In this document: positions 1 to 35,147 of the stretch, piece after piece
Layout: each line of letters opens with the position of its first letter
Position numbering within the stretch: position 1 is the stretch's first letter
From: Nitrospirae bacterium JdFR-86
GTDB taxonomy: Bacteria; Nitrospirota; Thermodesulfovibrionia; Thermodesulfovibrionales; JdFR-86
Assembly (NCBI GenBank): GCA_002011815.1
Contig: MTOV01000002.1
Span: 67,981-103,127 of the forward strand
Direction of reading: 5' to 3'
DNA: 35,147 nt
Notes under the pieces: generated by a model
The model's input: only the letters and a program-made list of their open reading frames with translations
Databases searched by the model: none
Told to the model about the DNA's origin: nothing
Program-made: the position numbers and the translations under genes

Positions 1-749
1 CCTACGCCTGCCACGAATTCCATGATAAGGGTGGTCGCTTCCATTATCCTCGTGCCCCTCATATACTCCCTGTAATAGTCCTGATTTTTGTCACGGAACT
101 TCTCTGTCTCCTTCTCTTCCATGGAAAACGACTTGATTACCTTTATCCCTGAAAGTCCTTCTGAAATGGCCTCTGTCATTGCTGCTATCTTCTTCTGTGC
201 CCTCTCAGAGACTCTCCTCAGTCTCTTGCCAAGCTTTCCAACTGCGTAAAAGGCAACAGGCAGGACTGTCAGGGCAATAAGTGTAAGGTCCCATCTTCTG
301 TAAAAAGCAATGCCGGTAAGGAAGATTATAGTGCCTGTGCCTACAAAGAGGTCTTTAACCCTGTATGCCAGAAGCTCCTGCAGCAGGTAAGTGTCGTTCA
401 TCACTCTTGAAAGCATTGCCCCTGTTGAATCGCTTCCGTAATAGCTCATAGGCAGATAAACCATGTGATTGTAAAGCTGGTTTCTCAAATCCCTTACTAT
501 CTTTGCTCCGACAGATTTCATGAGATAATTTTGCAGGTATTCGAACACGCCTCTTAAGAAGAAAGCCGCAAATACAGCCAGAGAGATAATAACGAGATAG
601 GTTTTCTGCCCCTGAACAAAAATATTGTCAACTACTGGTTTTACAATCCATGCGAACGAGCCGTTCAGTGCAGAGACGACAAGGCTGCAAAGCCCGGCAA
701 GCACAATCCGCCTCCAGTGGGGCATTACAAGCTCGAATATTCTTTTCAT
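1..749 (-). CDS. msbA: Lipid A/LPS export ABC transporter MsbA, N-terminal part (cut by window edge)
   Basis: Reading the minus strand from the ATG at 749 gives an uninterrupted frame of about 249 codons that leaves the window at base 1. The N-terminus has the type I ABC exporter transmembrane pattern: several hydrophobic helices, a YLQNYLM segment and a LRNQLYNHMVYLPMSYY coupling-helix region followed by DSTGAMLSRVMND. This is typical of MsbA, which flips core-lipid A across the inner membrane. The nucleotide-binding domain would lie beyond the window. Its ATG overlaps the lpxB stop codon (ATGA, 746-749), so it is probably translationally coupled as the last gene seen of the lipid A cluster. 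Another exporter of the same family is possible, but the lpxB linkage favours MsbA. Confidence 0.88.
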   Translation of the reverse strand, partial: MKRIFELVMPHWRRIVLAGLCSLVVSALNGSFAWIVKPVVDNIFVQGQKTYLVIISLAVFAAFFLRGVFEYLQNYLMKSVGAKIVRDLRNQLYNHMVYLPMSYYGSDSTGAMLSRVMNDTYLLQELLAYRVKDLFVGTGTIIFLTGIAFYRRWDLTLIALTVLPVAFYAVGKLGKRLRRVSERAQKKIAAMTEAISEGLSGIKVIKSFSMEEKETEKFRDKNQDYYREYMRGTRIMEATTLIMEFVAGV

Positions 750-1888
750 ACCTTAAGCCCTGCCATCTCACCCACCATCTGAGCCACACGCACAGAAGGG
801 GTCTTGCCTGCAAAAAGCTCTTTTACAGCCCTTAGACCATTCAGCATCTGTTCCCTGTAGCTTCCATCAGAAAGCAGCCGCCGCAGTTCATTCATAACTG
901 TATCAGGGTTTGCCCTGCCCTGAATAAGCTCAGGCACTACAGCCCTGTCAAGAAGCAAATTCACAAGGGTTATATATTTTACATTCAGTATAAGCCTGCC
1001 GATAAAATATGTCAGAGGAAAGACTTTATATATAACGACCATCGGCGTCTGAAGGAATGCTGCCTGAAGAGTCGCAGTTCCAGAGGCAATGACCGCTGCA
1101 TCTGAAACAGAAAGGACAAGCACTGCGTTTTCCTTCTCCACCTTTACACCTTCTTCCCTTAGTTTATCAATATATGCCGTGTATCTACTTACATCTATAT
1201 TCGGAGCAAGCGGCATAAAAATCTCGTAATCAGGGAATTCTTTTTTAAACTTTTTTACCACATCCAACATTACAGGTAAAAGCCTTTTAAGCTCGCTGCT
1301 GCGGCTTCCAGGGAGAAGTGCAAGCACTGGTCTGGCAGAGTCAAGACCGAGTGTCTTCTTTACTGCCTCCTTTTCTTCTGGAATGGAGTTTATCTCATCG
1401 AGTATAGGATGCCCTACGAACTCACAGGGTATGCCTGCATCTTTATAGAGTGCTTCTTCAAAAGGCAGGATTACGGCGATTCTGTCGGCTATCTCGGCTA
1501 TGGTCTTTATCCTTCCTTTGCGCCATGCCCACACCTGAGGACTCACATAATAAAGGACACGTATGCTGTATGTTTTTGCCAGTCTTGCAATCCTGAAATT
1601 AAAGTCAGGGTAGTCTATGAGCACAACCACATCAGGGGATAATGTCTTGAGCATCTCTGCGGTTTTTTTAAACGTCTCCCTGACTGTCTTATAAGATGCG
1701 ACTGCCTCTGCAAGTCCGAACGCACCGGCAATGCCTGCAAAGACCTCAACACCTGCCTGCTTCATCCTCTCACCGCCCACACCGAAAACCCTCATATCAG
1801 GCCAGAATCTCTTTATTGCTGAAGCAAGGAGTGCACCGTAGAGTTCCCCTGAACTCTCGCCTGTAACTATCATTACTGTTTTAGACAC
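746..1888 (-). CDS. lpxB: Lipid-A-disaccharide synthase LpxB
   Basis: A 380-residue protein with the LpxB hallmark GESSGELYGA near the N-terminus and PGSRSSELKRLLP in the middle. The enzyme is a GT-B fold glycosyltransferase (family GT19) that joins UDP-diacyl-glucosamine and lipid X into the tetraacyl disaccharide of lipid A at the inner membrane. Length matches the family. The start is GTG at 1888, with no clear Shine-Dalgarno; it overlaps the 3' end of the aminotransferase gene by 8 bp, so coupled translation is likely. An in-frame ATG at 1873 is the alternative start. The stop overlaps the msbA start. Confidence 0.95.
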   Translation of the reverse strand: MSKTVMIVTGESSGELYGALLASAIKRFWPDMRVFGVGGERMKQAGVEVFAGIAGAFGLAEAVASYKTVRETFKKTAEMLKTLSPDVVVLIDYPDFNFRIARLAKTYSIRVLYYVSPQVWAWRKGRIKTIAEIADRIAVILPFEEALYKDAGIPCEFVGHPILDEINSIPEEKEAVKKTLGLDSARPVLALLPGSRSSELKRLLPVMLDVVKKFKKEFPDYEIFMPLAPNIDVSRYTAYIDKLREEGVKVEKENAVLVLSVSDAAVIASGTATLQAAFLQTPMVVIYKVFPLTYFIGRLILNVKYITLVNLLLDRAVVPELIQGRANPDTVMNELRRLLSDGSYREQMLNGLRAVKELFAGKTPSVRVAQMVGEMAGLKV

Positions 1889-2969
1889 TGGCTATAATCT
1901 CTGCTATACGTTCTATAGCTGAATTTTCCAGCTCAGGACAGATCGGAAGCGACAAAACCTCTTCTGCGGCTTTTTCAGCAGCAGGAAAATCTCCTTTTTT
2001 ATAACCGGCAAAACTCAGCGGTGACTGAAGATGAAGTGGAAGGGGATAATACACTGTTGAGGCTATTCCCGCCTCCTTTAGTTTCCTCTGTATCTCATCC
2101 CTTTTCGGACTCCTGATTGTGTATTGATGATACACATGATAAAACCCGTCTTTCTGCTTCGGACAGACCACCCTTTCTGCAAGCAATCTATTATAAAGCT
2201 CTGCCTTTTCCCTCCGCATGCTGTTGTATTTGTCAACCACCTTGAGTTTTACAAGCAGTATTGCAGCCTGAAGCTCGTCAAGCCTGCTGTTAAAGCCAAT
2301 GCGTTCATGCACATATGCTCCTTTTGAGCCGTGATTCCTCAGCCCTCTCAGTGTGCCGGCAAGGTCTCTGTCATTCAGGACTATCATGCCTCCGTCACCG
2401 CATGCACCGAGGTTTTTGCTCGGATAAAAACTGAAGCATCCTGTATCGCCAAAGCTTCCGACTTTTTTGCCGTTTACAGATGCTCCAAATGCCTGTGCAC
2501 AGTCTTCCACTACTTTCAGGTTATGCCTTTTTGCAACATCCATAATCTTTTCCATGTCAGCAGGATGCCCGAACATGTGCACAGGAAGTATTGCCTTTGT
2601 TTTGTTTGTAATCTTTTCCTCTATTTTGTCAGCAGCGATATTAAATGTATCAGGCTCTATATCCACAAACACCGGTCTGGCACCTGTATAAAGAATCGCC
2701 TCAACTGTTGCAAAAAAGGTAAAAGGAGTTGTTATAACTTCATCTCCGCTCCCTATGCCCAGAGCCGTAAGGGAAAGATGAAGGGCATCCGTTCCTGAGG
2801 CAACACCCACTGCTTCGCTTACGCCGTGATACTCTGAAATCTTCCTCTCGAATTCCTTTACCTTCGGACCAAGTATGTATTGTGTGCTTTCGAGTACTTC
2901 AGTCAGGGATTTAAGGACTTCATCCCTTATGCCTTCAAACTGTTTTTTAAGGTTAATCATAGGTATCAT
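1881..2969 (-). CDS. DegT/DnrJ/EryC1/StrS sugar aminotransferase, GnnB-like
   Basis: A 362-residue PLP-dependent sugar nucleotide aminotransferase. The frame shows SGTDALHLSL around 59-68, the aspartate of VVEDCAQAFGA (156) and the PLP lysine in FYPSKNLGACGDGG (K185). Family members transfer an amino group, usually from glutamate, onto a keto-sugar nucleotide. It follows a Gfo/Idh oxidoreductase with an ATGA overlap and precedes lpxB with an 8 bp overlap. That arrangement resembles GnnA/GnnB, which convert UDP-GlcNAc to its 3-amino analogue for LpxA. The GnnB assignment is inferred from context; a WbpE-type role in O-antigen sugar synthesis is the main alternative. Confidence 0.85.
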   Translation of the reverse strand: MIPMINLKKQFEGIRDEVLKSLTEVLESTQYILGPKVKEFERKISEYHGVSEAVGVASGTDALHLSLTALGIGSGDEVITTPFTFFATVEAILYTGARPVFVDIEPDTFNIAADKIEEKITNKTKAILPVHMFGHPADMEKIMDVAKRHNLKVVEDCAQAFGASVNGKKVGSFGDTGCFSFYPSKNLGACGDGGMIVLNDRDLAGTLRGLRNHGSKGAYVHERIGFNSRLDELQAAILLVKLKVVDKYNSMRREKAELYNRLLAERVVCPKQKDGFYHVYHQYTIRSPKRDEIQRKLKEAGIASTVYYPLPLHLQSPLSFAGYKKGDFPAAEKAAEEVLSLPICPELENSAIERIAEIIASV

Positions 2970-3889
2970 TTATTCATACTCCCAATCATTTCTGTTATAT
3001 CCATCACTACTTTTAATGCGTTCCTCCCCTCAATGCCTGAGACCTTGGGTCTCTGTCTGTTCTTCACACAGTTAATGAAATCAGCAAGCTCTTCTTTAAG
3101 CGGCTCTTTGTCTTCAACCGGCACGGATTCCGAGGCTATGCCGTCAGAAGTCTTAAAATATCTTTTTACGTTCTTATTCTGATAATCAATCACTATATAA
3201 GAATCCTTCTGGAATATCCTGAGCACTCTTTGTTTTTCTCCTGACAAACGGTTTGCAGTAACAAGAGCTGTCACTCCGTTTTCGAACTCAAGCCATGCCT
3301 TGGCAACATCCACCTTTTCAGTAAGAACTTTTGCTCCGACTGCTTTTATGTTTTTAATGTTTGAGCCATCAAGAAAGCTCGTCACTATATCTATGTCGTG
3401 TATCATCAGGTCAAGGGTAACATCAATATTTGCAGCCCGTTCGATGAAAGGAGAAATCCTTTCGGCTTCAAGAAATTCAGGCTTATCCACCAGCTTCGAT
3501 GCGGCAATAACCGCAGGGTTATACCTTTCGAGATGACCTACCTGCAACACAGCCCCTTTTTTTTCAGCCTCGTTTATAAGGGCGTCAGCCTCGGCTACTG
3601 TTTCGGTCATGGGTTTTTCTATGAGCACGTCACACCCTGCATTCAGGCAGTCCATTGCTATGCTGTAGTGGGATTTTGTAGGCGTTACAATACTCAATGC
3701 CTGAACATCACTGAGAACCTGCCTGTAGTCGGAATATGTCCTTGAGCCGTATTTACCGGCAATCTCCTTTGCTTTTTCTATATCAGTGTCCACTACAGCC
3801 ACAAGCTCGACATCTTCAAGCTCTGAATACACCCTTGCGTGATGTCTGCCCAGATATCCTACACCTATAACGCCTACCTTTATTGACAC
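2966..3889 (-). CDS. Gfo/Idh/MocA family NAD(P)-dependent sugar oxidoreductase, GnnA-like
   Basis: A 307-residue oxidoreductase. The N-terminal Rossmann motif is GVIGVGYLGRHHARVY (residues 6-21), and the family's EKP motif, with its catalytic-site lysine, is at 91-93 (LIEKPMTETVAEAD). The C-terminal half is the usual alpha/beta substrate domain (MIHDIDIVTSFLDG). Start is GTG at 3889, supported by AGAGG six bases upstream. Together with the following aminotransferase it could oxidise the 3-hydroxyl of UDP-GlcNAc as GnnA does; a WbpB-like UDP-GlcNAcA dehydrogenase is the alternative. It is the first gene of the four-gene lipid A cluster; 116 bp separate it from trpD. Confidence 0.85.
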   Translation of the reverse strand: MSIKVGVIGVGYLGRHHARVYSELEDVELVAVVDTDIEKAKEIAGKYGSRTYSDYRQVLSDVQALSIVTPTKSHYSIAMDCLNAGCDVLIEKPMTETVAEADALINEAEKKGAVLQVGHLERYNPAVIAASKLVDKPEFLEAERISPFIERAANIDVTLDLMIHDIDIVTSFLDGSNIKNIKAVGAKVLTEKVDVAKAWLEFENGVTALVTANRLSGEKQRVLRIFQKDSYIVIDYQNKNVKRYFKTSDGIASESVPVEDKEPLKEELADFINCVKNRQRPKVSGIEGRNALKVVMDITEMIGSMNK

Positions 3890-3912
3890 AAATTACCTCT
3901 TTTCAAAGTTAA

Positions 3913-3941
3913 CTAATATTTTGCACTAAAAGACCTTCCAA
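3913..3941 (-). promoter_or_regulatory. Weak candidate promoter for the gnnA-like/gnnB-like/lpxB/msbA cluster
   Basis: On the minus strand TTGGAA (3936-3941) is followed after 17 bp by TATTAG (3913-3918), each 4/6 to the housekeeping consensus, about 24 bases before the GTG start. This is seen by eye only and read-through from trpD is equally possible. Confidence 0.3.
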
Positions 3942-4005
3942 CGGCAAGGTAAATCAAAGGATTACGCAGTCCAGCAGACGAAAATCCAGCAAACAGGAAA
4001 GAGGT

Positions 4006-5016
4006 TTAAATCTTATTAGTAAACTCTTTTACTTCCTCGAGTTTTTTCAGCGCTTTGCCTGAATCCAAAGCCTCTGCTGCCATTGAGGCTGCGGTTTTTA
4101 AATCATCGGTTTTGCCTGCAACGACAAGTGCTGCTGCTGAATTCATAAGCACTATGTCTCTTTTCGCTCCTTTTTCGCCGCTTAAAACAGATATTGTAAT
4201 CTTTGCGTTTGTGTCTTTGTCCGCACCTTCGATATCCTTGATATCCGCTCTTTTGATGTCAAAGTCTTCAGGGGATATAATGGAGTTTTCCACCTTTCCG
4301 TTTACAAGTCTTGAAACCTTTGTCCCATTGGTAACTGTTATCTCATCAAGCCCGTCCTCGCCGTGCACGACCATTGCATCCTCTGCACCAAGATTTCCAA
4401 GCACCATACACAGGGTCTCTGTAAGTTTGCTTGCAAAGACTCCGAGTATCTGTCTTTTTGCACCTGCAGGATTGGTTATAGGACCGAGGATATTGAAAAT
4501 CGTTCTTATTCCCATTTCTCTTCTTGGACCTATGGCGTATTTCATTGCAGGGTGAAAAAGCGGGGCGAACAGAAAACCGAAACCTGTCTCAAAAAGACAC
4601 TTCTCGACCTTTTCAGGCGGGAGGTCTATCTTAACGCCGAGGGCTTCAAGCACATCAGCGCTTCCTGACTGGCTTGATACAGAACGGTTTCCATGTTTTG
4701 CAACAGGCACACCACATGCAGACACAACCAGAGCAGTGGTCGTGGATATATTGAACGTTCCTGCCATATCCCCGCCTGTGCCGCAGGTGTCAAGTGTGCC
4801 GTCAGGCGAATCAATAGTAGTCGCCTTCTGTCTCATAACCTTTGCCGCACCTGTTATCTCAGAAACAGTCTCACCTTTAATCCTGAGAGCTGTAAGAAAC
4901 GCACCTATTTGTGCGTCAGTCGCCTTGCCTTCCATTATTTCTGTCATGCAATCTGCCATTTCTGACTCAGAAAGGTCTATGCCGTCTACAAGTATGCCAA
5001 TTGCCTCTCTTATCAC
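4006..5016 (-). CDS. trpD: Anthranilate phosphoribosyltransferase
   Basis: A 336-residue protein with the TrpD signatures DTCGTGGDMAGTFNISTT (PRPP-binding GTGGD loop) and KHGNRSVSSQSGSADVLEALG-like segment, followed by LFAPLFHPAMK. It transfers phosphoribose from PRPP to anthranilate, the second step of tryptophan synthesis, in the cytoplasm. Length is normal for a stand-alone TrpD, so it is not fused to TrpG. The start lies 2 bp after the trpG stop, so the two are one operon. The later trp genes (C, F, B, A) are not in this window; the next gene downstream belongs to lipid A synthesis. Confidence 0.96.
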   Translation of the reverse strand: MIREAIGILVDGIDLSESEMADCMTEIMEGKATDAQIGAFLTALRIKGETVSEITGAAKVMRQKATTIDSPDGTLDTCGTGGDMAGTFNISTTTALVVSACGVPVAKHGNRSVSSQSGSADVLEALGVKIDLPPEKVEKCLFETGFGFLFAPLFHPAMKYAIGPRREMGIRTIFNILGPITNPAGAKRQILGVFASKLTETLCMVLGNLGAEDAMVVHGEDGLDEITVTNGTKVSRLVNGKVENSIISPEDFDIKRADIKDIEGADKDTNAKITISVLSGEKGAKRDIVLMNSAAALVVAGKTDDLKTAASMAAEALDSGKALKKLEEVKEFTNKI

Positions 5017-5018
5017 TG

Positions 5019-5588
5019 CTACCTCCCAAGATTTAAAAAATTCCTTAAAAGGTCTTTACCAACTCTTGTAAGAATCGATTCCGGATGAAACTGGACACCT
5101 TCAATAATATACTCTTTGTGACGCACACCCATTATTTCTCCTTCCTCTGTCCATGCTGTCACTACAAGGGAATCAGGAAGACTCTCTCTCTTGATTATAA
5201 GTGAATGGTATCTTGTCGCCTCAAACGGATTTGGAATATCCTTGAATATCGTCTTTCCGTCATGATAAATAATGGATGTCTTTCCGTGCATGAGTCTTGG
5301 TGCCCTTACAATCTCGCCGCCGAATGCCGCACCTATTGACTGATGCCCAAGACACACGCCCAGAATCGGAATCTTGCCTTTAAAGTGCCTTATTACATCA
5401 ATGGATATGCCTGCCTCATTCGGTGTGCACGGACCCGGGGATATTACTATCCTTTCAGGCTTGAGGGCTTCGATTTCAGGTATGGTTATCTTGTCGTTCC
5501 TGAATACCTCTATGTCTTCACCCAGTTCCCCGAAATACTGGACAAGGTTGTAAGTGAAAGAATCGTAGTTGTCTATCATCAAAAGCAT
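5019..5588 (-). CDS. trpG: Anthranilate/aminodeoxychorismate synthase glutamine amidotransferase subunit
   Basis: A 189-residue class I glutamine amidotransferase. The start [19 protein letters not shown] is typical of TrpG/PabA; the nucleophile cysteine is in [15 protein letters not shown] and the catalytic His-Glu pair in VQFHPESI. It releases ammonia from glutamine for the TrpE subunit to aminate chorismate. It lies between trpE (2 bp gap upstream) and trpD (2 bp gap downstream), so the tryptophan role is clear. Because folP occurs elsewhere in this window and no pabA is seen, the subunit may also serve folate synthesis as in other bacteria; that is inference. Confidence 0.95.
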
Positions 5589-5590
5589 TT

Positions 5591-7063
5591 TTATGTAAAG
5601 TCCTCCGCCATGTCCAGGGCTTTCATCATACCCATCGCCTTGTTTACGGTCTCCATATATTCTCTGTCAGGACGGGAGTCAGCCACAATACCTGCTCCTG
5701 CCTGAACATACACTCTGCCGTCCTTTATTATAAGCGTTCTTATTGTAATACACGTATCCATATTTCCTGAATAACTGAAATACCCGACTGCTCCTGCATA
5801 AGGACCGCGTTTTACCGGCTCAAGCTCCTCTATAATCTCCATTGCCCTTACCTTGGGAGCACCTGTTACCGTGCCTGCTGGAAAACACGCCCTCAGGACG
5901 TCGAAAGAATCAAGCCCATCTTTTAACTCTCCGTGAACATTAGACACTATGTGCATAACATGACTGTATCTTTCGATAGTCATGAGTTCTGTAACTTTAA
6001 CCGAGCCTGTTTTTGCAACCCTCCCCACGTCGTTTCTTCCGAGGTCAACAAGCATTATGTGTTCTGCTACTTCTTTCGGGTCGTTTTTAAGCTCTTCTTC
6101 AAGCCTTAAGTCTTCTTCTTCGGTATCGCCTCTTTTTCGTGTGCCTGCTATGGGTCTGAGCGTAATCTTTTTACCCTCAAGCCTTACGAGTATCTCAGGG
6201 GATGAGCCTACGAGTTTTGCATCGCCGGTGTCAAGGTAATACATATAAGGCGAAGGATTTATAACCCTGAGTGCCCTGTAAATGCTAAACGGCTCTAGAG
6301 TGGAATGTCTTTCAAACCTTTGTGAAAGCACCACCTGAACCACGTCACCTGCCCTGACATACTCCTTTGCCTTCAAGACTGCCTCTTCAAAAGCCTCTCG
6401 TGAGCCAAAGGAGGAGATAAACTCTTCAGGGTCTGTTTCCCCATGTCTCTTCCCCTGAACTTTTACAGGAGCCTTGAGCCTTTCGATTATGTCGTCTATT
6501 TTTCTTGTTGCATCTTTATACGCTTCTTCAGGGTCTATGCCGTCCAGATGCACATTGCACACAACCTTTATCTTCTGCCTGAGGTTGTCGAATATGAGCA
6601 TCGCATCCGTGAGCATGAGAAACATATCCGGCATATCCAATCCCTGCGCCCCTTTGTCAGGCAGGTCTTCGATAAACCTTATCATGTCGTAGCCGAGATA
6701 GCCAACAAGCCCTCCTGAAAACCTTGGAAGACCTTCAACCTCCACCGCACTGTAGCCAGCCATTATTTCTCTTAACAGTTCAATCGGGTCATCAACCTCA
6801 AAAGATGAAGTGCCTCCACCGTCAGTTACCTCTATTTTTCTGCCCCAGCCTTTTATTATCTTTGAGGGTCTTATTCCAAGGAACGAATACCTTGCCCACT
6901 TTTCCCCGCCTACCACGCTTTCGAGCAAAAAAGACGGGCTTTCTTCAAGCTTAAGGAAAGCAGACACTGGTGTTTCGATATCTGCAAGGATTTCTTTATA
7001 AACAGGGATGAGATTACCCTTGGATGAAAGTGCCTTAAACTCTGTTATATCCGGAAACGCCAT
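5591..7063 (-). CDS. trpE: Anthranilate synthase component I
   Basis: A 490-residue chorismate-utilising enzyme converting chorismate plus ammonia from TrpG to anthranilate. The N-terminal LLES motif (in [13 protein letters not shown]) is the tryptophan feedback-binding region, so allosteric inhibition is expected. The C-terminal chorismate-binding core shows [29 protein letters not shown] and [21 protein letters not shown] chose the ATG at 7063 because family members begin just before the segment matching FPDITEF and KGNLIPVY. The upstream ATG at 7081 would add six residues and lies only about 8 bases after the predicted transcription start. Neither start has a clear Shine-Dalgarno. No leader peptide or attenuator is visible. 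Confidence 0.96.
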
Positions 7064-7095
7064 ATTGACAAAACTTACCATTTTTTTTAGTATTT

Positions 7096-7125
7096 ATTAT
7101 AACTTATCAGTCCGCCGATAGTTAA
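7096..7125 (-). promoter_or_regulatory. Candidate promoter for trpEGD
   Basis: On the minus strand TTAACT (7120-7125), an 18 bp spacer and a perfect TATAAT (7096-7101). Transcription would begin near 7089, leaving a very short leader to either possible trpE start, too short for a classical trp attenuator. Confidence 0.55.
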
Positions 7126-7153
7126 TATAAATCGTGCATTTGTGATGATAAGT

Positions 7154-7229
7154 GCGGGTGTAGCTCAGCTGGTAGAGCACAACCTTGCCAAGGTTGGGGT
7201 CACGGGTTCGAATCCCGCCACCCGCTCCA
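7154..7229 (+). tRNA. tRNA-Gly (anticodon GCC)
   Basis: Complete 76-nt cloverleaf: acceptor GCGGGTG pairs with CACCCGC, the anticodon loop TTGCCAA sits between CAACC and GGTTG, T-arm CGGGTTCGAATCCCG, discriminator T and encoded CCA (7227-7229). It decodes GGC/GGU. Confidence 0.98.
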
Positions 7230-7236
7230 TATAAGC

Positions 7237-7312
7237 GGCGGCGTACCCAAGTGGCTAAGGGAGAGGTCTGCAAAACCTCGATTCACCGGTTCAAATCCGG
7301 TCGCCGCCTCCA
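7237..7312 (+). tRNA. tRNA-Cys (anticodon GCA)
   Basis: Complete 76-nt cloverleaf 7 bp after tRNA-Gly: acceptor GGCGGCG pairs with CGCCGCC, anticodon stem GAGGT/ACCTC with loop CTGCAAA, T-arm CCGGTTCAAATCCGG, discriminator T (typical of tRNA-Cys) and encoded CCA. Probably co-transcribed with tRNA-Gly. Confidence 0.98.
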
Positions 7313-7364
7313 CACACCAACCGCACAACAATATCCAACCTCAGACTTAAAGATAGAGACTGAA

Positions 7365-7660
7365 AGGGCTGGCAGTATTGAAACCTTTAAACCCCATTGG
7401 AAAATCTCAGTGAAGCAAAGGATGTCGAAGCGACTCTGCGCGAAGACTCGCTTCGAGCCGAAGCGTTAAGAATTAATTCGTGTTTGAGGTCGTTTCGACC
7501 GAGTTTGAATTAATTCAGCGGAGGCAGACTGAGCGGAACGCCTGGAGATTTTCCTTGGGTGCCCTTTTTTGGTTACTTTTTTGGGCAAGCAAAAAAGTAA
7601 CAGGAGATTTCTGAACATGATGCTTTTCGAGAATGAGTGAAGACCAACACCGCCAGCCCT
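7365..7660. repeat. MITE-like structured repeat element (no coding capacity)
   Basis: This stretch fills most of the gene-free 7313-7739 gap. Its ends are imperfect terminal inverted repeats: AGGGCTGGCAGTATTG (7365-7380) against 7645-7660, complementary at 14 of 16 positions. Nested inside are GGAAAATCTC (7399-7408) versus GAGATTTTCC (7545-7554), GCTTCG/CGAAGC (7450-7464), GAATTAATTC twice (7470-7479, 7507-7516) around GGTCG/CGACC (7488-7500), and an 11 bp perfect hairpin at 7572-7601. No convincing protein is encoded and no clear target-site duplication is visible. I infer a non-autonomous mobile or REP-like element beside the tRNA pair. The rest of the gap (7313-7364 and 7661-7702) shows nothing recognisable. 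Confidence 0.6.
7572..7601. repeat. Perfect 11 bp inverted repeat inside the MITE-like element
   Basis: GTTACTTTTTT (7572-7582), an 8-nt loop GGGCAAGC and AAAAAAGTAAC (7591-7601). The stem is perfect but its inner part is A/T only, so it is not a normal GC-rich intrinsic terminator. It is the most conspicuous palindrome in the element. Confidence 0.75.
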
Positions 7661-7702
7661 GACAAAAGTTCTACCGGTAAATTCATGTAACTGCATCTGT
7701 CA

Positions 7703-7732
7703 TTGCCATCACTGTAATCTTTTGGTTATGAT
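7703..7732 (+). promoter_or_regulatory. Candidate promoter for the lytic transglycosylase gene
   Basis: TTGCCA (7703-7708), 18 bp spacer, TATGAT (7727-7732), each 5/6 to consensus. Transcription would start near 7739, just at the ATG at 7740 and after the earlier possible starts (TTG 7722, ATG 7728). Confidence 0.5.
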
Positions 7733-7739
7733 ATTTTTA

Positions 7740-9626
7740 ATGGCAATAAGCATACTGAAGTATCTTTTGTTTGTCGCGCTTTTGTTATTCCCTTTTTCAG
7801 CGTACGCTGAAAAGCCTGACGGGAAAACATACTTCAAAAACGGCATAACCTTCTTTGAAGAAGGAAACTATAAAGAAGCCGTCGAGAACTTGACCATTGC
7901 ATACGAAGAACTGCCAGCCATAGGCGACTACATCCTGCTTTACATATCAAAGGCACACCTCATAATGGGCAACACTGCGGAATCTATCAAAACCATTCAG
8001 ACATTGCTCAAAAGATACCCTGACTCGCCGGTTAAAGGCGATGCAAAAAGCATTGAGATTTTAAACAGTCTGATGTCCAATGACGAGGACAAAACACTGC
8101 AACTGCTTCACTCATACGTAAAAGATTTTCCCTCGGATTCGGAAATGAAATTCCTGTTCGCCTATATGCTGAAAAAAACAGACCCTGATAAGGCAAAATC
8201 CATCTTCAAAGAGCTCTATGCTAATGCAGATTTGCTTTCCGAGGAAGCATACAAAGAGCTTAAGCCGTCTGACATCTTGGCAGAAGACCTTCTTAAAAGG
8301 GCATCAAACCTCATTGCAAATGTAAAATATAAAGAAGCGGAATCCTGCCTCAGAACCGCACTTGCAAGCGATGACGGCACGCTTAAAAAAGACATCCTGG
8401 AAAAACTTGCCCTCTCGCTCTTCAGACAGAAACGGTACAATGAAGCTGCAAAGATATACATACAGATAAACAACCTTTACGAGGCTGCAAGAGCCTTCTT
8501 CAGAGCCGGAGAAGAGACCGCATTTAATGAAACCCTCAACAGACTGATTTCGGACAAAGACATCAAAGCAGCAGAACTCCTGATTGCCTACGCTGACGAC
8601 AAACGAAGAAACGAAAATACCAATGAGGCACTGAAGTTATTGTCAGAAGTCAAAACAAAATATCCTTCAATGGCTGAGGAAGCACTCTGGAGAACAGGAT
8701 GGACATACTACATCAGTAAAAAAAAGTATAAGAAAGCCCTTGAGATTTTTACAGAGCTTTACAACACTTACAAGTCAAGCAAATATCTTTACTGGAAGGC
8801 AAAAGCCACTGAAAAGATAAACAAGGACGCATCACATATATACAAAAGCCTGATAACAGATGATTTTTACGGCGTCCTTGCACGGATAAAAACTGATAAA
8901 ACTCTGGTCAGCACCAGGCAAAAAGACACACCTCTAAACCGGCAACCGATGGAAAGGGCAGATACACTCATAGAGGCAGGACTGAAGGATGAAGCCGTCA
9001 CTGAACTGATGTATCAGGCAGAAAAGACCACACAATATAATAAACTTTTGAACATTGCGCTCCGTCTGAAAGAGATAGGTCAATACAGAAAGGCAATACT
9101 TCTTACTACAAGACTTCCCTATGAGATACAGCCTGACGAAATACTCTATCCCCTTGCCTACTGGAACACGATAAAAAAGGTATCAGCAGAGCATGATATT
9201 GACCCGTTTTTGCTTCTGGCGGTTATGAGAGAAGAAAGCCGGTTTGACCCTGAGGCACACTCCCCTGCCGGTGCAATCGGGCTTATGCAGCTTATGCCAC
9301 AGACAGCCAGACGCACTGCCCGCAGTCTTAAACTCGACATAAATGATATATTCGACATCGAAACCAACGTTAAGCTCGGAACACACTACCTGAACGGCCT
9401 TATAAAAAAATTCGGCTCTGTTCCTGTTGCCCTTGCAGCTTACAATGCAGGGGAACACAGGGTGAAAAAATGGCTTAAAAACGGCAACTACGATGCCTTC
9501 GATGAATTCATCGAGGATATACCATTTAAAGAGACAAGAAAATACATCAAGCGCATTGTAACCACGTATTTTCAATACCGGAAAACCCGATATACTCAGG
9601 CTTCAGAAGGGTTTCACATACTGTAG
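7740..9626 (+). CDS. slt: Slt-type soluble lytic murein transglycosylase with TPR-like repeats
   Basis: About 628 residues. The N-terminus is a signal peptide (hydrophobic core, cleavage after SAYA), so the protein is periplasmic. A long helical TPR-like superhelix follows (repeats such as YFKNGITFFEEGNYKEAVEN and KYKKALEIFTELYN), then a C-terminal SLT domain. That domain carries MREESRFDPEA, with the catalytic Glu at about 499, SPAGAIGLMQLMPQTA and LAAYNAGEHRV. The enzyme cleaves the MurNAc-GlcNAc bond to give 1,6-anhydro products. I chose ATG 7740 because the promoter -10 box covers the upstream ATG (7728) and the longest start is TTG (7722); no start has a Shine-Dalgarno. Anhydro-muropeptides released here could feed the MurQ route encoded later. 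Confidence 0.9.
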   Translation: MAISILKYLLFVALLLFPFSAYAEKPDGKTYFKNGITFFEEGNYKEAVENLTIAYEELPAIGDYILLYISKAHLIMGNTAESIKTIQTLLKRYPDSPVKGDAKSIEILNSLMSNDEDKTLQLLHSYVKDFPSDSEMKFLFAYMLKKTDPDKAKSIFKELYANADLLSEEAYKELKPSDILAEDLLKRASNLIANVKYKEAESCLRTALASDDGTLKKDILEKLALSLFRQKRYNEAAKIYIQINNLYEAARAFFRAGEETAFNETLNRLISDKDIKAAELLIAYADDKRRNENTNEALKLLSEVKTKYPSMAEEALWRTGWTYYISKKKYKKALEIFTELYNTYKSSKYLYWKAKATEKINKDASHIYKSLITDDFYGVLARIKTDKTLVSTRQKDTPLNRQPMERADTLIEAGLKDEAVTELMYQAEKTTQYNKLLNIALRLKEIGQYRKAILLTTRLPYEIQPDEILYPLAYWNTIKKVSAEHDIDPFLLLAVMREESRFDPEAHSPAGAIGLMQLMPQTARRTARSLKLDINDIFDIETNVKLGTHYLNGLIKKFGSVPVALAAYNAGEHRVKKWLKNGNYDAFDEFIEDIPFKETRKYIKRIVTTYFQYRKTRYTQASEGFHIL

Positions 9627-9666
9627 TTTTTAAGGCATAACCTGTGGTATTCTAATTTTAATAGAG

Positions 9667-9960
9667 ATGAGCGGAACACTGTTTGACGATATATCTTCAG
9701 AAAAAACATTGACATCTAAACAGAAGGAGGTTACATCGTTGGAAAGACTAAGAGACCTTGACAAAAAAATTGCAGATGCGGTAGGAAAAGTAAAAGCACT
9801 GAAAGAGGAAAAAGCAGCGCTTGAAGAAAGAGTCAGAGAACTCGAAAGGGCCCTGAATGAAAAAGACGAAGAAATACGAAGACTTACATCGGAAAAAACA
9901 GTAATAAGAGAACAGATAGAAGACCTGCTCAACGAACTTGAAACCATAGAAATTAAGTAA
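9667..9960 (+). CDS. Small coiled-coil protein, ZapB-like, upstream of zapA
   Basis: Up to 97 residues; from about residue 26 onward it is one highly charged coiled coil (heptads through LKEEKAALEERVRELERAL and EIRRLTSEK). There is no signal peptide or membrane segment. It ends 1 bp before zapA, so the two are co-translated. The ATG at 9667 has only a weak GAG upstream, whereas AGGAGG at 9725-9730 is 8 bases before an in-frame TTG at 9739. That start would give a pure 73-residue coiled coil, close to E. coli ZapB in length. A divisome role as a ZapA partner is inferred from position and shape, not from sequence identity. Confidence 0.75.
   Translation: MSGTLFDDISSEKTLTSKQKEVTSLERLRDLDKKIADAVGKVKALKEEKAALEERVRELERALNEKDEEIRRLTSEKTVIREQIEDLLNELETIEIK
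9725..9741 (+). promoter_or_regulatory. Strong Shine-Dalgarno and alternative TTG start inside the ZapB-like gene
   Basis: AGGAGG (9725-9730), 8-nt spacing, TTG (9739-9741), in frame with the coiled-coil protein. It fits ribosome binding better than the annotated ATG at 9667, although the same bases also simply encode Lys-Glu-Val. Confidence 0.5.
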
Positions 9961-9961
9961 C

Positions 9962-10228
9962 ATGCCAAGCACTGAAGTTTACATATTAGGACAGAAATAC
10001 ACTATAAAGGGCGAGGCACCTGAAGAACACATTCAGAGCCTTGCCCGGTATATAGATGAAAGAATAAAAGAAGTTTGCAGTAAATACCCTAATATTACGC
10101 CTGTTAAGGCATTAATCCTTACGCTGTTTAATATTGCAGACGAACTTCACAGACTAAAGGCAGAACAAGAAGACATCGCAAGGCATATAGAAGAAAAGAC
10201 AGACCTGCTTGCAGGTCTTTTTGAATAA
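9962..10228 (+). CDS. zapA: Cell division protein ZapA
   Basis: An 88-residue protein with the ZapA fold. The beta-strand start STEVYILGQKYTIKG precedes EEHIQSLARYIDERIKEV, and the C-terminal helix (ALILTLFNIADELHRLKAE) is predicted to form the tetramer coiled coil. ZapA cross-links FtsZ protofilaments at the division ring. It starts 1 bp after the ZapB-like gene and may form a Zap pair with it. Its last codons also form a terminator hairpin, so transcription probably ends at the gene's own 3' end. Confidence 0.9.
   Translation: MPSTEVYILGQKYTIKGEAPEEHIQSLARYIDERIKEVCSKYPNITPVKALILTLFNIADELHRLKAEQEDIARHIEEKTDLLAGLFE
10201..10222 (+). terminator. Intrinsic terminator overlapping the zapA 3' end
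   Basis: AGACCTG (10201-10207), loop CTTG, CAGGTCT, then TTTT (10219-10222), all before the zapA stop codon. On the other strand the hairpin is followed by GTCTTTTCTT, so it may also end nuoN transcripts arriving from the right. Confidence 0.75.
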
Positions 10229-10242
10229 AAAGATAAAGTTTC

Positions 10243-11682
10243 TTATGCCCAGAATCCTGATATAGCTACTTTTGCAAGGTCTATAATCTTTCCTGGGAGC
10301 ACTCCTATAACAAGCACCGCTACTACAGTAAGTGTAAGGGCAAGGTTTATGCCCGGAGAAGTCGCCAGTTTCACCTCAGTCGCAGGCTCTTTCATATACA
10401 TATACATGACTATTCTAAGATAGAAGTAAGCTGATATCGCACTGAAGATGACTGCAACAACGACAAGCCAGGTATAACCTGCATTTACAGCTGCCAGGAA
10501 CAGGTAGAATTTTCCCATAAAACCTGCTGTAGGCGGAATCCCCGTAAGAGAGAACATAAAGACGAGCATAAGTGCAGCAGACAGAGGATGGGTTTTTGAA
10601 AGCCCTTCATAGTCAGAAATATTGTCGCCTTTGAACCCTTCACTTCTGAGGAGTATAACCACGGCAAATGCACCGATATTCATGAATGCATATATAAGGA
10701 GATAATTCATTGTGCTTGCCAGCCCTTCGGAATTACCTGCAATTATGCCCAAAAGTGCATATCCTGCATGGGCAATAGATGAGTATGCAAGCATTCTCTT
10801 GATATTTGTCTGGGATATTGCAAGGATATTGCCTGTAGCCATTGTTATGACTGCAATAGGTATAAGAATCTGAACCCAGTCAACCTTAAGCAAGGCAAAG
10901 GCAATTAAAAACACTCTGCCTATGGCTGCAAATCCTGCTGCCTTTGGTCCGACAGACATGAAAGCTGTTACAGATGTAGGTGCGCCTTCATAGACATCAG
11001 GTGCCCACATATGAAATGGCGCGGCCGCAATCTTAAAGCCAAAAGCCACAGTAAACAGTATCACTGAAAACATAAGGGCAGGATTTGCACTAAGACCGTT
11101 CTTTGCAATATAGTCCGCCACTGCCTTTATATTAGTTGTTCCGGTAAGACCATAAGTTAAGGATATGCCGAAAAGAAGCATCGCAGAGGCAAATGCACCA
11201 AGCAGAAAATACTTGAGCGCCGCTTCATTGGATTTCTTGTCATACCTTATAAATCCTGCAAGCACATATGTGGATAGTGCCATCAGCTCAAGTCCGAGAT
11301 AAAGGACAATAAGGTCTCCGGCAGATGCCATAATCATCATGCCAAGCGTTGCAAAAAGCATGAGACTGTAATACTCTCCGAAATTCACCCTCTCAACTTT
11401 TATATACTTTACAGATATGAGAATAGACAGTATAAGACTCAGGAGGAATATGAATTTAAAGAACATACTGTAGCCGTCGGATACGAACATACCTCCGAAA
11501 GTCACACCTGAAGCGTCAAACATAATATAGGTGACTATTGCGGTTGCAACAATGCTTAAAAACGCTACTGTTTCTTTTCTTTTCATGACAAGATCAAGCA
11601 GTAATATGATTAAAGCAGCACATGCCATTACAATTTCAGGCATGACCGGCCCCAACTGTGGAAACTGTAATGTCGGATTCAT
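10243..11682 (-). CDS. nuoN: NADH-quinone oxidoreductase subunit N (lone copy)
   Basis: A 479-residue, strongly hydrophobic protein with roughly 14 transmembrane helices. It shows NuoN/antiporter-family features: LYLGLELMALSTYVLAGF, the lysine-bearing LKYFLLGAFASAMLLFG and FHMWAPDVYEGAPT. It forms part of the proton-pumping membrane arm of complex I. A clean AGGAGG Shine-Dalgarno precedes the ATG. No other nuo gene is adjacent: upstream lies tRNA-Leu and downstream the convergent zapA. It is therefore a detached subunit gene with its own promoter. It could be the only nuoN of the genome or an extra copy. Confidence 0.93.
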   Translation of the reverse strand: MNPTLQFPQLGPVMPEIVMACAALIILLLDLVMKRKETVAFLSIVATAIVTYIMFDASGVTFGGMFVSDGYSMFFKFIFLLSLILSILISVKYIKVERVNFGEYYSLMLFATLGMMIMASAGDLIVLYLGLELMALSTYVLAGFIRYDKKSNEAALKYFLLGAFASAMLLFGISLTYGLTGTTNIKAVADYIAKNGLSANPALMFSVILFTVAFGFKIAAAPFHMWAPDVYEGAPTSVTAFMSVGPKAAGFAAIGRVFLIAFALLKVDWVQILIPIAVITMATGNILAISQTNIKRMLAYSSIAHAGYALLGIIAGNSEGLASTMNYLLIYAFMNIGAFAVVILLRSEGFKGDNISDYEGLSKTHPLSAALMLVFMFSLTGIPPTAGFMGKFYLFLAAVNAGYTWLVVVAVIFSAISAYFYLRIVMYMYMKEPATEVKLATSPGINLALTLTVVAVLVIGVLPGKIIDLAKVAISGFWA

Positions 11683-11727
11683 ATAATTCCTCCTACACCG
11701 GTTAGGGTATTAACACGAGCACGTTGT

Positions 11728-11756
11728 AGTATACAAATGTTATTAAAGCAAATCAA
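11728..11756 (-). promoter_or_regulatory. Candidate promoter for nuoN
   Basis: Minus strand TTGATT (11751-11756), 17 bp spacer, TATACT (11728-11733). It lies between tRNA-Leu and nuoN and would give a leader of roughly 40 nt containing AGGAGG. Confidence 0.6.
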
Positions 11757-11770
11757 TAGAAAATTCAATA

Positions 11771-11858
11771 TGGTGCCGGAGGCCGGATTTGAACCGGCAC
11801 GGAGCAAAGCCCCGAGGGATTTTAAGTCCCTTGCGTCTACCAATTCCGCCACTCCGGC
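11771..11858 (-). tRNA. tRNA-Leu (anticodon TAA)
   Basis: An 88-nt class II tRNA on the minus strand: acceptor GCCGGAG pairs with CTCCGGC, anticodon stem AGGGA/TCCCT with loop CTTAAAA, a long variable arm (CGGGGCTTTGCTCCG), discriminator A and encoded CCA at 11771-11773. Confidence 0.98.
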
Positions 11859-11951
11859 AATAAAGGTTTTCTCAAAAAATCAAGCACTTACAGAACGTCA
11901 TATGGTATCATAAGGTCTCCTCAGGTGTCAAAACCAACTGAAAACGCAGGA

Positions 11952-13052
11952 TTAATCTCTGTGCAGTTCGTAGATTTTTTCGAATTCAGTGTGTACGTCC
12001 TTGAATATTCGGAGGACTTCAGGGTCAAAGTGCTCAGGCAGGGTTCTCCCGTCGCCCTCTGTTATTATTTTAAATGTTTTCTGGTGGTCAAAAGCCGGCT
12101 TGTAGGGTCTTTTGCTTCTTAAGGAGTCATACTGGTCAACAAGGTTCATGAGCCTGCCAACCAGAGGAATCTCTGCACCTTTCAGTCCCTTTGGATAACC
12201 TGTTCCGTCCCATCTTTCATGATGTGTAAGGGCTATGGTTTCAGCCATCTGCAGGTATTTTGAGACCGAACCGTGCAGTATTCTCGCACCTATTGTTGTG
12301 TGGGTCTTCATAAGGGCAAATTCCTCAGGTGTGAGTTTTCCGGGTTTCAGGAGTATGTCCGAAGGGATGCTTACCTTACCTATGTCGTGCATTGGGCTTG
12401 CATAGAATATGGTCTCCTGCTCTTCATCGGACATGCCAACGTGCTTTGCCATAAGACGACAGTAATGCCCTACCCGGCGAATATGCGCTACAGTGTCCTC
12501 GTCCTTGTATTCTGCAACCATCGTAAGCCTGTGGACTGTATCCACGTAGCCTTCTTTAAGCCGCTTCTGGGACGCCTTTAACTTCTGCAGCGCAATCTTG
12601 AGCTGGGCTGTCCTCTTTGCAACCTCCTCTTCCAGAAGCTCGTTGTGATGCTTGAGAAAGTCCTCAAACTCCTTAACCCTTAGTAGATTTTTTGCCCTTA
12701 CCATCAACTCCGTGCTGTCTATGGGCTTTGTAAGAAAATCGTCTGCACCGGTTTTAAGACCTTTGATTCTTGAGTCCCTGTCTGCAAGCGCCGTGACCAT
12801 TACAATAGGAATATGCTGTGTAGAGGCATCCTCTTTAAGTCTTCTGCACGCCTCAAAGCCGTCCATCTCAGGCATCATAATGTCAAGAAACACGAGGTCG
12901 GGTTCGTAGCTCTTTACCTTCTCTATAGCCTCAACCCCGTTGACAGCAGTCTCGTAGTGATAGCCGTATTTTCCAAGTATTGTCCCCAAAAGCTTGAGAT
13001 TCTTAGGCTCGTCATCGACTATAAGAACTTTGGCAACCTTTTTCTCTGTCAT
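11952..13052 (-). CDS. Response regulator with HD-GYP domain (c-di-GMP phosphodiesterase type)
   Basis: A 366-residue cytoplasmic protein. The receiver domain (residues 7-125) has the acidic pair DD13-14, phospho-acceptor D57 ([14 protein letters not shown]) and K109. A coiled-coil linker covers about 130-170. The HD-GYP domain (175-360) is complete, with MHDIGK (H222, D223) and [11 protein letters not shown] (GYP 285-287). HD-GYP enzymes hydrolyse c-di-GMP to pGpG or GMP, here presumably under control of the kinase encoded upstream. The gene overlaps the preceding receiver gene by ATGA, as last gene of a three-gene operon. Activity is inferred from intact motifs. Confidence 0.92.
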
Positions 13053-13414
13053 TTAACTCCAGACATCTCTTTAACGACCCTCAGGAATTCCTTCAGGTCT
13101 ATGGGTTTTGATATATAATTGTCAAACCCTTCTTCTAAGAGCCTTTCTTTATCCCCCTGCATTGCATAAGCAGTAAGTGCTATGATCGGTATGTCCTTTG
13201 TAGCAGGGTCTGACTTAATAGACCTCATTGCTGTTATTCCGTCCAGCACAGGCAGTTGCACATCCATAAGGATGAGAGCCGGCAGTTCTGCCTTTGCAGC
13301 CTTTACAGCTTCTTCACCGTTTTTTGCCTCTATTGGCTCATAACCGTTCGCCTTAAGAATATTCCTGAAAAGTTTCAGGTTTTTTTCATTGTCTTCAACA
13401 ACGAGCACCTTCAT
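13049..13414 (-). CDS. Single-domain response regulator (CheY/DivK-like receiver)
   Basis: A 121-residue stand-alone receiver: acidic pair ED7-8, phospho-acceptor D51 ([13 protein letters not shown]), conserved Thr in [12 protein letters not shown] and Lys in YISKPID. There is no output domain, so it probably relays or buffers phosphate between the adjacent histidine kinase and the receiver-HD-GYP protein. It overlaps both neighbours by 4 bp (ATGA at each junction), implying fixed stoichiometry. Confidence 0.93.
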
Positions 13415-16266
13415 TGTTTTCCCTTCAATGGTATCGTAAAAGTAAACTTACTGCCCTTTCCTGCCTCGCTTTCAACCCATATTCTTCCACCGTGAAGCTC
13501 AATAAATCTCTTTGAAAGGTGAAGACCAAGTCCTGTGCCTTCATACTTTTTCGTAAGTGCGGTTCCAAGTTGTTCAAAAGGCTGAAAGAGTTTTTTCTGG
13601 TCCTCTTTTGTGATGCCTATACCGGTGTCCCATACGGTTATCTCTACCCCCTCATCTGTCCGACGGGCTTTTATCCCAACACTGCCACCATCCGGCGTGA
13701 ACTTCAAAGCATTGCTGAGAAGGTTAAACACCACCTGCTTTATCTTTCTTTCATCCGCAACAACGTTTCCCACTTCTTTTTCCACATCAAGATGAACCTT
13801 TATGCTATGCTTAATGGCCTTCTCCCTGAACATTGACAGGCTCTCCTCAAACATCTCCATGAGATTAAACTCACTAAGTTCAAGTTCCATCCTGCCTGCC
13901 TCTATTTTTGACAGGTCAAGTATGTCATTTATCAGCGAAAGCAGATGCTTACTACTGTCAATAATATCGCCAAGGTATTCTTTCTGTTCGTCGGTCATTG
14001 GACCTGCCATTCCTTCAGCCATGAGCTGTGAAAACCCGATGATAGAGTTAAGCGGGGTTCTGAGTTCATGGGACATATTGGCAAGAAACTCTGATTTTGC
14101 CCTTGAAGCGGCCTCTGCCTGAAGCCACGCCACCTGAAGCTCGTTAGTCCTCTGCTTGACTTTTTCTTCAAGCGTCTCTGCATACTCCCTGAGCTGTCGC
14201 TCCATTTTTCTACGCTCGGTGATGTCATAAGCGTAGACTCTCAATGACTCTTTTTCAGGTATAAGATGAATGTATTCGCCAAAAACGGTATCCCCAATGC
14301 TCACTTCAGCATATATATAATCCTTTTCCCCTGACACTAAAATCCTCCTTACCTCATGCAGGTCAGGTGGCAAAAAGTCTGTCGCCTCCAGTTTCAATTC
14401 TTTCATAAGCCTTTTGACTGCTGGGTTGAAATAGACGATATTGCAGTCTTTATCGCACTCCACTACGGGATGAGGATTTTTCTCAGGGAACGATGCAAGA
14501 TACTCGATTTCTTCACGGCCAATGGCACCTAAAAGTGAGACAGCAATGATATCTGCTATGGACATATAGAGTTTTGCGTCTTCAGGCGTAAGCTTAGCAT
14601 CTACCGGCAGATAAAGCGCAAGAACGCCAAGCAACCTGCCTTTTGACTTAAGAGGAAGATTGATATGTCCGTGCGCAGTCATCCCCTCGTATCCTCTATT
14701 GTGACGTGGATCAGTAAAACAGTTCTCCGAAAAAACAGGCTCGCCTGTTTCAGCCGCTACTCCGCAGAGACACTCGCCAAAAGGCACGGTGGCTTCAAGT
14801 GCTTTGAATTCCTCATCGAAGCCTTTTGACGCAATGAGTTTAAGGGTACGCGTACTTTCATCGGCTAAGAACAATGCCGCTTTTTTTTCAAGGCTTAAAG
14901 GCTCAAGGTCAAGTATTGCGTCAAGAGCACGATTGGATGTCTCCTCCACGGAAAGAGAGTGCGCCATGGCAGAGGTTATCTTGTTGAGGACAAAAAGCTC
15001 CTCGACATGCCTCCTTTGCTCTTCATAAAGCCTTGCATTCTCCACTGCTATGGCTATGTGTACGGCAAATCTTGTAGCAATATTTTCATCTTTCTCTGAG
15101 AAGGTCTTTTCCTTGCTGCCAAAGTAAAGCCTGCCTATAACTTTATCACCGTATATGATAGGGACTCCTAAGAATGTCCTCATCTCAGGATGGCCCTTGG
15201 GGAACCCGGCAAACTGGGGATGCTGCCGTATGTCATTGACTCTCAGGACCTTGCCTTCCCTCATGAGATATCCGAGAAGTCCTTTGCCCTTGGGCAGGCC
15301 GATATTCTGTTTCAAGGTCTCGGACTCTTCAGGCCCAATACCCGACGGAATAAAGTATTTACATTCTCCGTTTTTCCCCAGTATCCCGATAGCAGCGTAG
15401 TCCGAGCCGATAAGCTTTCTCGCCGAATGCACCGCCTCCTCCAAAAGCTCCTTTATAACGAGGCGTGAGCCTATCTTCGCTGCAAGTTCATCTATTGCCT
15501 TTAGATTTCTAACTTCTGTCTCGATAGCATCAGCCATTTTGTTAAAAGACGAGGCAAGCACTCCAATTTCATCCTTTCCCTGCTCCTTTACGCGGACGCT
15601 GAAATCTCCCTTGCCCAACTCTTTCGTGACTTTTGACAATGTTATGATAGGCGTTACTATCGTGTGCCTGATGTAGATGAAACCCAAAATAGAAAAAACA
15701 AATGCACCGCCAAAAAATGCAAGAATTTCCAGCCAGTGTCTTCTAACTCTCTCCTCAGCGCTTCTCTCAAGAATGGCAACGAACTTGTCCACTCCGTTAA
15801 CATAATCCTGAACAACAAGGTTATATCTGCTTATATATGATAAGGCCTGTATCTTGTCCCCACGGCTGAACGCCTCTAATGCCTTGTCAAGATACGGTCT
15901 TATCTCCGTGCGCCATCTGAATATGAGACTGTCAAGGGTGTCTCTGCCCTCCATGTACCCGATTTTTGGTTTATACGGCGGAAGACCCCATTTAGAAGAA
16001 CCGTCTCTTAGGGCATAAAGAATTTCCTCGTAATTTGTGATAACCTGATTAATTTCTTCTGGAGACTTCCTGTCTTCGATAAGAGTGTTTAAATGGAATG
16101 ATATCTCGAATGCCCTCATCCTCTCCGAGCCGGCAAGATTAATCCTTCTTGCTTCATATCTCATGCCCTGAGTAAAATCAAATGTCAGATAGAGAAACCC
16201 AGCAAGGACAAAAAACATGAAAAGAACAACGAAGAAAACCTTCGTCCCAATGGATCTCACATTCAT
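13411..16266 (-). CDS. Membrane sensor histidine kinase with PilJ-type sensor, HAMP, two GAF and a PAS domain
   Basis: A 951-residue inner-membrane kinase. TM1 spans about 9-30. The periplasmic helical region begins [15 protein letters not shown], a PilJ/NarX-like type IV pilus/nitrate sensor signature. TM2 spans about 180-202, then HAMP to about 255. Two GAF domains follow (roughly 260-415 and 425-580), then a PAS segment (about 585-690) and a coiled coil. HisKA has phospho-acceptor H733 in [12 protein letters not shown]. HATPase_c contains the N-box [15 protein letters not shown] and [12 protein letters not shown]. There is no receiver, so phosphate would pass to the two receiver proteins encoded next. 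The ligand cannot be deduced from the sequence. Confidence 0.93.
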
Positions 16267-16423
16267 GACTGCATTACACCTGCAACATCATCCCTTTACT
16301 TTAGTGTTCAGCAAAACAATGTGTAGTTGTTCTAAAAATAAGGGTATCCTAAAGGAGGGGGGATAGTCAATCTTATTTTTTACACGGATTGGGTGTAACA
16401 GGCTCAAGAAAAGAAGAGCTTTT

Positions 16424-16660
16424 TTATTTTTTCTTTATATAAAAATAAAAGGATTTTTCTTTCTGAGTGGTTCCCAGAAGCTCGTGTCCGAGTCTGTTCA
16501 GGAAAGCCGGGACGTCCGCTACTGTGCCTGGGTCTGTTGAGATAACTTCCAGTATTTGTCCCCGTTTCATGGTGTCCATTGCCCTCTTGATTCTGATTAT
16601 AGGTAAAGGACAGTTCAGCCCGCTTGTATCAAGAACAACGTCCGGTTCTATACGCCCCAT
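16424..16660 (-). CDS. TusA/SirA-family sulfur carrier-like protein
   Basis: I placed the start at ATG 16660, five bases after a GGGAGG Shine-Dalgarno, giving 78 residues; a start at 16720 would add 20 unrelated residues. The body shows the TusA signature: VLDTSGLNCPLPIIRIKRAM, with the CPxP cysteine at 17, then GQILEVISTDPGTVADVPAF. The family carries persulfide sulfur on that cysteine for tRNA thiolation, molybdenum cofactor synthesis or dissimilatory sulfur metabolism. A PP-loop thiolase-like gene lies 1.2 kb away, but the genes are not one operon. The exact sulfur route is unknown. Confidence 0.9.
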   Translation of the reverse strand: MGRIEPDVVLDTSGLNCPLPIIRIKRAMDTMKRGQILEVISTDPGTVADVPAFLNRLGHELLGTTQKEKSFYFYIKKK

Positions 16661-16760
16661 CCTACCTCCCTCAAATTTTTTTCCTATATTAAGCAGTACT
16701 TGATGCCGCAATGTCAACACATACTTAAATTTGCAGGGCAGGCTTGGAAGACACGAAATT

Positions 16761-16949
16761 CTAACTTTTCTGTTTTACAATATTCTTATACAGATGATAT
16801 GCGCAATCCGGACCTATCAGGTCTTTAAGGGCAGTGCAGGACAATTTAGTATCTCCTCTGAGGGCAATGCTTCTGTAAAGTGCTTTGAGTCTTATTTCTT
16901 CTGCTTTCCGGCTTTTGAACTTTTTTTCAGGAAGGGGGAGATGTCTCAT
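16761..16949 (-). CDS. Small hypothetical protein overlapping the GYD gene
   Basis: A 62-residue basic protein (several Lys/Arg, two Cys) with no recognisable domain, signal peptide or membrane segment. The reason to keep it is position: its ATG overlaps the stop of the GYD-domain gene by ATGA, a pattern seen at many true gene junctions in this window. The frame is uninterrupted and antisense ORFs here are worse candidates. A spurious frame cannot be excluded. Confidence 0.45.
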   Translation of the reverse strand: MRHLPLPEKKFKSRKAEEIRLKALYRSIALRGDTKLSCTALKDLIGPDCAYHLYKNIVKQKS

Positions 16950-17230
16950 TTCAGTTTCTTTATAAACTCCTCCACAGGCATTGCAGTAAGGGTAAGCAGA
17001 TGAACAGAGCCCCTTGAGCCCAGTTCAACTGACATACGCATCATTGTTTCATTATCCGGTGCCTCAACTATATTGACAAAATCATAAGGTCCGAGCACCG
17101 CAAACTGCTGCTTGACCTTCACACCCATCTGCTCAAGCTCCTTGTTTACCTGCAGAATCCTCTCAGGATTCTGCTTTATGGTCTTCCTCCCTTCATCCGT
17201 AAGAGTGCTGAGCACAATATATGTTGCCAT
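16946..17230 (-). CDS. GYD-domain protein
   Basis: A 94-residue protein of the GYD family (small alpha/beta barrel dimers of unknown function). It starts MATYIVLSTLTDEGRKTIKQ, and the GYD-type motif appears as LGPYDFVNIVEAPDNETMMR, followed by a beta-strand and VEEFIKKL. No catalytic residue is known for the family. The start has an excellent GGAGG Shine-Dalgarno and a strong promoter upstream. The gene is separated from tusA by the small ORF and may be in one operon with it. Confidence 0.88.
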   Translation of the reverse strand: MATYIVLSTLTDEGRKTIKQNPERILQVNKELEQMGVKVKQQFAVLGPYDFVNIVEAPDNETMMRMSVELGSRGSVHLLTLTAMPVEEFIKKLK

Positions 17231-17263
17231 ACTCCCTCCTTGTCTTCCCCCCTTCCTGAGTCA

Positions 17264-17292
17264 TTTATACTGCTTTTTGAAGACCATGTCAA
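17264..17292 (-). promoter_or_regulatory. Promoter for the GYD-protein gene
   Basis: Minus strand perfect TTGACA (17287-17292), 17 bp spacer, TATAAA (17264-17269). Transcription would start near 17257, about 27 nt before the ATG with GGAGG between. One of the best sigma-70-type matches in the window. Confidence 0.7.
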
Positions 17293-17318
17293 CCTTGAAT
17301 CAACCGCCCTCTTAATCC

Positions 17319-17348
17319 TTGAACCTGCCTCTTAAAAAAGAATATAAT
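17319..17348 (+). promoter_or_regulatory. Candidate promoter for the YfcE phosphodiesterase gene
   Basis: TTGAAC (17319-17324), 18 bp spacer, perfect TATAAT (17343-17348), about 30 nt upstream of the ATG. It is divergent from the GYD promoter and sits partly in an imperfect tandem repeat (17293-17336). Confidence 0.6.
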
Positions 17349-17380
17349 TTACTGCATTAACCAATACTACGGGGGTAATA

Positions 17381-17860
17381 ATGATAATAGGCATTATCTC
17401 AGATACGCATGATGACATGTTCCAGATAAAGAAAGTAGTGGATATTTTTAATTCCAAAGGGGTCTCTCATGTAATACATGCAGGGGATTTGGTCTCGCCT
17501 TTTACTTTTGAGATACTCGGGGATTTAAATTCCCAGTTTATCGGCATCTTCGGAAACAACGACGGTGACAGACTCCTCCTGAAACAAAAATCCAAAGGAA
17601 ACATCTATATACAGCCTCACACTGTTACAGTAAACGGAAAGAAAGCCGTAGTGGTGCATGAACCGGATATGGTCAATGCTCTTGCCGACAGTGGGCACTT
17701 TGACCTTGTAATATACGGGCACACCCATACACCTGATATAAGAAAGGTTAAAGACACCCTTGTCATCAACCCGGGAAAAGCCGCCAGACTACACAAAGGA
17801 AAAACCACCCTTGCATTTCTTAATACGGAAAATATGGAAGCTGAGATTATCGAATTTTAA
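17381..17860 (+). CDS. YfcE/MJ0936-family metallophosphoesterase
   Basis: A 159-residue calcineurin-like phosphodiesterase. Metal-binding motifs in order: ISDTHDD (D8, H10), HAGDLV, GNNDGD and the C-terminal GHTHTPDI. The usual HGH-type fourth block is replaced by VVHEPD, keeping one His. Family enzymes hydrolyse phosphodiesters such as bis-pNPP in vitro; the natural substrate is unknown. The start is preceded by GGGGGT. It is a single-gene unit whose stop (TAA, 17858-17860) interlocks with the stop of the convergent PP-loop gene. Confidence 0.92.
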   Translation: MIIGIISDTHDDMFQIKKVVDIFNSKGVSHVIHAGDLVSPFTFEILGDLNSQFIGIFGNNDGDRLLLKQKSKGNIYIQPHTVTVNGKKAVVVHEPDMVNALADSGHFDLVIYGHTHTPDIRKVKDTLVINPGKAARLHKGKTTLAFLNTENMEAEIIEF

Positions 17861-18867
17861 TCTTTTCTCTGTATTCTCAGGGACTCGAGCATAGAGTCAT
17901 CTGCAGGCTTTACATTCAAAGTGAACTGTTTGCCCTCTGCATAAACTGTTACTTTTACCTCAGGCAGATGTTTTGCATCAGAGTATCTTGCACATAGGGA
18001 GGCAGCAGAGAGGAGGTCTTCTTCTGTGGCATCCTTGCTTATGAGTGTAAGAGGGCTGCCGACGCCTTCCACTTTCATAAGATAATCTCCTTTTTCTGCA
18101 AGAGCCTCGATACTCATGTTCTCTTCCCTGTTTCTTCCGACCACTGCTTTATGCCCGCCTGGCAGTCTGAAATGTCTTCCGACCCTAAGGAGATTAAGGT
18201 CTTTTATTGAAGGGTCAGGGTTATGCATGAGCAGTTCTTTTAGTTTATATGAATAGATAGGGTCTGTCAGCAGGCAGCCGCCTGCAGGTGAAGGATAATC
18301 AGTAAGTCCGAATTTCTTTGCAAGAGCCATCTGTGGCTTTCTGGACCTGCCACTGAAACCGCATAATTCCTCTCTTTTTACAATACCTTTGATTTCCGGT
18401 ATTGTGGGCTTAAGCAACTTTGCACTTAGTGGTCTGAGCACATAACCTTCCAGACCAGCCTCTCTGTCTATGAGCGGGAATGTCTCTCTTCTCTGGCTCA
18501 TTGGTCTCTGTCCGAGCACTTCTCCTGTGGCTATAAAGTCAGCTCCTGTCATCTGCATAAGTTCTTTTGCCTCTTTCAGCATCAGTATCCTGCAGTCTAT
18601 GCACGGGTTCATATTCTTGCCGTGACCATATTTCGGATTCTTGACTATAGATATGAACTTGTCCGCAAGATGGCAGAGCTTTACCTCAAAACCGAACTTA
18701 ACAGCAGTATCTGATACATCCTTTGAACAGGACGAAGAATCGCTTATGTCACAGCCGAAATGAGTAAGGAACGTTACAGCCGTGACATCTATTCCCTGCT
18801 TTCTTAGAAGAAGAATTGCCAGTGTGCTGTCCAGACCGCCGGACAGAAGCGCTATTGCCTTTGCCAT
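17857..18867 (-). CDS. PP-loop ATPase (MnmA/ThiI-like tRNA thiolation type) with C-terminal NFACT-R-like domain
   Basis: A 336-residue protein. The N-terminal ATP pyrophosphatase has the PP-loop LLSGGLDST (residues 8-15). A CxxC pair C89/C92 lies in MNPCIDCRILML, and a third cysteine C198 in SPAGGCLLTDP, an arrangement similar to the catalytic cysteines of MnmA-type tRNA sulfur transferases. From about 215 a second domain (LLRVGRHFRLPGGHKAVVGRNREEN) resembles NFACT-R/DUF814, known from RNA-binding quality-control proteins. A tRNA or RNA sulfur-modification role is inferred; the true substrate is unknown. It lies 20 bp after rfaE1, probably in the same transcript. Confidence 0.82.
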   Translation of the reverse strand: MAKAIALLSGGLDSTLAILLLRKQGIDVTAVTFLTHFGCDISDSSSCSKDVSDTAVKFGFEVKLCHLADKFISIVKNPKYGHGKNMNPCIDCRILMLKEAKELMQMTGADFIATGEVLGQRPMSQRRETFPLIDREAGLEGYVLRPLSAKLLKPTIPEIKGIVKREELCGFSGRSRKPQMALAKKFGLTDYPSPAGGCLLTDPIYSYKLKELLMHNPDPSIKDLNLLRVGRHFRLPGGHKAVVGRNREENMSIEALAEKGDYLMKVEGVGSPLTLISKDATEEDLLSAASLCARYSDAKHLPEVKVTVYAEGKQFTLNVKPADDSMLESLRIQRKD

Positions 18868-18887
18868 GATGATAATTAAACGGTTGT

Positions 18888-19859
18888 CTATCCAATCTTT
18901 TTTGAATTTTTTAAAGCCTGTTTTAGCTTTGCCTGCGTTGTAACCGCAGTGCCGACCTCACCGACCACTATACCTGCTGCATAGTTAGCCAGAATTGCAG
19001 ACTCTTCCAGTGTAGCGCCTGAGGCATACGCCAGTGCAAATGTTGCAATGACCGTATCACCTGCACCTGTGACATCATAAACCTTTCTTGCAAAAGTCGG
19101 TATATGAATAACACCGGTTTTCTGGAAAAGACTCATTCCCTGCTCTCCTCTTGTCAGGAGCACTGCTTCACAGCCGAGTTTTTTAAGCAGTTTAGTGCCT
19201 GCTTTTACGAGTGTTTTTTCGTCTGTTATCTCAACACCTGCACCGTGTGCTGCCTCCATAAGATTAGGTGTTATCATGGAAACACCTTTGTAGAGGTGGA
19301 AATGCCCTATCTTCGGGTCAACAACAACGAATTTTCTGCCGCGTGAGGCTTTAAGTACTGCCTTCATGACATGGGCTGAGACAACACCTTTCTTGTAGTC
19401 AGAAACTACAATGACATCGTGTTCCGGAACCGCCTCCTCTATATAGGTGAGAAGACTCTTCAGCGCCCTTCCACTCAGTTTTTCTTTATCCTCTCTGTCG
19501 AATCTTACAACCTGCTGGCTATGGGCAATAACCCTTGTTTTTATAGTTGTAGGTCTTTTGTCCTCAATTGCAAAGAATTCAATTCCTTTTTCTCCAAAGA
19601 GTTTTTCCAACATCTCTGCGGCTCTGTCTCTACCCACGATGCCTGAAACCGTTACCTGCCCGCCGAGTGAGACAATATTATTAGCGACATTTGCAGCACC
19701 ACCGAGCACAAACGTATCGTCCATCACCTCGACGACAGGGACAGGTGCCTCAGGAGATATCCGGCTAACCTTTCCCCATATATAGCGGTCAAGTATCAAA
19801 TCCCCTATAACGAGAATTCTTCTCTGTTTAAAATTTTTCAGTATTGATAGCAAATCCAT
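18888..19859 (-). CDS. rfaE1: D-glycero-beta-D-manno-heptose-7-phosphate kinase (HldE N-terminal domain type)
   Basis: A 323-residue PfkB/ribokinase-family sugar kinase. It opens with ILVIGDLILDRYIWGKVSRI and SPEAPVPVVEV, typical of RfaE/HldE, then LGGAANVANNIVSLGG and the anion-hole motif VTGAGDTVIATFALAYASG. It phosphorylates heptose-7-phosphate at C1 on the route to ADP-heptose for the LPS inner core. The length equals only the kinase half of E. coli HldE; the nucleotidyltransferase half (RfaE2) is not in the window, so it is presumably encoded elsewhere. It fits the LPS genes at the left end. There is no Shine-Dalgarno upstream. Confidence 0.93.
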   Translation of the reverse strand: MDLLSILKNFKQRRILVIGDLILDRYIWGKVSRISPEAPVPVVEVMDDTFVLGGAANVANNIVSLGGQVTVSGIVGRDRAAEMLEKLFGEKGIEFFAIEDKRPTTIKTRVIAHSQQVVRFDREDKEKLSGRALKSLLTYIEEAVPEHDVIVVSDYKKGVVSAHVMKAVLKASRGRKFVVVDPKIGHFHLYKGVSMITPNLMEAAHGAGVEITDEKTLVKAGTKLLKKLGCEAVLLTRGEQGMSLFQKTGVIHIPTFARKVYDVTGAGDTVIATFALAYASGATLEESAILANYAAGIVVGEVGTAVTTQAKLKQALKNSKKIG

Positions 19860-19921
19860 AATATTCAGGATAAAATATACACTATAAAAAATTCAAACGA
19901 TTGCACCGTGGCGTTGAATTT

Positions 19922-19971
19922 CCAGGCTTAAAAACAGAGGCTGAAAAAATGACCTTTCGCTTTCAGCCTGG
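19922..19971. other. Mutually exclusive stem-loops between rfaE1 and the tRNA cluster
   Basis: One shared arm (CAGCCTGG region, 19961-19971) can pair either with AGGCTGAAA (19938-19946, 9 bp, 14-nt loop) or with CCAGGCT (19922-19928). Read on the minus strand, the first hairpin is followed by CTGTTTTT, like a terminator with an alternative pairing partner. Role inferred only. Confidence 0.4.
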
Positions 19972-20016
19972 GAAGATATAACTGACTTTTGGATATTTCC
20001 TGATTGCAATGTAGCA

Positions 20017-20046
20017 TTGACTTGGGTAAAAATAATTTAGTAATCT
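20017..20046 (+). promoter_or_regulatory. Promoter for the five-tRNA cluster
   Basis: TTGACT (20017-20022), 18 bp spacer, TAATCT (20041-20046), with the tRNA-Pro gene starting 8 bases later at 20054, the usual distance for a stable RNA promoter. Confidence 0.6.
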
Positions 20047-20053
20047 AAAGATT

Positions 20054-20132
<79 letters not shown>

Positions 20133-20142
20133 GGAAACTGAT

Positions 20143-20219
20143 GCGCCAGTAGCTCAGTTGGATAGAGCAGCTGCCTTCTAAGCAGCGGGTCAGGGGTTCG
20201 AATCCTCTCTGGCGCGCCA
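20143..20219 (+). tRNA. tRNA-Arg (anticodon TCT)
   Basis: Complete cloverleaf: acceptor GCGCCAG pairs with CTGGCGC, anticodon stem GCTGC/GCAGC with loop CTTCTAA, discriminator G and encoded CCA at 20217-20219. Decodes AGA/AGG. Confidence 0.98.
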
Positions 20220-20250
20220 AACAATTTAAGACCTTTAAAAAGTTTTAAGT

Positions 20251-20256
20251 TATAAT
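20251..20256 (+). promoter_or_regulatory. Isolated -10-like box between tRNA-Arg and tRNA-His
   Basis: A perfect TATAAT lies in the 69 bp gap before tRNA-His, the only long gap in the cluster. No good -35 hexamer is visible, so an internal promoter is possible but weakly supported. Confidence 0.3.
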
Positions 20257-20288
20257 AGTAGGGGTTAAGGACACAGTCCTTAGCTGAC

Positions 20289-20365
20289 GGTGGGTGTAGC
20301 TCAATGGTTAGAGCACTGGACTGTGGCTCCAGGTGTTGTGGGTTCGAGTCCCATCACCCACCCCA
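20289..20365 (+). tRNA. tRNA-His (anticodon GTG)
   Basis: Complete cloverleaf including the extra G at -1 (20289) that pairs with discriminator C (20362): acceptor GTGGGTG/CACCCAC, anticodon stem CTGGA/TCCAG with loop CTGTGGC, encoded CCA at 20363-20365. Confidence 0.98.
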
Positions 20366-20391
20366 AGAACAAGGGGTGGAAGTAGAGATAT

Positions 20392-20465
20392 GCGCCTGTA
20401 GCTCAGCGGACTAGAGCATCGGCCTCCGGAGCCGAGGGTCGGAGGTTCGAATCCTCTCAGGCGCG
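20392..20465 (+). tRNA. tRNA-Arg (anticodon CCG), CCA not encoded
   Basis: Acceptor GCGCCTG pairs with CAGGCGC, anticodon stem TCGGC/GCCGA with loop CTCCGGA, T-arm GAGGTTCGAATCCTC, discriminator G at 20465. The next bases are TTA rather than CCA, so this tRNA alone in the window depends on CCA addition after transcription. Confidence 0.95.
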
Positions 20466-20486
20466 TTATACTTGCACGGGATATAC

Positions 20487-20562
<76 letters not shown>

Positions 20563-20570
20563 GAAAAATC

Positions 20571-20601
20571 AAGGGTTACGGCAAACCCGTAACCCTTTTT
20601 T
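20571..20601 (+). terminator. Intrinsic terminator of the tRNA cluster
   Basis: AAGGGTTACGG (20571-20581), loop CAAAC, CCGTAACCCTT (20587-20597), a perfect 11 bp stem running into a T tract to 20601. It lies 8 bases after tRNA-Lys. Confidence 0.93.
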
Positions 20602-20679
20602 ATGAAATCGTTGACTACGCATTGGCCATATGAGAAAATTTTACCTGATTTAATTTTCTACCTAAAAAGAAACAGGTTT

Positions 20680-20688
20680 TGTTATAAT
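20680..20688 (+). promoter_or_regulatory. Extended -10 promoter candidate for the ATPase/STAS/HD-GYP operon
   Basis: TGTTATAAT, that is TGn followed by a perfect TATAAT (20683-20688). There is no good -35 box, as expected for the extended -10 class. The predicted start near 20695 leaves a 25-40 nt leader. Confidence 0.5.
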
Positions 20689-20732
20689 AACCCGTCTCAT
20701 ATTTTAGAGATATAGCAGTGGGGTTTTTCGTA

Positions 20733-22409
20733 ATGCCTTTTAAATCCATTCCTGAGCAGAACTTCGTAAACAGAGACGCAGAGCTCAGTTATCTAAAACG
20801 CCTGATTGACGTAAAAGACAGCGCCATCGTAAATAACGTACTCCTCGAAGGAACAAGAGGCATCGGCAAAACAGAACTCCTAAAGCAACTATACCGCAGC
20901 CTCTTCTGGCAAGGAAAGAACGTCATACCATTCTACTATTCCTTTCAAAGAGCAACCCTTAAAGTCGCTTATTTTGCAAAAGATTACTTCACACGGTTTG
21001 TCAGACAATACCTTGCATTTTTAAAGAAAGACCCTTCGATTATAGACAACATGAGCATCCCCCTGACAAAACTGATTCCATTGTTCTCCACACTTAAACT
21101 CACATGGATGATAGAACTTATCGAAGACTTTCAGGAGCATATAAAAGACGGTGATCTTCACGAACAGCTGCTTGGTGCGATTTCGATTCCTGCGGCTGTT
21201 GCAGGCAAAAGCGGAAATCCGGTGCTTGTCATGCTTGATGATTTTCATCTTGCTACACAACTATATGAGACACATCCAGGAGACGTTCCCGGACTCATAA
21301 GCCTTTTTGAACGCTCCATGACGTCAACCACTTCTCCGCACATATTGACCGGCTCTCCGGAAGGCGCTCTTGAAATGATTTTCACTGACGACTCGTTCAG
21401 AGGAAAAGCCGAAAGAATGATACTCAGGGCAATGCCTGAGGACGCTGCTTTCTCCATGTTCAGGTCTTTATGTGCTGCATTTGGAATAACAGTCCGTGAT
21501 GAATGCAGGGAATTTATGAAATTTCTCGGTGGCAACCCCCTCTACATTAAGAATATGGCAAAGGCCCTGTGGAAAATGCAACGTAAGGAAGCCTCTCTGA
21601 AAGACCTCTGGGAATGCTACAGTTACGAGGTCTCTGATGGAGAAACTGCATTTTACTGGTCATCAATATTCAGAGGGTTTCTAACAGACCTGCAACAGCG
21701 CAGAATCGCCATCGAACTCCTCATGCACTCAATCGAATCACACTGCGAAGTACGCAATCTCGAAATACTCTCAAAGGCTTTAGGCATACCTGTGCCTTCA
21801 CTGAAGTCCGTGCTGGATGCCCTGCAAATATCAGGAATAATACAGACTACAGGAAGCATCCGACCCGTAAGAGACAACATCCTGCAGGACTTTATAAGAA
21901 ATCTCTATCTGCGAGAGGTGGAAGAAAGAGATCCGGAAAAAATAAGAAAACTGATAGAGTCAAGATATCAGCTCCAGAATAATGCAACCTCATGCTTTGA
22001 AATGACCATCCCAATGACAGCAGATGCAGAACTCGTTGCAGCAAAAGCAATCGAACAGATTGGAAAAAACATAAGTCTGAAACCACTCGTGATAACCCAG
22101 CTTCAGCTGGCGATTATAGAGGCTTGCATCAATGCCATGGAACACAGTGGAAGCTACGACAAAAAGGTTCTTCTTAAATTCACTGTAAACCCCGAAAGAA
22201 TCGAGATTGCCATAGAAACTCCAGGCAAACGGTTCGACCCTGACACTGTAAAAGAGCCAACAATAGAGGAAAAACTTCATTCCGAGCACAAAAGAGGTTG
22301 GGGACTAAAACTCATGCGTGAAGTCATGGACGATGTAAAGGTCGAAACAATAGGAGACAGGACAAGAGTGGTGCTTATAAAAAACATTAAATCCGAGGTG
22401 ATAAATTGA
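20733..22409 (+). CDS. STAND/AAA-type ATPase fused to an RsbW-like HATPase (anti-sigma/serine kinase) domain
   Basis: About 558 residues counted from ATG 20733; a GTG at 20718 would add five. The N-terminal part (1-280) is a STAND-like P-loop ATPase: FVNRDAELSYLKR, Walker A GTRGIGKTE (40-48), Walker B VLVMLDD (D169, D170), sensor-like ILTGSPEG and GGNPLYIKNMAKAL. A winged-helix-like region (about 315-385) follows. The C-terminus (about 425-550) is a GHKL domain of RsbW type, with EACINAMEHSG (N-box, 463-473) and RGWGLKLMREVMDDV. The usual D.G.GFDP block reads ETPGKRFDP, with Glu for Asp. I infer an ATPase-gated kinase or switch protein acting on the STAS protein encoded next, whose TTG start overlaps this stop. 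No membrane segment is seen. Confidence 0.85.
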   Translation: MPFKSIPEQNFVNRDAELSYLKRLIDVKDSAIVNNVLLEGTRGIGKTELLKQLYRSLFWQGKNVIPFYYSFQRATLKVAYFAKDYFTRFVRQYLAFLKKDPSIIDNMSIPLTKLIPLFSTLKLTWMIELIEDFQEHIKDGDLHEQLLGAISIPAAVAGKSGNPVLVMLDDFHLATQLYETHPGDVPGLISLFERSMTSTTSPHILTGSPEGALEMIFTDDSFRGKAERMILRAMPEDAAFSMFRSLCAAFGITVRDECREFMKFLGGNPLYIKNMAKALWKMQRKEASLKDLWECYSYEVSDGETAFYWSSIFRGFLTDLQQRRIAIELLMHSIESHCEVRNLEILSKALGIPVPSLKSVLDALQISGIIQTTGSIRPVRDNILQDFIRNLYLREVEERDPEKIRKLIESRYQLQNNATSCFEMTIPMTADAELVAAKAIEQIGKNISLKPLVITQLQLAIIEACINAMEHSGSYDKKVLLKFTVNPERIEIAIETPGKRFDPDTVKEPTIEEKLHSEHKRGWGLKLMREVMDDVKVETIGDRTRVVLIKNIKSEVIN

Positions 22410-22765
22410 AAAGTTTCATGGTAGTTTCAAAGTCCCTTGAGGATGTCGCTGTGATTTATCCTCAGGGCTATTTAAACAACCTCGTGGGAGAAAGTCTTGA
22501 AAAAGAATGCAATGCCTGCATCGGAAAAGGAATAAAAAAGATTGTGCTCGACTTCAGCAAAACAAAGTTCATCAACAGCATAGGCATCTCCATACTGCTG
22601 AGTATTATCGAAAAACTCAAAAAGCATAATGGCATACTGTGCTTTACAAGCTTGAATAAAATGCATGAGGAAATTTTTGAAATGCTGGGCATTACAAAGT
22701 ATGCCCTCGTCTTCAGAAACGAAGACGAAGCACTAAAACACTTCAGGGTGGCGGTAAAAGAATGA
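22406..22765 (+). CDS. STAS-domain anti-anti-sigma factor (RsbV/SpoIIAA-like)
   Basis: A 119-residue STAS protein. The conserved loop reads KIVLDFSKTKFINSIGISIL, with Ser58 at the place of the phospho-acceptor serine of SpoIIAA/RsbV (DSSGLG in the classical family). The start is TTG at 22406, supported by GAGGTG five bases upstream and overlapping the ATPase-kinase stop. The stop overlaps the next ATG (ATGA). In partner switching, the unphosphorylated STAS protein binds the RsbW-like kinase and releases its target; here the target is unknown because no sigma factor is present. The variant loop (INS rather than DSS) is notable. Confidence 0.9.
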   Translation: MKSFMVVSKSLEDVAVIYPQGYLNNLVGESLEKECNACIGKGIKKIVLDFSKTKFINSIGISILLSIIEKLKKHNGILCFTSLNKMHEEIFEMLGITKYALVFRNEDEALKHFRVAVKE

Positions 22766-23985
22766 GTCTGGAACTTAAAAGAATTCTTTACAACATATCT
22801 GCACTGGCAGACCTTGGCCAGGAAGTCACATCCAAAAAGAACTTCAATGAAAAGATACGCTCTGTGCTTTATGTGATAATGGGGACATTCCTTGCTGTCA
22901 AAGGAGCGATATTTTCTTATGAAAAAGACAAAAAGGAGATAGTCCCTATAGTGATGAAAGGCTTTGACAGCGCGTTTCCTTCAAGACTTACAATTGATCT
23001 GGCGCATATAGAGTCAATGAAAAAGAATGAGGCATATCGCCTTGCAGAAGACGGCAACCCTGTGGCTTCCGACTTATTGCTGAGCCAGCTGTCTCATGCC
23101 GGTGTAGAGATATTCGTGCCTCTTTGGACAAGAGATGAGCTCATAGGCGCCCTTGCCCTGAGCAGTAAATTCACAGCCGAGCCTTACAGCACTGAGGATT
23201 TCGAGCTCCTGAAGGTAATAGCCAACCAGATAGCCATAACCCTTCACAACCACACCCTTTTTATGGATCTCTCCGCACAACTTGAAGAAAACCAGAAACT
23301 CTATCAGGAAATGCGTCTCATATACCATGATACAATCCAGGCTTTTGCTGCTGCTATCGATGCAAAAGACGTTTACACAAAGAACCATTCATACAGGGTG
23401 GCAAAATACGTAGTTGCAATAGCAAGAGAACTCGGATGGGATGAATCTGACATCGAGGGCATATATATCGCAGGACTCCTGCACGACGTCGGAAAGATAA
23501 TACTGCGTGACGAACTTTTAAACAAAAAGAGTCCTCTTACCAAAGAGGAGATTATGGAAATAAAAAGACATCCAAGCCTCTCATACAACATAATCTCCAA
23601 GATTAAGTTTCCATGGAAGGATGTCGTGACCATAGTAAGGCATCACCATGAAAGACCCGACGGCAGTGGATACCCTGATGCACTGAAAGGCGAAGAACTC
23701 AGCGATGGCGCAAAGATTCTGACCCTTGCTGACGCCTTTGACGCCATGACCACTGACAGACCTTACAGAAGCAAGTTAGACCTCAAATCAGCAATCGAAG
23801 AGTTGAGAAACTGCCTTGGTACACAGTTCGACCCGAAAATAATGGGCGCCTTCTGCAGGGTGCTCGAAAAAGAGATAAAAGGCGAACTGCCTGAACCCAA
23901 CATCCTGCCACATCTCGACGACAACTTTGACCCATCTATAATCACCTCACTGCTTGAGGCTACAATAAAAGAACTGTCAGTATAG
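22762..23985 (+). CDS. GAF-HD-GYP protein (c-di-GMP phosphodiesterase type)
   Basis: A 407-residue cytoplasmic protein. Residues about 20-165 form a GAF-like sensor (ending LLKVIANQIAITLHNHTLF). After a short coiled coil comes a complete HD-GYP domain (195-375): GLLHDVGKI (H241, D242), the HHHERPDGSGYPDALKG block (GYP 303-305), TLADAFDAMTTDRPYR. All metal-ligand motifs are intact, so it likely hydrolyses c-di-GMP. It overlaps the STAS gene by ATGA, so the partner-switching proteins and this enzyme are produced together. I infer that the STAS/kinase pair may control this enzyme instead of a sigma factor. Confidence 0.92.
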   Translation: MSLELKRILYNISALADLGQEVTSKKNFNEKIRSVLYVIMGTFLAVKGAIFSYEKDKKEIVPIVMKGFDSAFPSRLTIDLAHIESMKKNEAYRLAEDGNPVASDLLLSQLSHAGVEIFVPLWTRDELIGALALSSKFTAEPYSTEDFELLKVIANQIAITLHNHTLFMDLSAQLEENQKLYQEMRLIYHDTIQAFAAAIDAKDVYTKNHSYRVAKYVVAIARELGWDESDIEGIYIAGLLHDVGKIILRDELLNKKSPLTKEEIMEIKRHPSLSYNIISKIKFPWKDVVTIVRHHHERPDGSGYPDALKGEELSDGAKILTLADAFDAMTTDRPYRSKLDLKSAIEELRNCLGTQFDPKIMGAFCRVLEKEIKGELPEPNILPHLDDNFDPSIITSLLEATIKELSV

Positions 23986-24005
23986 AAAGACACCAGCCGC
24001 CTTTC

Positions 24006-24032
24006 TTGACATTTGCAACCCAGAGTTATATC
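24006..24032 (+). promoter_or_regulatory. Candidate promoter directly before the receiver-PilZ gene
   Basis: Perfect TTGACA (24006-24011), 15 bp spacer (shorter than usual), TATATC (24027-24032). Transcription would start about at the ATG (24040), implying a leaderless message; read-through from the HD-GYP gene is also possible. Confidence 0.4.
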
Positions 24033-24039
24033 CTGAACC

Positions 24040-24804
24040 ATGGGAGATAAGCTGATAAAAGTCCTTATTGCGGACGGCAGTACAGCCTTCATCATGTATA
24101 TCTCCATTGTTCTTCAGAGAATGGGCATTGATAAAATCATCCCTGCTGAAAGCGGAGTAGAAGCACTAAAACTTCTGAAGATACTAACACCGGACGTTGT
24201 GATGCTCGATATACTCATGCCTCTAATGGATGGTATAACAGCCCTGAAATACATTAAAGCCGACGAGCAGACTTCAGGTATACCTGTAATTCTGATTTCA
24301 ACCAAACACGACAAGGAATCAAGGGAAGAGTGCGAAAGACTTGGATGCTCCGGCTATCTGACCAAACCTGTAAATATAACCGAATTACATAAAACTCTCC
24401 AAAACTGCATCACATTTACTGGAGGCAAAAAACGGAAATTTCTGAGAACCTCATTCAACAGGAAAGTAGTGCTGAATTACAACGGCATATTAAAGGAGTT
24501 CTTTGCCGTAACTCTTTCTGAAGGGGGAATATTCATCAGGAAAAAAGACCCCTTGCCTGTTGGATCAGAAGTAGAGGTCATCCTGCCCCTAAAGGATAAA
24601 GAACTTTCTCTGAACGGCACGGTAATCTATCAAAAGGGTCTTTTCGGAGATATATTCAGGATTCCGCCTGGCATGGCAATAGAATTCAAAGACATGACTG
24701 CTGAAGAGTCAACAACACTCAGGAACCATATAATAGAACTCCTCACCAAGGATATCCTCGAAGAACAGGACGAACCCATTATCACAATAGACAATAACTT
24801 CTGA
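24040..24804 (+). CDS. Response regulator with PilZ domain
   Basis: A 254-residue protein. The receiver domain (residues 5-122) has phospho-acceptor D57 (VVMLDILMPLMDG) and K109 in YLTKPVN. The PilZ domain (about 130-235) resembles the PilZ family found with gliding and twitching motility proteins. R132xxxR136 is present, but the second c-di-GMP motif (D/N)xSxxG reads TLSEGG (158-163), with Thr for Asp/Asn. c-di-GMP binding is therefore plausible but uncertain. No Shine-Dalgarno precedes the ATG. It follows the HD-GYP gene by 54 bp, and its stop is 4 bp from the convergent rnr stop. Confidence 0.85.
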   Translation: MGDKLIKVLIADGSTAFIMYISIVLQRMGIDKIIPAESGVEALKLLKILTPDVVMLDILMPLMDGITALKYIKADEQTSGIPVILISTKHDKESREECERLGCSGYLTKPVNITELHKTLQNCITFTGGKKRKFLRTSFNRKVVLNYNGILKEFFAVTLSEGGIFIRKKDPLPVGSEVEVILPLKDKELSLNGTVIYQKGLFGDIFRIPPGMAIEFKDMTAEESTTLRNHIIELLTKDILEEQDEPIITIDNNF

Positions 24805-24808
24805 ATAA

Positions 24809-26890
24809 TTAGATTCCAAAGATTATTTCTCTTTCATCCATATCGACTCTGTCTACCCTCACTTTCAAGCTTTGTCCTATTTTGAACGCTTTGCCCGTGC
24901 TTTTACCTCTAAGTGTTAAAGTGCGGTCATCGTATTTATAAAAGTCATCCGTTATATATGAGACATGAAGAAACCCTTCTACATAAAAGTCATTCAATCT
25001 CACCCTGAGCCCATAAGGCGTAACGCCCACAATTTTCCCTTCAAACTCATCACCGACCTTATCTTTCATGAACCACATTCTCATTGCATTTATTATCTCT
25101 GATTCTGCTTCATCAGCAACCCTCTCTCTCCGTGATGAATTAAATGCGATATCCGGCAGAAGTTCTTCGAGTTCTTTAATCCGCTTGTCAGAAAACCGTC
25201 TCTTGGTCAGCACCTCTTTCAGTACTCTGTGCACGACGAGGTCAGGGTAACGCCTTATAGGAGATGTAAAATGCGTATAACATTCTGAGGCGAGTCCGAA
25301 ATGCCCGACATTCACCGGCGAATATCTCGCCTGCTTCATGCTTCTTAAAACAAGGTAGGTTATTATTTCTTCCTCATCCGTTCCCTTGACTGCCTCAAGC
25401 AGTTTATGAAGCTTTTTCGGCTCGGGCTTGTTTCTTCCTTTCAGGACCGGCTTTACGAGCTTCATCACGTTTTCAATCTTTGCCGGGTCTGGCTCTTCAT
25501 GTATTCTGTAAAGTGCAGGCACGCCCAGATTAAAAAGATATTCTGCCACAGCCTCGTTTGCTGCTATCATGAACTCCTCTATTATCATATGGGCAAAGTT
25601 TCTCTCTGCCCTGGCAATGGCTTCAGGTCTGCCCTGCATATCAAGAAGCACCTCTGGTTCAGGAAGGTCAAAATCAAGACTTCCCCTCTTACGCCTCTTT
25701 TCCCTGAGAATACTGCAGAGTTCGCCCATCAGTTCAAAGTCCTGAAGGAGATAGTCGTATCTCTGCCTTTCGTGTCTGTCCTGGTCTACGAGAATCTTCC
25801 TGACCGATGTATATGTCATTCTCTCATCGCTCTTTATCACGCTGGGGTAAAACTTTGTATTTACTCTATTGCCCTGTCTGTCAAAATGCATTTCAATAGT
25901 GAAAGCAGGTCTTTCGACCCTGGGTCTAAGACTGCACAGGTCTTCGGACAGCTCTTTTGGAAGCATGGGGATTACCCTGTCAGGGAAATACACGCTTGTT
26001 CCTCTTTTTCTTGCTTCAAGGTCTATGGGGGTATCCCAGTTGACATAAAATCCCACATCAGCTATGTGAACCCAGAGTGTGTAGCCGTGCTCAGCAAGCT
26101 GTATTGAGACGGCATCATCAAAGTCCTTTGCCCTTTCGCCGTCTATGGTAACCGTAGGCAGGTGCGTAAGGTCTTTCCGTCTGTCGCGACATTGTTTACT
26201 TCGCAGTAACTTCGCCTCATCACGGACAATTACAGGGAATCTCTTTGGCAAACTGAATTCCTCGATTATAGCCTCGACCTCTGCCTTCGGTTCATCCGGC
26301 TTCCTGATGACCTTTACCACACGCCCTGAAGGAGGCCTTTTGTCCGAAGGATAGTTGATAATCTCAGCGACGACCGTGTCGTTGTTCTTTGCCCCGCCCC
26401 TGTGCTTAGGTGAAATATAAATATCAAACGGAATAGACTTATTCTTTGGTTTCACGTAACAGCCATCTCTTGTTGCATCAAATCTTCCTGCGACTCTTGT
26501 GTGCACTCTTTCAAGTATTCTTATTATTCTTCCCTGGCGTTTTTGCCAGTTTTCGACCCTTACGACAACCCTGTCGCCGTCCATAGCGGCAAGCGTCGCC
26601 CTTGAAGGTATAAACAGGTCTCTTTGTCCGGGTTTTTCAGACACTACAAAACCGTATCCTTCCTTGTGCGCTTCAAAGTAACCAGTAATAAGCTCCATAT
26701 TCTCGGCAAGTCCGTAAAGTCCTTTTCTGGTACGAATGAGTTCGCCGCTTCTTAACATCCCTCTTAAAACCCGTTTTAAAGCCCTTGCCTCAGAACGGCT
26801 TAATCCCATCAAAGAGACGATTTCCTTAAAACGAAGAGGCTTGTGTGTCTTTTCTCTGAAAAATGAAAGGATGGATTCTTTGTTAATCAT
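24809..26890 (-). CDS. rnr: Ribonuclease R
   Basis: A 693-residue RNase II/R family exoribonuclease. In order: an N-terminal winged-helix domain (KPLRFKEIVSLMGLSRSEAR), cold-shock/OB domains (HKEGYGFVVSEKPGQRDLFI), and the RNB catalytic domain with TIDGERAKDFDDAVSIQ (catalytic aspartates) and FTSPIRRYPDLVVHR. A C-terminal S1 domain (GDEFEGKIVGVTPYGLRVRL) follows. It degrades structured RNA in the 3' to 5' direction. It lacks the very basic C-terminal tail of E. coli RNase R. It lies 39 bp after cdd, in a likely TPR-cdd-rnr transcript. Confidence 0.95.
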   Translation of the reverse strand: MINKESILSFFREKTHKPLRFKEIVSLMGLSRSEARALKRVLRGMLRSGELIRTRKGLYGLAENMELITGYFEAHKEGYGFVVSEKPGQRDLFIPSRATLAAMDGDRVVVRVENWQKRQGRIIRILERVHTRVAGRFDATRDGCYVKPKNKSIPFDIYISPKHRGGAKNNDTVVAEIINYPSDKRPPSGRVVKVIRKPDEPKAEVEAIIEEFSLPKRFPVIVRDEAKLLRSKQCRDRRKDLTHLPTVTIDGERAKDFDDAVSIQLAEHGYTLWVHIADVGFYVNWDTPIDLEARKRGTSVYFPDRVIPMLPKELSEDLCSLRPRVERPAFTIEMHFDRQGNRVNTKFYPSVIKSDERMTYTSVRKILVDQDRHERQRYDYLLQDFELMGELCSILREKRRKRGSLDFDLPEPEVLLDMQGRPEAIARAERNFAHMIIEEFMIAANEAVAEYLFNLGVPALYRIHEEPDPAKIENVMKLVKPVLKGRNKPEPKKLHKLLEAVKGTDEEEIITYLVLRSMKQARYSPVNVGHFGLASECYTHFTSPIRRYPDLVVHRVLKEVLTKRRFSDKRIKELEELLPDIAFNSSRRERVADEAESEIINAMRMWFMKDKVGDEFEGKIVGVTPYGLRVRLNDFYVEGFLHVSYITDDFYKYDDRTLTLRGKSTGKAFKIGQSLKVRVDRVDMDEREIIFGI

Positions 26891-26929
26891 ACGACTATTT
26901 TACGCTATTCAGGCAGGTTTGTCGAAACA

Positions 26930-27316
26930 TTACTTACTGAAGGGATAAGGCAGAAGCTCGGCTATTGTGAATTTTTTAATCCCGGTCTTTGACCGAAGAT
27001 AAAGCTGTATGTCAGGAGCAAATTCCATAAGCATCTGCCTGCAGGAGCCGCAGGGGAAACAATATCTTTCATCGTTCGAGACTATAGCCATTGCACTAAA
27101 GGACGTGTAGCCGTCTGATAAAGCACTCTGCAAAGCCACACGTTCAGCACATGCGGTCAGCATAAGCGAAGGGTTTTCTATATTGCAGCCTGTATAAGTT
27201 TTGCCGTCTGCACACAAAAGCGCTGCACCAACCTTGAAACCTGAATAAGGCGCAATCGCCCTTTTCATGGCATCTTCCGCAAGAGATATTAATGCTTCGA
27301 TGTCTTCAGAGGTCAT
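26930..27316 (-). CDS. cdd: Cytidine deaminase
   Basis: A 128-residue homotetrameric-type cytidine deaminase. Zinc ligands and the catalytic glutamate are visible in TACAERVALQSAL (Cys-Ala-Glu) and PCGSCRQMLMEF; the substrate-binding N-terminal block is YSGFKVGAALL and GCNIENPS. It deaminates cytidine and deoxycytidine to uridine in pyrimidine salvage. Length is standard. The start lies 2 bp after the stop of the TPR gene, so the genes are co-transcribed. Confidence 0.95.
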   Translation of the reverse strand: MTSEDIEALISLAEDAMKRAIAPYSGFKVGAALLCADGKTYTGCNIENPSLMLTACAERVALQSALSDGYTSFSAMAIVSNDERYCFPCGSCRQMLMEFAPDIQLYLRSKTGIKKFTIAELLPYPFSK

Positions 27317-27318
27317 TA

Positions 27319-28065
27319 TCAGTATTTAAGTATCTCGATGTAGTCTCTCAGGTCTTTCTGCTCCTCTGTCTCTGCCTCTGCAATCTGTCTTCTGAATTCC
27401 TCCTCAGCCTTTTCCCTGTCACTTTTGAAACGAGGGTCAAGCTCAATTGCCTTTGCAATTGCAGTAGCAGCCTTACCATAACTGCCTTTTGCATTGTATG
27501 CCAGCGCAAGGGCATAATATGCAGGATAAAACCGGGGAAATCTTCTAATGGCATTCTTGAATGCAGCAATGGCTTCATCATAATTGCCGGCTCTGTAATA
27601 GGAGCGGCCAAGATTGTAAAACGCCTTCTCCGGTGTCCGGTAAAGTGGATTGTCAAGGGCTTTCTTACAGTTGTCAATCGCCGTATCCCACTGCTTGAGC
27701 TTGTAATAAACATAGCAGAGATTATTATACGCCTCTGAATAAGACGGCTTTATCTTCACTGCCTTCTTAAAAGACTCTTTTGCCTTTGGAAGATTCTGAA
27801 GCCTCAGATAAATAACGCCAAGGGCGTTGTGGACTTCTTCGTTTCTGGGATTCAGCTCAAGGGACTTCTGGAACTCCACGAATGCAAGCTGAATCTTATC
27901 AGCGCTGAGATAAGACGTCCCAAGCTTATAATGCGCCTGGGCTTCCTTTTTCCTCTCCGCGCTTACACAGGAAAAGGAAACAAACACAAGCACCACAAGC
28001 AGTAACTTCAAAAAACAGTTAATGTTTCTTAAAGAACGGTTGAGCTTTAATGTCATCCCTTGCAT
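27319..28065 (-). CDS. TPR protein, PilF/PilW-like (type IV pilus assembly type)
   Basis: A 248-residue exported protein. A GAGGTGA Shine-Dalgarno six bases upstream fixes the start. The hydrophobic segment (about 16-33) ends FVSFSCVSAERKK: a cysteine is present but the lipobox is imperfect (Ser at -3), so it could be a lipoprotein or be cut after VSA. Several tetratricopeptide repeats follow. The segment KKALDNPLYRTPEKAFYNLG is characteristic of PilF/PilW, which helps assemble the pilus secretin. Known members lie near ispG or pil genes; here it is with cdd and rnr, so the pilus role is inferred. The PilJ-like kinase in this window would fit type IV pilus biology. Confidence 0.8.
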   Translation of the reverse strand: MQGMTLKLNRSLRNINCFLKLLLVVLVFVSFSCVSAERKKEAQAHYKLGTSYLSADKIQLAFVEFQKSLELNPRNEEVHNALGVIYLRLQNLPKAKESFKKAVKIKPSYSEAYNNLCYVYYKLKQWDTAIDNCKKALDNPLYRTPEKAFYNLGRSYYRAGNYDEAIAAFKNAIRRFPRFYPAYYALALAYNAKGSYGKAATAIAKAIELDPRFKSDREKAEEEFRRQIAEAETEEQKDLRDYIEILKY

Positions 28066-28192
28066 ATAAAATCACCTCATTTGGCTTACCAGAATTTACA
28101 TACTGAAAAATTCCGGCACCAGCACATTCTATAATAGCAAAAAACTGCCCTGCATGGTATTATTAAAAGGTTTTGTTTCGGAGAAAGGCTGC

Positions 28193-29059
28193 TTGTCTTA
28201 CACAGAGAAAATAAATCCCGCTTCAAAAGGCATCGACGCCTTGCCTACCGGCAGGATTCTTAGACTCATTCACCGTGAAGACTCAAAAGTCATAGAGGTT
28301 GTAAAAAAGCAGCTTCCGCAAATCGAAAAAGCCGTAGAAGATGCCGTAAACGTAATCAAGAACAATGGAAAAGTCTTTTATATTGGTGCCGGCACAAGCG
28401 GCAGACTCGGAGTGCTTGACGCAGCAGAGATTCCACCGACCTTTGGATGCAACTCTTTTAAAGCCATCATTGCAGGCGGTAAAACCGCAGTGTATAAGGC
28501 AGTGGAAGGAGCCGAAGACAACAGACAAGCAGGCAGAAAAGCTGCATTCAAGATAACCAAGAAAGACATGGCAGTAGGAATATCGGCAAGTGGAAAAACA
28601 CCGTTTGTGCTTTCAGCCCTTAAAGCGGCAAAACAAAAAGGTGCTAAATGCTGGCTAATCACATGCAATGAGACCGATAAATACCCCTTCCTCGACGGCA
28701 TGATAAAGCTCATAACCGGTGCTGAGATAGTGGCAGGCTCCACAAGACTCAAGGCAGCAACCGCCACAAAAATCACACTCAATATGTTCTCCACTGCCAC
28801 AATGACAAAACTGGGCAGGGTCTATGACGGACTCATGATAGACGTCGTTCCATCCAACAAAAAGCTAATAGAGCGTGCCACAGGCATTATAACAAAGATA
28901 ACAGGATGCAACAGGAGAAAAGCCTTACAATATCTGAAACTCTCAGGTATGAATCCTAAAGTAGCAGTACTGATGCTCGAAAAAGAAGTATCAAAGAGAA
29001 AAGCCGAAAAACTTCTTAAAGATGCAGAAGGTTCGCTGAGAAAAGCTTTAAACAGGTAA
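28193..29059 (+). CDS. murQ: N-acetylmuramic acid 6-phosphate etherase
   Basis: About 288 residues from TTG 28193, chosen because GGAG lies 9 bases upstream and family proteins begin just before the segment YTEKINPASKGID. An ATG at 28154 would add 13 residues without a ribosome site. The SIS-fold motif GAGTSGRLGVLDAAEIPPTF contains the catalytic glutamate; EGAEDNRQAG and VVPSNKKLIERATGII are also typical. The enzyme cleaves the lactyl ether of MurNAc-6-P to give GlcNAc-6-P in cell wall recycling. It is a monocistronic gene facing folP, with the two 3' ends overlapping by 12 bp. A TATAAT (28130-28135) lies upstream. No anmK or transporter is nearby. Confidence 0.93.
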   Translation: MSYTEKINPASKGIDALPTGRILRLIHREDSKVIEVVKKQLPQIEKAVEDAVNVIKNNGKVFYIGAGTSGRLGVLDAAEIPPTFGCNSFKAIIAGGKTAVYKAVEGAEDNRQAGRKAAFKITKKDMAVGISASGKTPFVLSALKAAKQKGAKCWLITCNETDKYPFLDGMIKLITGAEIVAGSTRLKAATATKITLNMFSTATMTKLGRVYDGLMIDVVPSNKKLIERATGIITKITGCNRRKALQYLKLSGMNPKVAVLMLEKEVSKRKAEKLLKDAEGSLRKALNR

Positions 29060-29893
29060 GACCTTTTCCCTCTTTATTGCATCAGCCACTTTTGCAACCT
29101 TTGCCATTTCTTTTACATCGTGGACTCTTATTATATTTGCCCCGTTTAGTATAGAAACAGCAATCACTGCGGCTGTGCCCTCAAGGCGCTCGGAGGGCGG
29201 AACATCACCGAGTATTTTACCTATAAACGCCTTTCTTGACGGTCCGATAAGGACAGGTTTGCCCAGAAGAGTAAATTCATGAAGATTCTTTATTATTTCA
29301 AGGTTATGATCGAATGTCTTTCCGAAGCCTATACCAGGGTCTATGATAATTTTGTCTATTCCTGCGTCTTCTGCCAATCTGATACCCTCCCGCAGGTAGT
29401 CCATTATTTCAGGAATCAGGGCTTCATACGTAGGGTTTATCTGCATATCCCGTGGCGTGCCCTTTATGTGCATGATAATGACAGGCACATTGTATTTTGA
29501 GACTACGGCAGGCATTTCCGCATCGAACCTGAGGCCGCTTATGTCATTTACTATGGATGCACCTGCATCAAGTGCCTCTTTTGCGACCTGCGCCCTGTAT
29601 GTGTCTATGGATATTGGGACTTTTATTTCTTTTGAAAGGGCTTTTATAACTGGAATTGTGCGTCTGAGTTCTTCTTCAACTGATACAGGTTCAGAGCCTG
29701 GTCTTGTTGACTGTCCACCGACATCAATGATATCAGCCCCTTCTTCAACCATTTCATGCGCCCGCTTTATGGCATGAGCCTCGTCAAAATAGAGTCCGCC
29801 GTCTGAAAAAGAATCAGGAGTGACATTGAGAATCCCCATTATGTAGGTCTTCCGGGAGAAATCGAAGGAATAGCCGTTCCAGCTGAGTTTCAT
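29048..29893 (-). CDS. folP: Dihydropteroate synthase
   Basis: A 281-residue TIM-barrel enzyme with the two pterin-binding signatures IMGILNVTPDSFSDGG and EEGADIIDVGGQSTRPG, and the conserved IVNDISG, IIDPGIGFGKT and IGPSRKAFIG segments. It condenses 6-hydroxymethyl-dihydropterin diphosphate with p-aminobenzoate in folate synthesis and is the sulfonamide target. It starts 2 bp after the ftsH stop, the common ftsH-folP pairing, and its 3' end overlaps convergent murQ by 12 bp. Confidence 0.96.
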   Translation of the reverse strand: MKLSWNGYSFDFSRKTYIMGILNVTPDSFSDGGLYFDEAHAIKRAHEMVEEGADIIDVGGQSTRPGSEPVSVEEELRRTIPVIKALSKEIKVPISIDTYRAQVAKEALDAGASIVNDISGLRFDAEMPAVVSKYNVPVIIMHIKGTPRDMQINPTYEALIPEIMDYLREGIRLAEDAGIDKIIIDPGIGFGKTFDHNLEIIKNLHEFTLLGKPVLIGPSRKAFIGKILGDVPPSERLEGTAAVIAVSILNGANIIRVHDVKEMAKVAKVADAIKREKVLPV

Positions 29894-29895
29894 TA

Positions 29896-31731
29896 CTAAG
29901 TGGCGAGCACCTCTGTCAGTCCGCGCTCGCGCAGAAACTCATCTATCTCAGAGGCATCCATCGTCTCTCTCTCAAGAAGGGCTGACGCAAACGCAACAAG
30001 TGTATCGTAATGTTCAGTAAGGAGTTTCTTTGCCCTTGCATATGCCTCGGTTACTATCCGTTTTACTTCTTCATCTATATCCTCAGCAGTCTTTTCACTG
30101 TAGTCCTTATGTTTGGCTATCTCCCTGCCGAGGAATATCTGTTCGTCTCTCTTGCCGAAGGTAAGCGGACCCAGCTTTTCACTCATACCCCATTCAGTGA
30201 CCATTTTTCTCGCAATCTCGGTTGCACGTTCAAGGTCATTGCCTGCACCTGTAGTCATGTGCTTCAAAGCCACTTCTTCAGCAGCCCTGCCGCCGAGTAA
30301 TACAGAAAGTGTTTTGTTCAGGTAGTCCTGAGAAAGAGTGTATCTGTCGTCCATGGGAAGCTGCTGTGTAACACCCAATGCCCTTCCCCTCGGAATAATA
30401 GTCACCTTGTGTATAGGGTCTGTGCCTGGTGTAAGCTTTGCAACAAGGGCATGACCAGCCTCATGGTAAGCAGTATTTCTCTTTTCTTCCTCACTTATAA
30501 CCATGCTCTTTCTGGCTGTGCCCATCAGCACTTTATCCTTTGCCTCTTCGAAATCAGACATATCAACCTTTGATTTCGATTTTCTTGCAGCAAGCAATGC
30601 AGCCTCGTTAACAAGGTTAGAAAGGTCTGCACCTGAAAACCCTGGTGTTCCCCTTGCTATCATCTCAAGATTCACGTCCTCAGCGAGAGGCACGTTCTTG
30701 GTGTGCACCTTAAGAATCTCGTGTCTGCCCTTTATGTCAGGCACTGGAACGACCACCTGTCTGTCGAACCTGCCAGGTCTTAAAAGCGCAGGGTCAAGCA
30801 CATCAGGCCTGTTTGTAGCTGCAAGGATTATAACCCCTTCTTTGCCTTCAAACCCGTCCATCTCCACGAGGAGCTGATTAAGGGTCTGCTCTCGTTCGTC
30901 ATGTCCGCCGCCAAGTCCTGCCCCTCTGTGACGACCTACGGCGTCTATCTCGTCTATGAAGACTATGCACGGTGCGTTCTTCTTTGCCTGGTCGAACAGG
31001 TCTCTAACCCTTGACGCACCTACACCTACAAACATCTCCACGAAGTCAGAACCAGAGATGCTGAAGAAAGGCACTCCTGCTTCACCTGCAATAGCCCTGG
31101 CAAGAAGAGTCTTACCTGTTCCGGGAGCACCTACAAGCAGTACGCCTTTTGGTATCTTTCCGCCGAGTTTGGAGAATTTCTGAGGGTCTTTAAGAAAATC
31201 TATTATCTCCTGGACTTCTTCTTTTGCCTCCTCTATACCTGCAACATCGGAAAACGTCACTTTTACCTGTTTCTCTGAAATCAGCCGTGCCTTCGCCTTG
31301 CCAAAAGACAGTGCCTTGTTGCCCCCGCTCTGCATCTGCCTCATAAAGAATATCCATATGAGGGCAAGGAATATAATCGGTCCCCAGGAGAAGAAAAAGT
31401 TTACATACCACGGACTCTGCTCAGGAGGCCTTACAGTAATCTCCACTCCTTTTTCCCTGAGGTGCTTTACGAGGTCTGGATACTCTGCTGCATACGTCTT
31501 GAATTTCTTACCGTCCCTAAGCCGTCCGACTATATGATTTTCCTGTATGACTACTTCTTCGACCTCGCCGGCATCGAGACTCGTCAGAAATTCAGAAAAT
31601 TTAATCTCCTCCTCTATCTTCTTTGGCGCACTAAGAAGGTTGAACAAGAGTATCATCATCATACCTATCAGAAGCCAGATAAAAAGGCTTCTGAACATGT
31701 TCAGATTTCCTGGATTCTTCTTCATATTCAT
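29896..31731 (-). CDS. ftsH: ATP-dependent zinc metalloprotease FtsH
   Basis: A 611-residue membrane-anchored AAA protease. Two N-terminal transmembrane helices (about 13-32 and 111-129) flank a periplasmic domain. The AAA module has Walker A GAPGTGKT (201-208), Walker [11 protein letters not shown] and the second region of homology ([19 protein letters not shown]). The zinc protease motif HEAGH is at 423-427, with the third ligand in the downstream helical domain. It degrades membrane and regulatory proteins such as LpxC or heat-shock sigma in model bacteria. GGGGAT precedes the start. It is 18 bp after rph in the same transcript. Confidence 0.97.
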
Positions 31732-31749
31732 AAGATTTATCCCCTTATT

Positions 31750-32478
31750 TCATTTTAGCATACCTTCTTCTATTTCTGCCTTCTGTATATCTATGAGTTT
31801 ATTAATACCTTCTGTAGCGAGTTTCAGGAGTTCATCAAGTGTATCAGAACCAAAGGGCTGACCTTCAGCAGTGCCCTGAATTTCAACAAATTTACCACTG
31901 CCTGTCATAACGATGTTCATATCCACTTCTGCCTGAGAATCCTCCTCATAGCAGAGGTCAAGCATTGCCGTGCCGTTTACAACCCCGACGCTTACAGCAG
32001 CCACGTAATCCTTAAGAGGCATTTTTTCGAGCATACCCACATCAACAGCATGCTTGAGGGCATCTGCAAGACTTATGAATGCACCAGTAATGGCAGCGGT
32101 TCTTGTTCCGCCGTCCGCCTGTATGACATCGCAGTCCAGCCATACCGTTCTTTCGCCAAGAGCCTCAAGGTCAACTACAGAACGCAATGACCTGCCTATC
32201 AGTCTCTGAATCTCATGAGTCCGCCCGCCAATCCTTCCCTGCACTGACTCACGTATCATGCGCGTGGTGGTTGACCTCGGAAGCATAGAGTATTCAGCAG
32301 TAATCCAGCCTCTGCCCTGGTCTTTTAAAAACTGCGGCACCTTGTCCTCTATGGAAGCCGTGCATATAACCCTTGTATTGCCCATCTCTATGAGAACTGA
32401 ACCCTCGGCAACGCTTATATAGTTCCTTGTTATCTTAACAGGACGAAGCTCATTATACTGTCTGCCATCAAGCCTCAT
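31750..32478 (-). CDS. rph: Ribonuclease PH
   Basis: A 242-residue phosphorolytic exoribonuclease of the RNase PH/PNPase fold. Diagnostic segments: [50 protein letters not shown] and [20 protein letters not shown]. It trims tRNA precursors at the 3' end using phosphate. This matters here because one tRNA-Arg gene lacks an encoded CCA. The start is 1 bp from the murI stop. Confidence 0.96.
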
Positions 32479-32479
32479 T

Positions 32480-33289
32480 CTATACCCCCAGCTCTATCTT
32501 ATTTATATTCTCTATCCTCTGCCCGAGAAACCTCTCTCCGATACTCTTAAACCTTTCAGGGCTGTCAGTCACGTAGAATTCTCTTACTGGGGCATCACTT
32601 GCAATGCCCTCAATGCCTTTGCTCTGGAGTTCATATTTTACCTCTTTAGCAGTCTCAACTGCAGAATCTATCAAAGTTACACCAGAACCCATAACCTCTG
32701 ATATGACCTTTTTCAATAAAGGATAATGCGTGCAACCAAGCACAAGTGTATCTATACCCATGTCTTTAACATGGCCAAGATATCTTGAAGCCGTAAGTCG
32801 CGGGACGTCTCCATCAAGCCAGCCTTCTTCAACAAGAGGCACGAAAAGAGGACAAGGACAGGAAAAAACCTCAATACTTTCATCGAAACTTTTTATAGCC
32901 TTCAGATACGAACTGCTTTTTATAGTCGCCTCTGTGCCTATGATACCTATTTTTTTGTTCTTTGTGTTCATGGCAGCGGCTTTTGCCCCCGGGGCTATAA
33001 CCCCTATAACAGGCACTGAAACCGTTTCCCTTATCCTGTCAATGCCGACAGCAGCCGCAGTGTTACACGCTACAACAAGCAATTTTATCTTCTTTGAAAG
33101 CAAAAATCTTGTGCACTCAAGCGAGTATCTTATAACAGTCTGGGGAGACCTTATTCCATAAGGCACACGGGCAGTGTCACCCAGATAAACAATGCTTTCA
33201 AAAGGCAACACCCTCTGTATTTCTCTTACTACTGTAAGTCCTCCTATGCCTGAATCAAAAACCCCTATTGGGGCGTTATTGTTCTGCAT
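32480..33289 (-). CDS. murI: Glutamate racemase
   Basis: A 269-residue cofactor-independent racemase with both catalytic cysteines in context: VVACNTAAA and [10 protein letters not shown], plus [17 protein letters not shown] and [11 protein letters not shown]. It makes D-glutamate for peptidoglycan. The start overlaps the GerMN gene by 14 bp. The murI-rph neighbourhood with an amidase and a GerMN protein is common in diderm bacteria. Confidence 0.96.
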
Positions 33290-33872
33290 TTTCCTCCATG
33301 GTCTGAGAGACGACCTCCCCTAACGGACTCAACAAAGATATATGCCCGCCGATGCTTTCAACCTCTTTGCCCTCAATCAATATCTTAACTCCTTCAATCC
33401 CATAAACATTTGATAAAAGACTTTCATAGAGTCCCCTGAGCAGGAGAAACTCTGCGAGTGCATCGCCCTGAAAATTCCCTCTGAATTCATCAGAGAGGTC
33501 GATATAGAGTATACCATCACTTCCTAAATAAATGCCCAGAAGCCTTGTGTCAGAAGGCACATATGAGCTTACATCGCCCGAAGGTCCTTTCAGATACTCC
33601 TGTACGGTTGCCTCTGCGATAGACAAATTGGAATCCTTACGCGGCACCCTGCTTTCATAAAGCTGAAGCCGTCCGTCAGTTGGATAATAAAGCCTGATAA
33701 AAGTAAAGTCTCCTTTTTCACGGTTAACCGTCTTTGTGCTTTCAGTCCGTGAAGGAGAAAAGTTCTTTGTGAAGAAAAAGTATCCTGCAACTATCCCTGC
33801 AACAAAAAGAAGGATAAAAAAGACCGCCGTTACAAAATGTTTCAAGGTCTTGGGCTTTTCACCGTTGTTCAT
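33276..33872 (-). CDS. GerMN-domain membrane-anchored protein
   Basis: A 198-residue protein with one N-terminal transmembrane anchor (about 13-34, FVTAVFFILLFVAGIVAG) and an extracytoplasmic GerMN domain: FIRLYYPTDGRLQLYESRV, VQEYLKGPS, then YIDLSDEFRGNF. GerMN domains occur in spore GerM but also in many non-spore formers near amidases, where they are thought to act in the envelope. Sporulation is not implied. It overlaps the amidase gene by 14 bp and murI by 14 bp. The biochemical role is unknown. Confidence 0.88.
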   Translation of the reverse strand: MNNGEKPKTLKHFVTAVFFILLFVAGIVAGYFFFTKNFSPSRTESTKTVNREKGDFTFIRLYYPTDGRLQLYESRVPRKDSNLSIAEATVQEYLKGPSGDVSSYVPSDTRLLGIYLGSDGILYIDLSDEFRGNFQGDALAEFLLLRGLYESLLSNVYGIEGVKILIEGKEVESIGGHISLLSPLGEVVSQTMEENAEQ

Positions 33873-34494
33873 ACAGCAGTATCCCTATAACTATAGCGTA
33901 TGCCATTCTGAATCTCATTGCCTCATCGTACTCTATACCTTTTGAAGGCATCTCGATTAGCAGGGCAGGCGCTCCGATCGAGTTCAAGATAGGAAGAGGC
34001 ATTTCCCTGTGAACCACATTAACACCGAATTCTCTTTTAAGAGTGTCTTCCATTATTGTTGCAAGTGCCCTGCTTTCGTAAAGATACCGTCTCTGTCTTG
34101 ACGAAAGGAAATAATACTGTTTAAGGGTAAGCTCCGCCTCTGTTTCCTCGTACCATGTCACATATACAGCAAAACCGTCGGAGTCAGAAAGGTGCAGGCT
34201 TAAAAACACATCCGGGGATTTCCGATTGGCCCGGCTTAACCTTTCGGCAATGGAAAGATACTGGTCGAATTTCCTTGTAACAAAAACCTTTTTGCCCTCT
34301 CCCCTTAAGATGCTCTCCATTTGTCTGGCAATAGAAAGGGTTATATCCTTTTCTTTTAACTTGGAAGTCCTTATGCCGAAGTCATAACCACCGTGTCCAG
34401 GGTCAATAACGACGATATTAATCCCCTCTGTCTGCGCAAACAAAGGCGATTCCAGAAGGATGCACAGGACGACAAAAAACAAGATTTTTTTCAT
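33859..34494 (-). CDS. N-acetylmuramoyl-L-alanine amidase (Amidase_3 family)
   Basis: About 211 residues from the ATG at 34494. That start leaves a clean signal peptide (MKKILFFVVLCILLESPLFA, cleaved before QTEG); the ATG at 34548 would add 18 residues in front of it. The zinc/catalytic residues are visible: VVIDPGHGGYDFG (His), the Glu of KLKEKDITLSIA, FLSLHLSDSD (second His, normally SIHANA) and ALLIEMPSKG (second Glu). It cleaves the MurNAc-L-Ala bond in the periplasm. The histidine loop is divergent, so specificity may differ. First gene of the envelope operon; divergent from arsM. Confidence 0.88.
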   Translation of the reverse strand: MKKILFFVVLCILLESPLFAQTEGINIVVIDPGHGGYDFGIRTSKLKEKDITLSIARQMESILRGEGKKVFVTRKFDQYLSIAERLSRANRKSPDVFLSLHLSDSDGFAVYVTWYEETEAELTLKQYYFLSSRQRRYLYESRALATIMEDTLKREFGVNVVHREMPLPILNSIGAPALLIEMPSKGIEYDEAMRFRMAYAIVIGILLYEQR

Positions 34495-34547
34495 GGAATA
34501 CATTTTCCATATATAAAGGGGGTTTTGCAACTGTATATACCATTGCA

Positions 34548-34576
34548 TTGACAGTGCCCAACAGGAATATTAAGAT
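34548..34576 (+). promoter_or_regulatory. Promoter for arsM
   Basis: Perfect TTGACA (34548-34553), 17 bp spacer, TAAGAT (34571-34576). The start near 34583 gives a 22-nt leader with GGAG before the ATG. No obvious ArsR-type palindrome was recognised around it. Confidence 0.6.
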
Positions 34577-34604
34577 TAAAACACCACTGTTTTTCGGAGA
34601 CGAG

Positions 34605-35147
34605 ATGCAAGACAAACTGGGAAAAGCCAGACTTACTTTAAAAGACCTTGTCCGAAAAGACTATGCGGCTGTGGCAGAAGGCAAGCCGGGATGCGTGCCA
34701 GCACGGTGCTGTGAGCCTACAGAAAGCACGGTTAGCCTGCTTGAGGTGGGAAGACTTCTGGGCTATACCGACGAGCAACTGGCTATTGGACTTGGAGAGG
34801 CAAACCTTGGTCTTGGCTGTGGAAACCCTCAGGCTATAGCCGAGTTGAAAAAAGGAGAGGTAGTTCTTGACCTTGGAAGCGGCGCTGGCTTTGACGCCTT
34901 TCTTGCAGGCATGAGCGTAGGAGCAGAAGGCAGGGTAATCGGTGTGGATATGACACCAGAGATGGTAAACAAGGCACGACACAACGCCATAAAACTCAAG
35001 GCGGAAAACGTTGAATTCAGACTTGGAGAAATCGAACACCTGCCAGTCGCAGACTCCACCGTTGATGTAATCATCTCAAACTGCGTGATAAACCTCTCGG
35101 TTGACAAGCAGGCGGTATTTAACGAGGCATTCCGTGTGCTCAAGCCC
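34605..35147 (+). CDS. arsM: Arsenite S-adenosylmethionine methyltransferase, N-terminal part (cut by window edge)
   Basis: The frame runs 181 codons to the window end without a stop. ATG 34605 has GGAG five bases upstream. The SAM-binding motif is VVLDLGSGAGFDAFLAG, with IGVDMTPEM and EIEHLPVAD. Arsenic-binding cysteines typical of ArsM are present: C72 in NLGLGCGNP and C160 in ISNCVINLS. An N-terminal CVPARCC segment adds C30, C35 and C36. The enzyme methylates As(III) to volatile or exported products; the C-terminus, with a possible further cysteine, is outside the window. No arsR or arsenite pump is seen alongside. Confidence 0.92.
   Translation, partial: MQDKLGKARLTLKDLVRKDYAAVAEGKPGCVPARCCEPTESTVSLLEVGRLLGYTDEQLAIGLGEANLGLGCGNPQAIAELKKGEVVLDLGSGAGFDAFLAGMSVGAEGRVIGVDMTPEMVNKARHNAIKLKAENVEFRLGEIEHLPVADSTVDVIISNCVINLSVDKQAVFNEAFRVLKP

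Follow-up and report, generated by a model that had tools for sequence, protein, structure and literature searches.

A candidate STAS partner-switch module beside a predicted c-di-GMP phosphodiesterase in Nitrospirae bacterium JdFR-86

Gene organization of the locus

The window, the whole stretch of DNA that was analysed, comprises 35,147 nucleotides of the Nitrospirae bacterium JdFR-86 genome. Immediately downstream of a cluster of five tRNA genes it contains four genes on the forward strand, encoding a 558-residue fusion of an ATPase with a GHKL (kinase-like) domain (20733..22409, with an alternative in-frame GTG start at 20718), a STAS domain protein of 119 residues with a TTG start (22406..22765), a predicted GAF-HD-GYP c-di-GMP phosphodiesterase (22762..23985) and a REC-PilZ protein (24040..24804). 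The first gene overlaps the second, and the second the third, by 4 bp; the fourth begins 54 bp beyond the third, just downstream of a promoter-like sequence (TTGACA-17-TATCCT, 24006-24034) that is a consensus match only. A preliminary description of this DNA had placed the four genes at these positions with both overlaps, and its domain identifications for all four agree with Pfam.

Domains and conserved residues of the encoded proteins

The N-terminal part of the fusion protein matches the Pfam families ATPase_2 (3e-11) and AAA_16 at residues 11-274. Its Walker A sequence GTRGIGKT (20850..20873, forward strand) includes K46, present in 57 of 58 homologues, its Walker B residue D169 is kept in all 58, and P269 of its GGNP-type motif is found in all sequences of homologue alignment A4. 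With these three motifs the N-terminal half is a STAND/MNS-type ATPase (ATPase_2). An AlphaFold2 model built on an alignment of 33 homologues (pLDDT 84, pTM 0.70) was compared with the PDB by Foldseek: the N-terminal part resembles the archaeal ATPase 2qen as well as Cdc6/Orc and NLR folds; for the C-terminal part the matches are RsbW of the RsbV/RsbW complex (6m36/6m37, TMt 0.83-0.91) and SpoIIAB (1tid). The fold prediction and the conserved Walker residues uphold the initial identification of a P-loop ATPase fused to an RsbW-like GHKL domain; the idea that the ATPase acts as a "signal-dependent clamp" on the kinase is a guess.

The GHKL half was matched to HATPase_c_2 (1.6e-17) at residues 436-550. 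The N box EACINAMEHS (22119..22148, forward strand) carries E463 and N467, which are present in all 36 STAS-bearing homologues and correspond to the N-box Glu that serves as the base and the Asn that serves as a magnesium ligand in GHKL ATPases (PMC5811534); the box is gone in a 19-member clade that has neither the STAS nor the HD-GYP gene. The G2 box RGWG (22293..22304, forward strand) is kept in nearly all homologues. The G1 box ETPGKRF (22215..22235, forward strand) is atypical, with Thr following the conserved Glu495 in place of the Asp that in GHKL ATPases bonds the N6 amine of adenine (PMC5811534). This Asp is found in none of 35 fused kinases, which have Ser, Asn or Thr instead, nearly always after an invariant Glu, and in all 54 stand-alone relatives; its loss was probably a single ancestral change and not 35 separate ones. 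Compared with an RsbW/SpoIIAB-type switch, the domain thus has the fold, the N-box Glu and Asn and the G2 box, and the fused kinases lack the DxG of the G1 box. Judging from this substitution, the GHKL domain could be unable to bind ATP.

The second gene encodes a single STAS domain (Pfam STAS, 4e-14). Its Ser58 (codon 22577..22579, forward strand; motif NSIG), the serine named in the preliminary description, aligns with Ser58 of SpoIIAA, the phosphorylated serine of that protein, and this alignment rules out that the phospho-site was misplaced. Position 58 is Ser in 31 of 33 sequences and Thr in the other two, so that the predicted phospho-acceptor of a partner switch is present throughout, and position 57 is Asn, not Asp, in all 33. 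Replacement of Asp57 by Asn was considered as the mark of a dead STAS protein and was rejected, since stand-alone STAS proteins linked to PP2C phosphatases have the same NSIG motif. The preliminary description had overlooked the missing G1-box Asp, the Asn before Ser58, and the 54-bp gap with its promoter-like sequence ahead of the fourth gene.

The third protein matches HD_5 (3e-38) and GAF in Pfam, with a GAF domain at about residues 36-163 and an HD-GYP domain at 195-360. Residues H209, H241, D242, K245, H270, H295, H296, E297, the GYP motif and D324 are invariant among 31 sequences. The closest solved structure is the GAF-HD-GYP protein PmGH of Persephonella marina (4mcw; E 2e-48 over residues 17-373), with which the protein shares both architecture and catalytic motif. 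The metal-binding and GYP residues and the GAF-HD-GYP architecture identify it as a predicted HD-GYP c-di-GMP phosphodiesterase. We know of no STAS or kinase genes linked to PmGH.

Conservation of the gene neighbourhood

Homologues were sought in a set of named genomes and in 396 genomes of Nitrospirota, of which 43 were positive. Full-length homologues are present in Nitrospirota, Syntrophia-type Deltaproteobacteria and Sumerlaeota, and an Acidobacteriota locus (L095) has the same gene set with its kinase gene cut by the start of the contig. Nearly all of the loci come from metagenome-assembled genomes. One locus labelled as Nitrospinota (L072) is yet nearly identical to Nitrospirota loci, and the label may therefore be a binning error. 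With domains placed by tblastn, the order ATPase-kinase, STAS, GAF-HD-GYP was recovered at 34 loci and at two incomplete ones, giving a STAS counterpart in place at 36 homologous loci; at six loci (L040, L041, L068, L083, L089 and L121) longer antisense ORFs lie over the STAS and HD-GYP genes, which were placed by tblastn. This order is retained across at least four phyla and down to about 30% identity, and the three genes are translationally coupled, with neighbours overlapping or no more than 25 bp apart at 32 of 33 kinase-STAS junctions and at all 32 STAS-HD-GYP junctions.

The fourth gene (Pfam Response_reg and PilZ) behaves differently. No REC-PilZ gene adjoins the module in any relative examined, including the 64%-identical locus L160, and it was rejected as a fourth component because it adjoins the module in this window alone. 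The neighbourhood search for co-occurrence suggested in the preliminary description thus gave a conserved order for ATPase-GHKL, STAS and HD-GYP and spoke against the receiver-PilZ protein as part of the switch.

Many relatives, from the more divergent lineages, have a gene for a PocR-GAF-GGDEF protein directly upstream of the module. The GG(D/E)EF motif is intact in nearly all of these proteins, which are accordingly predicted to be active-type cyclases; the genome from which the window comes has no full-length counterpart. Because the module is conserved as a unit, has no alternative sigma gene nearby and is often next to a diguanylate cyclase gene, c-di-GMP is its likely output; the upstream cyclases make its link to c-di-GMP firm. 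The earlier linking of a kinase/STAS/HD-GYP/PilZ cluster to c-di-GMP is therefore retained for the three-gene unit and abandoned for the PilZ gene.

Joint retention and loss of module components

After removal of duplicates and incomplete loci, 56 non-redundant loci were scored. Wherever the GHKL domain keeps its N-box and G2 residues (36 loci), the STAS gene is present, and an HD-GYP gene is present at 34 of these loci. One exception (L066) is a locus where the HD-GYP position lies beyond the end of the contig. At the other (L039, in genome G045), the ATPase-kinase and STAS genes are kept and all that is left of the HD-GYP gene is some 84 bp of GAF sequence, and the kinase-STAS pair can therefore outlive the enzyme. 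At all 20 loci where the GHKL motifs are lost, both STAS and HD-GYP are missing. A tree built from only the ATPase domain resolves these into two independent joint losses, one in the clade of 19 and one at the Nitrospira locus L057, which has no G2 box left, so that the pattern counts as two evolutionary events and not as 20.

The GHKL domain, the STAS protein and the HD-GYP enzyme are kept or lost together and therefore appear to work as one unit, for which this pattern is the best evidence. The ATPase motifs are kept at all 20 kinase-decayed loci, 19 of which also keep the PocR-GGDEF neighbour. Since decay of the kinase half does not separate the ATPase from the cyclase, the ATPase would seem to have a further link to the cyclase. 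Among pairwise distances, STAS and GAF gave the strongest between-gene signal (partial r 0.65), which is weak evidence of co-change and is given little weight because the control, GAF against HD-GYP of the same chain, gave 0.0.

Proposed mechanism and alternatives

The reading favoured here, with a probability of about 0.6, is that the three genes constitute a partner switch of the STAS type, operating without a sigma factor, that sets the activity of the HD-GYP c-di-GMP phosphodiesterase. The N-terminal STAND-type ATPase would sense a signal and switch the RsbW-like GHKL domain fused to it to a different state, and this domain would bind or release the STAS protein. The STAS protein would alternately engage the GAF-HD-GYP enzyme and the GHKL domain, turning c-di-GMP breakdown up or down, and the PocR-GAF-GGDEF cyclase upstream in many relatives may be the opposing arm. 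Binding of the STAS protein to the HD-GYP protein, the direction of control and the nature of the signal are inferred parts of this scheme.

How such a switch might work chemically divides the evidence. A canonical version, which overlaps the favoured reading and differs from it in chemistry, has the GHKL domain phosphorylate Ser58 with ATP, a phosphatase that is unrecognised or encoded elsewhere reverse this, and only the unphosphorylated, or only the phosphorylated, STAS protein act on the HD-GYP enzyme. The invariant Ser or Thr at position 58 and the invariant N-box residues argue for phosphorylation, as does the G2 box. Many stand-alone relatives, mostly in Acidobacteriota (L092, L104, L117 and others), have the gene order kinase, STAS, GAF-SpoIIE, as established with two SpoIIE queries and by scanning four of the proteins with Pfam; the STAS proteins of stand-alone relatives with SpoIIE phosphatases have the NSIG motif too. 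Six Syntrophia-type loci have a gene for a PrpC-like PP2C adjoining the module and encoded on the opposite strand, and several relatives, G045 and G046 among the genomes with PP2C genes, carry PP2C elsewhere. Against phosphorylation stand the loss of the adenine-bonding Asp from all 35 fused kinases, when every one of the 54 stand-alone kinases has kept it, and the phosphatase searches: neither the window genome nor G002, which also has the module, has any match to PF07228 (SpoIIE), PF13672 or PF00481. Because of the lost Asp and the missing PP2C, a canonical kinase/PP2C cycle appears doubtful in the window genome despite its conserved acceptor, and the straightforward RsbW-type phosphorylation cycle that was first supposed is not supported. 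The canonical version is accordingly held as a tentative possibility. An equally tentative one is that the GHKL domain, having lost its adenine anchor, is a STAS-binding module moved by the STAND ATPase and acts on c-di-GMP through the HD-GYP enzyme with no cycle of ATP-dependent kinase and PP2C phosphatase.

Three further explanations depart from the favoured one in what is controlled. The GAF-HD-GYP protein occupies the third position, where stand-alone relatives have GAF-SpoIIE, in a genome without recognizable members of the three PP2C families, and HD proteins are metal-dependent phosphohydrolases; it might therefore be an input that has replaced GAF-SpoIIE in acting on the phosphorylated STAS protein, or that reports the level of c-di-GMP, while the ATPase-kinase drives some other output. 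This is rather unlikely, given that the full HD-GYP signature for c-di-GMP is invariant, that the nearest structure is the c-di-GMP enzyme PmGH and that many relatives have a cyclase in the same operon; moreover, no HD-GYP protein phosphatase is known to us. Less probable still is control of a sigma factor encoded elsewhere, with the HD-GYP enzyme as an accessory. Anti-sigma factors share the GHKL fold, and the window genome has three sigma-70-type genes, one of them FliA-like (G000:C16) and thus a conceivable target, but no alternative sigma gene adjoins the module at any locus (only rpoD was seen, about 7-8 kb off, at L042 and L043), in keeping with the initial remark that none stands beside the switch; in addition, STAS and HD-GYP are retained or lost jointly with the kinase motifs, and the recurring neighbours are c-di-GMP enzymes, not regulators of transcription. 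As the evidence consists of adjacency and co-inheritance, a chance or housekeeping operon whose members make no functional contact was also considered, but it is very improbable in view of a gene order held through at least four phyla to about 30% identity, the gene overlaps and the two independent joint losses.

Comparison with known systems

The module resembles RsbW/RsbV/RsbU and SpoIIAB/SpoIIAA/SpoIIE in its GHKL fold, its small STAS protein with an acceptor serine and its adjacent, overlapping genes, and differs from them in the STAND ATPase fused to the kinase, the missing G1 Asp, the lack of a sigma factor, the lack of PP2C in the window genome and the HD-GYP gene in third place. A STAS protein tied to a c-di-GMP enzyme, as is proposed here, is known from the HsbR-HsbA-HsbD system of Pseudomonas aeruginosa, where the anti-anti-sigma protein HsbA binds HsbD in a serine-dependent manner (PMC5085249), but HsbD is a cyclase, the kinase/phosphatase is of another kind and there is a link to FlgM. 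Similarly, SiaABCD of P. aeruginosa, with the pair SiaC-SiaD, and the BgrV-BgrR system of Sinorhizobium meliloti set diguanylate cyclase activity through a STAS or STAS-like protein that is under the control of kinase and phosphatase (PMC8457831); here too the output is a cyclase, no fusion to a STAND ATPase has been described, and SiaABCD includes a PP2C phosphatase of its own. CapK-CapS is a kinase-STAS pair freed from sigma factors (PMC13373217), and CapK-CapS and VapK-VapS-VapC share with the module a repurposed GHKL kinase and STAS protein and a kinase gated by an extra domain (PMC13373217), but they have a repressor or a toxin as output and respond to single-stranded DNA, with no part for c-di-GMP.

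A literature search, with subscription papers and preprints outside its scope, found no paper on a STAS switch acting on an HD-GYP enzyme, and for HD-GYP together with anti-anti-sigma it returned only papers of the HsbD type and unrelated ones. Thus, a few STAS switches on cyclases are known, and what is new here, as far as that search found, is a candidate STAS switch on an HD-GYP enzyme of c-di-GMP breakdown.

Conclusions

The module makes two matters testable: whether partner switching still works when the GHKL domain lacks the adenine-binding Asp, and the role of a STAND ATPase in such a fusion. Its relatives form a natural comparison set, consisting of full kinase/STAS/HD-GYP units, lineages that after joint loss keep the cyclase and the ATPase, and stand-alone kinases with PP2C phosphatases. 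The module looks like a switch of the sporulation and stress-control type that has been remodelled to govern a c-di-GMP-degrading enzyme.

Flanking genes and a second HD-GYP protein in the window

Directly upstream of the module, on the same strand, lie five genes for tRNAs (Pro, Arg, His, Arg and Lys) with a terminator-like hairpin after them (20054-20597, +). The REC-PilZ gene on the other side of the module is preceded, a few bases 5' of the ATG, by a promoter-like site of its own (24006-24804 with the gene, +), and the acidic pocket of its receiver domain reads IADGS, with glycine at the usual place of the second acidic residue. A separate two-component set on the minus strand (11952-16266) encodes a histidine kinase of PilJ/HAMP/GAF-GAF architecture, a receiver that stands alone and a REC-HD-GYP protein, which brings the HD-GYP enzymes of the window to two.

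Variants among relatives

In Syntrophia-type genomes, a PrpC-like PP2C phosphatase gene adjoins the module on the opposite strand, occupying two different positions among six loci (L059, L061, L062, L065, L069 and L085). An Acidobacteriota cassette (L092, L097, L100-L122) consists of a stand-alone RsbW-type kinase, a STAS protein with the NSIG motif around the serine and a GAF-SpoIIE phosphatase, preceded in examined cases by a GAF sigma-54 activator gene.

The Sumerlaeota version of the ATPase-kinase fusion (L090, 783 aa) is longer by about 200 residues in the stretch that separates its ATPase and kinase, and the Acidobacteriota fragment (L095) aligns to it in that region. One relative with a 6-Mb genome (G057; loci L045 and L046) has at least five ATPase_2 paralogues that lack the kinase domain. 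The Nitrospira homologue (L057:9748-12679) has lost STAS and HD-GYP; the genes downstream of it instead encode a histidine kinase with a HAMP domain and a protein that contains a receiver.

A two-gene variant (L080, L081, L084, L087, L088, L178-L188, L190-L192) pairs a PocR-GAF-GGDEF protein with an ATPase whose GHKL domain has decayed. Because the ATPase motifs are still intact despite this decay, the ATPase of the two-gene variant may act alone on the cyclase.
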